A stretch of 64,000 nt of DNA from an uncultured Trueperaceae bacterium (lineage in GTDB: Bacteria > Deinococcota > Deinococci > Deinococcales > Trueperaceae): assembly GCA_937907415.1 (NCBI GenBank), contig CALCHY010000161.1:1-64000 (forward strand), given 5' to 3'. The notes under the pieces are model-generated. The model did no database searches, was not told where the DNA came from, and saw nothing but the letters and a program-made list of their open reading frames with translations. The position numbers were made by a program, and so were the translations under genes. Shown here in pieces: positions 1-64,000 of this stretch (its first letter is position 1; each line of letters starts with the position of its first letter).

Positions 1-1220
1 GTAACGGCGCCGAAACGTTGGCGCACGTAAGCGTCCAGCAAGTCGTTGAAGTCCGCCGCGATCCGCGGTCCCTGCAAGGTCGTGAGGAGCTTGCCGTCCT
101 GGTAGACGGGCGCTCTAGGCGCCTCGCCCGTTCCCGGCAAGCTGATGCCGATGTCTGCGTGCTTGGACTCGCCCGGCCCGTTCACGACGCAACCCATGAC
201 GGCCACGCGCAAACCCTCGACCCCTGGGTAGACGTCCTTCCAGCCTGGCATCGCAGACTTGAGGTGCGCCTGAATGTCGCGCGCCATCTCCTGGAAGAGC
301 GTGCTCGTCGTGCGACCGCAACCCGGACAGGCGGTGACGGTCGGGGCGAAGCGCCGCAGATCGAGCGCCTGCAGCACCTCTTGGGCGATCTCTACCTCAC
401 GTTCACGCGGAGCGCCTGGGTCTGGCGTTAGCGAGACCCTGATGGTGTCGCCGATACCCTCGGCCAACAGTGGGGCGAGCGCGGCCGTGCTGGCGACCGT
501 GCCCTTCACGCCCATGCCAGCCTCCGTCAGTCCAAGGTGGAGCGGGTAGTCGCAGCGCGCCGCAAGGCGGCGGTAGACCTCCCACAGGTCGCGGACCGTG
601 CTCACCTTGGCGCTGATGACGATGCGGTCGTGCCCGAGGCCGTGCTCCTCGGCCGCGGTCGCCGAGCGGAGCGCCGAGGCGATGAGCGCCTCGATCAACA
701 CCTCGTGAGCCGGCGCTGGCGTTGCGAGCCTGCCGTTCTCGTCCATCATCTGCGTTAGCAGGTTCTGGTCGAGGGACCCCCAGTTGACCCCGATGCGCAC
801 TGGTTTGGCGTGCTCGATGGCGACGTCGATGATGGTCAGGAAGTTCTCGTCGTGGCGCTTACCTGGCCCGACGTTGCCAGGGTTGATGCGGTACTTGTCC
901 AACGCCGCCGCCGAAGCCGGGTAGGCGGTGAGGAGCTGGTGCCCGTTGTAATGGAAGTCGCCTACCAGCGGCGCCGTCACACCTAGGTCGTCTAGGCGCT
1001 GCCTGATCTCTGGAATCGCGGCGGCTGCACGGGCGTCATTGACCGTAACGCGCACGATCTCGCTGCCCGCACGCCACAAGGTAGCGACCTGCTCGGCGGT
1101 TGCGGCGGCGTCCGCCGTGTCTGTGTTCGTCATCGACTGAACCACGACCGGGTGGCCACTGCCGATGGCGACGTTACCGATCCAAGTAGTTGGGGTCGAG
1201 CGTCTAAGGGTGAGGTCCAT
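1..1220 (-). CDS. ispG: 4-hydroxy-3-methylbut-2-enyl diphosphate synthase, 3' end cut by window edge
   Basis: This is IspG (GcpE), the [4Fe-4S] enzyme of the MEP isoprenoid pathway that converts methylerythritol cyclodiphosphate to HMBPP. Reading the minus strand from ATG at 1220 gives 406 codons with no stop before the edge. The N-terminus contains [12 protein letters not shown], typical of the family's TIM barrel. The C-terminal Fe-S region shows CPGCGR and GCVVNGPGE, which hold the cluster cysteines. Family length is about 400-430 residues, so only a few residues are missing. The gene follows the phosphatase gene at 1276-2046 on the same strand after 55 bp, so the two may be co-transcribed. 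No strong ribosome binding site is visible. The identification is secure; the missing end is simply outside the window. Confidence 0.95.
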
Positions 1221-1275
1221 CTGCCAAGAGCTTACTACCGCCTTCAACGGTGGACGGTCAGGGCATGAGCGTAAC

Positions 1276-2046
1276 TCAATCGGCTAGGAGCTCGAGGACC
1301 TCTGGTAGGAGCTGCAATGAAGTGCTCAACCCTTCGCCGCCGTGAATGCCTGGGTTGCCAGCCCAGTCGCCGAAGTAGCCGCCGGCCTCTGGGAGGATCA
1401 CCCCGAAGGGGCTGGCGTCGTAAGGGTTGAGCACCGGGTCGAGCATCAGCTCTAGCCGCCCGGACGCAACGAGCGCGTGGCCGTACGCGTCTGACCAGCC
1501 GACGCGGTAGTAGCTGGCGGCCTTGACGCGCTCCCAGGCGGCGCCGCGGCCGGCTGCCTCGAACGAGCCAGCATCCGTGAACGACACGAACGAGCGCGCC
1601 AACGTCAGCGTGCCGCGCACCTTCACTTGCCGGCCGTTGAGTTGCGCCCCCTTCCCCTTGGCGGCGCACAACATCTCGCCGAGGGCAGGAAAGTAAGCCG
1701 CGCCGACAACTACCTCGCCAGCGGCCTCCAAACCGAGCAGCACGGCGTAGAGCGGCACGCCGCGCATGAAGCTCTTCGTGCCGTCGATCGGGTCGATGAA
1801 CCACTTGAGTTCAGAGCCGTCGCGCACCCTGCCCCACTCCTCGCCGACGATGCCATGGTCGGGGTAGGCGGCCTCGAGTCGCGCCCTGATCAACTCCTCC
1901 GCCGCCTTGTCGGCCTGGGTCACGGGCGAGTCGTCCGGCTTGAACTCGACTTGCGGGTCGGTGCCGAAGTAGCCGAGCGTGAGGCGGCCCGCTTCGTAGG
2001 TAGTCTGCACGCAAGTGCGTAGGAGAGCATCGAGATCTAGGGGCAT
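1276..2046 (-). CDS. inositol monophosphatase family phosphatase, HisN-like
   Basis: A 256-residue Mg-dependent phosphatase of the inositol monophosphatase superfamily. Motif A reads [12 protein letters not shown] and the second metal/substrate motif reads [18 protein letters not shown]. An EE pair (IVGEEWG) supplies a further metal ligand. Within the family the sequence looks closest to the histidinol-phosphatase (HisN) branch, but inositol-phosphate or fructose-bisphosphate activity cannot be excluded by reading alone. I chose ATG 2046 because 18 further upstream codons would run into the divergent dGTPase start at 2069. A TANNNT box (TACCAT, 2055-2060) lies 8 nt upstream, suggesting a near-leaderless transcript. 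ispG follows 55 bp downstream. Confidence 0.85.
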
Positions 2047-2053
2047 GGGTTGG

Positions 2054-2060
2054 TATGGTA
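2054..2060. promoter_or_regulatory. overlapping back-to-back -10 boxes for the phosphatase and dgt genes
   Basis: The two divergent start codons (ATG 2046 minus, ATG 2069 plus) are only 22 bp apart. TATGGT (2054-2059) on the plus strand lies 9 nt before the dgt start. TACCAT (minus strand, 2060-2055) lies 8 nt before the phosphatase start. The boxes share the same bases around a GGTACC palindrome, so the two polymerases could not bind at once. Inferred from spacing; no -35 element is evident. Confidence 0.4.
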
Positions 2061-2068
2061 CCGCCACC

Positions 2069-3217
2069 ATGTTGATGACGCGTGAACAGCTCGAGCGCAA
2101 CGAACGACTGACGTTGGCGCCTTACGCTTCCCTGGCCGTGGAGTCGCGCGGACGCATCCACCCTGAGGGCGAGAGCGCCTACCGTACGGCCTTCCAGAAG
2201 GACCGCGACCGCGTCGTGCACACGAGCGCCTTCAGGCGGCTCGAGTACAAGACGCAAGTGTTCGTCAACTACGAGGGCGACTACTACCGCACGCGCCTCA
2301 CCCACACCCTCGAGGTGGCGCAGGTGGCGACTAGCATCGCGCGCGCGCTTGGCCTCAACGAAGACCTCAGCGAGACGATCGCGCTAGCGCACGACCTCGG
2401 GCACCCGCCGTTCGGGCACGCCGGTGAGAAGGCCCTCGATAGCTTGGCTGCGGCCGTTGGCGGCTTCGACCATAACAGACAGTCATTGCGCATCGTCACC
2501 AAGCTGGAGCGGCGCTACCCCGGCTTCCCCGGCCTGAACCTGACGTGGGAGACGCTAGAAGGCATCATGAAGCACGAGACGACTTACGACGTGCCCGACC
2601 CCAGTTGGGAGCCCGACGTGCAGCCGTCGCTCGAGGCGCAGGTCGTCAACGTGGCTGATGAGGTGGCGTACAACGCCCACGACCTCGACGACGGCCTCCG
2701 CTCAGGTCACCTGACGCCCCTCGGCGTCGTCGAGGTTCCCATCATCGGCGAGCTGTTCAGCCGCCTCGGGCTAAGCATTGAACGCTTCGACTCTGGGCAG
2801 CGTTACGTCCTTATCCGCGAGCTCTTGGGTGACGTGATCACCGACGTCGTGCACGCGACGCATGCGCGCTTGGCCGACCACGGCGTGAAGTCGCTGGCTG
2901 ACGTGCGCAACGCCGCCAGCAAGCTGCTCGCGCCGTCCGACGGCATGGCGCGCGAACTAGCGCTGCTAAAGGATTACCTCTACTCCAACTTCTACTTCCA
3001 CCACCGCCTCATCCGCATGACGCGCAAGGCGCACCTCGTGCTCGAGCGCATCTACCATGCGTACGTTGAAACGCCGGCCATGCTGCCACCAGACGTGGCG
3101 CGCCAAGTGCCGGACCTCGGCCTCGAACGCGCCATAACCGACTACATCTCGGGCATGACGGACCGTTACGCGAACGAGGAGTACCGCAGGCTGTTCGACC
3201 CGCTCGCGCTCACCTGA
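2069..3217 (+). CDS. dgt: dGTPase / dNTP triphosphohydrolase, HD domain
   Basis: A 382-residue deoxynucleoside triphosphate triphosphohydrolase that cleaves dNTPs to deoxynucleoside and triphosphate. The HD-domain metal site is visible: RLTHTLEV (first His), AHDLGHPPFGHAGE (HD pair), and VADEVAYNAHDLDD (last Asp region). Thermus thermophilus has a well-studied oligomeric enzyme of this family with relaxed dNTP use. The reading frame extends 18 codons upstream to 2015, but that would overlap the divergent gene; ATG 2069 (MLMTREQ) fits the -10 box 9 nt upstream and gives the usual family length. It ends 24 bp before the convergent lipoprotein gene. Substrate range cannot be read from the sequence. 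Confidence 0.9.
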   Translation: MLMTREQLERNERLTLAPYASLAVESRGRIHPEGESAYRTAFQKDRDRVVHTSAFRRLEYKTQVFVNYEGDYYRTRLTHTLEVAQVATSIARALGLNEDLSETIALAHDLGHPPFGHAGEKALDSLAAAVGGFDHNRQSLRIVTKLERRYPGFPGLNLTWETLEGIMKHETTYDVPDPSWEPDVQPSLEAQVVNVADEVAYNAHDLDDGLRSGHLTPLGVVEVPIIGELFSRLGLSIERFDSGQRYVLIRELLGDVITDVVHATHARLADHGVKSLADVRNAASKLLAPSDGMARELALLKDYLYSNFYFHHRLIRMTRKAHLVLERIYHAYVETPAMLPPDVARQVPDLGLERAITDYISGMTDRYANEEYRRLFDPLALT

Positions 3218-3241
3218 TCGCGCCTTGCGGGCAGGTAGGCG

Positions 3242-4321
3242 TCACTGGTCCATGCGCGCAACGCCAACGAGGTTGCCGCTGGCGTCGTCACGTAGCCAGG
3301 CCGCCGAGTAGCCGCCGCGCTGCACGCGCACGATCAACCACGGGCTAGTGAGCGCCTGCGTCGTGATGCTGCCAGGGCCAGGCTCCGTGAACTGCAGGTC
3401 GAGGTACAGCTCGCCCTGCTCGTCTCGCACGTCGATGACCCGCACGCCGTAACCGCCGCTCGACTTCGTGCCTAGGAACAGTGCAACGACGGTCTCGCGG
3501 CGGAAGTCCAGCTCCGGCACCGGCGGCACGCTCAGCTGACTGCCGTACGCCTGTTGCCACAGCGAGATCAGCTGCTCGCGGTTCGAGACCATGCGGTACG
3601 TGGCCGACGTGAAGCCGACGGCCTGATTGCCTTGCGCCACCACGTCCCACGCGAGCTCCTCAGGCGCCGTGGCGGCGGCGGACGTGTCGACCGCGATGTC
3701 GCGCTGCACGTAAACCCCGGTGCGGCGTTGTTCCCCGAGCCCGTCGACGGGGTGCGGCGGCAGCGAGGCGGTCGGTAGCAGCGCCAGCGCGAACGGCCCG
3801 CCGCGGGCCCTCAAGGCGCTCGCGAGGGCGTCCGCTTCCGCCGTGGTGAGTTCACCAAGGCCACGTAGCAGGTTGAGGCGCGGTCGCGGCACGACGCGCT
3901 GCACGGTGCCTGCCTCGCCTTCGAGCATGAGGCGCAGGAACGACTGGCCGTCGTAATAGATGACCTCGGAGACGTTGCTGCCAACCGTAACGAGCATGTC
4001 GGTGGTGAAAGGGATGCGGCTGACGGTCACGGGCGGCACGTCAAGCGGCGCCAGCGCCTCGCGCAGGAACGGCTTGCCGTCGACCGACAGCGTGCCCGTG
4101 ACTTCGAACTGCTGAGGCGCCCTAGCGCCGGCGCCCTCCTTGGTGGTCAAAGACAGCGTCTGGCCCGCGTATACGAGCTGCGTCGGCTCGCCGTAGAAGT
4201 ACGAGTAGCGCGCGTTGTCCACGCCGTAGACGTATAGGTCGTGCATCTTGGGCGCCGTAGTTGGCGCACAACCTCCAAGGAACAACAAGGTGATGGCGAC
4301 CACCGACCCGACTCGTAGCAT
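3242..4321 (-). CDS. PrcB-domain lipoprotein
   Basis: A 359-residue predicted lipoprotein. The N-terminus is a short hydrophobic stretch ending in a lipobox (LLFLGGCAP), so it should be exported and lipid-anchored. The C-terminal ~110 residues contain FLGTKSSGGYGVRV and match the PrcB C-terminal domain, named after a subunit of a Treponema protease complex. The middle ~200 residues are not recognised. The start is ATG 4321, since a strong Shine-Dalgarno GGAGGAGG lies just upstream (4327-4334). The open frame continues to 4645 but that part is antisense to the divergent glycosyltransferase gene. Function is unknown; a role in envelope proteolysis is only suggested by the domain name. Confidence 0.75.
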   Translation of the reverse strand: MLRVGSVVAITLLFLGGCAPTTAPKMHDLYVYGVDNARYSYFYGEPTQLVYAGQTLSLTTKEGAGARAPQQFEVTGTLSVDGKPFLREALAPLDVPPVTVSRIPFTTDMLVTVGSNVSEVIYYDGQSFLRLMLEGEAGTVQRVVPRPRLNLLRGLGELTTAEADALASALRARGGPFALALLPTASLPPHPVDGLGEQRRTGVYVQRDIAVDTSAAATAPEELAWDVVAQGNQAVGFTSATYRMVSNREQLISLWQQAYGSQLSVPPVPELDFRRETVVALFLGTKSSGGYGVRVIDVRDEQGELYLDLQFTEPGPGSITTQALTSPWLIVRVQRGGYSAAWLRDDASGNLVGVARMDQ

Positions 4322-4411
4322 CTGAGCCTCCTCCGCGATGCTATCACCCGGTCTTACTGAGGCGTCTGAGGGAGAAGCCGAGGCGATTTGGCCGGCGGTC
4401 GGTGGCCTTGC

Positions 4412-4417
4412 TATGCT
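4412..4417 (+). promoter_or_regulatory. -10 box TATGCT, leaderless start of the glycosyltransferase gene
   Basis: TATGCT is followed by exactly six bases and then GTG 4424. This is the spacing expected for leaderless transcripts with a TANNNT promoter, as described by RNA-seq in Deinococcus. A weak TTGGCC lies about 18 bp upstream. There is no Shine-Dalgarno sequence before the GTG. Confidence 0.6.
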
Positions 4418-4423
4418 CCGGCC

Positions 4424-5584
4424 GTGACTGACCGGCCCCGCGTGCTGATCCTGTCGGCTTCTATCGGTGGCGGTCACGTCGCCGCCGCGAACGCCCTGCA
4501 AGCTGCGTGCGCGGCCCAAGAAGTCGCCAGCACCCACGTCGACCTCCTCGAGTACACCGCAGTGCCTTTCAGGCGGCTGTACAGGCAGGCGTACTTCGAC
4601 CTCGTCAGGACGGTGCCTGACCTCGTCGAGTGGGTTGGCAGGCACCTCGACCGCAGGCCAAGCGAGTTCAAGAACGTGCAGCAGCGCCTACGGGCGCGCG
4701 TCACTCGCATGTTGTCATACGAAGTTCCAGGCATCATCGACCGCTACAAGCCGGACGTAGTGGTGCACACGCACTTCCTTGGGGCCGAGATCGTCTCCGG
4801 CCGCATACGGCGCCACCGTCCACTCCCGCAGGCGGAGGTCATCACCGACTTCGCCGCGCACGCCTTCTGGTTGCAGCCGGGTATCGCGCGCTACTTCGTC
4901 GCTTCTGACGACGTGCGCGCGCAACTCATGGCGGCCGGGGTCAACGACCATCGCATTCGCGTCACTGGCATCCCGATCGGCACCGCGTTCACGAACCCAC
5001 CCACCCGCGCCGAGGCGCGCGCCGCGATCGGCGCGCCGCTAGACCGCGAGGTCCTGCTCCTGCTCGCTAGCGGCCTTGGAGCCGTGACGCTGAAGGGAAT
5101 ACTCGACCAGCTCATCGATTTCAGGTGGCCCCTCCACGTCGTCGTGGTGTGCGGCCGCAGTCCGGACCTGCTGAGCCTGGCGCGCTCGTACGTCGATCGT
5201 GTGCAGGCGCCCGTCTCCTTCTCAGTCAACGGCCTCGTCAACGACATGGCAACGCGCATGGCCGCCGCCGACATCCTCGTGAGCAAACCAGGCGGGTTGA
5301 CGAGCAGCGAGGCGCTGGCGTCTGGCCTGCCGCTGATGCTCGTTAGTCCGTACCCCCTGCAGGAGGAAGTCAACGCCAACGTGCTCCTCGAGCATGGTGT
5401 GGCCGTGCGCGTCGAGCCTATCGCCACCCTCGGCCACAAGCTAAGGCGCCTACTGGAAGCGCCTGAGCGCTTGGCCGAGATGCGCGCCAACTGCGCCGAA
5501 CTCGCGCGGCCCGACGCGGCGATGACGGTGGTGGCGACCATCGTCGACGAGTTGGTGCCGCGCGGGCGTGGGAGGCACGAGTAG
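4424..5584 (+). CDS. glycosyltransferase family 28, MGDG synthase / UgtP type
   Basis: A 386-residue glycosyltransferase related to plant MGDG synthase and bacterial processive diacylglycerol glucosyltransferases, which add sugars to diacylglycerol at the membrane. The N-terminal MGDG-synthase domain has the SIGGGHVAAANAL glycine-His loop. The C-terminal half contains the UDP-sugar site with KPGGLTSSEALASGLP. No transmembrane segment is evident, in keeping with a peripheral membrane enzyme. GTG 4424 is chosen because a TATGCT -10 box sits six bases before it. The stop TAG shares its last base with the GTG start of the next gene (TAGTG), suggesting translational coupling. Lipid acceptor and sugar cannot be determined here. 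Confidence 0.82.
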   Translation: MTDRPRVLILSASIGGGHVAAANALQAACAAQEVASTHVDLLEYTAVPFRRLYRQAYFDLVRTVPDLVEWVGRHLDRRPSEFKNVQQRLRARVTRMLSYEVPGIIDRYKPDVVVHTHFLGAEIVSGRIRRHRPLPQAEVITDFAAHAFWLQPGIARYFVASDDVRAQLMAAGVNDHRIRVTGIPIGTAFTNPPTRAEARAAIGAPLDREVLLLLASGLGAVTLKGILDQLIDFRWPLHVVVVCGRSPDLLSLARSYVDRVQAPVSFSVNGLVNDMATRMAAADILVSKPGGLTSSEALASGLPLMLVSPYPLQEEVNANVLLEHGVAVRVEPIATLGHKLRRLLEAPERLAEMRANCAELARPDAAMTVVATIVDELVPRGRGRHE

Positions 5585-7416
5585 TGAAGCGCAGCGCGTT
5601 AGCGCGGGTCGCCATCGTGATCCTCGCCCTCCTCTCTTGCACGGCCTTGGCGGCCAGGACGCAGCTTGGCCCCAGCGATCCCGGTACCGGTGGCGTTGCG
5701 TACTTCGACGTCGTCGTTTACGGCAGTGAGCCGGAGGGGATCGCGGCAGCGATCGGCGCGGCCGAGGAGGGCGCGCGGACACTGCTCGTGTCGCGCGACG
5801 AGCGCGTCGGTGGCCTGTTCGTGCTCGGCGAACTCAACATGCTGGACATGCGAACCCAGCCCTTCAACTACCAGCGCGGCATCTTCGGACGCTGGTGGCG
5901 CCAGGTCGGCGCTCACGACGCCTTCGACGTGTTGACGGCAGAGCGTGCGTTCATCAGGCTCTTGGCCGAAGCAGGCGTCGAGGTGTGGCTCGGCGCAGGG
6001 CCCGTCGAGCCACGCTTCGTCGACGGCGCGTTGCGCGGCGTGACCTTGACCGACGAGGGCGTGGCCGTCAACGCCATTCAAGTGATCGACGCCAGCGCGG
6101 ACGCCGACCTGGCCGCCAAGGCGGGTGCGCCGTTCGACTTCGGGTGGGAGCGCTTCGGCGTTGCCCAGCGCCAGGCAGACACCCTGGTGCTGAACGTTGC
6201 AGGCGTCGATTGGGCCGCCCTCAAGCGCGGGGTATCCGCACAGGGCAAGGCGTACGCCAGCATGCGTGACACGGTGGCGTGGGGGCACTTCGGAGGCGTG
6301 CCAGCCGCCTACGTGCCGACATCGAGCAGGACGCGTCTGCGTGGCCTCAATCTCGGACTGCAGGTAGATGGCAGCGTGCTAGTGAACGCGCTCCTCATCT
6401 ACGGGCTGGACCCACTCGACCCAGCCAGCCTGGCAGCGGGCCGCGTCATCGGTTTGGCTGAGGGCGAGGAGATCCTCGCCTACTTGCGCGAGCACCTGCC
6501 GGGGTTCAAGCAGGCGCGGCTGGCGGGAGCCGCCACGGAGTTGTACGTGCGCGAGTCGCGCCACCTCCTCGCGGACTGCATCCTCAGCGCAGACGACACC
6601 CTCTCGAACGTCGTGACGGCGCAGGACGTCGCAGCTGGCGGTTACCCGCTGGACGCTCAGAGCTTCACCCCGTACGATTCCGGGTTCGTGTGGGGCACGC
6701 CGGAGATCTACGGCGGACGCCTGTGCATGCTCGTTACGGCGAGTGTCGATGACCTGTGGGTCGTTGGCAGAAGCGCAGGTTACGACCCCGTCGCGTTCGC
6801 GTCCGCGCGCGTCGTGCCGTTCGGCATGGCGATGGCGGAGGCTGCCGGGGTGGCGGCCGCCACGTCAGTGCGCTTGGGTGTGCCTGCCAGCCGGGTGGCT
6901 CACGGCGAAGACCTCATCTCGCTAGTGCGCGACCGCCTGCAAGCGCGAGGCGCGCTCCTCCCGGACGTGCGCCCGCGCCCGGCAGTAGGGCCGACCAAGC
7001 ACCCTGCTTACTCTGCGTTCCGCGTGCTGGTGGCTCGCGGCTTGGCCGTGGGAGGGTACGAGAACGACCCGAAACTAGACGCACCGGTCAGCGCCATCTC
7101 GTTCGCGTATCTGCTCGGCAACGTCGCGACCCGCTTCTATTACCGATCTGAGTTCAGTACGGCGTTGGCGGCCTTCGCGCTCGAGTTGACGCTGGGAGAC
7201 GGCGCGACGCCCCTCACGAGCGACTTAGCCGCGCAACTACTCGCGCAAGCAGCTTGCGACCTCGGCGACTGCGCTGGCGCCAGCAACTGGGCTGACCTGA
7301 TGGCAGCTGGTTTGATCGACTTCGCCTCTCCACCTGCCACGCTCACGCGCGGCGACGCTTACCGCCTGGCTGCAGCGCTAGCGCTGCTGGCCCCCGACCT
7401 CGCGCGGGCCCCGTAG
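5584..7416 (+). CDS. exported FAD-dependent oxidoreductase with C-terminal SLH-like region
   Basis: A 610-residue protein starting with GTG directly coupled to the preceding gene. Residues 1-24 form a signal peptide ending in ALAA. Residues ~40-75 are a Rossmann FAD-binding unit (DVVVYGSEPEGIAAAIGAA) followed by the RVGGL motif; the dinucleotide glycine loop is the divergent form seen in the FAD_oxidored (PF12831-type) family. The last ~140 residues hold segments such as FRVLVARGLAVGGYENDPKL and WADLMAAGLIDF that loosely resemble S-layer homology repeats, which anchor proteins to the Deinococcota envelope. The substrate is unknown. The SLH assignment is weak and needs a profile search. Confidence 0.7.
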   Translation: MKRSALARVAIVILALLSCTALAARTQLGPSDPGTGGVAYFDVVVYGSEPEGIAAAIGAAEEGARTLLVSRDERVGGLFVLGELNMLDMRTQPFNYQRGIFGRWWRQVGAHDAFDVLTAERAFIRLLAEAGVEVWLGAGPVEPRFVDGALRGVTLTDEGVAVNAIQVIDASADADLAAKAGAPFDFGWERFGVAQRQADTLVLNVAGVDWAALKRGVSAQGKAYASMRDTVAWGHFGGVPAAYVPTSSRTRLRGLNLGLQVDGSVLVNALLIYGLDPLDPASLAAGRVIGLAEGEEILAYLREHLPGFKQARLAGAATELYVRESRHLLADCILSADDTLSNVVTAQDVAAGGYPLDAQSFTPYDSGFVWGTPEIYGGRLCMLVTASVDDLWVVGRSAGYDPVAFASARVVPFGMAMAEAAGVAAATSVRLGVPASRVAHGEDLISLVRDRLQARGALLPDVRPRPAVGPTKHPAYSAFRVLVARGLAVGGYENDPKLDAPVSAISFAYLLGNVATRFYYRSEFSTALAAFALELTLGDGATPLTSDLAAQLLAQAACDLGDCAGASNWADLMAAGLIDFASPPATLTRGDAYRLAAALALLAPDLARAP

Positions 7417-7449
7417 CTAGACGAGTCGAGGACGGCGGCACGTTTCGTG

Positions 7450-10146
7450 CTAGGAGACGCGCCCGAGGCCTAGGGCCTTGCCAACCTGACCGAGAAGCAT
7501 CGGCAGCAGCCCGGCGACGGCGACGAGCGTCCAGCCCCGTGCGCCTAGGAGCTCGATCGCCAGCACCTGCCGCAGTCCAGGTAAGGCTACTGCCAGCGCG
7601 ACGATCAAGCTGCATGTGAGGACGGCGGCCCACACCAAGCGGTTGCGAGTCACCTGGTTGTTGACTAGTGAACTACCTGGGTCGCGCATGTTGAAGACGT
7701 GCCACACCTGCCCGAGCGCCAAGGTCAGAAACGCGACGGTAATGGCCGTGCCGCTGGTCGCCCCCGGCAGCCTGAACGCCAGCTCGAACGCGCCGAGCGT
7801 GCTGAGCGTCAGTAGCGCTCCGTAGCCGATGACGCTGCGCCAGTGGCGTGGGGCCAACAGCGGCTCACTGGCTGGGCGTGGCGGCCGCGCGAGGATGCGC
7901 ACGTCTCCCCTCCCTGCCCCGAGGGCGAGCGCGGGGAGCACGTCGGTCACCAGGTTGAGGAAGAGGATCTGCAACGGCAGCAATGGCAGCGGGTAGCCGA
8001 GCAGCCCGGCCAGTCCTATGGTCATCACTTCACTGAGGTTGCAAGAGAGCAGGTAGAGGACGAAAGCGCGGATGTTGTCGAAGATCACGCGCCCCTCCTT
8101 GACGGCGGCCAAGATGGTGCCGAAAGCGTCGTCGAGCAACACCATGTCTGCCGCTTCGCGCGCCACCTCCGTTCCCCGCAGCCCCATCGCGACCCCGATG
8201 TCGGCGCGGCGTAACGCTGGCGCGTCGTTGACGCCGTCGCCCGTCATGGCGACGACGTGCCCCGCGCCCTGGTGCAGTGCTATGAGTTGCAACTTCTGTT
8301 CCGGCGCCACGCGTGCGAGCACGGAGGCGTTCAAGAGTTCGGCGCTACCTGCCGCGCCCGCCGCCAGCAGACGCGCGACGGCGAGACCGTCGAGCACCTC
8401 GCCCGTCACGGTCAAGCCGACTTGCTCCGCGACGCGACGAGCCGTCACTGCCTGATCGCCCGTCGCCATCACGACCCTGATGCCAGCCGCGTCAAGGCCG
8501 GCTAGCGCCGCGCTCACCTCCTTGCGCGGCGGGTCGGAGAGGCCGACGAGGCCGATGAGCGAGAGGTCTGCGTACGGCTCCGTCGGCTCACCCGCAGCTG
8601 TCTTCTCGGCTATGGCGATGACGCGCAGGCCCCGCGCCGCCAACGCCCTGTTCTCTTCGAGCCAGTGCGTGCGCTCGCTCGTAGTGAGGTGCCTGCGTCC
8701 GCTGCCCGCCGCGACGCTCGTGGCGGCCGCGATCACCTCGCCGGGCGCGCCCTTCACCAGCACCCAAACCTCGCCCTCCCCGAGGTCGTGGGCCGTTGCC
8801 ATCAGCCGGGTGACTGAGTCGAACGCCAACTGCCGTCGTTCAGGGAACCGCGCCAGCGCGGCGCCGCGCTCGATCCCGGCCTCGCGTGCCGCTAGCAGGA
8901 GCGCCACCTCTAGCGGGTCGCCAACGCCTTCGCCCTCTCGTCCCCCGACTTCCGGCAACTCCGCCGTGCAACAAAGCGCGGCGCCCGTCAGCGCTAGGTG
9001 CAGCTCAGTGGCGAGCTCCTGGCTGAGCGGCCGCGGCTGACCACCGTTAGCGGTTGACACTTCTCCGCCCGGTAGGCGCCACTCGACGACGCGCATGCGG
9101 TTCTCCGTCAACGTGCCCGTCTTGTCCGTGATGATCACGCTGGTGGCGCCAAGCGTCTCCACCGCCGAGAGGCGGTTGACCAAGGCGTTGCGGCTGGCCA
9201 TGCGCCTCACCCCTTGCGCCAGGGGCAGGGAGGCGATCACCGGCAGACCCTCCGGCACCGTCGCGACTGCGAGCGCGATGGCCGTCTGCAGCAGCACCAG
9301 CCACCCCTTGCCCGACTGAAGCCCGGTGAGGGTGACCACCACCGCCACGACGACGGTCAGCCACACGAGGCGCTGGGCCAGATCGTTGAGGCGCGCCTCG
9401 AGCGGCGTGCCTTGCGGGGCGGCCCGGTCAACGAGGCCACTGATGCGGCCGAGCTCGGTAGCCATGCCTGTTGCGACTACGACGGCCTCGCCAGTCCCGC
9501 GGGTGACCGGCGTGCCCTTGTGCAGCATCGGGGTGCGCTCCGGTAGGAGGGTGGCGGAAGCGACCGGGGCGGCAGCCTTGGCGACCGGCACGGACTCGCC
9601 AGTCAGGCTCGACTCGTCGACCTCCAACCGGCTCGCCTTGATCACGCGCGCGTCCGCCCCCACGAGGTCGCCGGCCTCGACCACGAGGATGTCGCCCGGC
9701 ACTAGGTCGTCCGCTTCGATCGTAGCGAGGTGGCCGCCGCGCCTGACGCGCACGTGCGACACTCCGAGCCGCCTGAGCGCCTCGACGGAGCGAGCCGCGC
9801 GCAGCTCGGTGACGAAGCCGATGCCGGCGTTGAGTGCGAGCACGACCAGGATGGCGACGGCCTCAGCCCACTGACCGAACAGCGCCGAGAGCCCAGCCGC
9901 CCCTCCCAACAACAACGTCAGCACGCCCTTGAACTGGTTGAGGAGCACCGTCCACCAGGCCGGGCCGTGCTTGAACTCGAGCGTGTTGGGTCCGTACTCG
10001 CTGAGGCGCTCTTCGACCTCCGCGGGGCTCAGGCCTTCGGCTTGGTCGACGCGCCACGTCTGGAGGAGCTCAGCTGCCTCGACCGCCCACGGGCTTAAGG
10101 CGCGCGCTTCGGTTGCGTTGGGGTGGCCCAGTGATCCAGGTACCAT
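7450..10146 (-). CDS. P-type cation-translocating ATPase (P2 type, calcium-pump-like)
   Basis: An 898-residue P-type ATPase. Visible landmarks in order: actuator TGES (182-185), PEGLP in M4 (298-302), phosphorylation site DKTGTLTENR with Asp341, ATGDQAVTARR, and the hinge MTGDGVNDAPALRRADIGVAMG-type segment. M6 reads NLVTDVLPALALG. N-terminal cation-ATPase and C-terminal membrane domains are present, so the pump is full length. The PEGLP and NLVTD motifs place it in the P2 (SERCA/PMR1-like) group, so Ca2+ or Mn2+ export is plausible, but the ion cannot be fixed from motifs. A TAGTCT box lies 9 nt before ATG 10146. It is convergent with the FAD oxidoreductase, leaving 33 bp. Confidence 0.9.
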   Translation of the reverse strand: MVPGSLGHPNATEARALSPWAVEAAELLQTWRVDQAEGLSPAEVEERLSEYGPNTLEFKHGPAWWTVLLNQFKGVLTLLLGGAAGLSALFGQWAEAVAILVVLALNAGIGFVTELRAARSVEALRRLGVSHVRVRRGGHLATIEADDLVPGDILVVEAGDLVGADARVIKASRLEVDESSLTGESVPVAKAAAPVASATLLPERTPMLHKGTPVTRGTGEAVVVATGMATELGRISGLVDRAAPQGTPLEARLNDLAQRLVWLTVVVAVVVTLTGLQSGKGWLVLLQTAIALAVATVPEGLPVIASLPLAQGVRRMASRNALVNRLSAVETLGATSVIITDKTGTLTENRMRVVEWRLPGGEVSTANGGQPRPLSQELATELHLALTGAALCCTAELPEVGGREGEGVGDPLEVALLLAAREAGIERGAALARFPERRQLAFDSVTRLMATAHDLGEGEVWVLVKGAPGEVIAAATSVAAGSGRRHLTTSERTHWLEENRALAARGLRVIAIAEKTAAGEPTEPYADLSLIGLVGLSDPPRKEVSAALAGLDAAGIRVVMATGDQAVTARRVAEQVGLTVTGEVLDGLAVARLLAAGAAGSAELLNASVLARVAPEQKLQLIALHQGAGHVVAMTGDGVNDAPALRRADIGVAMGLRGTEVAREAADMVLLDDAFGTILAAVKEGRVIFDNIRAFVLYLLSCNLSEVMTIGLAGLLGYPLPLLPLQILFLNLVTDVLPALALGAGRGDVRILARPPRPASEPLLAPRHWRSVIGYGALLTLSTLGAFELAFRLPGATSGTAITVAFLTLALGQVWHVFNMRDPGSSLVNNQVTRNRLVWAAVLTCSLIVALAVALPGLRQVLAIELLGARGWTLVAVAGLLPMLLGQVGKALGLGRVS

Positions 10147-10198
10147 CGCAACTTCAGACTAACGGCGCCTCCCGCGCGGGGCTAGGGTCTTCTTCCCC

Positions 10199-11416
10199 TC
10201 ACCCACGGCCCGGGTCCGGTGCGACCTGCAAGGACGCCACGAACTGCTTGGCCGTGCGTCCGGAGTAGCCGTTGTTCCACTCAGCGAAGCGCAGCGCCCG
10301 CTCCTCGAGGTCTTGGGCCAACGAGATGCCCTTGGCGCTCGCGAGGGAACGGACCATCTTCAAGTATTGCCGTTGATCTGCTGCCGGGAACGTGATGACG
10401 AGCCCGAAACGGTCGGCTAGCGCTAGCCGCTCCTGGTGGGTGTCCCAAGCGTGAACGTCGTCGTCGAGGGGGTCTGGGCGGTCGCTGAGGCGCTCGCGCA
10501 CTAGGTGCCTGCGGTTGGAGGTGGCGTACACGACCGTGTTGTCTGGCCGCCGCCTCACGCCGCCCTCGAGGAGGCTCTTGAGTGGCCGGTACTCCTGGTC
10601 GCCACCACCGAACGAGAGGTCGTCGACGAACAGCACGAACTTGAGAGGCTGCGGCCTCAACTCCTCGAGGAGGAGCGGCAGCTCCTCTAGCGCGCCTACG
10701 GGCACCTCCACCAAGCGGAGGCCGCCGCTGGCGTAACGCTGCGCCAAGCCGCGCACGGCGGTCGACTTGCCGCTACCGCGCGCGCCGTAAGCGAGGACAT
10801 CGTTCGCTTGCTTGCCTAGCAGCAGCGCCTCCGTGTTCTGCGCCAAGCGCTCGAGCGGGTCATCTAAGTCGACGAGCTCCTCCCACGCCGGCGTGTCCGG
10901 GTAGCGCACGGGCTCCAGTCGACCGCCGCGCCACGTCAGCACGGGGTAGAGCGCAGCCGGTCCGTTGCCTACGGTCCTCAAGAGCTCGAGGAACACGCTC
11001 GAAACGCCGTCTGCGTCGGCGGTCGATAGCGCAGAGGCGAGTTTGGCCACGCGCTCGGCCGCACCGGCGCTCAGGCACGGTTCGGCCAGGCCCGTCAGGA
11101 CGATCGGGTGCTTGGTCGACGCGACCCCGTCGACGGGTTGGTTCACGCGCCTCAAGAGCTCACCCAAGCGCCACAGTTCGGCCCGTAGTAGCGTGCGCAG
11201 TCCGTCTGGCACGCGGCCCGTCGCGTAGGTGCTCAGCACGGAGCGGTTACTGAGGATGGTGTGCGCCATGGCGGAGGCCGGGTCCGGGTACCCAGCGGCA
11301 GCGAGCGCTACGGGTAAGTCGGCGCTGGACGCACTCGCCTCTCGCCTGGCCATGAAGGGTCCCCACCAGTCTGCTTGGGATAGGGCCGGGAAGAGCGAGC
11401 GAGCTGGCGTCGTCAT
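10199..11416 (-). CDS. DUF815 family AAA-type ATP-binding protein
   Basis: A 405-residue protein whose C-terminal half matches the DUF815 P-loop family. Walker A is YGARGSGKSTAV; Walker B is VLFVDDLSFGGGD, the DDLSF signature of this family; YATSNRRHLV follows as a sensor-like segment. The N-terminal ~170 residues are not recognised. DUF815 ATPases are widespread and uncharacterised. The start ATG (11416) overlaps the stop of the upstream patatin gene as ATGA, so the two are very likely translated together, which hints at a shared but unknown role. Confidence 0.78.
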   Translation of the reverse strand: MTTPARSLFPALSQADWWGPFMARREASASSADLPVALAAAGYPDPASAMAHTILSNRSVLSTYATGRVPDGLRTLLRAELWRLGELLRRVNQPVDGVASTKHPIVLTGLAEPCLSAGAAERVAKLASALSTADADGVSSVFLELLRTVGNGPAALYPVLTWRGGRLEPVRYPDTPAWEELVDLDDPLERLAQNTEALLLGKQANDVLAYGARGSGKSTAVRGLAQRYASGGLRLVEVPVGALEELPLLLEELRPQPLKFVLFVDDLSFGGGDQEYRPLKSLLEGGVRRRPDNTVVYATSNRRHLVRERLSDRPDPLDDDVHAWDTHQERLALADRFGLVITFPAADQRQYLKMVRSLASAKGISLAQDLEERALRFAEWNNGYSGRTAKQFVASLQVAPDPGRG

Positions 11417-12306
11417 GCCGGTGAGGGTACCGCGCCGCCGCGGCAGATGAAGCCGCTAGCGATGAGTTCGGTCATGGCTCGCTCGCCGACTTGGATGGCG
11501 AGGGGCGACTTGTGGAAGTCCCACCACGCCATGTGAGGATCTAGCCGCAGCAGCGTAGCCGCGGCCGGTGCTTGCAGTGCGTGGCTGTACGAGCCCAATG
11601 AGATCGCCAAGCCCCGATAGATCTGACCTAGCGGCCCGTGGGGTTCGACGCGCGCCCCGCGGCGCAGGAAAGCTTGCCCTACGCGCGAGGCGTTGAAGCG
11701 CCTGATGGCCCTGACCACGCCGGAGCGCCGCACGTCGACACCTGCGTGCACGCCTAGCCTGGCGACACCGTTGGCGACAGGCAGGCTCGAGAACGGCACC
11801 GGTTCGACGAAGCCGCCGTCGATCAACCAGCGTCCGCCGGCCTTCACCGGGGCGAAGAGGCCTGGCAGTGCGCAGCTGGCGCGCACGGCGTCGGCGATGT
11901 TGCCGGAATCGACGCGCACTAGCTCGCCAGTAGCGAGGTCGGTCGTGGCGATGACGAGCGGCACCTGCACGTCAGCGAAAGTGGCGCCGAGGAAGTACTT
12001 GCGGTCAAGCCAGTCGCGTAGGCGGCGGCCGTTGATCAGGGCGCCATGATGCAGACCGAAGTCGAGGCCCTGGCGCCAGACCTCCGCCATGTCCTGATCG
12101 CGCACGATGCGCTCCACCTCGAGGGCGTTGCCCGTGAGGGCGTAGAGCGCCGCGATGATGGCTCCGAACGACGTGCCGCCGAGCATGACGGGCGGCGCTC
12201 CGTTGGCGTCGAGCGCCTTGAGGACGCCGACGTGCACGAGGCCACGCGCCGTACCGCCCCCGAGGGCGACGGCTACGCGCATGCCCGCTGTCTCGAGCCG
12301 TTGCAT
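11413..12306 (-). CDS. patatin-like phospholipase (RssA family)
   Basis: A 297-residue patatin-fold lipid acyl hydrolase. The oxyanion loop GGGTARGLVHVGVLKAL, the nucleophile elbow GTSFG and the catalytic aspartate motif LIDGGFVEPVP are all intact, so it should be active as a Ser-Asp dyad enzyme. Although ATG 12282 would give a more usual N-terminus, ATG 12306 is preferred because TAACAT (12313-12318) lies exactly six bases before it, the leaderless arrangement. It is the first gene of a two-gene unit with the DUF815 ATPase (4-nt overlap). It diverges from dnaX. Substrate is unknown. Confidence 0.85.
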   Translation of the reverse strand: MQRLETAGMRVAVALGGGTARGLVHVGVLKALDANGAPPVMLGGTSFGAIIAALYALTGNALEVERIVRDQDMAEVWRQGLDFGLHHGALINGRRLRDWLDRKYFLGATFADVQVPLVIATTDLATGELVRVDSGNIADAVRASCALPGLFAPVKAGGRWLIDGGFVEPVPFSSLPVANGVARLGVHAGVDVRRSGVVRAIRRFNASRVGQAFLRRGARVEPHGPLGQIYRGLAISLGSYSHALQAPAAATLLRLDPHMAWWDFHKSPLAIQVGERAMTELIASGFICRGGAVPSPA

Positions 12307-12382
12307 GGGTCGATGTTACAACCGGCTACCGGCCTGGCGGCGGACGGGGGCGGAGCGAGCCCGATGGTAGACTCCCCGCGAG

Positions 12383-14553
12383 ATGTCGGCTCTTTACCAA
12401 CGGGCACGGCCGGTCACGTTCGACGAGGTCGTGGGGCAGGACCACGTCAAGGACGTCCTGACTTCCGCCATCAGGCGCGGGCGAGTCGGGCACGCTTACC
12501 TATTCTCTGGGCCGCGCGGGGTTGGTAAGACGACCAGCGCGAGACTCCTCGCCATGGCCGTCAACTGTGAGGCCCCCGCCGAGCAACGCCCGTGCGGTGT
12601 CTGCGAGTCGTGCCGCCTCGTCCAGGCCGGTTCGCACCCGGACGTCATCGAGCTTGACGCGGCTTCCAACAACTCCGTCGAGGACGTGCGCGACTTGCGC
12701 GAACACGCCATGCTCGCGAGCATGCGCGGCGGCACGCGCGTCTGGATCCTCGACGAGGCGCACATGCTCAGCAAAGCCGCAGCTAACGCCCTGCTCAAGA
12801 CGCTCGAGGAACCGCCGCCAGGTCTGATGTTCATCCTCGCGACGACTGAACCGGAGCGCCTGCCGCCGACGGTGCTCTCGCGCTGCCAGCACTTCCGCTT
12901 CCGGCGCTTGACTGACGGCGAGATCGTCGGGAAACTGGCGCGGCTCGCGGAGGGCGCTGGCGTGGCCGCAGAGGCGCCCGCCCTCGACCTAGTGGCGCGC
13001 AGTGCGGACGGCGGCATGCGCGATGCAGAGTCGCTCCTCGATCGCCTCCTAGCCACCGGCGAGCCTGTGACGCTGCAACACACGGAGGACGCGCTCGGAC
13101 TACCACCTCACGAGCGGCTGCTTGCCATGGCGGCAGCCTTGGCTACCGGCGACCTGACTGGTCTCCTCGAGCAGGCGGGCAGCCTCTACCGGGCGGGTTT
13201 CGCGCCGCGCACCCTCGCCGAGCAGTTGGCGCGCACCTTGCGGACGGCGCTGCACGCCCAACTAGCTGGCGAGTCGCAGCTCGCGCTCACGGACACGGAA
13301 CTACTGCGACTACTCCACGCGCTCGATGACGAGCAGGAGCGCTTCATCAGGCACGACGACCTCTACTCACTCGAGGTCGCTCTCATCAAGGCGCGCAACG
13401 CGCTTAGCGGCAACGTGCCCGCCGCGTTCACAGCGCCGGCCGCCGCCACGCATGAAGCTCAGCAGACCGCGGCACCGAAGCGTGCGGAGCCCAAGAAGGT
13501 CGAGGGCCCGAGCGCGGCGCCCCGTGACGTCGGGGAGAGGGATAAGCCAGCGGAGCCAGCCGCCGAGGCGGCGCCCGCCGTCGAGGCGCCGCCCATGGCG
13601 GGCGCCCCGGCCGGCGCCTTCTCGTGGCATGCCGTGAGGAGCCGCGCCGACGTGCGCCTCAAGGCCTTCCTCGCCCCAGCACGCGTTGAGCAAGCAGACA
13701 CGGTCATCCGCGTGATCTTCCCCGCAGAGAACGAGTTCCACCACAAGCAACTGCTCCAGCGCCTTGACGAGTTCACGAAGCTAGTGGCTGAGGTGGCTGG
13801 CCCCGGGTACGAGTTGGTCATCGACGGACCCGCAGGCAACGCGCGCGCCAAAGTCACGGGCGCCACTAGCGGTGGTGGTCCAAAAAAAGCCTGACGGGGC
13901 GGGCAGTTCCCGCTCCGCAAGCGAGCAAACCGGAAGGGCGAACCAGCGAGGCGGCCGCGTTCGACCCTGCGCCTCGCCGGCCGCGGCCAACCCCCGCCCC
14001 GGTAGCCCAAGCTCCGCAGCCTGCGCCGGCCACGCCCCCGCCAGCTGCGCGCCCAAGCAACGCTCCGGCCGAGGTCACGGACTTCATTCCGGAGGACGTC
14101 GACTCGTCATTCGGTGGCGCCACTGGGGACCTGTGGGCGGACGACGGGAGCGATGAACTCCCCGCGGTGGGTGGCGGAGCGCCGGTCGACGATGAGTCAC
14201 CCGAGCTGGCGACGCCGAGCCAGTCAAGCACTCAGGTCCGCTCGAGCAGCCGCACAGCGCCTGCCGCGCGACCAGCGCCGAGCAGAGCCGGCGAGCGCCC
14301 ACCGCGCGGCGGGAGCAAGCCACCCGCTATTCAGCCTGCGTTCGAGCCTAAGACCGTCAGTTCTGACACGCCGCAGGGCAAGGCGTTCGCGGAGTTGGTC
14401 GCGCTCTTCCCCGGCAAAGTCATCGAGGTCGTTCCGCTGCGCCAAGCTGCTGACACCGGGGACGAGAGCGACGCACAGAGCGCAACAGAAGCGGCCTTCG
14501 CTGACGGGTACGATGACCCAACCGGCGCCGAGTTGGACAACGACGACGCCTGA
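12383..14553 (+). CDS. dnaX: DNA polymerase III tau subunit, expressed by -1 frameshift/slippage
   Basis: The clamp-loader ATPase of the replicative polymerase. Frame 0 alone (12383-13894) gives a 503-residue gamma-like protein: Walker A GPRGVGKT (43-50), zinc cysteines 62, 71, 74 and 77, DEAH box at 124-127, sensor ATTEPERLP. Frame 0 ends at TGA 13892, one codon after a run of seven A (13882-13888). The -1 frame is open without interruption from the A run to TGA 14551. It encodes a further 221 residues: a Pro/Ala-rich linker and an acidic C-terminal segment with FAELVALFPGKVIEV, which looks like a folded tau tail. A -1 shift on the A run would make a 723-residue tau. A 9-bp stem-loop starts six bases after the run. 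A TAGACT box lies 9 nt before ATG 12383. Confidence 0.85.
13882..13917 (+). promoter_or_regulatory. programmed frameshift cassette in dnaX: A7 slippery run plus stem-loop
   Basis: The run A AAA AAA (13882-13888) is read in frame 0 as two Lys codons, so slipping back one base keeps perfect codon-anticodon pairing. Six bases later a 9-bp stem (13895-13903 with 13909-13917, one G.U pair, five-base loop) can form. GGTGGTGG at 13871-13878 could pair weakly with 16S rRNA, though it lies closer than the ideal distance for a -1 shift. The same A run could also support transcriptional slippage, as on the A9 run of Thermus thermophilus dnaX. Confidence 0.7.
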
Positions 14554-14604
14554 GAACCCAAGCCACTTGACTTATGCGCAGCACCTGACCACAGAGGAGC
14601 GAAC

Positions 14605-14916
14605 GTGAACATCCAGAAGCTGATGAAAGAAGCCCAACGCGCCCAGCAGAAAGTGAACGAGGCGCAAGAGCGCCTGGCAAGCATGACCGTCGAGGGCTCG
14701 GCGGGCGCCGGCTTGGTGCGTGCAGAGGCAACGGGCGACGGCACCGTCACCAAGGTGCGCATCGATGCCAAGGTCGTCGACGCGTCAGACGTCGAGATGC
14801 TCGAAGACCTCGTCACGGCCGCCGTAAGCGACGCTCAGCGCAAGGCCAAGGAACTGCAGGAGAAGGAGATGGGCGCTGCCATGGGCGGCATGGGCGGCCT
14901 CGGGGGCATGCTCTGA
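14605..14916 (+). CDS. ybaB: YbaB/EbfC family nucleoid-associated protein
   Basis: A 103-residue small DNA-binding protein of the YbaB/EbfC family, which forms dimers that bind and bend DNA and is commonly encoded between dnaX and recR, exactly as here. The N-terminus starts with NIQKLMKEAQRAQQKV and a long helix; the core VEGSAGAGLVRAEATGDG is typical; the C-terminus is a Gly/Met-rich tail. The start is GTG 14605 with a good Shine-Dalgarno (GAGGAG) seven bases upstream, so this gene uses a leadered ribosome site, unlike many of its neighbours. Confidence 0.9.
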   Translation: MNIQKLMKEAQRAQQKVNEAQERLASMTVEGSAGAGLVRAEATGDGTVTKVRIDAKVVDASDVEMLEDLVTAAVSDAQRKAKELQEKEMGAAMGGMGGLGGML

Positions 14917-14965
14917 GCCAGCAGAACACGCGGCGCCGGCGTAGTCACCTAAGCGCGGTAGTTGC

Positions 14966-15568
14966 ATGAGCGTGCGCTTCCCAACGGCGCTCCTTACGCT
15001 CATCCGCGAGCTGGGGCGCCTGCCTGGCATCGGGCCGAAGAGCGCTCAGCGCCTGGCGTTCTACCTCTTCAACCGCCCTGAAGAGGAAGTGAGGGCGCTT
15101 GCCGCCGCCCTCGTAGAGGCTAAGACGGGCCTCGAGCGTTGCCCGCTCTGCTTCAACGTCATGAGCAGCGGGTCTGACTGCTGCGCCGTGTGCGCAGACA
15201 CGCGCCGCGACCGCGCCCTCTTGTGCGTTGTCGAACAACCAGCTGACTTGCTTGCCATCGAGCGCTCAGGCGAGTACCAGGGCCTGTATCACGTGCTGCA
15301 CGGCTCCCTCAGCCCCATGAACGGCATCGGACCTGAGCAACTGACCATCGCCGCCCTTCAACAGCGCCTAGCTGGCGTGCGCGAGGTCGTCCTCGCCACC
15401 TCGACCACCGTGGAAGGCGAGGCAACGGCGCACTACTTGGCGCGCCAACTCGGGTCCTCAGGCGTTGCGGTCAGCCGTATCGCGTACGGTCTTCCCGTAG
15501 GCGGGGACCTAGAGTACGCAGACGAGGTTACGCTAGGCCGCGCCATCAGTAACCGGCGCCCAGTCTGA
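14966..15568 (+). CDS. recR: recombination mediator RecR
   Basis: A 200-residue RecR, which with RecO (18893-19627 in this window) loads RecA on SSB-coated single-stranded DNA. An N-terminal helix-hairpin-helix (LPGIGPKSAQRLAFYL), a four-Cys zinc finger (Cys59, Cys62, Cys73, Cys76) and a Toprim domain with LCVVEQPADLLAIE are all present, in the family order and at normal length. It lies 49 bp after ybaB. No clear Shine-Dalgarno precedes ATG 14966. topA downstream has its own consensus promoter, so the dnaX-ybaB-recR group probably ends here. Confidence 0.95.
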   Translation: MSVRFPTALLTLIRELGRLPGIGPKSAQRLAFYLFNRPEEEVRALAAALVEAKTGLERCPLCFNVMSSGSDCCAVCADTRRDRALLCVVEQPADLLAIERSGEYQGLYHVLHGSLSPMNGIGPEQLTIAALQQRLAGVREVVLATSTTVEGEATAHYLARQLGSSGVAVSRIAYGLPVGGDLEYADEVTLGRAISNRRPV

Positions 15569-15576
15569 CCACGCCC

Positions 15577-15604
15577 TTGACCTCACGAGGAGCGTGCGTA
15601 TAAT
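15577..15604 (+). promoter_or_regulatory. consensus sigma-70 type promoter of topA
   Basis: TTGACC (15577-15582), a 16-bp spacer and a perfect TATAAT (15599-15604) lie between recR and topA. The start would be near 15611, giving a leader of about 28 nt that contains the AAGGATAGGGG ribosome site. This is the best-matching vegetative promoter in the window. Confidence 0.75.
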
Positions 15605-15638
15605 GTGCCCGCTTCACGAAGGATAGGGGTTAGTAATC

Positions 15639-18584
15639 TTGTCGTCATCACCTGCCATGAAGCGACTCGTGATCGTCGAGTCGCCAACCAAGGCGCGCAC
15701 AATCAAGCGCTTCCTGCCAGCCGACTACCAAGTAGAGGCCAGCATGGGCCACGTCAGGGACTTGCCGTCCAACGCGGCCGAGATTCCGGACAGCTACAAG
15801 GGCAACGAGTGGGCGCGACTTGGCGTCAACGTGGACGCTGGTTTCGAGCCCCTCTACGTCGTGTCTCCCAAGAAGAAGGCTGTGGTGAAGACGCTGCAGG
15901 CCGCCTTGAAGAGCGCAGACGAGGTCTACATCGCGACTGACGAGGATCGCGAGGGCGAGTCGATCGGCTGGCACCTGATCGAGTTGCTGCAGCCGAAGGT
16001 TCCAGTCAAGCGCATGGTCTTCCACGAGATCACTGAGCGCGCCATCCTAGACGCGCTCGAGAACACTCGCGAGATCGATTCGAACTTGGTCGAGGCGCAG
16101 GAGACGCGGCGGGTACTAGACCGTCTCGTCGGTTACGCCATCAGCCCGCTCCTGTGGCGCAAGATCGCGCCTAAGCTCAGCGCTGGGCGGGTGCAGAGCG
16201 TAGCCGTGCGGCTCCTCGTGATGCGTGAACGCGAGCGCATGGTGTTCGTGCCTGCCAGCTACTGGGACCTCAGCGCCAAGGTGGCCAAAGGCGGCGCCGG
16301 CTTCGAGGCGACACTGACGCACGTAGCCGGCGTGCGCGTGGCAAGCGGCCGCGATTACGACGCGGAGAGCGGCAAGCTGAAAGCGGAACTAAAACGCGGC
16401 ACCGACGTCATCGAGTTGTCGGAGGTCGAGGCGCGGGGCCTCGCCGACGCGGCGCCGCGTGGCGCCTGGGGTGTAACCGGGCTCGAGGAGCGCGAGCAGA
16501 ACCGCAGCCCGGCCGCGCCGTTCACCACCTCTACGCTGCAGCAGGAAGCGAGCCGCAAGCTCGGCTTGGCGGCCCGCGACACCATGCGCGTCGCGCAGAG
16601 CCTGTACGAGAACGGCTACATAACCTATATGCGTACCGACTCGACTAACCTCTCGCAAGAAGCGCTCGTCGCGACGCGCGAGGCCATCGAGCGGCGCTAC
16701 GGAGAGTCGTTCCTCAGCCAGGGCACGAGGAAGCACAAGGGCCCTGCCCGCAACGCGCAGGAAGCTCACGAGGCCATCCGCCCGGCAGGCACCGAGATGC
16801 GCACCGCCGATGAGCACGGCCTCAAGGGCCTCGAGGCGTCGGTTTACGACCTGGTGTGGAAGCGCACTGTCGCCTCGCAGATGGCGGACGCGCGCATCAA
16901 GTTCGTGACGGCGCGCATCATGGTCACGCAAGCAGATCAACCTGAGCTGGCGTTCAGGGCGAGCGGCCGCACGGTCCTCTTCCCCGGCTTCTTCCGCGCC
17001 TACGTGGAGGGCAGCGACGACCCAGATGCCGCCCTCGACGACCGCGATCAGCCGCTACCCACCCTCGCGAGCGGCGATGAACTCAGCTGCTCGAGCGTCA
17101 CGGCGGAAGGTCACGAGACCAAGCCTCCTTCGCGCTACACGGACGCGTCGCTCGTCAAGCTGCTCGAGGCGGAGGGCATCGGGCGGCCGAGCACTTACGC
17201 GAGCATCATCGACACCATCCAGGCTCGAGGGTACGCGCGGAAGCAAGGTCAGCAGCTCGTCCCTACCTTCACGGCGTTCGCCACTAACAACTTGCTCGAG
17301 AAGCAGTTCAGGCAGCTCGTCGACACGGAGTTCACGGCGCAGATGGAGCGCGTGCTAGACGACATCGCTTCTGGCGCGCGCGCTTCCGGCACCTACTTGC
17401 GCGACTTCTACCTCGGCGACCACGGCATCTTGCGCCTCGTGGACGACGCGCTCGAGGTCATCGATGCACGGCAGATCTCCACCGTCGAGAACGAGGCGTG
17501 GGCGCCTTACATCGTTCGTGTCGGGCGTTATGGCCCGTACGTCGAGGGTCCGCTCGACGGTGAGGTCAAGACGACTTCGCTGCCGCGGGACGTCGCGCCT
17601 GGCGACCTGACGAAGGCGGAGCTCGAGCAGTACCTCGTCGAGGGCAACATGGGCGACGTCGTCGTCGCGACCGAACCTATAAGCGACGAGCCCATCTACC
17701 TGAAGCGCGGGCCGTTCGGTCCGTACCTGCAGTTGGGCGAGGCGGGCGAGGCTGGAGCCAAGCCGAAGCGCGTCTCGTTGCCGCCAGGCGTAGCCCCGCA
17801 CGACGTGAACGCCGAGTTGGCGCTCAAGCTCATCGAGCTCCCGATGAAGCTGGGCGAGCACCCTGACGACACGAAGCCGGTCGAGGTCGGCATCGGACGC
17901 TACGGCCCGTACGTGAAGCACGGCAGCGTCTACGCCTCGATCCCTAAGGCCGAGTTCCTGCTCGACGTCGGGCTCGAGCGCGCCCTCGAGCTCCTCTCTC
18001 AGAAGAAGCGCCGTGGCACGGCGCCCATCAAGGAGCTGGGCGCCGACCCGCGCACGGGCGACCCGATCGAACTGTACGAGGGGCGCTTCGGACCGTACGT
18101 CAAACGCGGCAGCGTGAACGCCTCCCTGCCACGCGACCTGAGCGTCGACGACCTCTCGCTCGAACAAGCTAGCGACCTCCTTGACGCGCGTGAGGCAGCA
18201 GGCGGCGGCACGCGGGGCGGCCGCGGCGCCAAGGCGGCGAGCACCAAGGCGAAGGCTGGCACCAAAGCCAAAGCAGGCGCCAAGGCCAAAGCACCCACCA
18301 AGGCCAAGAAGGCCACGAAGGCCAAGGCCCGCACCAAACCAGCGAGGCCGACCGGCCCGAAGGCAACGAACGAGCAACTAGCTGCGCACCTGGGCGAACT
18401 CGAGCCGGACGACGCGGCCGTCGTGCGCCTCACGCTCGGCGCGGGCGCCCCTGCCATCAGCGTCGAAGCAGCCGCTGCGCAACTCGGGATCGACGCGGCC
18501 GACGCCGCCGCGCGCAACAAGCGCGGGCTCTTCAAACTGCGCATGAGTTACGGCAGGCAACGCAAGCAGGCTGGAGAGGGTTGA
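15639..18584 (+). CDS. topA: DNA topoisomerase I (type IA)
   Basis: A 981-residue topoisomerase that relaxes negative supercoils. The Toprim domain begins LVIVESPTKARTIKRFL and has ATDEDREGESIGWHL metal ligands. The catalytic tyrosine is Tyr330 in YITYMRTDST. Four C-terminal repeats with (G)RYGPYV-type cores follow at ~630-840 instead of the zinc ribbons of E. coli. Then comes a Lys/Ala tail of KAKAG-like units (~865-905), resembling histone H1, and a last ~75-residue segment ending FKLRMSYG. TTG 15639 is chosen because AGGGG lies nine bases upstream; ATG 15657 has no ribosome site. The stop overlaps the next start (TTGA). Confidence 0.93.
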   Translation: MSSSPAMKRLVIVESPTKARTIKRFLPADYQVEASMGHVRDLPSNAAEIPDSYKGNEWARLGVNVDAGFEPLYVVSPKKKAVVKTLQAALKSADEVYIATDEDREGESIGWHLIELLQPKVPVKRMVFHEITERAILDALENTREIDSNLVEAQETRRVLDRLVGYAISPLLWRKIAPKLSAGRVQSVAVRLLVMRERERMVFVPASYWDLSAKVAKGGAGFEATLTHVAGVRVASGRDYDAESGKLKAELKRGTDVIELSEVEARGLADAAPRGAWGVTGLEEREQNRSPAAPFTTSTLQQEASRKLGLAARDTMRVAQSLYENGYITYMRTDSTNLSQEALVATREAIERRYGESFLSQGTRKHKGPARNAQEAHEAIRPAGTEMRTADEHGLKGLEASVYDLVWKRTVASQMADARIKFVTARIMVTQADQPELAFRASGRTVLFPGFFRAYVEGSDDPDAALDDRDQPLPTLASGDELSCSSVTAEGHETKPPSRYTDASLVKLLEAEGIGRPSTYASIIDTIQARGYARKQGQQLVPTFTAFATNNLLEKQFRQLVDTEFTAQMERVLDDIASGARASGTYLRDFYLGDHGILRLVDDALEVIDARQISTVENEAWAPYIVRVGRYGPYVEGPLDGEVKTTSLPRDVAPGDLTKAELEQYLVEGNMGDVVVATEPISDEPIYLKRGPFGPYLQLGEAGEAGAKPKRVSLPPGVAPHDVNAELALKLIELPMKLGEHPDDTKPVEVGIGRYGPYVKHGSVYASIPKAEFLLDVGLERALELLSQKKRRGTAPIKELGADPRTGDPIELYEGRFGPYVKRGSVNASLPRDLSVDDLSLEQASDLLDAREAAGGGTRGGRGAKAASTKAKAGTKAKAGAKAKAPTKAKKATKAKARTKPARPTGPKATNEQLAAHLGELEPDDAAVVRLTLGAGAPAISVEAAAAQLGIDAADAAARNKRGLFKLRMSYGRQRKQAGEG

Positions 18585-18883
18585 GCAAAGCCGCCCCAGG
18601 CAGGGCGCTCAACCTACCTGCTCTTGCCAGTTCGGCTGCAGGTGCGGCCATCGCCGTGCCTGGCGGGCCGTTCGCGGTGCAACGGCTGCTCGCGCCTCAC
18701 GAGCTAGACGGCAGCGAGGAGCGTTGGGTGCTCGTGCTGAGCGGCGAGGTCATCGTCGACCTCGCCCTTGGAGCGTTCCGCGTGCTACGCCACGGTGACG
18801 CGCTCGCGTTCCCCGTCGGGGTGACGGCCACCCTGCGGAGCGTGTCAGCCCCGGCAGTCGTGGTGTGGCACCAAGGGCGCTAG
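18581..18883 (+). CDS. small cupin-fold protein
   Basis: A 100-residue protein with a predicted cupin beta-barrel (residues ~45-95): ERWVLVLSGEVIVDL followed by RHGDALAFPVGVTATL. The usual histidine metal ligands are mostly absent, with only one His near the second motif, so it may not bind a metal. TTG 18581 overlaps the topA stop by four bases and is preceded by GGAGAGGG, so it is coupled to topA. Its stop TAG forms the first three bases of the recO -10 box. Function is unknown. Confidence 0.6.
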   Translation: MSKAAPGRALNLPALASSAAGAAIAVPGGPFAVQRLLAPHELDGSEERWVLVLSGEVIVDLALGAFRVLRHGDALAFPVGVTATLRSVSAPAVVVWHQGR

Positions 18884-18886
18884 ACT
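18881..18886 (+). promoter_or_regulatory. -10 box TAGACT, leaderless start of recO
   Basis: TAGACT is followed by exactly six bases and then GTG 18893. The first three bases are the stop codon of the cupin gene, so termination of translation and promoter recognition share DNA. The TGAGGA between could alternatively act as a ribosome site for read-through mRNA. Confidence 0.5.
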
Positions 18887-18892
18887 TGAGGA

Positions 18893-19627
18893 GTGAAACG
18901 CTACACCGTTAGCGACGGGCTAGTCATCAAGCGGCAGGCGCTGCCGTCTGGAGACATCGTCGTGACGCTCCTCGGTCGGCAGGGCAAGTGGCGCGCCGTT
19001 GCGCGCAAGGGCACCCTGCCGGGCGGCAACCTTGGCAGGCTCTCGCTCTTCCACGACGTCACCGTCCAGTACTACCGGCGCCAGGAGGAGGACCTAGCGC
19101 TCCTCACACAAGTCCAGCTGAACGGGGCGCTCGCTGGCCTCAGTATGACGACCGTCTACCCTTACGCGCACCTCCTGTCTGAACTAGCTGACGCGCTAAC
19201 CGTCGACCTGCACCTCGAAGCGAGGGTTTACGACTACTTGACCTCCGCCCTGCGGGGGTTAGCGCGGCACGACGATCCAGACCTCGTTGCCCTCCTCTAC
19301 GCCTGGCGGCTCCTTGACGTTGCGGGACTGGCGCCGCGCGTGCAGGCGTGTGTTTCCTGCGGTGCGCCGGAGCCGTTCGTCGCCTTCGACCTCCAGGCAG
19401 GCGGCCTCACGTGCGACGCCTGCCGCAGTGGCCACGCGCTGGCCCCGCAGGCCGTTACGGAGTTGCGGCTCTTGGTGGCGGGCAGCATGTCGGCGGCGTT
19501 GGCGAACGCTTACCACCACCGCGAGCAGCTTTGGCGCATGCTGGAAGCGTACGTGGCTTACCACGTGCGTGACCTACGCAGCTTCGCAGCGGCGCGTGAG
19601 CAACTGGCCGCATCGCATGCTGGTTGA
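18893..19627 (+). CDS. recO: DNA repair protein RecO
   Basis: A 244-residue RecO, which binds single-stranded DNA and SSB and with RecR helps RecA loading. The N-terminal OB-fold starts YTVSDGLVIKRQALPSGD; the middle is helical; a C4 zinc motif (CVSCG...CDAC, about 22 residues between the pairs) is intact. Length is normal. The start is GTG 18893, six bases after a TAGACT box. plsY begins inside the end of recO (11-nt overlap), so the two are translationally linked. Confidence 0.9.
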   Translation: MKRYTVSDGLVIKRQALPSGDIVVTLLGRQGKWRAVARKGTLPGGNLGRLSLFHDVTVQYYRRQEEDLALLTQVQLNGALAGLSMTTVYPYAHLLSELADALTVDLHLEARVYDYLTSALRGLARHDDPDLVALLYAWRLLDVAGLAPRVQACVSCGAPEPFVAFDLQAGGLTCDACRSGHALAPQAVTELRLLVAGSMSAALANAYHHREQLWRMLEAYVAYHVRDLRSFAAAREQLAASHAG

Positions 19628-20285
19628 GCTCCTGGCCGCACTCGCGGTTGGCTACCTGGTCGGTTCGGTGCCGACCGCCGCCTGGATCGCACGGGCGCGG
19701 GGCAAGGACGTGTTCAGCTTGGGGTCAGGCAACATGGGCGCCATGAACACCGCGCGCAACCTGACGCTCGGCTTGGGCGTACTGGTGCTCGCACTTGACG
19801 TCGCCAAGGGTGCACTCGCCACCTACCTCGGACTCTTCATAGCGGCGGCCTCCGCACCCGGCGTCGAAGCGCCCGCGCTTGCAGCGCCGTTGGTGGCAGG
19901 CTTCGGCGCCGTCCTGGGGCACGCCTTCTCGATGTTCGTCGGCTTCAGGGGCGGCAAGGCGCTAGCCACCACGCTAGGCGTGTCGTTGCCGCTCTACCCG
20001 CAGGTCGGGCTGGCCGCGCTCATCCTGATCGTGGCGCTCTACCTCATCGTGAGGCGCGCGGGCCTCGCCGCGATCATCACCATGCTGGCGTACCCGTTCC
20101 TCGCCCTGCTGACGCTCGACCGCAGCGGTTGGCCGCGCGAGGATAGCTTCGCCGTGGTGACCGGGGTGCTGCCTATCGTGGCCATCGTGCTCCTGAAGCA
20201 CTTGTTGGCCTGGCGCAACGCGCCCAAGGCCAAGGCTAGTGATGTCACTGCCAGTGAAGCCGGTTCTCCACAGCGCCGCCAGTGA
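19617..20285 (+). CDS. plsY: glycerol-3-phosphate acyltransferase PlsY
   Basis: A 222-residue integral membrane enzyme that transfers acyl groups from acyl-phosphate to glycerol-3-phosphate, the first step of phospholipid synthesis. The signature GSGNMGAMNTARNLTLGLG and the FRGGKALATTLG loop are present, and about five hydrophobic segments span the protein. ATG 19617 lies 11 nt inside recO; the frame is open far upstream but that part is antisense-like filler within recO. The 3' end overlaps the convergent folC gene by 41 bp. Confidence 0.93.
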   Translation: MLVELLAALAVGYLVGSVPTAAWIARARGKDVFSLGSGNMGAMNTARNLTLGLGVLVLALDVAKGALATYLGLFIAAASAPGVEAPALAAPLVAGFGAVLGHAFSMFVGFRGGKALATTLGVSLPLYPQVGLAALILIVALYLIVRRAGLAAIITMLAYPFLALLTLDRSGWPREDSFAVVTGVLPIVAIVLLKHLLAWRNAPKAKASDVTASEAGSPQRRQ

Positions 20286-21543
20286 GCAAGTCGCGCATCT
20301 CACCCACCAAGAAGAGGCTGCCCGCCACCACGATGGTGTCGCCAGGCTGAGTGAGTTCTCGTGCGGCCCGCAGCGCGCTGGCCGGATCGGAGCTTACCGA
20401 GGCGCCAGGTACCAACGCGGCAAGCGCGCTTGGCTCCATCGCGCGTGGGCTGCGCGCCGCACGCGTGACGACCACGCGTTCTGCTAGGGGGGCGAGCAGG
20501 TGGGTGACGCCAGCCACGTCCTTGTCTGCCGACGCGCCGAAGACGAGCAGCGCCACGCCACCGGTCAGCTCACCGATGGCGGCGGCAAGCGCGGTGGCGG
20601 CGGCGGGGTTATGCGCGCCGTCCAGGACGACCCTGCGGTCGTTCCACGAGAACGACTCGAGCCGCCCGGGCCAACTCGCAGCCGCCACTCCTGCCAAGGC
20701 CGCCTGCAGCGGCACTCCAAGGGCGGTCGCCGCCTCCAACGCCAAGGCAAGGTTCGCTACTTGGTGACGGCCGACGAGCGGCGAGGAGACTCTAACGCCG
20801 TCGCATTCGGCCCCTGGGTGGCGCCAGGTGAACGAGGTCCCTTCCCATGCGACGTCGACCTCCGAGCCCCAGAAATCACCGCCGTACTGGCTGAGGGGCG
20901 CTCCGAGCTCGGCCGCCTGCCGCGCGATCACCGCGGCGGGCCCGGCCTCGCAGACGCCGGATAGCACGGGCACGAGTGGGCGCATGATGCCGGCTTTCTC
21001 TAGGGCGATCAGCTCCAAGGTATGGCCGAGGACGGCCGTGTGATCGAGCGCCACCGACGTGATCACGCTCAGGGCGGGCTCGACCGCGTTCGTGGCGTCC
21101 AGGCGCCCCCCGAGTCCAACCTCGAGCACGGCAGTGCTCACCCCAGCTTCGGCGAAGCGCAGCAGGGCGACAGCGGTGATGACCTCGAAGAAGGTGTTCC
21201 CGTTACGCTCCGCAGCCGGCCGCGCCCGCCCGACGAGTTCGTCCAGCGCGGCGTCTGGCGTCGCCACGCCCGCGACTCGCACGCGCTCGCCGACGTGCTG
21301 CAAGTGAGGGCTCGTGTACAGGCCCGCTACCTCGCCGCCCTCCGCCAGGCAGGCGGCAAGCGCGCGCGCAGCGCTCCCCTTACCGTTAGTTCCTGCCACC
21401 AGCACGTTGCGCACGCCCACCTGCGGTGAACCTAGGTCCGCGAGGAGTGCCTTCATTGACCCCAAGCCCGGCTTGATCCCGAAGCGTTGCAGGGCGAAGA
21501 GCCAGTCGAGGTGCGGAGTGGCCTCGACTTCAGGTGCGCTCAT
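20245..21543 (-). CDS. folC: folylpolyglutamate / dihydrofolate synthase
   Basis: A 432-residue Mur-ligase-family enzyme that adds glutamate to folates (and may also make dihydrofolate). The ATP site GTNGKGSAARALAACLAE and the folate loop TSPHLQHVGERVRV lie near the N-terminus; DGAHNPAAATALAAAI is the family's C-terminal motif. Length is normal. ATG 21543 overlaps the end of the upstream HD-domain gene by 14 nt, so both are on one transcript. The 3' end overlaps plsY on the other strand by 41 bp, so antisense transcripts are likely. Confidence 0.93.
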   Translation of the reverse strand: MSAPEVEATPHLDWLFALQRFGIKPGLGSMKALLADLGSPQVGVRNVLVAGTNGKGSAARALAACLAEGGEVAGLYTSPHLQHVGERVRVAGVATPDAALDELVGRARPAAERNGNTFFEVITAVALLRFAEAGVSTAVLEVGLGGRLDATNAVEPALSVITSVALDHTAVLGHTLELIALEKAGIMRPLVPVLSGVCEAGPAAVIARQAAELGAPLSQYGGDFWGSEVDVAWEGTSFTWRHPGAECDGVRVSSPLVGRHQVANLALALEAATALGVPLQAALAGVAAASWPGRLESFSWNDRRVVLDGAHNPAAATALAAAIGELTGGVALLVFGASADKDVAGVTHLLAPLAERVVVTRAARSPRAMEPSALAALVPGASVSSDPASALRAARELTQPGDTIVVAGSLFLVGEMRDLLTGGAVENRLHWQ

Positions 21544-22036
21544 CGCACTCCTGCAACAGCCTGAGGTCTGGGTCGCCGGCGGCTGAGTGGTGACCCTCCA
21601 CGAGGGCGACGACGCGCGCAGACGACCCCGCGTCTCTCAACAGTTCGGCGCCGTACGTCGCGTGGTGCGCGCGCGCCTGGCGCGCACCGGCCAGGCCACG
21701 CAGCCGCGGCGCACTACGCGCGGCACCCGCGTGCGGCAAGAGGTGGGTGAGGACGCGCCACAACGCGCCCTGCGGGGTCCCAAGCTTGCCCACGTCGTGA
21801 AGCAAGGCCGCGGCGATCAGCTCGGAGGTAGCCCGCGGCCTGCGCCGCAGCAGGCGCCGTGCCACCTCGACACCGTGAGCCCGCTCCTGTGCAGGCAGGC
21901 TCACGAACAGCGCGAACTCTCGGCTAGTAAGGTAAGCGCTCGCCCAAGCGTCATCCGGCCGCGCCAACGCAGGCACCGCCGCCAGCAAGGTGCGGTGTGC
22001 GGCGTTCAAGTACCAGACGGTGGGCTTGAGGCGCAT
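21530..22036 (-). CDS. HD-domain protein (predicted metal-dependent phosphohydrolase)
   Basis: A 168-residue protein with a compact HD domain: a first helix with ERAHGVEVARRL, then AAALLHDVGKLGTP (the HD pair), HHATYGAELLRDAG and a last EGHH helix. This is the ligand set of HDIG/YqeK-like phosphohydrolases. The N-terminal ~45 residues are not recognised. Substrate is unknown. A TAGACT box lies nine bases before ATG 22036. folC overlaps its end by 14 nt. Confidence 0.75.
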   Translation of the reverse strand: MRLKPTVWYLNAAHRTLLAAVPALARPDDAWASAYLTSREFALFVSLPAQERAHGVEVARRLLRRRPRATSELIAAALLHDVGKLGTPQGALWRVLTHLLPHAGAARSAPRLRGLAGARQARAHHATYGAELLRDAGSSARVVALVEGHHSAAGDPDLRLLQECDERT

Positions 22037-22115
22037 ACTCGGGCAAGTCTACGACTCCCGTCTTGGCCAAGGCGGTATGCTGGCGCCGTTCCCGCCACGG
22101 CGGCCACAGGAGTGA

Positions 22116-23303
22116 ATGGTGCAATCCCGTCCCGCCCGCAACCCACGTCAGATCGTCAACTTACTCTTGCTGCTGGCGCTACTAACTGGGTTCGCGTTCG
22201 CCCAAGAACCCGCCGACGTCGCGACACCGAACGAAACTCCAGGCGCCACCGCGCAAGGGTCTCCAACACCGATGACTTCCGCGGACGCCGTGCCAGCAGA
22301 GGCGGACGCCGCCGTCAAGGCGTGGCTCGCGCGACCTGCCGCCTCCCTTGATTACCTGATCGGCCTCGACCCTGCGCAACTATGTCGGGAACTACCCGCG
22401 ATAGTCGTCAACCCCGGACCCGTGCCAGGCACGGAAGTGCGCGTCGAGGACCGCATCGAGCATCCAAGCGCCGACCCCGACGTTAGGCGCTTCACGTACG
22501 CAGCCGTCAGGCCAGGGAACCAGCTCGACGTCGTAGAAGTCGTCATGCAGCGGAGCGGCGGCACGTGGACGCCCTCGTACGTCGGCTTCCTCAACCAGAA
22601 CCAACCGACTGGTGTGCGCGCGTGGCTGCAGACGCCAGCGGCTGGCTGGGTGTTCGTCGCCTTCTCGCTACTCGTGCTGCTCGCGCTCCTCCGCCCCGGT
22701 TCACCTATTCGCCGCTGGTTGGTAGCGGGTATGGCCGCCATCAAGGAGCACCGGCGCCTGGTCGCCGTCACGCTGATCGGCCTCTACGCCCTCTTCGCGT
22801 TGGGCGCCTACGTCGGAACGACCCTGCCTGCGGAATGCGAGCAGGCGGTGCTAGACGTCATCAACGCCGCCATCGGCAGCGTCGGGGCAACGCAGGCGTA
22901 CGGCAGCGGTAACGTCGTGCGCGCCGCGGCCACCACCTACTTCCAGAACTTCGGGGTGGTAACCACTTCCGTTACCTTCCCGCTTGCCGCCCTCTTCGGC
23001 GTGCCAGCCTACTTGTTCGCGGCGGCGTCCTTCTTCACGCAGGGCGTGCCGTTCGGCCTGCTCGCTTCTGGCGGGCCGTTCTACATCCTCTTGCTGCTCA
23101 TCCTCTTGGTGCTCGAACTGACGTCCTACTTCCTGGTCGTGGCTGGCGGCGGCATGCTGCTCGCCACCGTCGTCAGGCGCGGAGCGCCAGGTAAGTTCGT
23201 GCGCGGCTTCCGCAAGTTACTGCTCATGCTGCCCATCGCAGGCGTCTTGCTGCTCGTTGGCGCTTGGTACGAGGCGCTGATAATCATCCTCGGCCTGGCT
23301 TAG
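22116..23303 (+). CDS. exported/membrane protein of unknown function, several TM segments
   Basis: A 395-residue protein I cannot assign. Residues 12-29 form a signal peptide ending AFAQE. Residues ~30-165 would be periplasmic and Pro/Ala-rich at first. From residue ~170 on there are about six hydrophobic segments (for example GWVFVAFSLLVLLALL, VTLIGLYALFALGAYVG and FYILLLLILLVLELTSYFLV). The middle of the membrane part loosely resembles the SpoIIM/DUF95 fold, but this is only an impression. ATG 22116 has an AGGAG ribosome site (22108-22112); a TATGCT (22076-22081) is a plausible -10. It ends four bases into the convergent phosphatase-like gene. Confidence 0.6.
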   Translation: MVQSRPARNPRQIVNLLLLLALLTGFAFAQEPADVATPNETPGATAQGSPTPMTSADAVPAEADAAVKAWLARPAASLDYLIGLDPAQLCRELPAIVVNPGPVPGTEVRVEDRIEHPSADPDVRRFTYAAVRPGNQLDVVEVVMQRSGGTWTPSYVGFLNQNQPTGVRAWLQTPAAGWVFVAFSLLVLLALLRPGSPIRRWLVAGMAAIKEHRRLVAVTLIGLYALFALGAYVGTTLPAECEQAVLDVINAAIGSVGATQAYGSGNVVRAAATTYFQNFGVVTTSVTFPLAALFGVPAYLFAAASFFTQGVPFGLLASGGPFYILLLLILLVLELTSYFLVVAGGGMLLATVVRRGAPGKFVRGFRKLLLMLPIAGVLLLVGAWYEALIIILGLA

Positions 23304-24208
23304 GCGTCCTCAGCCTGCTCCCACACGCGCCGGATGGCTGGCGCGACGTCAAGGAGCGACTTGGCAGCGACGAAGGCCGCTGCGCCGCGTCCACTGACCA
23401 GCAGCGGCACCTTGTTGAGGGTGTGTTGGCCAGACGAGACGTCCTCGAGGTTGCCGTGGTCGGAAGTGACCACCACCGTCACGTCGGCGCCGAAGATGCG
23501 GCTGAGGAGCCCGTCGACTAGACCGAGGAGTTTGACGGCCCCCTCGAAATCCCTAGCGTGTCCGAGGGCATCGGTTGGCCATACGTCGAAGAACACGAAC
23601 GACGCGGAGTGCGCTAGCCGCATCAGCGCGGCGGCGGTTCCGGCCACGCCTTGCGGAGGCAGGTCTGGACTGAGGCGCACGAGCCGCGCACCGTCGATGT
23701 CCGGACCGACGGCGAGGCCGGCGCGGTACGCGTCGAGGTCGCGAAGTTCAGTGCCGGCAGCCGTGGCAGCCACGACCGGTGCGTTAGGCCGGTAGCGCCT
23801 GCCGCCCATGGCAGCGAAGTACTGGGGCGGGTAGGCGTTCGCCAGCACCGCGCCATGCAGCTCCTTGGCGCGGTCGAAGAGCGTACCTTGCGCGATGACG
23901 GCCTTGAGGGTCGGGCCGGGCCACGGTCCGTAGTGACGACCCATCGCCGCCGCCCCGTTGACGCCTGTGAGGAGCGTCGTCTGCCCGGTCGCCGACTGCG
24001 GCAGGCCGTCCACTCCAAGGGTGGCGTCGAGTTGGCGGAACACGAGGTCGGGTTTCGTGACGTCTGGGAGCTCACGTGTTAGGCGCCCACCCAGAAGCTC
24101 CGTGAGGTACGGCATCGTTGCGCTGGCGAGCGGGTTGGTCACTGGGTCGTTAGCGCCTAGGCCAACGCCGTCAAGGAACACGAAGATCACGCTGGCGCTC
24201 GCCTTCAT
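23300..24208 (-). CDS. alkaline-phosphatase-superfamily metalloenzyme
   Basis: A 302-residue metal-dependent hydrolase/mutase of the alkaline phosphatase superfamily. FVFLDGVGLGAND carries the first metal Asp; SATGQTTLLTG carries the Ser/Thr nucleophile; DVWPTDALGH, TSDHGNLED and HTLNKVPLL supply the remaining metal ligands. The order matches phosphopentomutase/iPGM-type enzymes, but it is much shorter than phosphoglycerate mutase and lacks the cap domain pattern I would expect, so the substrate is open. It follows trpS by 40 bp on the same strand and is probably co-transcribed with it. Confidence 0.78.
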   Translation of the reverse strand: MKASASVIFVFLDGVGLGANDPVTNPLASATMPYLTELLGGRLTRELPDVTKPDLVFRQLDATLGVDGLPQSATGQTTLLTGVNGAAAMGRHYGPWPGPTLKAVIAQGTLFDRAKELHGAVLANAYPPQYFAAMGGRRYRPNAPVVAATAAGTELRDLDAYRAGLAVGPDIDGARLVRLSPDLPPQGVAGTAAALMRLAHSASFVFFDVWPTDALGHARDFEGAVKLLGLVDGLLSRIFGADVTVVVTSDHGNLEDVSSGQHTLNKVPLLVSGRGAAAFVAAKSLLDVAPAIRRVWEQAEDA

Positions 24209-24248
24209 GCGCCAGCACCACCCTCTGGCACGGGGCGCGCGCTGAGCG

Positions 24249-25262
24249 TTAGCTCACCCCCATGGCGTCCCGCACGCGCCGCATGGTGCCGTCAGCGATC
24301 GCGCGCGCCTTCTCGGCACCACCGGTTAGCAGCGCTTCTAGCTGCGCGCGGTCGTTCATGTACTCGTGGTAGCGCGCCTGGATGGGCTCGAGGGTAGAGA
24401 CGATCACCTCCACCACGGCCTTCTTGAGGTGCCCATAGCCTGCGCCGTCGAACTCGGCTTCGATGTCCTCAGCCGACTTCTTGGTTAGCACCTGGTAGAT
24501 GGCGAGGAGGTTGCGCACGCCGGGCGAGGCGTGCTCGAAGCGCAGTTCGCGCCCAGAGTCTGTGACAGCGCTCATCACGGCCTTCTTGACCGTCGCGGGG
24601 TCGTCCAGGAGGTTGATGGCGTGGCCGGGCCTGTGAACGGCGAGGCTCTTCGACATCTTTACGGTCGGCTCGTCGAGGCCCATCACGCGCGCGCCAACGG
24701 TGGGGATCTGCGCTTTCGGCACGACGAAGACGTCGCCGAAGAGGTTGTTGAAGCGCTGCGCGACGTCGCGAGTCAGTTCGATGTGCTGAACCTGGTCCTC
24801 GCCGACGGGCACCGTCACGGTGTCGTACAGGAGGATATCGGCCGCCATCAGCACTGGGTAGTCGAGTAGGCCCGTCCCGACGCTCTCGCGCCCCTCCGAC
24901 TTCGACTTGAACTGCGTCATGCGGTAGAGCCAACCGAGCGGCGTTACGCAGTTGAGGAGCCACGTCAGCTCGCTGTGTTCGCGCACGGCGGACTGCACGA
25001 AGACCACGTTGCTCTCCGGCTCGATCCCGACCGCGAAGTAGATGGCGGCGGCGCTGCGCACCTGTTCGCGCAGGCGTGCCGGCTCGACCTCCTCCGGGAC
25101 GGTGAGGGCGTGCAGGTCGACGACGCAGAAGATGCTGTCGCGTTCGTGCTGCTGCGCCACCCACTGCTGCAGCGCTCCCACGTAGTTGCCTAGGTGAAGG
25201 GAGCCGGTGGGTTGCACGCCTGAGAAGACGCGCGGCTTGGCAGCGGGGGGAGTTTTGCTCAT
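24249..25262 (-). CDS. trpS: tryptophanyl-tRNA synthetase
   Basis: A 337-residue class Ic aminoacyl-tRNA synthetase that charges tRNA-Trp. The N-terminus has FSGVQPTGSLHLGNYVGAL with the HIGH-type HLGN; the KMSKS loop is TVKMSKSLAV. Length is normal. The open frame extends to 25439 but ATG 25262 (MSKTPPAAKPRV) is the natural start: a TATACT box (25271-25276) lies eight bases upstream, and the additional residues are low-complexity Pro/Gly. No T-box leader is visible. Confidence 0.95.
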   Translation of the reverse strand: MSKTPPAAKPRVFSGVQPTGSLHLGNYVGALQQWVAQQHERDSIFCVVDLHALTVPEEVEPARLREQVRSAAAIYFAVGIEPESNVVFVQSAVREHSELTWLLNCVTPLGWLYRMTQFKSKSEGRESVGTGLLDYPVLMAADILLYDTVTVPVGEDQVQHIELTRDVAQRFNNLFGDVFVVPKAQIPTVGARVMGLDEPTVKMSKSLAVHRPGHAINLLDDPATVKKAVMSAVTDSGRELRFEHASPGVRNLLAIYQVLTKKSAEDIEAEFDGAGYGHLKKAVVEVIVSTLEPIQARYHEYMNDRAQLEALLTGGAEKARAIADGTMRRVRDAMGVS

Positions 25263-25270
25263 AAGGGCCA

Positions 25271-25276
25271 AGTATA
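25271..25276 (-). promoter_or_regulatory. -10 box TATACT of trpS
   Basis: Read on the minus strand, TATACT ends eight bases before ATG 25262, leaving a leader of one or two bases at most. No convincing -35 box is present in the GC-rich upstream DNA. Confidence 0.5.
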
Positions 25277-25338
25277 CGGGGCCGCCCGGCGGCGGGGGCA
25301 GCGGCGCTGGCCAGGGCCGACGGCCAGCGTGCGCGCCG

Positions 25339-26937
25339 TCACCGGACGCGGAGCACGTAGAGGGCAAGGCCTGGAAGCTGCACGCCTCCAGCCGCATCGG
25401 TTGGAACGGCCTCACCGCCGACGAGGTCGACCGCGTCAACCTCGGGTAGTTCCCCTTGCGCGAAGGTAACGGCGCGGGTGCCTAGGTTAGCCATGACGAT
25501 CAAGCGCTCCCCGCCTGCCGCCAGGCGCTCGACGGCGAGCACGGCGCGCGAAGGGGTCTGCAGTACGCGCCACTCGCTCGAGCGCAGCGCCGGGCTGGCG
25601 TTGCGCAGCGCCAGCAGCCGGCGGTAGTGATTGAGGAGCGACCCTGGGTCTGCCGCCTGCTCCGCCACGCTGACGCCGGTCAGGGCGGCGCCTGGGTCGG
25701 TCCACGGCTGGGCCGCGCTGAAGCCGAAGGTACCGTCCGCGGCCTCCGCCTCCCAGCGCATCGGGGTGCGCTTCTCGACGTCGAACGCTCCGGGACCGTC
25801 AGGCATACCGATCTCCTCACCGTAGTAGAGGAACGGCGTCCCCGGCAGGGTGAGGAGGAGGCCAGCCGCTAGTTTCAGGCGCGCCTCGTCTCGCCGTGGT
25901 AGCGACAGCCTGGTGGCGTGCCGCGTCTGATCGTGGTTGGAGAGGAAGGTCCCGCGCACTGCGCCAGCCGGGTAGAGCGCCTGCTCCTGCTCCAGCGTGA
26001 ACGACAGGTCGGCCGCGCTGCGGGACTGCAGGGCGGCGAGCACGACCTTCCAGAGCGGGTAGTCGAACGACATGTCGAGGCCTGACTCCTCGTGGTAGCG
26101 CACGATGGCCGGCATCTCCGTCCACGTCTCCCCGACCAGGAAGGCGTGTGGCGCAACCTCGTGAAGGAAGGCCTCGAACTCGCCCACCCAGGCGTAGGTT
26201 GCCGGCGTGTTCGAGATCTGCCCGTCCGCGCCCTCGATGAGGTGCTGGATGGCGTCGACGCGGAACCCGTCGACCCCAAGCTCGAGCCAGAAGTACGCCG
26301 CGCGCTGCAACTCTTCGGTGACGGCGGAGTAGGCCAGGTTCAGGTCCGGCATGCGCTCCGAGAAGAGCCCGAGGTAACTCGTGCCCGCACCCGTTGCGTG
26401 CCAGGCGCTCCCGCCACGCGTCCCGCGGATGGGCGCCGGATCGGCCTCGAAACGGTAGTAGTCGCGGTAGGCCGGGTCGCCAGCGGCGGCGGCGATGAAC
26501 CATGGGTGTTGTGACGAGCTGTGGTTCGGGACGAAGTCGAGGATCACCCGGATGCCGAGGGCGTGTGCCTCCCCGATCAAAGTGCGTAGGTCCTCCGCCG
26601 TGCCGTAGTCCGGGTTTACGGCGAGGTAATCGGTGACGTCGTAGCCGTGGTAGCTCGGGCTTGGGTACGTCGGCATCAGCCACAGTCCGCCTACTCCGAG
26701 GTCGGCCAGGTATGGCAGGCGCTGGGTAACACCGCGAAGATCACCAACCCCGTCGGCGTCTGAGTCCTGGAACGAGCGCACGAACACCTCGTACCAGACG
26801 ACTTCGTTCCACGGCAGCGTGCCGGCTGGCATGGCAGGTGCCTGGAGGGGCACGCCCGCTATGGCCTGACCGATCAGCGTGCCAGTAAGGGCTAGGCCCA
26901 AGGCCAACCCGCGACCTCGGCGCTGCGCCCGGTTCAC
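25339..26937 (-). CDS. exported alpha-amylase family glycoside hydrolase (GH13)
   Basis: A 532-residue secreted GH13 enzyme acting on alpha-glucans. Residues ~8-28 form a signal peptide (LALGLALTGTLIGQAIA). The catalytic barrel has conserved region I DFVPNHS, nucleophile Asp228 in GFRVDAI, acid/base Glu270 in LVGETW, and Asp336 in FLSNHD. A YYGEEIGMP motif follows as in oligo-glucosidase-like members, so short alpha-glucans are plausible substrates. GTG 26937 is preferred because it overlaps the stop of the preceding M23 peptidase (GTGA); the open frame runs on to 27096 but that would lie deep inside the peptidase gene and spoil the signal peptide. Confidence 0.9.
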   Translation of the reverse strand: MNRAQRRGRGLALGLALTGTLIGQAIAGVPLQAPAMPAGTLPWNEVVWYEVFVRSFQDSDADGVGDLRGVTQRLPYLADLGVGGLWLMPTYPSPSYHGYDVTDYLAVNPDYGTAEDLRTLIGEAHALGIRVILDFVPNHSSSQHPWFIAAAAGDPAYRDYYRFEADPAPIRGTRGGSAWHATGAGTSYLGLFSERMPDLNLAYSAVTEELQRAAYFWLELGVDGFRVDAIQHLIEGADGQISNTPATYAWVGEFEAFLHEVAPHAFLVGETWTEMPAIVRYHEESGLDMSFDYPLWKVVLAALQSRSAADLSFTLEQEQALYPAGAVRGTFLSNHDQTRHATRLSLPRRDEARLKLAAGLLLTLPGTPFLYYGEEIGMPDGPGAFDVEKRTPMRWEAEAADGTFGFSAAQPWTDPGAALTGVSVAEQAADPGSLLNHYRRLLALRNASPALRSSEWRVLQTPSRAVLAVERLAAGGERLIVMANLGTRAVTFAQGELPEVDAVDLVGGEAVPTDAAGGVQLPGLALYVLRVR

Positions 26938-28097
26938 GGGTAGGTCTTGCCTACCCAGGCGAAGGGGTTGCTCGCCTCGCCCCGCACGCGCATCTCCCAA
27001 TGGAGGTGCGGGCCAGTCGAGAGCCCGGTAGTTCCGACGAAGCCGATGACGTCGCCGCGGTGCACTTGCTGGCCAACAACGGCGTCGACTTGCCACATGT
27101 GAAAGTAGTGGCTGATGAGGCCGTCACCGTGGTCGATCGCCACCCACCCGCCCTTGATGGGGTACGCGCCAGCCACCACTACGACGCCGTCGTTGGTCGC
27201 GTGGATGGGCGTGCCTTGCGGAGCGGCGAGGTCGAGGCCGTAGTGGAAGGAGGCGGGACCGCCCTGTTCGTAGCGTCTGGCGTCCCCAAAGCCACTGGTA
27301 GACACGCCCTCGATCGGCATGATGAACGGTGCGGTCCATAGCGGGTCCGGGTTGGCGCCAGCCAGGATGCGCGCGCTGGTCTCGGCCTCTAGCTTACGGC
27401 CCTCTGGGGTGATCACCGAGAGTGTGGCCGCCGACAACCTGAGTTGCTCAACCGCGACGGGTAGCGGCTCGAGCACTATCGGCGTGGTCACGTCGTAACG
27501 CCTAGCGAACTCGTCTACCACCGTGAGGTGCGCTTCGATGGTGCTGTCGTCGACCGTCATCGGGCTGGCGAGCATGCCGCGGTAGGCCGTGCCTTCCTGA
27601 CGTAGCGGGATGGCGGCACCGTTCACTTGCAGGCTGATGTCCGTCACCTTGGCGTTGGTGACGGGGTCGGCGTCTGCCGCAGGCAGCGCTAGGACGTGCA
27701 GGCCGATCGGGTCTCCCGAAGTGACGACCTCGGCGACTTGCAGCACGGGTTCGAGAGTGGGCACCCCTACGATCAGAGACTCGTGCAGCGTCTCGTTGCC
27801 AGCGCCGTCGACTGCGCTCAGGCTCGCGAGCTGGGCGCCAGCTAGCGCTGGCACCGTGAAGGTGGCGTCTTGCTCTATGAGTTCGTGGCGCTCGCCGCCG
27901 TACTCGAGGGTGTAGGTTACCGGCTCGTCGGCGCTAACGAACAAGCCGAGGGGCGCCCCGACCGCCAAGCGGGCTGGCGCCTCGACGTAAAGCTGCGGAG
28001 GCGTGCTGTCGCGCAGCGCGGCCGAGACCGTGAGAGTGACGAGAGCAGCGGTGAGAACGAGTAGCGCAACGATGGCGTAACGACGTGGTCTGCGCAT
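26934..28097 (-). CDS. M23 family (LytM/peptidoglycan) metallopeptidase
   Basis: A 387-residue envelope protein with one N-terminal transmembrane or signal segment (IVALLVLTAALVTLTVSAAL), a beta-rich middle part of ~200 residues probably made of Ig-like domains, and a C-terminal LytM domain. The zinc ligands are visible as SFHYGLDLAAPQG, SHYFHM and GPHLHWEMR, so the peptidase should be active against peptidoglycan cross-links. ATG 28097 overlaps the hpt stop (TGATG), and its own stop overlaps the amylase start, so three genes are coupled in a row. Confidence 0.88.
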   Translation of the reverse strand: MRRPRRYAIVALLVLTAALVTLTVSAALRDSTPPQLYVEAPARLAVGAPLGLFVSADEPVTYTLEYGGERHELIEQDATFTVPALAGAQLASLSAVDGAGNETLHESLIVGVPTLEPVLQVAEVVTSGDPIGLHVLALPAADADPVTNAKVTDISLQVNGAAIPLRQEGTAYRGMLASPMTVDDSTIEAHLTVVDEFARRYDVTTPIVLEPLPVAVEQLRLSAATLSVITPEGRKLEAETSARILAGANPDPLWTAPFIMPIEGVSTSGFGDARRYEQGGPASFHYGLDLAAPQGTPIHATNDGVVVVAGAYPIKGGWVAIDHGDGLISHYFHMWQVDAVVGQQVHRGDVIGFVGTTGLSTGPHLHWEMRVRGEASNPFAWVGKTYP

Positions 28098-28678
28098 CAA
28101 GTCGCTTGGCTAGTGACGAACGGAAGGTTCCTGAGCCGGTGGTTGACGTCTAGGCCGAAGCCGTACACGAAGGCGTCCTCGATGACGAAGCCAACGTAGT
28201 CGATGGGCACTTCGACCTTGCGCCGCGACGGTTTGCTGAGCAGCGTGGCGACCTTCACCGAGGCCGGGCTCCTCCCCCTCAAGTACGACAACAGGTACTG
28301 CATGGTGAGGCCCGTATCCACGATGTCTTCCACGAGCACGACGTGACGGCCCTTGAGGCTCTGCTCGAGGTCCTTGACGAGGCGCACCTCGCCGCTAGAT
28401 TCGGTCCTCGAGCCGTACGAAGACACGGACAGGAAATCGAGCGTGAGGGGCCTGTCGATGGCGCGCACGAGGTCGGCCATGAAGATGAAAGCGCCGTTCA
28501 GGACGCAGATCAGGTGTAGGTCGCCGTCGGGGTAGTCGGCGGTGATCTGCTTGCCAAGCTCGGCGACGCGCGCGGCGATGGTGGCCTGGTCGATATGAAC
28601 GGTGCCACTGCCTTCACGGAAGATGCTTTCAGCTACTTGGGTGTTCGGATCAGGCGGTTGCACGCTCGGGTACTCCAT
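28097..28678 (-). CDS. hpt: hypoxanthine phosphoribosyltransferase
   Basis: A purine salvage enzyme that makes IMP (and probably GMP) from hypoxanthine/guanine and PRPP. The PRPP loop VLVEDIVDTGLTMQYLL is intact, as are LNGAFIFMADL near the N-terminus and DYVGFVIEDAFVYGFGLD at the base-binding end. From ATG 28678 the protein is 193 residues, near the usual 180. An alternative ATG at 28735 would add 19 residues of low-complexity type, with a TAGCGT box eight bases before it; I cannot decide between them. It lies just downstream of the pseudouridine synthase gene and is coupled to the M23 gene. Confidence 0.88.
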   Translation of the reverse strand: MEYPSVQPPDPNTQVAESIFREGSGTVHIDQATIAARVAELGKQITADYPDGDLHLICVLNGAFIFMADLVRAIDRPLTLDFLSVSSYGSRTESSGEVRLVKDLEQSLKGRHVVLVEDIVDTGLTMQYLLSYLRGRSPASVKVATLLSKPSRRKVEVPIDYVGFVIEDAFVYGFGLDVNHRLRNLPFVTSQAT

Positions 28679-28746
28679 CGGCGCCGACCTTGCGGGCGCA
28701 CGCCCTGAATGTTTTGGCCCAGTGGGCCGCGGCACGGTCGCTGACG

Positions 28747-29739
28747 CTACTCGCGCCGCTCGTCGTGATTATACCCAAGGGCGTTGAGTTCCTTCGCCGA
28801 CAGCTCGCGGAACCCGCCGCTGGCGAGGTCGCCAAGTTTGAGGCTGCCAACGCGAATTCGCACCAGGCGCTCCACTGTATAGCCGACGGCCTTGAAGAGC
28901 CGCCTTACCTCACGTTTGCGCCCCTCCGTTAGGACGACCACGGCGCCGCCCGGCGTTGGCCGCGCACTGCGTACGGCGGCGGGCCCGTCTTCGAGGTCGA
29001 CGCCTGCTAGGAGGCGCTTAAGGGTCGGGCCGTCGACGCGGCCCTGCTTCGTCCAGACGCGGTACTCCTTCTCGAGCTCGAAGCGCGGGTGAGTGAGCTT
29101 GAGGGTGAGGTCACCGTCGGTAGTCAGGAGCAGGAGGCCCTCCGAGCCGCGGTCGAGGCGTCCGACGGAGTGCAGGCCAGGTGTCGGCGGCAGCAACTCG
29201 AAGACGGTGGATCTGCCGCGTTCGTCATGCGCGGTGGTCACGTAACCGATCGGCTTGTTGAGCACGTAGGTCACGTGCTCCTCGCTGACGTGGACTTGCT
29301 TGCCGTCGACGCGCACGTCGTCGCCTGGCATGGCGCGGTCGCCGAGTTGCGCCAACTTGCCGTTGATCTTGACGCGCCGCGCCGTGATCAGTTCCTCAGC
29401 CGCACGGCGGCTAGCGATGCCTGCGCGTGCGATGAGGCGCTGCACGCGCTCACCAGGTAGGTTGCTCTCCGCCTGCGGTTTTGGCGCCGACGGTTTACGC
29501 GCCCTCGCTGGCATGCCGCCGCGCAGTTGCCCGCCCTTGGTTGGTGGAGCGCTCGCCCGCTTGCCAGCCGCTGACTTGGCATCTGCTGGTCGGCCCGTGG
29601 CCGGTCGGCCCTTGGCAGGCTTGCCGCGGGAGGGTTTACCACCCGCTGGCTTGGACGCAGTCGGTTTGGGCGAGGAAGGCCTTGAAGCGGCTGGCCTGCG
29701 TGGTGCTGGCTTACGTTTAGGGGGGCGGTCGGCGCTCAT
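28747..29739 (-). CDS. rluB: RluB-type 23S rRNA pseudouridine synthase with basic N-terminal tail
   Basis: A 330-residue RsuA/RluB-family pseudouridine synthase. Residues ~1-95 form a Lys/Pro/Ala-rich disordered tail with KPSRGKPAKGRP-like repeats. An S4 RNA-binding domain follows (VQRLIARAGIASRRAAEELI), then the catalytic domain with the aspartate motif GRLDRGSEGLLLLTTDG and the KEYRVWTK segment. RluB modifies 23S rRNA near the peptidyl centre; RsuA or RluE activity cannot be excluded. The frame extends to 29889 but ATG 29739 is chosen because TATCAT (29748-29753) lies eight bases upstream. It heads the hpt-M23-amylase unit. Confidence 0.85.
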   Translation of the reverse strand: MSADRPPKRKPAPRRPAASRPSSPKPTASKPAGGKPSRGKPAKGRPATGRPADAKSAAGKRASAPPTKGGQLRGGMPARARKPSAPKPQAESNLPGERVQRLIARAGIASRRAAEELITARRVKINGKLAQLGDRAMPGDDVRVDGKQVHVSEEHVTYVLNKPIGYVTTAHDERGRSTVFELLPPTPGLHSVGRLDRGSEGLLLLTTDGDLTLKLTHPRFELEKEYRVWTKQGRVDGPTLKRLLAGVDLEDGPAAVRSARPTPGGAVVVLTEGRKREVRRLFKAVGYTVERLVRIRVGSLKLGDLASGGFRELSAKELNALGYNHDERRE

Positions 29740-29818
29740 CTGCACCCATGATAGGAGATGGCGCCGCGAGCGCGCGTGTTGGCCGTTCACGGGCGCCGCA
29801 ACGTGGGTAGCATGCGGC

Positions 29819-30277
29819 ATGACTGGTAGCCGAACGAACGCCCTCGACAACACCATCAAGACCCTGATCGAGGACGTCATCCCTTTCAACCATCACCTTG
29901 GGCTCAAGGTCGCGAACATCGACCGCGCCGCTGGCAGCGTCACGCTCACCCTTGCGGTCCGCGACGAGCACATCGGCAACGTCGTGCGGCGCATGCCACA
30001 TGGGGGGCTCATCGCCGCCCTGGTAGACGGCGCTTCCGGAGCGGCGGCCGCCCTCACGCTCGACGACTTGAGTCACGCCCCGACCGTGGCGACCATCGAC
30101 ATGCGCGTCGACTTCCTTAGACCCGGTCGCGGCGCCGAGTTGAAGGCCGTGGCGACGGTCATGCGCAGTGGCCGCAGCGTCATCGTCGTGCGCGCAGAGG
30201 TCTTCGACGCCGACGGCTCCCTCGTGGCGATCGGGTCGAGCGCGTTCACCGTAGAACGCGGCCCGCGCGACGAGTGA
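29819..30277 (+). CDS. PaaI-type hotdog thioesterase
   Basis: A 152-residue single hotdog-fold acyl-CoA thioesterase. The signature PHGGLIAALVDGASGAAA holds the catalytic region on the central helix, and VDFLRPGRGAELKAVA is the typical following strand pair. Substrates of the family range from phenylacetyl-CoA to fatty acyl-CoA; nothing here narrows it. ATG 29819 is chosen since TAGCAT (29808-29813) lies five bases before it and the upstream part of the open frame is antisense to the pseudouridine synthase. It is followed after 13 bp by the M29 peptidase. Confidence 0.82.
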   Translation: MTGSRTNALDNTIKTLIEDVIPFNHHLGLKVANIDRAAGSVTLTLAVRDEHIGNVVRRMPHGGLIAALVDGASGAAAALTLDDLSHAPTVATIDMRVDFLRPGRGAELKAVATVMRSGRSVIVVRAEVFDADGSLVAIGSSAFTVERGPRDE

Positions 30278-30290
30278 TACCGTCGTCAGC

Positions 30291-31379
30291 ATGATTCACC
30301 CCATTCTCGATCGCTACGCGAAACTGCTCGTGGAGTACTGCCTAGACCTCAGGCCGAAGGACAACGTCCTGCTGCAGGTCGAGGTGGGTGCGTTACCTAT
30401 GGCGCGTGCGCTCACGCGTCAAGCGCTCGCCGCTGGCGCTGAACCGCACTTGAGGTTGAGTTACCCGGAGCAGACCGCCGACTTGCTCGAACTCGCGTCT
30501 GACGACCTGCTCGCGTCACAGCCACTGGTTCAACTCGACGAGATCAAGCGGATGGACGCCTACGCCCGCATCTCCGCCCCGACGAACTCACACCATCTGC
30601 AGGACGCAGCGCCCGAGCGGCTGGCAGCGCTCGGGAAGCGCCTGAAGGAGGTCACGCGCCACCGCGTCACGCGCACGCGCTGGGTCGGCACGCTCTACCC
30701 CACCCCGGCCGCCGCTCAGGCGGCAGGCATGAGCACGGACGACTACGAGCGGTTCGTGTACGGCGCCATGTTCCTCCACGATCCCGAGCCGGCCGCGCGC
30801 TGGCGCGAACTCGGCCAGGCGCAGCAAGGCTGGGCCGATCGCCTCGCTCAAGCAGACGAGGTGAGGATCCAAGGTCCAGGCACTGACCTGCGCTTGAGGG
30901 TCAAGGGGCGCACGTGGACGAACTCCGACGGTAAGCGCAACATGCCGTCAGGCGAAGTGTTCACGGGCCCGCTCGAGGACTCGGCTGAGGGGGTCATCCA
31001 CTTCGCCATCCCGTCCAGCGTGGCAGGCACGGTGGTAGAGGGCGTTACGTTGCGCTTCGAGGCAGGCAAGGTCGTCGAGGCGACGGCAAGGCAAGGCCAG
31101 AAGGTGCTCGACCAGCAACTGAACACGGACGGCGGCTCGCGCTTCCTTGGGGAGCTCGGCATCGGCACTAACCCACACATCACGGTGCCGACCATGCAGA
31201 CGTTGTTCGACGAGAAGATCCTGGGCACCATCCACCTCGCGCTCGGTTCCTCGTACCCCGAGACGGGCGGGCGCAACGAGAGCAGCATTCACTGGGACCT
31301 GGTCTGCGACTTGCGCGAGGAAGGCACCGTCACCCTCGACGGCGAGCCGTTCCTAGTTGGCGGCAAGCTCCTGACCTGA
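30291..31379 (+). CDS. M29 family aminopeptidase (thermophilic metalloprotease)
   Basis: A 362-residue co-dependent metalloaminopeptidase of family M29, known from Thermus aminopeptidase T. The metal-binding pieces are MPSGEVFTGP, FLGELGIGTNP, ILGTIHLALG and SSIHWDLVCDLR, which together give the Glu/His/Asp ligand set. Length is slightly below the usual ~410. A TACCGT box (30278-30283) lies seven bases before ATG 30291, so it may have its own promoter inside the 13-bp gap after the thioesterase. It probably trims cytosolic peptides. Confidence 0.9.
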   Translation: MIHPILDRYAKLLVEYCLDLRPKDNVLLQVEVGALPMARALTRQALAAGAEPHLRLSYPEQTADLLELASDDLLASQPLVQLDEIKRMDAYARISAPTNSHHLQDAAPERLAALGKRLKEVTRHRVTRTRWVGTLYPTPAAAQAAGMSTDDYERFVYGAMFLHDPEPAARWRELGQAQQGWADRLAQADEVRIQGPGTDLRLRVKGRTWTNSDGKRNMPSGEVFTGPLEDSAEGVIHFAIPSSVAGTVVEGVTLRFEAGKVVEATARQGQKVLDQQLNTDGGSRFLGELGIGTNPHITVPTMQTLFDEKILGTIHLALGSSYPETGGRNESSIHWDLVCDLREEGTVTLDGEPFLVGGKLLT

Positions 31380-31418
31380 GCCCAACACGCGCGGAGCGGC
31401 GTCCTCGCGCGCCGGCAC

Positions 31419-31447
31419 TTGCGCGGGACGGCGGCGCTAGGTATTCT
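31419..31447 (+). promoter_or_regulatory. promoter of tRNA-Leu
   Basis: TTGCGC (31419-31424), a 17-bp spacer and TATTCT (31442-31447) lie directly before the tRNA gene, whose first base is 20 bp downstream of the -10 box. Confidence 0.55.
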
Positions 31448-31466
31448 TCTAACCCGTTGAGCGCGT

Positions 31467-31553
31467 GCCGAAGTGGCGGAATCGGTAGACGCGTACGATT
31501 CAGGGTCGTATGTCCGAGAGGATGTGTGGGTTCAAGTCCCACCTTCGGCACCA
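31467..31553 (+). tRNA. tRNA-Leu (anticodon CAG)
   Basis: An 87-nt class II tRNA. The acceptor stem GCCGAAG pairs with CTTCGGC (31543-31549), followed by A and an encoded CCA. The anticodon stem TACGA/TCGTA encloses the loop TTCAGGG, giving anticodon CAG (31501-31503), which reads CTG, the main Leu codon of GC-rich genomes. A long variable arm (TGTCCGAGAGGATG region) and the T-loop GTTCAAGTC fit leucine. Confidence 0.95.
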
Positions 31554-31583
31554 GATGGAACGGCTCAGCGGCAACAAGGCAAC

Positions 31584-31620
31584 GAAGCGAGCCCCGGGAG
31601 TCAGTCTCGGGGCTCGCTTC
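31584..31620. terminator. 13-bp perfect hairpin between tRNA-Leu and glyS
   Basis: GAAGCGAGCCCCG (31584-31596) pairs fully with 31608-31620 around an 11-base loop. It sits between the tRNA gene and the convergent glyS gene, so it can act in both directions. There is no real T-tract after it on either strand. Confidence 0.65.
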
Positions 31621-31659
31621 TGCTATGGCGATACGTGTGGTGGGCGCGAGGCGCTCCGC

Positions 31660-33828
31660 CTAGCCGCCCGCCAACTGCTCGAGGCTGCCGAGTTGGCGCA
31701 GCACGCGCACGACCTCGGATAGAAGCGCCAGGCGGTTGCGCCGCACGTCGGCGTCGTCCGCCAGCACGAGTACGCCGTCTAGGAAGGCGTCAAGCGGCGC
31801 CTTGATGCTGACGACCTCGGCAACGTGCGGCTCGAGGCCCGTAAGGCTGCGCGGGGCCGGGTCGCGTAGGTCCCACCCAGGGAGTTGTTGCTTGGTGAGG
31901 GCCAACAACTCGTGAACGCCGCGTTGGGCGGCAGGCAACGCGTCGAGGAGCGGTTGCTCGACCGCTTCGCTGAAGAGCGCGGGCCTGACGTCCGCGCCTA
32001 GCGCGCGGGTTGGGCGGTCGAAAGCGTGACCGTCGATGGGTTGGCCGCTGCTCTTGGAGAGGTTCGCGGCCCGCTTGTAGAGGGCCATCAGGTCCGTCAT
32101 CTCGGGCAGGGCAAGCAGGGCAGTGAGCAGTTCCACGCGGCGGGCTGCCCCGACCACCGTCACTGAACCAAGGATGGCCGCGCGCACCGCGTTGACGGGG
32201 GCTCCGTTCTCGACGAGTAGCGAGGCGACGCGGTCCCAGATGAACTCGACGACCGCCTCTTGCGTGTCGGTGGTAACAGTCACGAGGCCGTTGGCGTACG
32301 CCGCGGCCCCCGCCTCGACGAGGGTAGTGACGGGCAGCATCCAGCCGCTAGCCGCCAGTACCCGCGCCACGGCAAGGCCGTCGCGGCGCAACGCGAAGGG
32401 GTCGGCCGACCCGGATGGACGCTTGCCTAGCGCGAAGAAGCCAACCAACTTGTCGACGCGATCGGCTAGCGCCAGCACGGCGCCAGCCGCGGTGGCAGGC
32501 ACGGCGTCTTCATGCGTTTTGGGGCTGACGCCGCCAAGCAGGGCATCTGCCGTGGCCTGAGGCAATCCCTCCGCCAGCGCGTAAGCGCGGGCCATCACGC
32601 CCTCTAGTTCCGGAAACTCGAAGATCATCTCGGTGGCAAGGTCGGCGCGGAAGATCGGCAGCGCCTGCTTGGCCGCGTCCGCTTCGCTCTGCGGCAAGGC
32701 AAGGGCGTCAAGGAGGAGCCCGACCGTCTCACCTACGCGGGCGGTCTTGTCTGCCATGCTCCCGAGTTCCTTCTGGAACGCGATGCCGCTGAGACCCCAC
32801 GCGTGCTGCGAGAGGCTCTTGCGCAAGTCAGAGCGCCAGAAGAAGCGCGCGTCGTATAGCCGGCCGGCGAGGACTTGCTCGTAGCCCTTGCGCACTACTT
32901 GTTCGTCAGCCACCTTGTTGTTGGACACGCCAACGAAGGCGGAGGCCAAGCGGCCGCCCGGCGCCCGCGTCGGGAAGAAGCGTTGGTGCTTGACCATCAC
33001 GGTCGCAAGCACTTCCTCCGGCAACTCCAGGTAGCCCGAGGCGAACTCCCCTAGGATCCCGAACGGGCTCTCGACCAGATCGGTGACCTCGTCAAGGAGG
33101 GCGCTGTCGTGCTCCGCCACGAGCCCGTTGGCGGCGGCGGCCGCCTCCACGGCGCGCCAGGTGGCTGAGCGCCGCTCCGCGCGGTCGACGAGCACGTAGC
33201 GGTCGCGTAACGCCTCCGCGTACTCGGCCGCGCTGGTGATCTGGAACTCGCCAGGCAGCAGGAAACGGTGGCCGCGCGTCACGGTGCCCGACTTAACGCC
33301 TGCGACCTCGACCGTCAACGGCTTGTCGCCTAGCAGCGCGAGGAGCCACGCGATCGGCCTGATGAACGGCGTCGGCTCGTCCCCCCAACGCATCTTGCGC
33401 GGTGCAGGGAGGTCGCGTACGACGCTTGCCAATAACTCGGGCAGGACTGCCGTTGCCGCCTCGCCACCGACTTCGACGGTGGCGTAGAGGTAACTGCCCT
33501 TGTCGTCGTCGCGGCGCTTGAGCGCGGCGTCGCCAACACCGTTCTTGGCCGCGAACGCTAGCGCCGCCTTGGTCAACGCGCCGTCAGCGCCGAAGGCAAC
33601 GTTGGCGGGCGGCCCGCGGCGCTCTTCCGCGCGGCGCGGCGTTGCTGCTGGGAGGCCCTTCGCCCACACCGCTAGTCTCCGCGGCGTCGCATAACCGATG
33701 ACCTCACTCGGAACGAGCTCCGCGGCCGTCAGCCGCTCCGTGATCAGCGCCACGAGCGCATCTCCCCCGGAGCTGACGTACCAGCTTGGCAGCTCTTCCG
33801 TGCCCACCTCGAACAAGAGGTCAGCCAT
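31660..33828 (-). CDS. glyS: glycyl-tRNA synthetase beta subunit
   Basis: The 722-residue beta subunit of the alpha2-beta2 glycyl-tRNA synthetase. It begins [15 protein letters not shown], the typical start, and contains [10 protein letters not shown] and an HD-like central region ([18 protein letters not shown]). The C-terminal ~100 residues are the DALR-like anticodon-binding domain ([17 protein letters not shown]). Its start overlaps the glyQ stop by eight bases. This heterotetrameric form differs from the single-chain dimer known in Thermus; see findings. Confidence 0.95.
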
Positions 33829-34693
33829 GGCTCTCTCCCCCAGCCGCTTTGGCGGCCTCGTACTCCAAGTACGCCTTGGCCGTCGCCTCTGCCATGCGCC
33901 TCACGCGCTGAACGTACCCCTGGCGCTCGGTCTGCGAGAGCACGCCGCGGGCGTCGAGAAGGTTGAAGGCGTGCGAGCAGCGCAGAACGAACTCGTAGCC
34001 TGGGTAGACGAGGCGCTTGCCGAGCAGGCGGTACGCTTCGTGCTCGAACTTGTCGAACAGCAGGCGCTGCAGGTCGGGGTCCGACTCCTCGAAGTTGTAG
34101 CGCGAGTGCTGGATTTCTAGGTCACGACGCAAGTCGCCGAGCGTTACGCCGGGTGCGAACTCAACGTCGAAGGCGTGTGCCTTGCCCTGGAGGTACATGG
34201 CGAGCCGCTCGAGGCCGTAAGTGAGCTCGACCGACACGGGCTTGCAGTCGGTCCCTGCGACCTGTTGGAAGTAGGTGAACTGCGTGATCTCCATGCCGTC
34301 CATCCACACTTCCCAACCGAGGCCCCACGCACCCAACGTGGGCGATTCCCAGTTGTCCTCTACGAAGCGGATGTCATGCGCCTTGGGGTCGATCCCGAGC
34401 GCGTAAAGCGAGTCGAGGTAGAGGCCCTGCACGTCAGCGGGCGACGGCTTGAGGATGACCTGGTACTGGTAGAAGTACTGGAAGCGGTAAGGGTTGTCGC
34501 CGTAGCGCCCATCCGCCGGCCTGCGGCTCGGGGCTATGCCAGCGACGCGCCACGGTTCAGGACCGAGCGCGCGCAGGAACGTGGTCGGGTAGAACGTGCC
34601 CGCCCCCACCTCCGTGTCCTGCGGCGGGGCGATGACGCAACCGCGCTCAGCCCAATAGCGGTCGAGGCGCGCAAGGATCTCTTGGAACAGCAT
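33821..34693 (-). CDS. glyQ: glycyl-tRNA synthetase alpha subunit
   Basis: A 290-residue catalytic alpha subunit of the class II heterotetrameric glycyl-tRNA synthetase. Hallmarks: [39 protein letters not shown] (motif 2 region), [13 protein letters not shown], and [14 protein letters not shown] (motif 3). ATG 34693 has an AGGAG just three bases upstream plus a second G-rich stretch, so translation is leadered here. No T-box leader is recognisable in the 220 bp upstream. Confidence 0.96.
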
Positions 34694-34902
34694 GCTTCTC
34701 CTAGTGCGGCCGCGGGTTACTCGTTGGCCGGAACTCTCGCCGCCGCACCGCGTAGCCAGGTTAGCGCAGGCGGGTGCGGACGCCGTAACCCGACGATTGT
34801 AAGCGTTAGCGCAGTTGCGGCCCGCGCCGACGTCGGCGGCGTGGCGCCCCGCGGATGAAGGAAATGGTAACGAAGTCGCAGCTTGAGCTAAGCCCCGACG
34901 GG
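34694..34902. other. divergent intergenic region between glyQ and the clpC leader
   Basis: About 210 bp of GC-rich DNA. TTGAGC at 34883-34888 might be a -35 for the TACTAT box at 34903, although the spacer of 14 is short. I saw no CIRCE or CtsR-type operator and no T-box motif. Nothing else could be assigned. Confidence 0.4.
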
Positions 34903-34908
34903 TACTAT
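34903..34908 (+). promoter_or_regulatory. -10 box TACTAT before the clpC leader ORF
   Basis: TACTAT is followed by exactly six bases and ATG 34915. This is the leaderless pattern, and it points to the small ORF, not to clpC, as the first translated codons of the transcript. Confidence 0.5.
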
Positions 34909-34914
34909 GTGGCT

Positions 34915-34989
34915 ATGTTCATGCGGCAACGTCCGCTCTTAGTCACCTTCTCACGCGCTGGCCGGCGGTACCGGCTCGGACTTCCGTGA
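34915..34989 (+). CDS. 24-residue upstream ORF coupled to clpC
   Basis: A short frame of 24 codons starting ATG TTC ATG, encoding a basic peptide (MFMRQRPLLVTFSRAGRRYR is its first part) and ending with TGA at 34987-34989. The TGA overlaps the clpC GTG (34986) as GTGA. It begins six bases after a TACTAT box. clpC itself has no Shine-Dalgarno, so ribosomes that finish this ORF may re-start on clpC. No homology is claimed; the peptide may matter only through its translation. Confidence 0.45.
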   Translation: MFMRQRPLLVTFSRAGRRYRLGLP

Positions 34990-37199
34990 ATAGATACGAC
35001 GACAGGGCCCGGCTAGTCTTCCATTACGCACGTGAGGAAGGCGCCAAGCTGGGCCACACCATGATCGGCCCTGAGCACCTGCTCCTAGGCCTGCTTCGGG
35101 AGAGCGGCACGGCGAGCAAGGTCTTGGAGGAGTTCGGGGCGTCGTTGGATGACTTCAGGTTGCAGGTCGAGGAGATGGTCGGTCGTGGGGACGGCCTCCC
35201 CAAGAACGAAGCAGCGGCCATCACGCCTCGCGCTAGGCGCGTGATGGAGTTGGCTGGTTCCGAGGCGCGGAGCCTCGGGTCGAGCATCATCGCGACCGAG
35301 CACATCCTCCTCGGCATCATCCGCGAGGGCGACGGCGTCGCCTACCGCATCCTGCAGAACCTGACGCGCGATGTCGACTCCGTGCGTTGGCGCATCCTGG
35401 CGGCCGCCGACCCGAAGGGGCAGGCGGAGGCGGTCAACACGCCGTTCCTCGACGAGTACGCCCGCGACCTCACGCGTGAAGCCAGCGACGGCAAGCTCGA
35501 CCCGGTCATCGGGCGCACCGAAGAGATCAGGCGCGTCATCCAGATCCTGTCGCGCCGCACCAAGAACAACCCCGTCCTCATCGGCGAACCCGGCGTCGGC
35601 AAGACGGCCATCGTCGAGGGCCTCGCACAGGCCATCGTCGAGGGCCGCGTGCCGCCCAACCTCCTCAACCTGCGGGTGTTGTCCATCGAACTAAGCAACG
35701 TCGTCGCTGGCACCAAGTACCGCGGCGAGTTCGAGGAGCGCTTGCGCCAGATCATCGAGGAGCTGCGCAGGGCTCGAGTGGTCGCCTTCATCGACGAGCT
35801 GCATACCCTGGTGGGCGCCGGCGGCGCGGAGGGCACGCTCGACGCGGCCAACATCCTCAAGCCGCCGCTATCGCGCGGCGAGGTGCAGGTCATCGGCGCG
35901 ACCACGACAGGTGAGTACCACCGCTACATCGAGAAGGACGCCGCCCTCGAGCGGCGCTTCCAGCCCGTCATCGTCCTCGAGCCCTCGCCAGCCGAGTCGC
36001 TCGAGATCCTCGTTGGCCTGCGCGACAAGTACGAGGCGCACCATGGCGTCGTCATCCCCCGCGAGATGCTCGAGTTGGCCGTCCGTTTCGGCGAGCGGAG
36101 CCTGCCTGGCAGGAACTTCCCAGACAAGGCCATCGACCTGATCGACGAGGCGGCGTCGCGCACCCGCCTCAACAAATCGCTCGGCTTCCCCGTGCTCGAG
36201 GAGCCGGACGGCACGCCGATCGTCAGTCGCGAGGACCTCGAGGCCGTCGTGAACTCGTGGGGCGGCATCTACATCGACGACCGTGACGACGAGAAGGTCG
36301 CCCACATCGAGGAGCACCTCAGTCGCAAGGTCGTTGGGCAGACGAAAGCCATCCGCGCCCTCGGCGCCGCACTTAGGCGCTCGCGCGTTGGCCTTGGCGG
36401 CCGCACGCGCGTGGCTGCCTCCTTCCTCTTCGTCGGCCCTTCCGGCGTCGGCAAGACTTTCCTCGCTAAAGAGCTGGCGGTGTTCCTCTTCGGCAGCGAA
36501 CGGTCGCTCGTGCGCCTCGACATGAGTGAGTTCCAGGAGCCGCACTCGATCAGCAAGCTCATCGGCGCCCCTCCCGGTTACGTCGGGCACGAGCAGGGCG
36601 GGCGCTTGACGGAGTCCGTCAGGCGGCAGCCGTTCAGCGTCGTGCTCCTCGACGAGATCGAGAAGGCGCACCCCGACATCTACAACACCTTCCTGCAAGT
36701 GCTCGACGACGGTCGACTGACCGACGGCCTCGGCCGCACCGTCGACTTCAGGCGCGTGATCCTCATCATGACGAGCAACACGGGCTTCAACCGCTCCGGC
36801 AGCAGCATCGGCTTCCAGGACGCCAGCGCCCAGCAGGATCCGGAACAGCCCCTGAAGGGCATCTTCTCGCCGGAGTTCCTCGACCGCCTCGATGAGGTCA
36901 TCGCCTTCGAGACGTTCGACAAGGAGCAGGTCGTCATCATCACCAACCAGATGCTCGACGACATCCGCCGCGAGTTGCAGGCGCGAGACATTCAAGTGAC
37001 CTTCGGCGCGGAAGTAGCTGCGTTCCTCGTGGACCGCCTACCGCGCGGCGACAGCGTCAGGCCGCTGCGCGGCGTCATCCGCGACTACATCGAGGACCCT
37101 CTCTCCTTCGAACTCCTCGAGCACGGCAACTCCGAGCCGCTGCTCGTGACCATCGAGAACGACAAGGCCGTCTTCGCGCGGCCGGTGCCGCTGGTTTGA
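34986..37199 (+). CDS. clpC: ClpC-type ATP-dependent Clp protease ATPase subunit
   Basis: A 737-residue Hsp100 unfoldase that feeds ClpP. The N-domain double Clp_N repeat spans 1-145 ([13 protein letters not shown], then [12 protein letters not shown]). AAA-1 has Walker A GEPGVGKT at 200-207 and Walker [12 protein letters not shown]-2 has Walker A GPSGVGKT at 484-491 and [11 protein letters not shown]. The link between the two modules (about 395-440) is short and lacks the UVR-containing M-domain of Bacillus ClpC that binds MecA or McsB. GTG 34986 lacks a ribosome site and overlaps the stop of the 24-codon leader ORF. radA follows 64 bp downstream. Confidence 0.93.
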
Positions 37200-37263
37200 C
37201 GCGCCGGTCGACCATGCTAGGGGCACTGACTGGCGGCGCGCACCTGGCGCAGCAGAGTCACTG

Positions 37264-38598
37264 ATGGCGCGTTCACCCGGCTACGTTTGTCGCGAGTGTG
37301 GCGCCAAGAGTCCGCTGCAGACGGGGCGCTGCACCATCTGCGGCACCTGGGGCAGCATGGTGGCCGAGGAGGCGCCGCAAGCGGCGCCACGAGCGGCTGG
37401 TCGAGCGCGCGGCCAAGCGCGGCGCCTCGAGGCCGTCCGCCTCGACGAAGTATCTGACGCCAGCTTGGTGCGCTACTCGAGTGGTGACGCCGAAGTCGAC
37501 CGCGTCTTGGGTGGCGGTTGGGTGGTCGGTTCGGCCGCACTACTCGCTGGCGAACCAGGGATAGGCAAGTCGACGCTGCTGCTGCAACTCGCTCAACACG
37601 CCGTTGCCGCCGGCCGCAGGGTGCTCTACGTGGCTGGCGAGGAGTCGCCGGCGCAAGTGCGCCTGCGCGCCGACCGCTTGGGCCTCGGCGCTGGCCTCGA
37701 GCTCACGCGCGAGAACGACGCCCACGTCATAGCCGACCACTTGCGCGCCGCCGCGCCAGACCTGGTCATCGTCGACTCCATCCAGACCTTGGTAGTCGAG
37801 GCTGGCGGGGTGCCTGGCACGCTTACGAGCTTGCGAGACTCGACCGCCATCCTCGTCGACGCTGCCAAGGCGGCAGGCACGACGTTAGTGCTCATCGGTC
37901 ACGTCACCAAACAGGGCTCGATCGCAGGTCCTAAAGTCATCGAGCACGTGGTAGACGCCACCTTCGCCCTCGAGTCCGCCGCTGGCCTGCGCGTGGTGCG
38001 CGCCATGAAGAACCGCTTCGGTCCGGCCGGTGAGGTCGGGGTGTTCGAGATGACGGGCAGCGGCATGCGCGCCGTTGCCAACCCGAGCGAAGCGTTCCTC
38101 GCCGAGCGACCCATCGGCGCGCCAGGGTCGGTCGTCGTGGCCGCGCTGGAAGGCCAACGGCCCCTCCTCCTCGAAGTTCAGGCCTTGGCATCGAAGAGTC
38201 CGTACTCCGCCCCGCGCCGCGTCGTTCAAGGGTTGGACGCCCGCCGCGTTGACGTCGTGCTGGCGGTCCTCGAGCGCCGCCTGGACCTGCCGCTCGAAGC
38301 GCTTGACGTGTTCGTCAACGTGGCTGGCGGACTGCGCGTCACCGACCCTGGCGCCGACCTCGCGGTCGCGATGGCCGTCTACTCGGCGGTTACCAACAGA
38401 CCTGCACCTGATCGCACGGCGTTCGTCGGCGAGGTGGGGTTGGCTGGCGAGTTGCGCTCAGTCAGCCAGTTAGGCAGGCGCCTCGACGAGGCCAAGCGCG
38501 CTGGTCACCCGCGGCTCGTCGGACCGCGCTCGCGGGAGCTGCCGGATGGAGTCGGAACCTTACGCGACGCCCTGTTGTTACTCTGGGGCTCGCCATGA
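37264..38598 (+). CDS. radA: DNA repair protein RadA (Sms)
   Basis: A 444-residue RecA-like helicase for branch migration during recombination. The N-terminal zinc finger is CRECGAKSPLQTGRCTICG. Walker A is GEPGIGKST; the RadA-specific KNRFG motif is present; the C-terminal third is the Lon-protease-like domain (VAGGLRVTDPGADLAVAMA). Everything is at normal length. Its stop overlaps the start of the PIN-TRAM gene as ATGA, a pairing conserved in many bacteria. Confidence 0.96.
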   Translation: MARSPGYVCRECGAKSPLQTGRCTICGTWGSMVAEEAPQAAPRAAGRARGQARRLEAVRLDEVSDASLVRYSSGDAEVDRVLGGGWVVGSAALLAGEPGIGKSTLLLQLAQHAVAAGRRVLYVAGEESPAQVRLRADRLGLGAGLELTRENDAHVIADHLRAAAPDLVIVDSIQTLVVEAGGVPGTLTSLRDSTAILVDAAKAAGTTLVLIGHVTKQGSIAGPKVIEHVVDATFALESAAGLRVVRAMKNRFGPAGEVGVFEMTGSGMRAVANPSEAFLAERPIGAPGSVVVAALEGQRPLLLEVQALASKSPYSAPRRVVQGLDARRVDVVLAVLERRLDLPLEALDVFVNVAGGLRVTDPGADLAVAMAVYSAVTNRPAPDRTAFVGEVGLAGELRSVSQLGRRLDEAKRAGHPRLVGPRSRELPDGVGTLRDALLLLWGSP

Positions 38599-39746
38599 GC
38601 GCACTCGAACGTGACGACCGCGGCCCGGCGAGCGAAAGCGGGCCACATAAGCACGCCGCGCCGACTGGCGCCTCGAGCGTCGACGTCGGGGCCTCGTTGG
38701 CTCGGGGAGTCTTGACCATCTTCGGCGGGCTCGTCGGCTACCTCGTCGGCTCGCTCCTCGTGGGCCGCGGAGCGCTGTCCGGCCCGAACAACTTGCTGTT
38801 CATCACCATCGTCGGACTGCTTACCGCTTACCTCTTCAGCGGGCAGCTCGCCCAGCGCTTCGGTCACGTCTGGGAGAAACTAGTGGCGCGCGTGGCCGGC
38901 GTACGACCCGACACCGTGCTAGCTGCGTTCGCCGGCGCCACCCTCGGGTTGCTCGTCACCGTGCTCATAAACAACATCCTGGCCAGTGTGCCCGGGTTCA
39001 CCTGGTACTGGTCGCTATTGGTCGCGGTCATCCTCGCCGTAGGGCTAGGTGGCTTCTTCGTCGCCAACCGCAGGCTCCTACCGTTGCCCTCGGCCGAGGG
39101 CCGCCGCGCCGTTGGGAACCCCAAGGACACGCACGACAAGGTCGTCGACAGCTCCGCCATCATCGACGGGCGACTACTATCGGTCATCGACGCCAACTTC
39201 CTCGAAGGCAAGCTCGTGCTGCCGCACTTCGTGCTGACCGAGCTGCAGCGCATCGCGGACTCTGACGACCAGCTCAAGCGCCAGCGCGGACGCCGCGGCC
39301 TCGAGACCCTCGACCTGTTGGCCACCACCGCTGACTTGGTTACCGAGGTGGCGCACGACGACGTCGGCAAGGGGCCGGTTGACGACAAGCTCGTGCGCCT
39401 GTGCCTGCAGCGCGGCGCCGACCTCATAACGACCGACTACAACCTCAGCCGCGTGGCGGCGCTGCAGGGCGTGCGCGTCCTCAACCTCCACCAGTTGGCG
39501 AGCGCCGTGCGCGTCGCCTTCCTGCCTGGCGAGCGACTCGCACTGAGCATAGTGCGTCAGGGCCGCGAATCTGGCCAGGGCCTCGCCTACCTCGAAGACG
39601 GCACGATGGTAGTCGTCGAGGAGGCTGGGGAGCTAGTCGGCAACACCATAGACGTCATCGTCACTTCGAGCCTGCAGACGAACATGGGCCGGATGCTCTT
39701 CGCTAAACCCGCTGACGCGGAGTCACGCCTTGACACGGCACCCTAA
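38595..39746 (+). CDS. membrane PIN-TRAM domain protein (YacL family)
   Basis: A 383-residue protein with about four N-terminal hydrophobic segments (~35-150, including GLVGYLVGSLLVG and WSLLVAVILAVGLGGFF), then a PIN nuclease domain. The PIN acidic residues are seen in VVDSSAIIDGR, VLTELQRIADSD, DDKLVRLC and ITTDYNLSRVA. A TRAM domain closes the protein (GQGLAYLEDGTMVVVEEAG). This is the YacL arrangement, a putative membrane-bound RNase of unknown target. ATG overlaps the radA stop by four bases. Confidence 0.85.
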   Translation: MSALERDDRGPASESGPHKHAAPTGASSVDVGASLARGVLTIFGGLVGYLVGSLLVGRGALSGPNNLLFITIVGLLTAYLFSGQLAQRFGHVWEKLVARVAGVRPDTVLAAFAGATLGLLVTVLINNILASVPGFTWYWSLLVAVILAVGLGGFFVANRRLLPLPSAEGRRAVGNPKDTHDKVVDSSAIIDGRLLSVIDANFLEGKLVLPHFVLTELQRIADSDDQLKRQRGRRGLETLDLLATTADLVTEVAHDDVGKGPVDDKLVRLCLQRGADLITTDYNLSRVAALQGVRVLNLHQLASAVRVAFLPGERLALSIVRQGRESGQGLAYLEDGTMVVVEEAGELVGNTIDVIVTSSLQTNMGRMLFAKPADAESRLDTAP

Positions 39747-39758
39747 CCTCGACATACT
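39730..39758 (+). promoter_or_regulatory. promoter of tRNA-Ala
   Basis: A perfect TTGACA (39730-39735), 17-bp spacer and CATACT (39753-39758). The -35 box lies inside the last codons of the PIN-TRAM gene. The tRNA starts 27 bp after the -10 box. Confidence 0.6.
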
Positions 39759-39785
39759 CTCTAAGCGCCCAGCGGCGCGTACCGA

Positions 39786-39861
39786 GGGGCCTTAGCTCAG
39801 CTGGGAGAGCGTTCGCTTTGCAAGCGAGATGTCGCCGGTTCGAGTCCGGCAGGCTCCACCA
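39786..39861 (+). tRNA. tRNA-Ala (anticodon TGC)
   Basis: A 76-nt tRNA. The acceptor GGGGCCT pairs with AGGCTCC (39851-39857), with one G.T pair, then A and encoded CCA. The anticodon loop TTTGCAA gives TGC (39819-39821). The T-arm GCCGGTTCGAGTCCGGC is perfect. It decodes GCA and probably wobbles to other Ala codons. Confidence 0.96.
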
Positions 39862-39881
39862 AAATAGCGCAAGCGCCGCAC

Positions 39882-39912
39882 CGAACTCCCACCCTTCGCA
39901 GGTGGGAGTTCG
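39882..39912 (+). terminator. 12-bp perfect hairpin downstream of tRNA-Ala
   Basis: CGAACTCCCACC (39882-39893) pairs completely with 39901-39912 around a 7-base loop, 20 bp after the tRNA. There is no T-tract, like the other strong hairpins in this window. Confidence 0.6.
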
Positions 39913-40181
39913 CATACACCACCTGATCGACCACCGCCGTGGTCTTTTACCCTGAAGCAGCATGTCCGAGGTCATAGCATCGGGCGATCGCCGCAGCGCT
40001 TGACGCCAACCGCGTGAGGGGCGCGTTTTCGCGCTGGCGCAGCGGGACGAAAGTCCCGAAAGGGGCCGAAAGTAGTTTGTGCTAGATTGTCCCAAGTTCT
40101 AATGCGGCGCATAGCCGCGCCGAATGTGTCTGCGCGGGCCTGAACGGCCCCGCTCTATGTGAGGAGGTCGATCCGAGCATC
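39913..40181 (+). other. structured intergenic leader region of the act operon
   Basis: About 270 bp without a convincing gene. It holds two perfect hairpins: GCGCG-TTTT-CGCGC (40021-40034), flanked by CGCCA (40004-40008) and TGGCG (40035-40039), which can extend it; and CGGGAC-GAAA-GTCCCG (40043-40058), with a GNRA tetraloop. A possible promoter TTGTGC (40077-40082), 17 bp, TAATGC (40100-40105) follows. A strong ribosome-site-like GAGGAGG is at 40161-40167. I do not recognise a known RNA family. Confidence 0.45.
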
Positions 40182-40286
40182 ATGAGCTTCGAATCTAGTC
40201 GGCCAACGCCGAACCGTGTGGCGTTGCCATCCCCCGTATTTTCTTCCTTGCACCGCTTAGGGGAGAGCCTAGAGGTGTCTGACTGA
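40182..40286 (+). CDS. possible 34-residue ORF overlapping the actA start
   Basis: ATG 40182 opens a 34-codon frame (begins MSFESSRPTP) that ends with TGA at 40284-40286, sharing its last base with the actA ATG (TGATG). GAGGAGG lies upstream, but at 14 bases the spacing is long. An open frame of this size can occur by chance in DNA of this composition, so this is a weak call, made because of the exact junction. Confidence 0.25.
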   Translation: MSFESSRPTPNRVALPSPVFSSLHRLGESLEVSD

Positions 40287-40948
40287 TGCCGCAGTACTTC
40301 CCTCCGAACTCGAACGCGTTCGTTACGTGGGCCGTGTGGGGCGGGGGCGTTTTCGCCGTGCTCATGATGATCGCATTGCCCTTCTACGCGCGCACTACTA
40401 ACAACAACGTCGGCGTCCCCGTAGCGCAACCGATCGACTATCCGCATAACTTACACGTAGTGCAGGTCGGTCTAGATTGCCGCTACTGCCACACGACGGT
40501 AGAGACCTCGTCGACGGCGTCGGTGCCGCCAACTGAAACGTGCATGGGCTGCCACTCGCAGTTGCGCGTAGGCACGCCGCAGACGCAGGCGGTCGTCGAC
40601 TCTTGGAACAACGGAACGCCGATCAGCTGGAACCGCGTTCACGAACTCCCTGATTTCGTGTACTTCAACCATAGTGTCCACGTGAACAACGGCGTGGGCT
40701 GCAGCAGTTGTCACGGGCGCGTCGACGAGATGGCCCAGATCTGGAAGAACGAGCCCATGACCATGGGGTGGTGCCTCGAGTGCCACCGCAACCCCGAAAC
40801 GGCACTGCGGCCCGTAAGTGAGGTCTTCAACATGGACTACCAGCCGTTGGCCGAACCGAAAGCGCAACTTGCCTTGGGTGCCACCCTCGTGGAGACGTAC
40901 CACATCGACACCGACAAACTCATTCAATGCTCGACCTGCCACCGATGA
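40286..40948 (+). CDS. actA: alternative complex III subunit ActA, pentaheme cytochrome c
   Basis: A 220-residue multiheme protein of the quinol:cytochrome c oxidoreductase called alternative complex III. Residues ~11-33 form one membrane anchor (FVTWAVWGGGVFAVLMMIAL). Five CxxCH heme sites are visible: CRYCH, CMGCH, CSSCH, CLECH and CSTCH, the last two residues before the C-terminus. The hemes carry electrons on the periplasmic face. GAGGTG lies eight bases before ATG 40286. The stop overlaps actB as ATGA. Confidence 0.93.
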   Translation: MPQYFPPNSNAFVTWAVWGGGVFAVLMMIALPFYARTTNNNVGVPVAQPIDYPHNLHVVQVGLDCRYCHTTVETSSTASVPPTETCMGCHSQLRVGTPQTQAVVDSWNNGTPISWNRVHELPDFVYFNHSVHVNNGVGCSSCHGRVDEMAQIWKNEPMTMGWCLECHRNPETALRPVSEVFNMDYQPLAEPKAQLALGATLVETYHIDTDKLIQCSTCHR

Positions 40949-43929
40949 GTGACTCCCAGCTAGACCTCACCCAGATCCGCGCGCGCCTAGCTAACCAGGA
41001 AGGCCCGGACTACTGGCGCAGCCTCGATCAGCTCGCCGACACCGAGGAGTTCCAGGTCTTCTTGCAGCGAGAGTTCCCCCGCCAGGCCGCCCCGATGGAG
41101 GCCGGCCTCGAGCGGCGTGACTTCCTCAAGCTGCTCGGCGCCAGCATGGCGCTCGCCGGTCTTAGCGCCTGCGCCCGCCCGCCGCTAGCGCACGAGAAGA
41201 TCGTCCCGTACGTCAAGCAACCTGACCAGATCACGCCAGGCAAGCCTCTCTTCTTCGCAACGGCCGTCACTTACGGCGGTTATGCGGAGGGCGTGCTCGC
41301 TGAGAGCCACCAGGGCCGCCCGACCAAGCTGGAGGGCAACCCCGACCACCCTGCCAGCCTAGGCGCCACCGCCGCGGTCACGCAGGCGCAGGTCCTCTCC
41401 CTCTACGACCCGGACCGCTCGCAGGCATACGCCAACGGCGGCACGGCCAGCACCTGGGAAGACGCGTCAGCCGCCCTGGCGGGCGCATTGGCCGCCCTGC
41501 CCAACGGCGAGGGCTTCGCGCTCCTCACGGAGAACGTCACGTCGCCAACGCTCGCCTCTCAGATCGAGGAGTTCCTCGGCAAGTACCCGGCCGCGCGCTG
41601 GTACCAGTACGACCCGCTCCACCCAGACAACGCGGTGGCGGGCGCCCGTCTCGCCTTCGGGACCGACGCGACCGCAGTGCATGACCTGAGCAAGGCCGCC
41701 GTAGTGGTCGCTCTAGATGCCGACTTCATGAACTCCGGTCCGGCCAGGTTGGCCGACGCACGCGCGTTCGCAGACGCCAGGCGCATCCGCCGCTCGACGG
41801 ACACCATGAACCGCCTCTACCAGTTCGAGACGAGTCCGTCCAACTCGGCTTCGCTAGCTGACCACCGCGTCGCTCTCAAGCCGAGCGACGTGGCCGCGCT
41901 GGCGGCGGCGTTGGCTGCCGCCCTTGGGGTACAGGCGCCGAACGCCACCCGCCCGGCGGCTGTAAGCAATGAGCTCTTCGACGCCTTGGTAGCAGACCTG
42001 AAGGCCAACCAGGGCACGAGCGTCGTGATCGCTGGCGAAGACCAGCCGCCAGTCGTTCACGCGCTGGCGCACGCCATGAACCAGGCGCTAGGCAACGTAG
42101 GCAAGACGGTCAACTACCTCCAGCCTGCCGCCGCTCGCCCCGCCGTGCACCGCGACGAGCTCACCGCGCTAGTTGCAGGCATGAACGACGGCACGGTCAA
42201 GGCGCTCGTCGTGTTCGACGCCAACCCCGTCTACACGGCGCCAGCCAGCCTCGACTTCGCCTCCGCCCTCGCGAAGGTTCCGTTCACGGCGCGCCTCGGC
42301 CTCTACCCTGACGAGACGGCCGCCGCAGTCGACTGGACCATCCCTCAAGCTCACTTCCTGGAAACGTGGAGCGATGCCAGGGCGTTCGACGGTACCGTCA
42401 CCATTCAGCAGCCGCTGATCCTCCCCTTCTACAACGGTAAGAGCGCGCACGAGGTCATGGCCGCCCTGAACGGCAACGCTACGGCCGCGGGTTACGACAT
42501 CGTGCGCAACTACTGGAAGGCCAACGTCACTGGCTCGTTCGACGACTTCTGGCGCGAAAGCGTTTACCGCGGCACGGTCGCAGGTAGTCGCGCGGCCGCA
42601 GCCAACGTAACGGCGGGCGCTGTAACGGCCGCCCTCCCGACCGCCGCGCCCATCGAGCTGAAGCTCGTGCTAGACGCTTCGCTGCTCGACGGCCGCTTCG
42701 CGAACAACGGCTGGCTGCAGGAACTGCCGAAGGCCTTCTCGAACCTGACGTGGGACAACGCCGCGTTGGTCGGGCCAGCCACCGCAGAGGAGTTGAAGCT
42801 CAAGACTGGCGATATGGTCAAGCTCTCGAGCAACGGCCGCGACCTCGAGGCGCCCGTCTGGGTACAGCCTGGTCACGCCCCGGGCGCTGTCACCTTGGCG
42901 CTCGGTTACGGCCGCACGCACGCGGGTAAGGTCGGTTCGGGCGTAGGTGTCAACGGCTACCTCCTCCTCGACCACACGGTCAGCGGAGCCGCCGCCGCGA
43001 CGGTCACCAAGACGGGCGCCCAGTACGAACTCGCGAGCACCCAGATGCACCACAGCCTGGAAGGCACGGGCGAGCGCCGTTACATCGTGCGCTCCGGCAC
43101 GCTCGCCGAGTTCAAGGAAGCGCCAGAGCACCCGCACTTCGTTCACCCAGTCGCGCACCACGAGGCGGACCTCTACCCGAACTACGAGTACAAGGGCTAC
43201 AAGTGGGGGATGGTCATCGACCAGACCGTCTGCACGGGCTGCAACGCCTGCGTTGTCGCCTGCCAGTCGGAGAACAACATCCCCATCGTCGGCAAGGCGC
43301 AGGTCTCCAAGGGCCGCGAGATGCACTGGATCCGCGTGGACAACTACTACTCAGGAAGCATCGACGCTCCCGAGTTCTTCCACCAGCCAATGCCGTGCCA
43401 GCAGTGCGAGAAGGCGCCGTGCGAGCCCGTCTGCCCGGTAGGCGCGACGGTGCACGACTCCGAGGGCCTCAACGTCATGGTCTACAACCGTTGCGTAGGC
43501 ACGCGCTACTGCTCGAACAACTGCCCTTACAAGGTGCGGCGCTTCAACTGGCTGCAGTACGCGGAGTTGGCAACCGACGCCACCGAGATGTCGCTCGCCA
43601 ACAACCCGGACGTCAGCGTTCGCTCGCGCGGCGTGATGGAGAAGTGCACGTACTGCACCCAGCGCATCGCGACCGCCCGCATCGACGCCTCCAACGAGGA
43701 CCGCAAGATCCGCGACGGCGAGGTCGTCACGGCTTGCCAGGCCGCCTGCCCGACCCAAGCCATCGTCTTCGGTGACCTCAACGACACCGGTTCGCGCGTC
43801 GCGGGCGTCAAGGCCTCGCCGCTCAACTACTGGATGCTAGAAGAGCTGCAGACCTTCCCGCGCACCACCTACCTCGCCAAGGTCAAGAACCCCAACCCGG
43901 CGTTGCTCAACTCCGAAGGGAGAGGTTGA
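40945..43929 (+). CDS. actB: alternative complex III subunit ActB, molybdopterin-like and Fe-S protein
   Basis: A 994-residue fusion of a molybdopterin-oxidoreductase-like domain (~90-700, cofactor-free in this family) and a ferredoxin domain (~740-990). A twin-arginine motif RRDFLKLLG (Arg57-58) with LAGLSAC behind it suggests Tat export. Four cysteine clusters are seen: CTGCNACVVAC, CQQCEKAPCEPVCP, CVGTRYCSNNCP with KCTYC, and CQAACP, fitting three 4Fe-4S and one 3Fe-4S centres. ATG 40945 is chosen over 40927 because it forms ATGA with the actA stop. Confidence 0.92.
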   Translation: MSDSQLDLTQIRARLANQEGPDYWRSLDQLADTEEFQVFLQREFPRQAAPMEAGLERRDFLKLLGASMALAGLSACARPPLAHEKIVPYVKQPDQITPGKPLFFATAVTYGGYAEGVLAESHQGRPTKLEGNPDHPASLGATAAVTQAQVLSLYDPDRSQAYANGGTASTWEDASAALAGALAALPNGEGFALLTENVTSPTLASQIEEFLGKYPAARWYQYDPLHPDNAVAGARLAFGTDATAVHDLSKAAVVVALDADFMNSGPARLADARAFADARRIRRSTDTMNRLYQFETSPSNSASLADHRVALKPSDVAALAAALAAALGVQAPNATRPAAVSNELFDALVADLKANQGTSVVIAGEDQPPVVHALAHAMNQALGNVGKTVNYLQPAAARPAVHRDELTALVAGMNDGTVKALVVFDANPVYTAPASLDFASALAKVPFTARLGLYPDETAAAVDWTIPQAHFLETWSDARAFDGTVTIQQPLILPFYNGKSAHEVMAALNGNATAAGYDIVRNYWKANVTGSFDDFWRESVYRGTVAGSRAAAANVTAGAVTAALPTAAPIELKLVLDASLLDGRFANNGWLQELPKAFSNLTWDNAALVGPATAEELKLKTGDMVKLSSNGRDLEAPVWVQPGHAPGAVTLALGYGRTHAGKVGSGVGVNGYLLLDHTVSGAAAATVTKTGAQYELASTQMHHSLEGTGERRYIVRSGTLAEFKEAPEHPHFVHPVAHHEADLYPNYEYKGYKWGMVIDQTVCTGCNACVVACQSENNIPIVGKAQVSKGREMHWIRVDNYYSGSIDAPEFFHQPMPCQQCEKAPCEPVCPVGATVHDSEGLNVMVYNRCVGTRYCSNNCPYKVRRFNWLQYAELATDATEMSLANNPDVSVRSRGVMEKCTYCTQRIATARIDASNEDRKIRDGEVVTACQAACPTQAIVFGDLNDTGSRVAGVKASPLNYWMLEELQTFPRTTYLAKVKNPNPALLNSEGRG

Positions 43930-45368
43930 TGGCAGTAACGGCCCGCAAACCTAAGGCGCCGTTCCGCGAGACGAACCGCGTCATCAGGCCGGGAGAGACG
44001 TACGGTGGCATCGACGACGCCATCCTGACGCCCGTCCTAGCGAACGTCGACAAGACTCCCGCCTGGTGGTGGATAGGCTTCACCATCTCGGCGGCGGTCC
44101 TGGTCGTCTACCTCGTGTCTGTCGTCAAGCTGATCACCACTGGCATCGGCATCTTCGGCAACAACATCCCGGTCGCATGGGGCATGCCGATCATCAACTT
44201 CGTGTGGTGGATCGGCATCGGTCACGCAGGAACCCTCATCTCGGCCGCGCTGCTCCTCTTCAGGCAGCCGTGGCGCACGACGGTCAACCGCTTCGCTGAG
44301 GCGATGACCATCTTCGCGGTCGTTTGCGCGGGCCTCTACCCCATCCTTCACCTAGGCCGCCCATGGGTCTTCTACTGGCTCGTGCCTTACCCCAACACCA
44401 TGGGCCTGTGGCCGCAGTTCCGCAGCCCGCTCGACTGGGACCTCTTCGCCATCGGCACGTACTTCACGATCTCGGTGGTCTTCTGGTTCATCGGCCTCAT
44501 CCCGGACCTCGCGACGCTCCGCGACCGCTCCAAGACTAAGTTCCAGCAGTTCACGTACGGCATCCTCAGCCTCGGGTGGAACGGCTCGACCAAGGCGTGG
44601 CAGCGCTACCAGCGCGCTTACCTGCTCCTCGCCGCGCTTAGCTTCCCGCTCGTGCTCAGCGTGCACAGCACGATCGCCATGGACTTCGCCGTCGCACAAC
44701 TCCCCGGCTGGAACAACACCATCATGCCGCCGTACTTCGTGGCTGGCGCCGTCTTCGCAGGCTTCGCCATGGTGCTCATCTTGGCCGTTCCCTTGCGCAA
44801 GGCGCTCAAGTTCGAGCATCTCATCACGCTGCGGCACCTCGACAACGCCGCCAAGCTCATGCTCGCTACGGGCATGATCGTCGTATACGGCTACTTCATC
44901 GAGATCTTCACGGCCTGGTACTCGGGCGTGGAGTTCGAGCGCTACATGATCTGGAACCGCATGTTCGGGGACCACGCCATCTTCTTCTGGGCGTTGATCT
45001 TCTGTAACTTCGTGGCCATCCAGCCGCTGTGGTTCAGGCAGATCAGGCAGAGCCCATGGGCGCTCTTCATCATCGCCATCATCGTCTCCATCGGCATGTG
45101 GCTCGAGCGCTTCGTGATCTTCGTCGTGTCGCTCACGAAGGACTTCCTGCCGTCCTCCTGGGCGGATTACGTCTCCACCGTGTGGGACTGGTCGCTGTTC
45201 ATCGGCAGCCTTGGCCTCTTCTCCACGCTGTTCTTCCTCTTCATCCGCCTGCTGCCGTCGATCGCTACGGCCGAAACGAAGGAGACCGCCTTCCACGACC
45301 AACACCATGGCAGCGACGCGTTCGAGCGCGCGCGCATGGAGTACTTCAACGCTGAGGAGCCGGCATGA
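43929..45368 (+). CDS. actC: alternative complex III subunit ActC, NrfD-like membrane protein
   Basis: A 479-residue integral membrane protein with about ten helices, of the NrfD/PsrC family that binds quinol. Typical segments are [21 protein letters not shown] and the [14 protein letters not shown] loop. The start ATG overlaps the actB stop (TGATG) by one base; GGGAGAGG lies just before it. Its stop forms ATGA with actD. Confidence 0.93.
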
Positions 45369-45928
45369 GCAGCGTCACACTCGGCCGCAACGCCGCAGCG
45401 CCAAGCCTTTACGGCTTGGTAGCGCAGTTCGACACCGTCGAGGACATCAAGTCAGCAGCGGAGCGCGTGCGTAACGCCGGCTATACCCGGATCGACGCGT
45501 ACACGCCCTTCCCCGTCGACGGCCTCGACCTCGACCTCGGGATGAAGCCAACGCGCCTCGGCTGGGCGGTGCTCGCGATGGGGATCTTCGGCGGGCTCTT
45601 CGGCTTCTTCATGCAGTGGTGGGCGAACACGTCGTACTACGCCCTCAACATCGGCGGCAAGCCGCTCAACAGCTGGCCGAACTGGATCGTCATCATGTAC
45701 GAGTGCACCATCCTCTTCGCGGGCCTCACCGCTGGCATCTTCATGATCGTGCGCAACGGGATGCCGCGGCCATACCACTCCATCTTCAACACGCCGGGCT
45801 TCGAGAACGCCATGCGCGACCGTTTCTTCCTCTGCATAGAAGCGCGCGACCCGAAGTTCGAGCTTGGCGCCACCCGCGCCTTCCTCGAGGGCCTCGCGCC
45901 GCTCGTCATCTCAGAGGTGGAGAAGTGA
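45365..45928 (+). CDS. actD: alternative complex III subunit ActD (DUF3341)
   Basis: A 187-residue protein with an N-terminal cytosolic domain (LVAQFDTVEDIKSAAERVRNAG) and two membrane helices (~65-83 and ~115-135) followed by a short C-terminal domain ending ISEVEK. This is the DUF3341 subunit of the complex. It overlaps actC by four bases (ATGA) and actE by four bases (GTGA). Confidence 0.9.
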   Translation: MSSVTLGRNAAAPSLYGLVAQFDTVEDIKSAAERVRNAGYTRIDAYTPFPVDGLDLDLGMKPTRLGWAVLAMGIFGGLFGFFMQWWANTSYYALNIGGKPLNSWPNWIVIMYECTILFAGLTAGIFMIVRNGMPRPYHSIFNTPGFENAMRDRFFLCIEARDPKFELGATRAFLEGLAPLVISEVEK

Positions 45929-46524
45929 CCCGCCGAGTTCGCACCCGCGTCCTCCTCGTCGTCGCCGTCTTGAGCTCGCTGCTACTTAGCGCCTGCGGAC
46001 GCAACATGTACGACCAGCCGAAAGCCAAGGCGTTCCAGGGCTCGCAGTTCTTCGCGGACGGTTCCGCCATGCGACCGCTGCCTACCGGCACGGTCTCTAG
46101 GGAGTTCGGCGCACTCGAACCCGCCTACTTGACTGGCCTCGGGCCGAACGGCTTCCTCGCCGACCTCCCCCTCGAGCTCACCTCCGACCTGCTGCAGCGC
46201 GGACAAGAGCGCTTCGACATCTTCTGCTCGCCGTGCCACAACTACAACGCTGACGGCATGGGTGCCGCCGTCCTCAAGGGCTTCCCACAGCCAGCTGACT
46301 TCACGACCACGCAGCGCCTACTCGACTCGCCTGTCGGCTACTTCTTCAACGCCGCAACGAACGGCTTCGGCCGCATGTACAGCTACGCTTCGCGCGTGCC
46401 CGTCGAGGACCGCTGGGCCATAGCGGCGTACATCAAGGCCCTCCAACTCAGCCAGAACGCCGCCATCAGCGACGTACCCGCTGGCGCAGAACTGAGCCAA
46501 GCCCCAACGGAGGCCAACCGATGA
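45925..46524 (+). CDS. actE: alternative complex III subunit ActE, monoheme cytochrome c lipoprotein
   Basis: A 199-residue lipoprotein with lipobox LLLSACG (Cys24) and a single heme site CSPCH (101-105). GTG 45925 is chosen because it forms GTGA with the actD stop and gives the clean signal peptide VTRRVRTRVLLVVAVLSSLL; the frame is open further upstream but only within actD. It ends in ATGA with actF. It would carry electrons from the pentaheme subunit outward. Confidence 0.9.
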   Translation: MTRRVRTRVLLVVAVLSSLLLSACGRNMYDQPKAKAFQGSQFFADGSAMRPLPTGTVSREFGALEPAYLTGLGPNGFLADLPLELTSDLLQRGQERFDIFCSPCHNYNADGMGAAVLKGFPQPADFTTTQRLLDSPVGYFFNAATNGFGRMYSYASRVPVEDRWAIAAYIKALQLSQNAAISDVPAGAELSQAPTEANR

Positions 46525-47711
46525 CCTCGCTCAAGCTGCCGCCCATCGACACGGCCAAGGTGCAACTCGCTGGCCTCGTCATCGGCGCCGCCGCGCTAAT
46601 CGCGGCCGTCATCCTAGGCTTCACAGGCCGCGCTGACGGCTTCTTCCAGTCGTACCTAGTCAGTTACCTCTTCTGGATCGGCCTCTCGCTCGGTTCGCTC
46701 ATGCTCCTGTTCATAGTGCACCTGGCGGGCGGTTCGTGGGGCGCGCTGATCATCCGACCGCTCGAGGCGGCAGCCAGCATCGTGCCGCTCTTCGCGCTGC
46801 TGTTCGTGCCGGTCATACTCGGCATGGGCGACCTCTACCCGTGGACGGACGCCGCGTACGTCGCCGCCGAACCAACGGTGGCGGCGAAGTCGCAGTACTT
46901 GAACGTGTGGTTCTTCATCGTCAGGGCCGTTGTCATCTTCGGCGTCTTCACGCTCGGGTCCATGCTCTACCGCAACTTGAGCAAGCGACAAGACGAGCAG
47001 GCAGGCAATGCGGGCCGCACCGGATACCGCATGAAGAACCTGGGCGGCCTCTGGGTCGTCATCTACATCCTCACGATGACGTTCGCCTCGTTCGACTGGG
47101 CAATGTCGCTAACGCCGACGTGGTTCTCCGGCATCTACCCAGGCATCATCATGTCTGGGCAAGTGATCACGGGCCTCGCGCTCGTCATCCTGGTGATGGT
47201 GAACCTGGCCGCCAAGAACCCGACGGTCGATAAGCTCCTCACCCCGAAGCGCCTCCAGGACCTCGGCAACATGCTCATGGCCGTGACCATGTTCTGGGCT
47301 TACACGCAGATCTCGCAGCTGATCATCCAGTGGTCGAACAACGTCGTCGAGACGGCCAGCTGGTACGTCATCCGCTTCGACCCCACTTGGATCGGCTTGA
47401 GCGCCTTCATCCTGTTCTTCGGCTTCTTCGCGCCGTTCATGATCCTCTTCTCGCGCTGGGTGAAACGCACGCGCCGTGCCCTGGCGGCCGTGGCCGTGTG
47501 GGCGCTCGTCGTGCAGTTCCTCAACTACTTCTGGTTCGTGGTGCCCGCCTTCTCGCGCCAGGGATTCCAGTTCACGCTCCTAGACTTCCTAGCGCTCATA
47601 GGCCTCGGCGGCATCTGGGTAGCCGCGTACGCTCGCGCGCTCACCACCCGCAACGTGCTGCCTGCGAACGACCCACGTCTCGTGAAGGTGGTGGCTGATC
47701 ACCATGCCTGA
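46521..47711 (+). CDS. actF: alternative complex III subunit ActF, NrfD-like membrane protein
   Basis: A 396-residue membrane protein with about ten helices, the second quinol-side subunit, homologous to ActC but shorter. Seen segments: FWIGLSLGSLMLLFIVHLAGG, VIYILTMTFASFDWAMSL and WIGLSAFILFFGFFAPFMIL. It overlaps actE by ATGA and the next cytochrome gene by eight bases. Confidence 0.88.
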   Translation: MTSLKLPPIDTAKVQLAGLVIGAAALIAAVILGFTGRADGFFQSYLVSYLFWIGLSLGSLMLLFIVHLAGGSWGALIIRPLEAAASIVPLFALLFVPVILGMGDLYPWTDAAYVAAEPTVAAKSQYLNVWFFIVRAVVIFGVFTLGSMLYRNLSKRQDEQAGNAGRTGYRMKNLGGLWVVIYILTMTFASFDWAMSLTPTWFSGIYPGIIMSGQVITGLALVILVMVNLAAKNPTVDKLLTPKRLQDLGNMLMAVTMFWAYTQISQLIIQWSNNVVETASWYVIRFDPTWIGLSAFILFFGFFAPFMILFSRWVKRTRRALAAVAVWALVVQFLNYFWFVVPAFSRQGFQFTLLDFLALIGLGGIWVAAYARALTTRNVLPANDPRLVKVVADHHA

Positions 47712-48516
47712 CCAGAACCGTAGGTACTTGATCAGCGAGAAGCAAGTGCGCGCGGCCGTGTTGCTCGGCACCGTCGGCATGGCAGCGCTTGTCGCTCTGA
47801 TCTTCTTCCTCGCCACCTCGAAGCCGAAGGGCACTTTCCAGGTGCTCGACGGCTCGGTGTTCCAAAACCAGCTGAACTCGGCGGTGGCCAGCATCACCGG
47901 CTACGAGGACTTGGGTGGCGGCAAGGCGCGCATCGACATCAACCAGGCCATGGCGCTCGTGGCGCAGCGCGGCGTCGTGCAGCCCGGCTTCTTCGACGCC
48001 ACGGCGGCGGCCGCCGCTCCTGCAGCCGCTGCTGGCGCGCCTACCGCAGCAGGTGCGCCAGCGGTTGGTGCGCCAGCTACAGCCGCGCCAGCCGCCGGCG
48101 CTGCCACGCAGACCGCAGCGACGCTAGACGGCGAAGCGCTGTTCGTCAGCACCTGCTCTGCCTGTCACCAGGCGACTGGGCAGGGCATCCCCATGGCGTT
48201 CCCGCCCCTCGCCGGGCATGCGCCTGACCTCTACAAGGCCGACCGTGATTTCCCTCTCGACGCGGTCGTATTCGGCATGCAAGGCAGCATCAGCGTCGCG
48301 AACATGACCTACAACGGCGTCATGCCGTCACACTTGCAGTTGCAGGACGCCGAGATCGCGGCCATCCTCGACTACGTCATGAAGGCGTGGGGCAACGAAG
48401 CCAACTTGCCTGCCGACTACTCGCCGTACACGGCTGACGACGTCGCGGCAACGCGGGCCAAGATGTTGACGATGTCGGAAGTCCACGACGCGCGCGCGGC
48501 GGCCGGGCTGCAGTAG
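47704..48516 (+). CDS. membrane-anchored monoheme cytochrome c
   Basis: A 270-residue protein with one N-terminal helix (~16-37), a ~60-residue globular part, an Ala/Pro-rich linker (~100-138), and a class I cytochrome c domain with CSACH (151-155) and a probable Met ligand in YNGVMPSH. It closes the act operon and overlaps actF by eight bases. The flexible tether suits an electron shuttle between complex III and an oxidase encoded elsewhere. No oxidase genes are next to it. Confidence 0.85.
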   Translation: MPDQNRRYLISEKQVRAAVLLGTVGMAALVALIFFLATSKPKGTFQVLDGSVFQNQLNSAVASITGYEDLGGGKARIDINQAMALVAQRGVVQPGFFDATAAAAAPAAAAGAPTAAGAPAVGAPATAAPAAGAATQTAATLDGEALFVSTCSACHQATGQGIPMAFPPLAGHAPDLYKADRDFPLDAVVFGMQGSISVANMTYNGVMPSHLQLQDAEIAAILDYVMKAWGNEANLPADYSPYTADDVAATRAKMLTMSEVHDARAAAGLQ

Positions 48517-48538
48517 CCGCACCTCGTAGCTAGTTTTA

Positions 48539-48567
48539 GGGCCCGCGCAGTTCGCCTGCGCGGGCCC
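48539..48567. terminator. 12-bp perfect hairpin between the act operon and gyrB
   Basis: GGGCCCGCGCAG (48539-48550) pairs fully with 48556-48567 around TTCGC. It lies 23 bp after the cytochrome gene and 22 bp before the end of the convergent gyrB, so it serves both directions. T-tracts are lacking. Confidence 0.7.
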
Positions 48568-48588
48568 TGACCTTTGTCGCCTTGGTGG

Positions 48589-50661
<2,073 letters not shown>

Positions 50662-50667
50662 CTAGTC

Positions 50668-50697
50668 ATTCTACCCCGTTCTGGTGCTCCCGGTCAA
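50668..50697 (-). promoter_or_regulatory. sigma-70 type promoter of gyrB
   Basis: On the minus strand TTGACC (50697-50692), an 18-bp spacer and TAGAAT (50673-50668). It predicts a leader of about 95 nt before TTG 50565. Supercoiling control is known for gyrB promoters elsewhere but cannot be read here. Confidence 0.65.
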
Positions 50698-50774
50698 ACG
50701 GTTCTTACCGTGCTGGACGGAGTTTTCTCGCTGTTCAACTAGGCGTTCGTCCAAGAGATTTGGGCGCGCGCGTC

Positions 50775-52073
50775 TCACGCGCGCGTCTGGCCGTCGCCGT
50801 CCACCAAGTACTTGTAGGTCACGAGCTGCTCGAGCCCAAGGGGGCCGCGCGCATGCAGCTTCTGGGTGCTGATGCCGATCTCGGCGCCGAAGCCGAACTC
50901 GAACCCATCAGTGAAGCGCGAGGAGGCGTTGACGACGACGACGGCGGCGTCGACCTCGCGGCGGAAGCGCTCGGCCCTCGCTAGGTCGCGGGTGAGGATG
51001 ACTTCGGTGTGCTGCGTGCCGTAGCGCGCGATGTGCGCGAGCGCGTCGCCGAGGTCGTCTACCACCCGCAACGCGAGTGTGAGGTCGAGGAACTCCTCGG
51101 CGTACTCGGCGGGCGTGGCTGGCTCGATGCCTGGAACCAGGCCCCTAGTTACCTCGCAGCCGTAGAGCGTCACTTTAGCGGCGCGCAAGGCCTCAGCCAG
51201 GCGCGGCAGGAAAGCGGCGGCGACCGACTGATGCACGAGGACCGTCTCGACCGCGTTGCACACGCCTGGCCGCTGCACCTTGGCGTTCATGACGATGGCG
51301 AGGGCGGCCTCGAGGTCGGCGCCGTCGTCGACGTAGATGTGACAGTTGCCGACGCCGGTCTCGATGACGGGCACGCGCGCGGTATCGACGACGTGGCGGA
51401 TGAGCCCAGCCCCACCGCGCGGGATGACGAGGTCGACGTACCCACGCGCCCGGAGGAGCGCGGTTACGAGCGCGCGGTCCTTCGAGTCGATGAGCTGCAC
51501 GGCGGCGGCTGGTGCGCCCGCGGCGGCAAGAGCAGAGCGCATGCTGGTCGCCAACGCGCGGTTGCTCGCCAACGCGTTCGACGAGCCGCGCAGCACGGCG
51601 GCGCTACCAGCCTTGATGGCGAGCACGGCGGCGTCTACCGTCACGTTGGGCCGCGATTCGTAAACCATGCCGATCACGCCGAACGGCACGCTGATGCGGC
51701 GCATGCGCAGTCCTGAGGCCGTCTCCCAACCCGCGAGCACTCGGCCGAGGGGGTCAGGTAGTTCTGCGATCTGAACGACGGCTCTCGCCATGCCCTCGAT
51801 GCGCTCCGTGGTGAGGGTGAGGCGGTCGACGAGCGCGGCGCTCGTGCCTTTGGCGCGCTCGGCCTCGACGTCGAGAGCGTTGGCGGCGAGTACCGCGGCG
51901 GCGTCCGCGCGGAGCCCGGCAGCTATCGCTAGGAGCAGGGCGTGGCGGTCGCTGCCCGCCAACGCCCGCGCGGCGCTGCGCGCGGCCACGAGCAGTGGCA
52001 GCAGTGTGGCGTCAGCTGCAGTGGTCGCGGCTAGCGTGGTGGGTGCGGCAGTGTCTGTGGTGCGCGCGGGCAT
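50775..52073 (-). CDS. proA: gamma-glutamyl phosphate reductase
   Basis: A 432-residue aldehyde-dehydrogenase-fold enzyme that reduces gamma-glutamyl phosphate in proline synthesis. The active-site Cys is in QRPGVCNAVETVLVH; the NADPH region has VPFGVIGMVYESRPNVT; the C-terminal signature is NASSRFTDGFEFGFGAEIG. The first ~25 residues are Ala/Thr-rich. A TATACT box (52079-52084) lies five bases before ATG 52073, so it looks leaderless. It is divergent from the SDR gene. Confidence 0.94.
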   Translation of the reverse strand: MPARTTDTAAPTTLAATTAADATLLPLLVAARSAARALAGSDRHALLLAIAAGLRADAAAVLAANALDVEAERAKGTSAALVDRLTLTTERIEGMARAVVQIAELPDPLGRVLAGWETASGLRMRRISVPFGVIGMVYESRPNVTVDAAVLAIKAGSAAVLRGSSNALASNRALATSMRSALAAAGAPAAAVQLIDSKDRALVTALLRARGYVDLVIPRGGAGLIRHVVDTARVPVIETGVGNCHIYVDDGADLEAALAIVMNAKVQRPGVCNAVETVLVHQSVAAAFLPRLAEALRAAKVTLYGCEVTRGLVPGIEPATPAEYAEEFLDLTLALRVVDDLGDALAHIARYGTQHTEVILTRDLARAERFRREVDAAVVVVNASSRFTDGFEFGFGAEIGISTQKLHARGPLGLEQLVTYKYLVDGDGQTRA

Positions 52074-52114
52074 GCGCGAGTATAGCTAACCACCACGCGC
52101 GGCTAGGTCGGGCG

Positions 52115-52120
52115 TATGGT
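52115..52120 (+). promoter_or_regulatory. -10 box TATGGT, leaderless start of the SDR gene
   Basis: TATGGT is followed by five bases and ATG 52126. The divergent proA box TATACT is only 31 bp away, so the pair of leaderless promoters fills the whole 52-bp gap. Confidence 0.5.
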
Positions 52121-52125
52121 TACGC

Positions 52126-52866
52126 ATGAGCACTCCAGATGAGTCGTTGGCGCCAGGCCTAGTCGTAGTTACCGGGGCGGGGGGTGACCTAGCTGGGACC
52201 GTCGTGCCGTACTTGGCGCAGCGCGGCTGGCGCGTCGCCCTAACGGCCCGCCCTGGCAACGAGGGACCTACTGCGGCGCGTTTCGCCGCGCTGCAGGCCT
52301 CTGGCGCTGACGTGCGCACCTTCCCTGTCGACTTGGCGTCGCCAGCGGCCGTCGAGGCCGCCTTCGCGAAGGTGCGCGCCGAGCTGGGTAAGGCTACGGC
52401 GCTCGTGCACCTAGCCGGCCGCTTCGAAGGGGGGCCGGCCGCGAACGCTGGCCCAAGCGCCACTGCGGCCGCGCTCGAGCGCACGCTGGACGGCAACCTG
52501 CGCAGCGCGGTGAACGCCATCTCTGCAGTGCTCCCAGACATGCTGGCCGCGCGTTCAGGAGCCATAGTTGCCGTTGGGGCAGCGGCCGCCATCTCCCCCG
52601 CCCCCGGCTCCGTTGCCTACGCCGCGGCCAAAGGCGCATTGGTTGCGTACCTGCGCTCCCTAGCCGCGCAGGTCGGCAAGGAGGGCGTGAGCGTCGGCTG
52701 CATCATGCCGGCGGGAGCGTTCGACACCCCAGGCAACCACGCCGCCATGCCGAACGGCGACGCTAGCGGCTGGATCGCGGCCAGCGCCTTCGCCGAGGCC
52801 GTCGCGTTCATCCTTAGTCGCCGCCCGCGCGGCTTCGTGCATGAACTACCGCTCAGCGCGCGCTAA
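52126..52866 (+). CDS. short-chain dehydrogenase/reductase
   Basis: A 246-residue NAD(P)-dependent oxidoreductase. The dinucleotide loop is VVTGAGGDLAG, a variation of TGxxxGxG; the catalytic pair is in YAAAKGALVAYLRSL and the preceding Ser region is AAAAISPAPGS. Substrate is unknown. Ends six bases before the end of the convergent amidohydrolase. Confidence 0.85.
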   Translation: MSTPDESLAPGLVVVTGAGGDLAGTVVPYLAQRGWRVALTARPGNEGPTAARFAALQASGADVRTFPVDLASPAAVEAAFAKVRAELGKATALVHLAGRFEGGPAANAGPSATAAALERTLDGNLRSAVNAISAVLPDMLAARSGAIVAVGAAAAISPAPGSVAYAAAKGALVAYLRSLAAQVGKEGVSVGCIMPAGAFDTPGNHAAMPNGDASGWIAASAFAEAVAFILSRRPRGFVHELPLSAR

Positions 52867-52872
52867 CGCCGG

Positions 52873-54453
52873 TCAGGTCGGGTTGCCGTACGTGAACTCG
52901 CCGCCCTTGATGGTCGCCACCACCGACAGAGCATCGAGCGAAACGAGCGGGTCGTGGTCGAGAACCACGATGTCCGCGTCGTAACCGGGTTTCAGTGCGC
53001 CAGAACGTCCCTCCGCCTGGATGGCGTAGGCGGCGCCCGTCGTGTAGGCGGCTAGGGCCGCATCCGGCGACAGCGCTTCGGCGGCTGCGAGCCTGCGCCC
53101 CGCCTTGTCGGCTCGACGGCAGGCGGCCCGTAGGCCCTCGAACACGTCAGGTGGTGCGACCGGCGTGTCGGAGCCGAACGCGAGCACGGCACCCGCGCGG
53201 GCCAAGGAGCGCATGGCGTAAGCGCGGTCCAGCCTGTCACCGAGCAGCGCCTCGATCGAGACGATGTCGAACGTGAGGTGGATGGGCTGCATGGACGCCA
53301 CGATCCCGAGTCGCCCCGCGCGCGTCACGTCCGTGGGATGAAGGTGCTGGGCGTGCTCGAGCCGCGGCCGCAGACCCAAGGCGCGCCACTGCTCCTGCGT
53401 TGCCTCGAACACGTCGAGTGCGGCGCGGGTCGCCGCGTCGCCGATGGCGTGGATGACGGGCGTGAGGCCAGCGGCCAGCGCGAGGGGCACGCGCGCGTTC
53501 AGGACGTCTGGCCCGTCCATCGCCATGCCGACGTTAGAGGTGCCTGAGTACGGCTCGAGCATCCACGCCGTCCGACTACCCAACGCGCCGTCAGCGAAGA
53601 ACTTGGCGCCGCCGACCCTGAAGTTGCTTCCACCCTGGTTGGTGGCCATGCCGATGGCCGCGGCCGCCTCGATGTCAGCGTGTGGGATGCACGCCCATAC
53701 GCGCAGAGCGTAAGCGTCGTCGCTCGCCTCGAGCGCCAGCTCGCGCCACAAGGCCGCGCCCTCGGCCGCCATGTGGTGAACGGTAGTGACTCCCAGCGAG
53801 GATAGGTGCTCAGCCGCCCTGCGCAGAGCCGCGCGGAGTTGGTCACGCGTGAGGGCGGGAACGGCGCCTGACACGAGGTCAACGGCGTCCTCCAGCAGTA
53901 AGCCGCTTGGTCCACCGTCATCAGCCAACACGATGACGGCGCCCTGACCCGTCTGGGTAGCCGCGCTCACGCCTGCCGCGGCAAGAGCAGCGCTGCTCGC
54001 CCAGGCCGAGTGGTGGTCCTGGCTGTGCATGAGGACCTTGCGGCCGAGGGTTGCTCCCTCCAGCACGTCTCGCTCGTCGCCTCCGATGGTAGCGAGGCCC
54101 CACCGTTGCAATCCGAAGCCCGTAGCGATGACCCAGTCGTCATGTGGCGTGGCCGCCGCGCGCTCGCGCAGGAGCTGGGAGGCCGCCTGCAAGCTCGCAA
54201 CCGTGCTGAGGTCGAGGTAGTCGAGCTCGATGCCGTGGCGCGTCAGGTGCACGTGCGCGTCGTGAAACCCCGGCATGAGGCAGGCTGAGCCGAAGTCGAT
54301 GATCCGCGTCCCTGGTCCCGCGACCTCGTGCAGCTCGCTTGCCTCGCCGATGGCGACGATGCGACCACCAGCCAACGCCACGCCGGAGGCGCGGGGCCGC
54401 GCCGGGTCCATGGTTAGCACTGAGCCGTAAAGGATGGTGTCGGCCGTCGGCAT
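52873..54453 (-). CDS. amidohydrolase family protein, YtcJ type
   Basis: A 526-residue metal-dependent hydrolase of the exoenzyme-regulator (YtcJ) amidohydrolase group. It starts with ADTILYGSVLTMD, has GFHDAHVHLTRHG for the first metal histidines, HAIGDAATR, LEHAQHLHP, and FGSDTPVAPPDVFEGL for the last aspartate. The C-terminal beta strand pair closes with LKPGYDADIVVLDHDP. Substrate unknown. It abuts the enoyl-CoA hydratase gene with no gap, so the two are co-transcribed. Confidence 0.87.
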   Translation of the reverse strand: MPTADTILYGSVLTMDPARPRASGVALAGGRIVAIGEASELHEVAGPGTRIIDFGSACLMPGFHDAHVHLTRHGIELDYLDLSTVASLQAASQLLRERAAATPHDDWVIATGFGLQRWGLATIGGDERDVLEGATLGRKVLMHSQDHHSAWASSAALAAAGVSAATQTGQGAVIVLADDGGPSGLLLEDAVDLVSGAVPALTRDQLRAALRRAAEHLSSLGVTTVHHMAAEGAALWRELALEASDDAYALRVWACIPHADIEAAAAIGMATNQGGSNFRVGGAKFFADGALGSRTAWMLEPYSGTSNVGMAMDGPDVLNARVPLALAAGLTPVIHAIGDAATRAALDVFEATQEQWRALGLRPRLEHAQHLHPTDVTRAGRLGIVASMQPIHLTFDIVSIEALLGDRLDRAYAMRSLARAGAVLAFGSDTPVAPPDVFEGLRAACRRADKAGRRLAAAEALSPDAALAAYTTGAAYAIQAEGRSGALKPGYDADIVVLDHDPLVSLDALSVVATIKGGEFTYGNPT

Positions 54454-55230
54454 TCACTGCCCCCTGTAGCGCGGTGCGCGCTTCTCTTTGAAGGCGGTAA
54501 CGCCTTCACGCGCGTCTTCGGAAGTGGCCGCCGCCGTTTGGGCTCGCGCCTCGACCTCGAGTTGCGCCTCGAGGCCGTTGTCGAGCGCGGCCCTGAGCTC
54601 CTCTTTCACGAGCGCGAAGGCGCGCGTTGGCCCCTGCGCGATGGTGACGACCTCGGCCATCACCTCCAAGTCGTAGCTCTCGTGGGAGATCACCCTCTCG
54701 GCGAGGCCCATGGCGAGAGCCTCGCTCGCGTCGACCCTCCGATTGGTCAAGGCCAACTCGTACGTCCTACCGGGCCCGATGAGGCGGCTGAGGTAGTAGC
54801 TGCTGCCAGCGTCGAGGGCCAAGCCTATGCCCGTGAACCCGAGCGTGAAGGTAGCGGTGGCCGACGCGATGCGCATGTCGCAAGCTGCCGCGAGGCTGAG
54901 GCCCGCGCCAGCGGCGACACCGTTCACGCCGGCGATCACCGGTTTGCGCAGCGCGGCGATCCCGCGCACGACCGGGTGGTAGTGCGCCTCGAGCATGCGG
55001 CCGATGTCACCGTCTACTGGCGTGGCGGCCAAGTCCGCGCCCGCGCAGAAGCCGCGGCCGTTGCCAGTAATCAACACGGCGCGCACGTGATCCTCCGCGG
55101 CAGGGCCGGTGAGGACCTGCGCTAGTTCGGTAAGCAGCTCGAGGCTGAGGGCGTTGAGTACCTCGGGTCGGTTCAGGCCGACGCGCAACGCGCCACCCTG
55201 CTCTTCCAGCGTCACGTAGTTGTAGCTCAT
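54454..55230 (-). CDS. enoyl-CoA hydratase/isomerase family protein
   Basis: A 258-residue crotonase-fold protein. The oxyanion-hole segments are NGRGFCAGADLA and NGVAAGAGLSLAAACDMRIAS. The two catalytic Glu of classical hydratases are not both obvious: the position after GIGLALDAGSSYYL resembles PaaG-type isomerases with an Asp. The start is ATG 55230, with AAGGAG nine bases upstream; the frame extends to 55296 but would overlap the RNHCP gene. It is first in a unit with the amidohydrolase. Confidence 0.85.
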   Translation of the reverse strand: MSYNYVTLEEQGGALRVGLNRPEVLNALSLELLTELAQVLTGPAAEDHVRAVLITGNGRGFCAGADLAATPVDGDIGRMLEAHYHPVVRGIAALRKPVIAGVNGVAAGAGLSLAAACDMRIASATATFTLGFTGIGLALDAGSSYYLSRLIGPGRTYELALTNRRVDASEALAMGLAERVISHESYDLEVMAEVVTIAQGPTRAFALVKEELRAALDNGLEAQLEVEARAQTAAATSEDAREGVTAFKEKRAPRYRGQ

Positions 55231-55276
55231 GATCGGCTCCTTGGTGCTGCCCAGCGTACCAGTCGGCCGGGTGCGC

Positions 55277-55615
55277 TCAGGGTGCCAGCCCGCCACTCGC
55301 TAGCGTCACGATGACGTCGAAGTCGTCTGGGTGCTCTTGGTCCTCGAGGGCCGCGCGGTTGCGGCTGAGTTCGCCGCAGGTCCTGCAACGGTGCACGATG
55401 ACCCAGCCCTTCTTGGCGCTGTGCTCCACCGCTACCGGCTCGAGCACGCCACGGCAAGGGTTGGCGCGGTCTCCCGGGTTCACGTCGACGTGCAGCGAGT
55501 GGAGGCAGAGGGGGCAGTGATTGCGGTACCCGCCGCCGGCCAGAGGCGGTACGGCCGCACCGCACTCGGCGCAAGTGAACGGTTGGTTGGCGCCGCGGCC
55601 CGTGAAGCGTTTCAC
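55277..55615 (-). CDS. RNHCP-domain zinc protein
   Basis: A 112-residue protein of the small RNHCP family. Three CxxC pairs are visible: CAEC, CPLC and CRTC, plus RNHCPLCLHSLHVD, which gives the family its name. It is probably zinc-binding; its role is unknown. GTG 55615 is preceded by exactly six bases and a TATGCT box (55622-55627), so it looks leaderless. Confidence 0.8.
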   Translation of the reverse strand: MKRFTGRGANQPFTCAECGAAVPPLAGGGYRNHCPLCLHSLHVDVNPGDRANPCRGVLEPVAVEHSAKKGWVIVHRCRTCGELSRNRAALEDQEHPDDFDVIVTLASGGLAP

Positions 55616-55672
55616 GCCCCGAGCATAGCTTCAGCGGCGTCGCCACCTCAGGCTGGCGGCTACCCGCGCGGC

Positions 55673-55732
55673 TAAGATGAGGCAGTGATCTCCTTGCACA
55701 TGGCTGCACGGTCGGGTCCGTGGAGCTGCTGA
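55673..55732 (+). promoter_or_regulatory. -10 box TAAGAT and 15-codon leaderless ORF before the ABC-F gene
   Basis: TAAGAT (55673-55678) is followed by exactly six bases and GTG 55685, which opens a 15-codon frame (VISLHMAARSGPWSC) ending with TGA at 55730-55732. That frame overlaps the start of the ABC-F gene (GTG 55720) by 13 bases in another frame. No other start is available in the ABC-F frame upstream, and no ribosome site precedes GTG 55720. Translation of the leader may therefore control the main gene. Confidence 0.4.
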
Positions 55733-57987
55733 GCGCCGCCAACGTCGCGTTCGACGTGGCGGGGGCGGAACTGTTCGCTGGCGTCGACCTCCGCCTCGCG
55801 ACTGGCGACCGCGTTGGGTTGGTCGGGGCCAACGGTAGTGGCAAGAGCACGCTGCTTCGCTTGCTGGCCGCCGAAGTGGCGCCGAGCAGCGGCAGCGTGC
55901 GCCGCGCGCCTGGCGTGAGCATCGGGCTTCTCGCTCAGAGCGACGCCCTACTACCCGGGCCGACCGTGGCCGACGCGGTGCGCACCGCTACGCAGCGAGC
56001 GCACGAGCTAGAAGCTGAGTTGCGGCTCCTTGAACGGCGCATGGCGGCTGGGGAAGCGGACGGCGCCCAGTACGACGCCGTCCTGCACGAGTTCGAGCGC
56101 ATCGGCGGCTACGCCGCGGAGGCGCGGGCGCGCGAGATAGTGGCGTCACTTGGCCTAGGCGGCGAACTAGAGCATGAGGTGAGGCACCTCTCTGCTGGCC
56201 AGCGCAGGCGCCTGGCCCTAGCGCTCACCCTCGTGCGCGCGGCCGACGTGCTGCTCCTCGACGAACCAACGAACCATCTCGACCTCGCCGCGCGCGAGTG
56301 GCTGGCGCGGCGCTTGAGCGCGCACGATGGCGCGGTCGTCGTCATCAGCCACGACCGCGCGCTACTCGACGCGGCCACGAACCGCAGCGCGTTCCTGGCA
56401 GGAGGGCGTCTGTGGCCAGAGCGTGGGGCGTACAGCGTGGCGCGGCGCAGGCGCGAAGCGCTCAAGCGAAGTGGCTTGAAGCGCGCCCGCGAGCAAGGGC
56501 GCGAGGCCGACCGTCTTGAGCGCATGGCCGCCGAGCTGGCGACGTTCGGGCGCAAAGCCGCGGCGAGGAAGCGGCGCGCCGAAAGGCAGAGCGTGGCGCT
56601 CCGCGCGCTCGCGGCAACGGGCGAGCAGCACACGCGCACCCCCTCTACCGTGCTCGTGCGCGACCAGGCAAGCCGCACCGGCGGGCGAGTTGACACCCTC
56701 GTCAGCGTGGGGCACGCGACCATGCCAGGCGTCCTCGACGACGTGACGTTCAGCGTCCGCCGCGGCGAGCGCATCGTGCTGCTCGGGCCTAACGGCAGCG
56801 GCAAGAGCAGCGTCGTGCGGTTGCTCGCTGGCGACCTCAGCTCGGTGGGGCCTCTGACGGAAGTCAGCTACCTGCCTGGCCTGAAACTGCGGCTCGTCGA
56901 TCAGGTCGAGAGAGGGTTGGAGCCTGACGTTTCGCTCCTCGCCCAAGTGGCCGCCGCGGTAGGGGGCGGCAAGGCAGCGCAGCTGTTGGCGGAGGCGGGA
57001 GTGCCACCACGCGCATGGGACCTGCTCCCCGCACAGGGCTCTGGCGGGGAGCGAGCGCGAGCGGGCCTGGCGCTCGCCTTCGCTCACCGCAGCGACTTGT
57101 GGCTTTTGGACGAGCCGACTAACGACCTCGACCTCGAAGCCGTCGAAGCGTTCGAGGCGCAGCTGACGGAGGCGTTGGACGCGAGTGGCGCCGCTGTGCT
57201 GCTCGCCACTCACGACCGGCGCCTGGCCGAGAAGGTCGGTGAGGTCGTTTGGTCCGTACAGGATGGGCAGCTCGTTCGTTACCGCGACGTGGCGGCATAC
57301 CTCCGCAGCGATCCCCTCGCTGCCGCGACGGCGCTGCCGGTCGAGGGCGAGGCCGTTGCCTCCCCAGAACCGCAGCCGGCCGATGACGAGCTCGTAGCCA
57401 GCCTGGAGGACGAGCGCGTTGCCCTGCTCAGGTCGCTGGCAGACCCGCTGCTGTTGTCCGAGCGCGACTCCGTTCGCCTCCGCCGCCGCATCGAGGTCAT
57501 CGAGGACGAGCTCATGGAACATTACGCCGCTCGGTTGCCAGAGGCGCTGCCGCGTTACCGCGTGGTCGAGCACGGCCTCGCGGTCGTAGGTGACCTAGTT
57601 GGAGGACGCCTCGAGCTCCACTTACGCGGCTACGCACCTGACGACGAGAGCGTAGCTAGTGCGGCGGCCGCGGGCGTCGAGGCGGCGCTCAACGGCACCG
57701 TCGCGCACCTGCGCCTGCGCGAGCCCGCCGCTGCCTGCCTCCTCGAGCGCTCACGCAGCGCCCTCGTAGACGCGGCGGTGCGCCTGGCCTTCACGGTCCT
57801 CGGCGCCAGCGCCGTGCAGTTCCAGAGTGTCGAGCCGTTCAGTTCGCGGTGGTTGAAGGCTGCGGGCGACGACTGGCACACCGCGGACCTGGGCCACTTC
57901 CTGCGCGCAGAAGGCTGGGGCGTGGCGCGCGAGAGGCCAGCTCAGACCGGCAGAAGGGCGCGGAGGCGAGGCCGTGGTCGACGGTAG
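55720..57987 (+). CDS. ABC-F family ATPase with long C-terminal extension
   Basis: A 755-residue protein with two ABC modules and no membrane domain, as in ABC-F ribosome-acting factors. Module 1: Walker A GANGSGKST (36-44), signature LSAGQRRR, Walker B LLLDEPTNHLD. Module 2: Walker A GPNGSGKSS (~356), signature GSGGERAR, LLDEPTNDLD. The Lys/Arg-rich linker between (~225-320) would be the ribosome-contacting arm. Unusually, about 200 residues follow module 2 (~555-755), not recognised, ending in an Arg-rich tail ([11 protein letters not shown]). ABC-F proteins are usually 500-650 residues. Its end overlaps the next gene by 14 bases. Confidence 0.87.
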   Translation: MELLSAANVAFDVAGAELFAGVDLRLATGDRVGLVGANGSGKSTLLRLLAAEVAPSSGSVRRAPGVSIGLLAQSDALLPGPTVADAVRTATQRAHELEAELRLLERRMAAGEADGAQYDAVLHEFERIGGYAAEARAREIVASLGLGGELEHEVRHLSAGQRRRLALALTLVRAADVLLLDEPTNHLDLAAREWLARRLSAHDGAVVVISHDRALLDAATNRSAFLAGGRLWPERGAYSVARRRREALKRSGLKRAREQGREADRLERMAAELATFGRKAAARKRRAERQSVALRALAATGEQHTRTPSTVLVRDQASRTGGRVDTLVSVGHATMPGVLDDVTFSVRRGERIVLLGPNGSGKSSVVRLLAGDLSSVGPLTEVSYLPGLKLRLVDQVERGLEPDVSLLAQVAAAVGGGKAAQLLAEAGVPPRAWDLLPAQGSGGERARAGLALAFAHRSDLWLLDEPTNDLDLEAVEAFEAQLTEALDASGAAVLLATHDRRLAEKVGEVVWSVQDGQLVRYRDVAAYLRSDPLAAATALPVEGEAVASPEPQPADDELVASLEDERVALLRSLADPLLLSERDSVRLRRRIEVIEDELMEHYAARLPEALPRYRVVEHGLAVVGDLVGGRLELHLRGYAPDDESVASAAAAGVEAALNGTVAHLRLREPAAACLLERSRSALVDAAVRLAFTVLGASAVQFQSVEPFSSRWLKAAGDDWHTADLGHFLRAEGWGVARERPAQTGRRARRRGRGRR

Positions 57988-59170
57988 ACGCTCGGGCCTC
58001 AGGCGAACGCCCGGCCTGTCCTACTGGCTGGCCGCAGCGGTAGCGCTCGTTGGCATAGCCGTGCAGTTCATCCCGTGGCCAGCGGCCTGGATCGACCGCG
58101 TCTACGTCGCGCGGTGGTTGCCGCTATGGCAGCGCGCGGCCGCGGCCTTGAGCGGCGACCTGACGTTCAGCTTGAGCTACGTTCTCGTCGGCCTCTCACT
58201 TAGCGTGCTGGCCGCCGGCGCCGTTACGGCACTGTTGGCGCCGCGGCGTGCCGCCAAGGGATCGAGCAGCCCGTGGCGGCCGCTCCTCGCGCCAGCGGCC
58301 TGGATCGTCGCCGTGCTCGGCGGCTGGTTCCCGTTCGGGTTCGGTCTGGCGTATCACGCCTCGAGCTTGAGCGCGGCCGTCGGCGCAATCTCGCCGTCCG
58401 ACTTGGACCGCGCCGTAGCGTGGTCCCTCGGCGAGCTGAACGCGGCTGCCGCGCTGACCAGCACCACCACCGCTGGCGCTGACGGCGCGCAAGCGGGACT
58501 GCCGCCGCACGAGGCTCAGGCCGCGGCCAGCCGCTGCGTCGCGACCGCTGCCTTGAGCGTGCGCGAGGCGTTCTTGCCAGCCACCGTCTTAGCCCAAGGG
58601 GCGCCCCCGACCCTGCCTACTCGCGTCAAGCCGCTGCCGCCCGGCACGTTGCTGCGCTTCGGTTACGCGGGCATCGTCAGTCCGTGGTTGCTCGAGCCGC
58701 ACGTCGACGCTGGCCTGCCGCCGACGTCAGGCTTGGCAGTGGCGCTGCATGAGCTCGCCCACGTCGCAGGTTTCGCTCAGGAAGCAGAGGCAGAGGCCAT
58801 CGGGCTCCTAGCCGGCCTCACGTGCGATGCCTCGGTAGTGCGTTACGCCGCCGCCTTCCACCTGGCAAGCAGCGTGGCGGCGGGCATGAGCCAGGCAGAG
58901 CGCGCCACTTACGTCGGAGCGTGGCCCGAACGGGCGGTGGCGGAAGCGCGCGCGGCTGCCGCCGCCAGCGCGCGGTACGAGATCAAGGCCCTGCGCAGCA
59001 GCGCCAACGTCGTCTATGACGCTTACTTGCGCGCCCAGGGTGGAGCAGATGGCCTACGCGAGTACGACCGCGGCACGCTCCTCGGGCTCGCACTGCTGCT
59101 GAAGCTAGGCGTCGTCTCCGGCGCTGGCAGCGACGTCGGCGAGGCCGACCTCCACAGCGGTCTCCCCTAG
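57974..59170 (+). CDS. DUF3810 family membrane zinc-metalloprotease-like protein
   Basis: A 398-residue protein with three N-terminal hydrophobic segments (~18-35, ~62-85, ~100-125) and a metallopeptidase-like domain. HELAH (His259, Glu260, His263) in ALHELAHVAGFAQEAEAEAIG has the HExxH plus downstream Glu of zincins. RFGYAGIVSPWLLEPHVDAGLPP before it matches the family's strand-rich region. GTG 57974 overlaps the ABC-F end by 14 nt. The 3' end overlaps the convergent M3 peptidase gene by 66 bp. Substrate unknown. Confidence 0.75.
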   Translation: MVDGRRSGLRRTPGLSYWLAAAVALVGIAVQFIPWPAAWIDRVYVARWLPLWQRAAAALSGDLTFSLSYVLVGLSLSVLAAGAVTALLAPRRAAKGSSSPWRPLLAPAAWIVAVLGGWFPFGFGLAYHASSLSAAVGAISPSDLDRAVAWSLGELNAAAALTSTTTAGADGAQAGLPPHEAQAAASRCVATAALSVREAFLPATVLAQGAPPTLPTRVKPLPPGTLLRFGYAGIVSPWLLEPHVDAGLPPTSGLAVALHELAHVAGFAQEAEAEAIGLLAGLTCDASVVRYAAAFHLASSVAAGMSQAERATYVGAWPERAVAEARAAAAASARYEIKALRSSANVVYDAYLRAQGGADGLREYDRGTLLGLALLLKLGVVSGAGSDVGEADLHSGLP

Positions 59171-61180
59171 ACTGCGGCGGATGAGGGCGTCCATCTCCGG
59201 GTCGCGGCCCATGAAGTCGCGGAACAGTTGCTCGGCGTCCTCGGCGTCACCGCGGGCGAGCACGGTCTCGGCGAACGCGCGGCCGGTCTCGGGGTTGAAG
59301 ATGCCCTCCCTTACGAAGCGGCTGAAGGCGTCCGCGTCGAGGACCTCACTCCACTTGTAGGAGTAGTAACCCGCCGCGTAGCCGCCGGAGAAGACGTGCG
59401 TGAAGCGCGCCAAGCGTTCGCCGTGAGCGAAGTCTGGCCGCAGCTCCATCGGCGCCATGACCTCGCCCCCGAACTCGATCGGGTCGACTGCGCCGGCGGG
59501 ATCGAACTCGCGGTGCAGTGCCAGGTCGACGGTGCCGAGCATGAGTTGGCGCATCTGCGCGGAGGCGGCCATGAAGTTGCGGCTCCTGGCGAGGCGCTCG
59601 AAGAGCTCGGTTGGCAGGGCCTCGCCCGTCTCGTGGTGGCGGGCGAACAGGTCGAGAGCTTCCTGCTCCCACGTCCAGTTCTCCATGATCTGGCTAGGGA
59701 GCTCGACGAAGTCCCATGACACGTTCATGCTCGAGCGCGCCCGTACCTCGACCCTGCTCAGCAGGTGGTGCAGTAGGTGCCCGAACTCGTGGAACACAGT
59801 CTCGACCTCGGCGTGCGTCAACAGCGCGGGGTGGCCGTCTTCAGGCGGCGTGAAGTTGCACGCGATGATGCCGACGTGCGGCGCGAACCCGTCGGAGGTC
59901 GGCCCGCCGGTCAGGAGGCCGTTCATCCAGGCGCCGTTGCGCTTCGATTCGCGCGGGAACCAGTCGGCGTAGAGGGAGCCGAGGAACGTGCCGTCCTCAT
60001 GCTCGAGGTGGTAGACGGCGACCTCCGGGTGCCAGGTCGGCACGCCCGTCACGGGCGTCACCTTGGCGCCGAAGAGCTTCTGCGTGAGGTCGAAGAGGCC
60101 GTCGAGTACTTGCGGCAGCGGGAAGTACGGCCGTAGCGCCTCCTCGTCGACGTCGAAGCGCGCCATGCGCAGCTTCTCCGCCGCGAACGTGACGTCCCAC
60201 GGCTCGAGGCGGACTATGCCGAGCTCCGTCGCCGCGAACCGCTGCAGCTCAGCCGATTCGGCCTCGAAGTACGGGCGCGTCCTGGTGACGAGGTCGGACT
60301 CGAAACGCGCGGCTCGCGCGCCTGACTTGATCATCCGGTCCTCGGTCTGCAGGTCCGCGAAGTCGGCGTAGCCGAGGAGTTCGGCGAGTTCGCGACGAAG
60401 CGCGAGGATGTCGCGCATGATGCCGCGGTTGTCATGTGGCTGGACGGTGCCGACCGCGAGGAAAGCCTGGAACAGCTCGCGCCGCAGTTCGCGGTCCTCG
60501 GCGTACTTGATGAACGTCAAGTAGGACGGCGCCTGCAGCGTGAAGCGGTAACCGGCGACGCCGCGTGAGGCGGCAGAAGCGCGGGCGCGGCGCACGGCGC
60601 CTTCTGGCAACCCGGCGAGGCGCCCCTCGTCCTCGATCAGCAGCTCGTACGCGTTGGTGGCGTCGAGGACGTTCTCAGCGAACTTAGTCGTGAGGCGCGC
60701 GAGTTCGACCTTGAGCTCCTCGACGCGACGGCGCGCCGCGGCGGGGAGGTTAGCGCCCGCGCGCCTGAACTCGTCGAGGGTCTTGCTGACGTGACGTGCC
60801 CGCACGCCCTCGAGCGCCGCGCCCTCCTCAGTGGCTGAGTAGGCGGCAAGCGACTTCCACAACTCATGGTTCGTGCTGAGCCTGGCGAGGAAGGCGGTCA
60901 CCTCAGGCAGCACCTCGTTGACGGCCGCGCGCAGTTCCGGGCCGTCCAGCACCCCGATGAGGTGACGAGCCAAGCGGTACGGGTGCACGACGTCCTCTAC
61001 CAAGTCGTCGAGCGCCTGCACGGTGTTGTCGTAGCTCGGCTCCGCTTCGCCGGCTTCCAGCGCGGCAAGGCGCGTCTCGGCCTCCGCAAGCGCTTCGCGC
61101 ATGGCGGGCACGACGTGCTCAGGCTTGATCTTGTCGAAGGGGATCTCGAACTCAGTCGAGCGCAATGGGTTGTCGGACAT
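59105..61180 (-). CDS. prlC: M3 family oligopeptidase (oligopeptidase A type)
   Basis: A 691-residue cytosolic zinc oligopeptidase. The zinc motif is VFHEFGHLLHHLL with the downstream Glu in SWDFVELPSQIMENW. The C-terminal FSGGYAAGYYSYKWSEVLDAD is a hallmark of the oligopeptidase A/dipeptidyl carboxypeptidase branch. No signal peptide. ATG 61180 has GAGGAG five bases upstream. The 3' end runs 66 bp into the convergent DUF3810 gene. It would degrade peptides released by ClpCP and similar proteases. Confidence 0.92.
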   Translation of the reverse strand: MSDNPLRSTEFEIPFDKIKPEHVVPAMREALAEAETRLAALEAGEAEPSYDNTVQALDDLVEDVVHPYRLARHLIGVLDGPELRAAVNEVLPEVTAFLARLSTNHELWKSLAAYSATEEGAALEGVRARHVSKTLDEFRRAGANLPAAARRRVEELKVELARLTTKFAENVLDATNAYELLIEDEGRLAGLPEGAVRRARASAASRGVAGYRFTLQAPSYLTFIKYAEDRELRRELFQAFLAVGTVQPHDNRGIMRDILALRRELAELLGYADFADLQTEDRMIKSGARAARFESDLVTRTRPYFEAESAELQRFAATELGIVRLEPWDVTFAAEKLRMARFDVDEEALRPYFPLPQVLDGLFDLTQKLFGAKVTPVTGVPTWHPEVAVYHLEHEDGTFLGSLYADWFPRESKRNGAWMNGLLTGGPTSDGFAPHVGIIACNFTPPEDGHPALLTHAEVETVFHEFGHLLHHLLSRVEVRARSSMNVSWDFVELPSQIMENWTWEQEALDLFARHHETGEALPTELFERLARSRNFMAASAQMRQLMLGTVDLALHREFDPAGAVDPIEFGGEVMAPMELRPDFAHGERLARFTHVFSGGYAAGYYSYKWSEVLDADAFSRFVREGIFNPETGRAFAETVLARGDAEDAEQLFRDFMGRDPEMDALIRRSLGETAVEVGLADVAASAGDDA

Positions 61181-61227
61181 GCGGGCTCCTCACGCGGCAG
61201 CTAGGCGCCTGCGGGCCCCGTTGCCAG

Positions 61228-61248
61228 CGTCAATGACTAGTCATCCTA
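61228..61248 (-). promoter_or_regulatory. -10 box and 12-bp palindrome upstream of the M3 peptidase gene
   Basis: TAGGAT (61248-61243, minus strand) could be a TANNNT -10 box. It runs into a perfect palindrome ATGACTAGTCAT (61233-61244) that would cover the transcription start. A dimeric repressor site is possible; this is inference from symmetry only. Confidence 0.3.
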
Positions 61249-61296
61249 TAGGCCGCACCGCTAGGCGACCAAGCGCTCGCACGACAAGGGCGAGCG

Positions 61297-63465
61297 TCAG
61301 GCTGACGCCATCACGTACTCGGCTGGAACGGGCTGACTGAAGAGGAAGCCTTGACCCTCATCGCATTGCAGGGAGCGGAGGATGTTGTTCTGTTCCTTCG
61401 TCTCGATGCCTTCAGCCGTCACGCGCAGCCTCAAGCTCTTGCCTAGCGCGATGATGGCGCGCAGCAGGTCTACGTCGAGGCTAGGGGTGCGCGCGTCCAA
61501 CTTGGAGACGAACGACCGGTCGATCTTCAGGCCATCGAGCGGCAGCGCCCGCAGTTGGGTGAGGGACGAGTGCGCGACCCCGAAATCGTCAAGGGCGACG
61601 TGCACGCCCATCGCGCGGACCTCTTCGAGCTTCTCGGAGCCCATCGCGAGCGTCTCGTGGCCAGTGCGTTCGCTGATCTCCAGCTCTAGCAGCCCGGGGT
61701 GGAGGTCGTAACGCGAGAGTACGGACTGGACGATGTGCCCGAGGTCGGCGTGGGCGAGGGCGGACGGGCTCACGTTGACCGCCACGCGCCGTGGCGTGCG
61801 TTGGCGTTGCCAGCGCTTAGCTTGTCTGCACGCGCGTTCCACCACCCACTCGAAGAGCTGCGGCCCGAGCTGCGACTCCTCCACGAGCGGCACGAAATCG
61901 GCGGGCTTGAGCAGGCCGCGCACGGGGTGCAGCCAACGCACGAGCGCCTCGACGGAGTTGACGGCGCCATTGTCTAGTTGCACGCGCGGTTGATAGTGCA
62001 GGAGTAGTTGGTCCTCTGAGATGGCGCGCTTCAGTTCGCCTTCGACGGCTAGCCGTGAGCGCATGGCCACGTCGATCTCGTCCTCGTAGAAGCGGAACGC
62101 GCCGCGGTGAGTTTCCTTGGCGCGCACGAGGGCCGCGGTGGCGCGCTCGAGCATCTGGCTGGCGGCGCGCACGCCGCTGCGCTGCATGTCTACCCCGATG
62201 CTTGCGGAGAGGTTCAGCGTCAAGCTGCCGTCCGAGTACGGCTCGCGGATGGAGGCGAGAACCTTCTCCAACGCGGGTAGGACCGCTCGCGGCGTCGGGA
62301 GGTCTGCTAGGAGGAGCGCGAAGGCGTCGCCTTCCAGGCGGGCGAGGGTGTCCGTGCGGCGCAGGGTGCGCCGTAGCCGCCTGCTTACCTCGGCGATGAG
62401 CTTGTCGCCGTGGCGTTGGCTGAAGGTCTGGTTGACGAACCTGAAGTGATCGAGGTCGAGGATGGCTAGCGCAACGCTCGTGCCGTTGCGGCGCGCCTGC
62501 AGTTGCGCCTGCTGGACGCGGTCCTCGAGGAGGTGAGCGTTCGGCAGACCGGTAAGGGGGTCGACGTGAGCGAGGCGCCACAGGTTGGCGGTGTCGCGGC
62601 GGGCGTTGCTGACGTCCTTCATCATGCCGTACACGGCGGTGATGCCCGCCTCGTCGCTGCGCCAACTGCGGGACGCGAAGTCCTCGACCCACATGACCTT
62701 GCCCCCCACGGTGATGAGGCGGAACTGGTCAGAGCGCCTCTCCTGCTCGCGGAGGCCTTGGAAGCGCTCGGCTAGTTGGGCGCGGTCATCAGGGTGCACG
62801 AAGCGCGTTAGTCCCTGCGTTGCTAGGTCGTCGAGGCTGTAACCCGTCAGTTGCTGCCACGCGTCCGACACCCAGGCGACCTCGTTGCGGCCGTCGTCGT
62901 GGAGTAGGAGCGCGTAGCTGAAGAAGCGCCCGTCGCCCTCGAGCGAGCCGGAGAGCTCGAGCTGCATGGCCTGCGCGCCGTTGGCGTGTACCTCGGCCGT
63001 CACGTCGCGGAAGAGGGTGAGAAGGTGCCGCGCCGCGCCCGAGCCAGCGTGGATGGGGTAGTGGCGTTGCTCCATCCATAACAGCGAGCCGTCGGCACGG
63101 TAGGTGCGCACGACGGTGGTCACGTGGCGTTGGGCGGCCATGGCCTTGCGCAGGAGGCGTTCGCCTTCCTGATCGGTGTCGTTGCGGAGGAGGAAGCCTA
63201 GGTTGCGGCCAACCACCTCTTCCACCGGAAAGCCCGTTAGCTCGGCGAGCTTGGTGGACGCGTACACGACGGGGTGACCGACACTACCTAAGTCCGAGAT
63301 GCTGAACGGTTCGTCACCGAACAAGCGGGTCACCGCGTCAACGACGGTTGCCGTATCCGTGGCCTTCTGTCCGGCTGGCAACTCGCCGTCAATTGCGGTG
63401 GCTTGCAGTTCGTCCGGCGTTAGCATCGTTGTGACGCGCCTCCCTCGACTTGAAGGAGCGGCCAT
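61297..63465 (-). CDS. PAS-PAS-GGDEF-EAL protein (c-di-GMP turnover)
   Basis: A 722-residue cytosolic signalling protein. Two PAS domains (~45-160 and ~175-290), a GGDEF domain (~295-460) and an EAL domain (~475-715). The GGDEF signature reads EGDAF (379-383), missing the first Gly and the catalytic Glu, so cyclase activity is unlikely. The EAL domain looks active: EAL (506-508), ELEISE, DDFG (626-629), KIDRSF (Lys647) and TAEGIE. It is therefore predicted to break down c-di-GMP under PAS control. ATG 63465 is used; ATG 63426, behind a GGGAGG, is an alternative start. The DNA before 63465 folds strongly. Confidence 0.85.
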   Translation of the reverse strand: MAAPSSRGRRVTTMLTPDELQATAIDGELPAGQKATDTATVVDAVTRLFGDEPFSISDLGSVGHPVVYASTKLAELTGFPVEEVVGRNLGFLLRNDTDQEGERLLRKAMAAQRHVTTVVRTYRADGSLLWMEQRHYPIHAGSGAARHLLTLFRDVTAEVHANGAQAMQLELSGSLEGDGRFFSYALLLHDDGRNEVAWVSDAWQQLTGYSLDDLATQGLTRFVHPDDRAQLAERFQGLREQERRSDQFRLITVGGKVMWVEDFASRSWRSDEAGITAVYGMMKDVSNARRDTANLWRLAHVDPLTGLPNAHLLEDRVQQAQLQARRNGTSVALAILDLDHFRFVNQTFSQRHGDKLIAEVSRRLRRTLRRTDTLARLEGDAFALLLADLPTPRAVLPALEKVLASIREPYSDGSLTLNLSASIGVDMQRSGVRAASQMLERATAALVRAKETHRGAFRFYEDEIDVAMRSRLAVEGELKRAISEDQLLLHYQPRVQLDNGAVNSVEALVRWLHPVRGLLKPADFVPLVEESQLGPQLFEWVVERACRQAKRWQRQRTPRRVAVNVSPSALAHADLGHIVQSVLSRYDLHPGLLELEISERTGHETLAMGSEKLEEVRAMGVHVALDDFGVAHSSLTQLRALPLDGLKIDRSFVSKLDARTPSLDVDLLRAIIALGKSLRLRVTAEGIETKEQNNILRSLQCDEGQGFLFSQPVPAEYVMASA

Positions 63466-63525
63466 AAGGAGTAGCGATTCTCGCTCGCCCGAAGCGGGTT
63501 CCCTACCCGCCGCGCTGCGCTCCTT
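63466..63525 (-). promoter_or_regulatory. structured leader before the GGDEF-EAL gene
   Basis: On the minus strand AAGGAG (63525-63520) can pair with CTCCTT (63471-63466), the six bases before ATG 63465. They enclose two perfect hairpins: 6 bp (63494-63499 with 63505-63510, five-base loop) and 5 bp (63473-63477 with 63481-63485, three-base loop). The result is a multibranch fold ending at the start codon, able to hide it. It does not match c-di-GMP-I or -II riboswitch consensus as I know them. Confidence 0.4.
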
Positions 63526-63639
63526 GGGCTCCCTCCAGCTCTTCCGCCACAGAACCTAGCACCGGTTCGGGCCCGCCTGTATGACATATTCACCTATCCG
63601 AGCGCACGAACGCCGCATGTGACACTCCTCACTAGGGTA

Positions 63640-64000
63640 TCACTCGCCGCGCAACCGCCGGGCACGCACGCTCCTGAGCAGCAGCGCAACAGCCAGCGGA
63701 ACCGCGGTGCACATGGCCATGCTGCCCCCGATCGAAGCGTCGAGTCTCACGGCGAGCGGGTAGCCAAGCGCAGCGGCCGCGACGGCCGCTGCTAGAGCAA
63801 CGCCGATGACCGCAGACAGTCTCGTTGCCACGAGTAGTCCCGTTACCGCGGGCACGATGGCGAAGGCAACGTAAAGGACGACGCCGACGGCGTCGAAGGC
63901 TGCCACGGCCGTGACCGCGGTCAACACGAGCCAGAGTTGCGCCACGAGACGGGGCCTCTGCCTTTGCATGTGCGCCTGCTCGGGATCGAAGGCCGCCAAC
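63640..64000 (-). CDS. ABC-3 family metal ABC transporter permease, C-terminal part (cut by window edge)
   Basis: The last ~119 residues of a membrane protein that enters from the right edge. FDPEQAHMQRQRPRL, then FDAVGVVLYVAFAIVPAVTG and SIGGSMAMCTAVPLAVALLL, follow the ABC-3 (ZnuB/MntB/SitC) permease pattern, including the (D)AVGV...P segment. The apparent TTG start at 63999 is probably an internal codon. Zinc or manganese import is the usual job. The metal cannot be determined. Confidence 0.6.
   Translation of the reverse strand, partial: LAAFDPEQAHMQRQRPRLVAQLWLVLTAVTAVAAFDAVGVVLYVAFAIVPAVTGLLVATRLSAVIGVALAAAVAAAALGYPLAVRLDASIGGSMAMCTAVPLAVALLLRSVRARRLRGE

Follow-up and report, generated by a model that had tools for sequence, protein, structure and literature searches.

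The dnaX locus

The window, that is, the whole 64-kb stretch of DNA from an uncultured Trueperaceae bacterium that was analysed, contains a dnaX gene whose features are listed below, together with its downstream neighbours.

12383..13894, plus strand: dnaX frame 0, gamma form, 503 aa, ending ...GGGPKKA-stop (open reading frame, Pfam and NCBIfam)
13871..13879, plus strand: Shine-Dalgarno-like stretch GGTGGTGGT, shortly before the slippery heptamer, no more than a candidate stimulator
13882..13888, plus strand: slippery heptamer A_AAA_AAA (A7), from the window sequence and the family comparison
13892..13894, plus strand: gamma stop TGA in frame 0, one codon after the heptamer
13888..14553, plus strand: probable tau tail in the -1 frame, 221 codons (13888-14550) and a stop (14551-14553)
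13895..13917, plus strand: stem-loop, candidate stimulator, 9 bp with a 5-nt loop, 6 nt after the heptamer
14386..14430, plus strand: conserved, probable tau C-terminal motif FAELVALFPGKVIEV in the -1 frame (motif count and tail profile)
14605..14916, plus strand: ybaB/ebfC, downstream neighbour (Pfam YbaB_DNA_bd, 3.1e-30)
14966..15568, plus strand: recR, next downstream after ybaB/ebfC (Pfam RecR_HhH, Toprim_4 and RecR_C)

The frame-0 product is a bacterial dnaX gamma/tau clamp-loader ATPase in which both the ATPase and the lid domains are present (Pfam DNA_pol3_delta2, 7.4e-47, and DNAX_ATPase_lid, 1.3e-10; NCBIfam PRK14963 gamma/tau, 3.1e-207). Upstream of dnaX, on the minus strand, lie open reading frames at 11413-12306 and 7450-10146, which from the look of their motifs we take to encode a patatin-type phospholipase and a P-type cation ATPase, respectively. 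At the A7 run, frame 0 reads CCA AAA AAA GCC TGA. As a first-pass annotation of this DNA had described, frame 0 ends one codon after the run and the -1 frame then stays open for 221 codons; the 9-bp stem-loop that it had placed six bases after the run lies at exactly that distance. The predicted products are gamma, of 503 aa, and tau, of 502 + 221 = 723 aa.

The A7 run by itself is unremarkable in the window; its position is remarkable. A search for AAAAAAR on both strands of the 64 kb returns the A7 as the sole site (two overlapping matches), where shuffling leads one to expect 1.16 matches and 30 of 100 shuffles reach two. An Rfam search over 4 kb yielded nothing but one sub-threshold, unrelated match.

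Slippery site and stem-loop in Trueperaceae

Among 39 Trueperaceae genomes, dnaX was obtained from 35, and its frame-0 stop lies inside the contig in 30. In 27 of these 30, as in the window, frame 0 stops just past a short slippery site; these 28 sites form the set considered below, extended to 29 genes where L095 is included. The heptamer one codon before the stop is AAAAAAA at 15 of the 28 sites, so that both heptamer codons are AAA, AAAAAAG at 11, GGGAAAA at one (L098) and AAAAATA at one (L101), and it is followed by TGA (20 sites), TAG (5) or TAA (3). The pattern X_XXY_YYZ in the frame-0 register is found in the window (A_AAA_AAA) and, overall, at 27 of the 28 sites of the clade; the exception is L101, in which an A7 begins two bases earlier, off register. 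Among other phyla, a heptamer lies within four codons of the stop in 2 of 75 complete dnaX loci (77 of 80 loci scanned, two of them truncated), compared with 27 of 28 in the clade, with L101 scored as none. No run of eight A's, the minimum length for a Thermus-type homopolymer, is present at any of the 28 sites. The departures, three of the 30 family genomes, are L095 (A9, gamma default), L102 (A9, tau default) and L090, in which tau is encoded in one frame without an A run. The first-pass annotation had proposed an alignment of related Deinococcota, and the slippery site, the stem-loop and the frame relation prove to be conserved across the clade; relatives that encode all of the tail in frame 0 and lack a run, which it had said would refute it, do occur, in the form of L090, a minority inside the clade.

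Homopolymers are error-prone, and the break in the frame could also come from a mistake in sequencing or assembly, or from the genuine loss of one base in a single-frame dnaX; a single-frame tau exists in L090, and 12 of the best 120 of 7997 protein matches are longer than 640 aa. However, the break recurs at this position in 27 further genomes, among them chromosomes in a single contig, and 97 of the same best 120 matches end in KK plus 0-2 residues (108 of the 120 have 640 residues or fewer). The dnaX gene of L108 has the same gamma-default arrangement and sits on a single contig of 3,260,398 bp, so the arrangement is not an artefact of draft assembly. An error or deletion is refuted in effect, with a negligible probability left to it, in agreement with the first-pass annotation, which had argued against a sequencing error. 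As for annotation, the records that end at the slippery site (97 of the best 120) miss the tau tail.

Seven relatives from the protein search (P0019, P0024, P0026, P0031, P0033, P0043 and P0057) have a frame 0 that ends in [N/S/G]-PKA, not KKx; N, S and G can each be encoded with C in the third codon position, which would permit a C_CCA_AAR heptamer. In L191 (genome G006), there is an in-frame TGA early in the ATPase domain of dnaX, after ...LLAMAVN, where the window has Cys; this TGA is either an assembly error or a case of recoding.

In the window, the predicted stem is formed by 13895-13903 pairing with 13909-13917, including one G-U pair, around the 5-nt loop, and is only modestly better than shuffled sequences (z of -1.5 and -1.3 in two tests). 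Across species, RNAalifold on a MAFFT alignment returned no consensus structure; stem lengths vary and the 3' arms do not align, and for this reason the stem start and an arm-swap test were used in its place. In 27 of the 29 genes, the longest stem starts no more than 1 nt away from where the stop codon ends, the exceptions being L100 and L105 (ties counted, start offsets from -6 to +7). The mean capped stem length is 6.5 with a gene's own arms and 5.3 when 5' arms are swapped between species, and none of 20000 permutations was as good as the own arms, in a statistic that ignores relatedness. Base pair 4 of the stem is seen as G-C, A-U, G-U and C-G. The fold z has a mean of -2.0 over the 29 genes, with 17 below -1.5 and five above -1 (L084, L086, L091, L095 and L117), compared with a mean of -0.4 in seven gamma-default A9/A10 genes outside the family (L166, identical to L165, was omitted). 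Co-variation and placement thus point to a conserved downstream RNA structure a few bases past the heptamer.

The Shine-Dalgarno-like stretch is a less certain element. In the window, the best anti-Shine-Dalgarno pairing ends 3 nt before the heptamer, and none of 40 control positions in the head of the same gene pairs as strongly. In the family, the pairing peaks about 6 nt before the heptamer, with a mean of -6.2 kcal/mol compared with -1.0 at that place in tau-default genes with A8-A10 runs; the mean best energy within 3-17 nt, by comparison, is -7.9 in the family, -7.7 in tau-default and -8.4 in gamma-default A8-A10 genes. The signal is confounded, as the stretch overlaps the coding of a Gly-rich peptide. 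As a stimulator it is not established and counts as weak evidence, differing from the A8-A10 genes in position alone and being equal in strength.

The tail in the -1 frame

The -1 tail of the window is rich in proline and alanine and ends FAELVALFPGKVIEV...NDDA. An end motif of the LFPG type stands in the -1 frame at 27 of the 28 sites, or in 28 of 29 genes with L095, so that the frame relation read in the first-pass annotation, a default gamma with tau needing a -1 slip, is a conserved one. In L100, the -1 frame is still open at the end of the locus. In L103, a -1 stretch of 154 codons comes first and the motif follows it in the +1 frame, likely through an indel.

The family tail is very probably a tau tail, because its profile matches the in-frame tau ends of the sister families: in hhalign, the family tails align to these ends with a probability of 86.8 and an E value of 4.2e-6 over 23 columns, compared with 0.2 for the reversed control. 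The family profile was built from 27 tails (26 of the 28, without L100 and L103, and L095), and the in-frame profile from the ends of 48 tau-default A8-A10 genes, without L102. Searches of Pfam and NCBIfam with the tail alone gave no family match, and a protein search with the tail alone gave one match, 99% identical over 83%.

The tail coding sequence looks constrained. Its dN/dS is 0.26-0.56 in nine pairs, with a third-position excess, in a comparison that has no other-frame control and in which several dS values are near saturation; for the window, the values are 0.42 against L084 and 0.41 against L118. In the head, dN/dS is 0.11-0.23 for the seven pairs that yielded a usable value, which leaves out L106-L191 (early in-frame stop in L191) and L091-L123 (saturated dS). 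These values bear on the possibility that the gene makes gamma only and that the frame behind it is a remnant in decay, or else encodes a small protein with its own start. The tail does change fast, that of the window being 48-49% identical in amino acids to that of L084 or L118, and is rich in proline and alanine; however, besides the dN/dS and the third-position excess, the end motif is kept in 28 of 29 genes, and the first ATG, GTG or TTG of the -1 frame past the site is a GTG at 14167, 279 nt in. A gamma-only gene would also leave the conservation of site and stem without a reason, and we hold this explanation to be very improbable.

Ribosome or RNA polymerase

The E. coli and Trueperaceae genes share an A_AAA_AAG-type heptamer, an upstream Shine-Dalgarno-like stretch (in the family a candidate stimulator), a stop within six bases of the heptamer with a GC hairpin after it, the order of heptamer, short spacer and stop, and, as predicted for the family, gamma and tau from one gene. 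In the E. coli K-12 sequence, AGGGAG ends 10 nt before A_AAA_AAG, which is followed by AG-TGA. The main difference is the spacer: AG-TGA (5 nt) in E. coli puts the stop in the -1 frame, and a slip leads to gamma, whereas NNN-stop (6 nt) in the family puts the gamma stop in frame 0 because of the one additional base, and a slip would lead to tau. The short form, in E. coli the yield of the frameshift, is thus the frame-0 product in the family. According to Atkins 2016, a single base can reverse the roles.

The first-pass annotation was right that the order is reversed with respect to E. coli and Thermus, but the reversal is not new. Antonov 2013 describes 17 dnaX genes from 12 genera, nine of them with A10, in which tau needs -1 recoding, and reads them as transcription slippage, arguably with shorter poly-A too; Atkins 2016 repeats these cases and names Chlorobium phaeobacteroides (A7) as a candidate whose gene may carry stimulators of the E. 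coli type (unpublished there). The window gene likewise comprises two open reading frames with a -1 shift at the DNA level, a frame-0 gamma stop directly after the site and a tau that would need recoding. Different from the Antonov 2013 set, the arrangement in Trueperaceae extends over a whole family and comprises six or seven A's and a co-varying hairpin. The main text of Antonov 2013 does not contain Truepera or Meiothermus (a supplementary Truepera entry is possible), the main text of the T. radiovictrix genome paper has no occurrence of dnaX, and a literature search on dnaX with Truepera, Deinococcus and slippage had no paper on Trueperaceae dnaX among the matches listed; PMC11219805, which mentions both Truepera and dnaX, has D. 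radiodurans as its subject. The new element is the proposed change of mechanism within a class, gamma-default dnaX being already known.

The closest known system by phylum is dnaX of Thermus thermophilus, which, as reported, has an A9 on which RNA polymerase slips, with tau in frame 0. It shares with the family the gene, an A run between the gamma part and the tau tail, and a related tail, as judged from the sister-family profile; the family differs in having six or seven A's, gamma in frame 0 and a hairpin at a fixed place.

The class was sampled with 111 genomes, 104 of which have dnaX, giving with the window 105 rows, 91 complete and 14 cut off at contig ends and not counted. In a tree of the DnaX ATPase part (quick method, SH-aLRT only; L190 omitted as too short), the window falls within a clade of 36 rows, the 35 family rows and itself, with a support of 99. 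Outside the family are 69 rows, of which 60 are complete: 48 are tau default and eight gamma default with A8-A10, and four (L167, L169, L171 and L184) have no such run. L169 (genome G102), on the Thermus side, has three in-frame TGAs, which are probably assembly errors, and, with no A run present, a -1-frame tail that resembles that of tau. The runs of the other 56, located between the ATPase part and the tail, consist of nine A's in 44 genes, eight in nine and ten in three, and occur in all three phases (25, 25 and 6). Among the tau-default genes, 49 when L102 is counted, the run is followed within 12 codons by stops in both other frames in 37, in one of these frames in 11 and in neither in one. 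In the eight gamma-default A9/A10 genes, among which L168 is classed although its stop comes four codons after the run, the tail lies at -1 in four and at +1 in three (two of them identical), and one is cut off; such a mixture is what changes of run length under transcription slippage would give. The difference from the family in -1 direction has a Fisher p of 0.006 without L103 and of 0.019 with L103 as +1, or of 0.028 and 0.074 with the identical outside genes counted once, relatedness being ignored in each case.

In two close pairs outside the family, L138 and L142, and L180 and L176, the default product differs: on the L138 and L180 side, a frame-0 stop follows A10 or A9, and the partner has tau in frame with A9. 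In these pairs, where slippage seems to be transcriptional, a switch of default product is accompanied by few other differences.

These data can be set against the reading modelled on Thermus thermophilus, in which RNA polymerase lengthens the run by an A and the longer mRNA, translated normally, gives tau. An A8-A10 run in 56 of 60 complete sister-family genes, the A9 of L095 and L102 inside the family, the preference of Antonov 2013 for this mechanism in gamma-default dnaX, and the IS elements of D. radiodurans, where slippage seems productive at eight A's (PMC1088944), are all in its favour. Against it, the window has seven A's, 11 of the 28 sites have six and one is GGGAAAA; the family tail follows in the -1 frame in 27 of 28 genes, whereas either direction occurs among slippage genes; and polymerase slippage has no need of a co-varying stem at a fixed distance. 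AAAAAAG and GGGAAAA are ribosomal heptamers and poor sites for polymerase slippage. Transcription slippage is accordingly unlikely in the window, though clearly less so than the gamma-only gene.

The lysine tRNAs point the other way. Atkins 2016 suggests that polymerase slippage in T. thermophilus is due to its having two Lys tRNAs, the second of which would disfavour ribosomal slippage on AAG, and gives E. coli one Lys tRNA. By a relaxed pattern, tRNA-Lys(CUU) is found in 93 of 111 class genomes (five with the strict pattern used first) and in 26 of 39 family genomes, a difference from E. coli, and ARAGORN confirmed ten of ten CUU loci, three of them from A_AAA_AAG genomes. Given the idea in Atkins 2016, its presence counts against ribosomal slippage. 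Nine of the 11 genomes with A_AAA_AAG have it by pattern (it was found in neither G028 nor G029), so that encoding a second Lys tRNA is in itself no obstacle to the gamma-default A_AAA_AAG arrangement. The proposal that the family uses A_AAA_AAG for want of tRNA-Lys(CUU) is rejected on the same count.

The first-pass annotation had left the mechanism open, and the comparison favours ribosomal frameshifting over slippage of the Thermus type. It is highly likely, judging by sequence, that the window dnaX is a programmed -1 ribosomal frameshift gene with gamma as the default product and tau made by the slip. Most ribosomes would read CCA AAA AAA GCC and stop at the TGA, giving gamma. A fraction would be paused by the hairpin, which begins at the stop codon, perhaps helped in slipping by the upstream Shine-Dalgarno-like contact, and both Lys tRNAs would re-pair one base back on A_AAA_AAA, with reading resumed at AGC CTG ACG .... 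The 221-codon proline/alanine-rich tail with its LFPG motif would thereby be added, giving tau of 723 aa. The sequences themselves show the frame arrangement and its conservation, the co-varying stem, signs of constraint on the tail and its likeness to in-frame tau tails; slippage itself, the ribosome as its agent and its efficiency we infer. Tau couples polymerases in the replisome, and tau tails elsewhere bind polymerase; by analogy, the family tail may do the same.

On the tree, the short-site state requires three changes among 86 rows and the default product nine among 88. Most simply, the ribosomal signal would have arisen once, at the base of the family, and A9 would have been regained twice. 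L102, tau default, and L095, gamma default without a clear stem, both have A9 at the junction and are apparent returns to the Thermus type. We consider it reasonably probable, with less confidence than for the window gene, that at the base of Trueperaceae dnaX recoding moved from RNA polymerase to the ribosome, the default flipped from tau to gamma and the tau supply became dependent on translation, with L095 and L102 having gone back to A9. One class would then contain both mechanisms of recoding at a single site, exchanged at least three times on the tree, and would offer a natural series in which to test how one gives way to the other; A_AAA_AAG would persist where tRNA-Lys(CUU) is encoded. 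If this is true, nearly a whole bacterial family would have frameshifting as its only means of making tau, an important subunit in replication.
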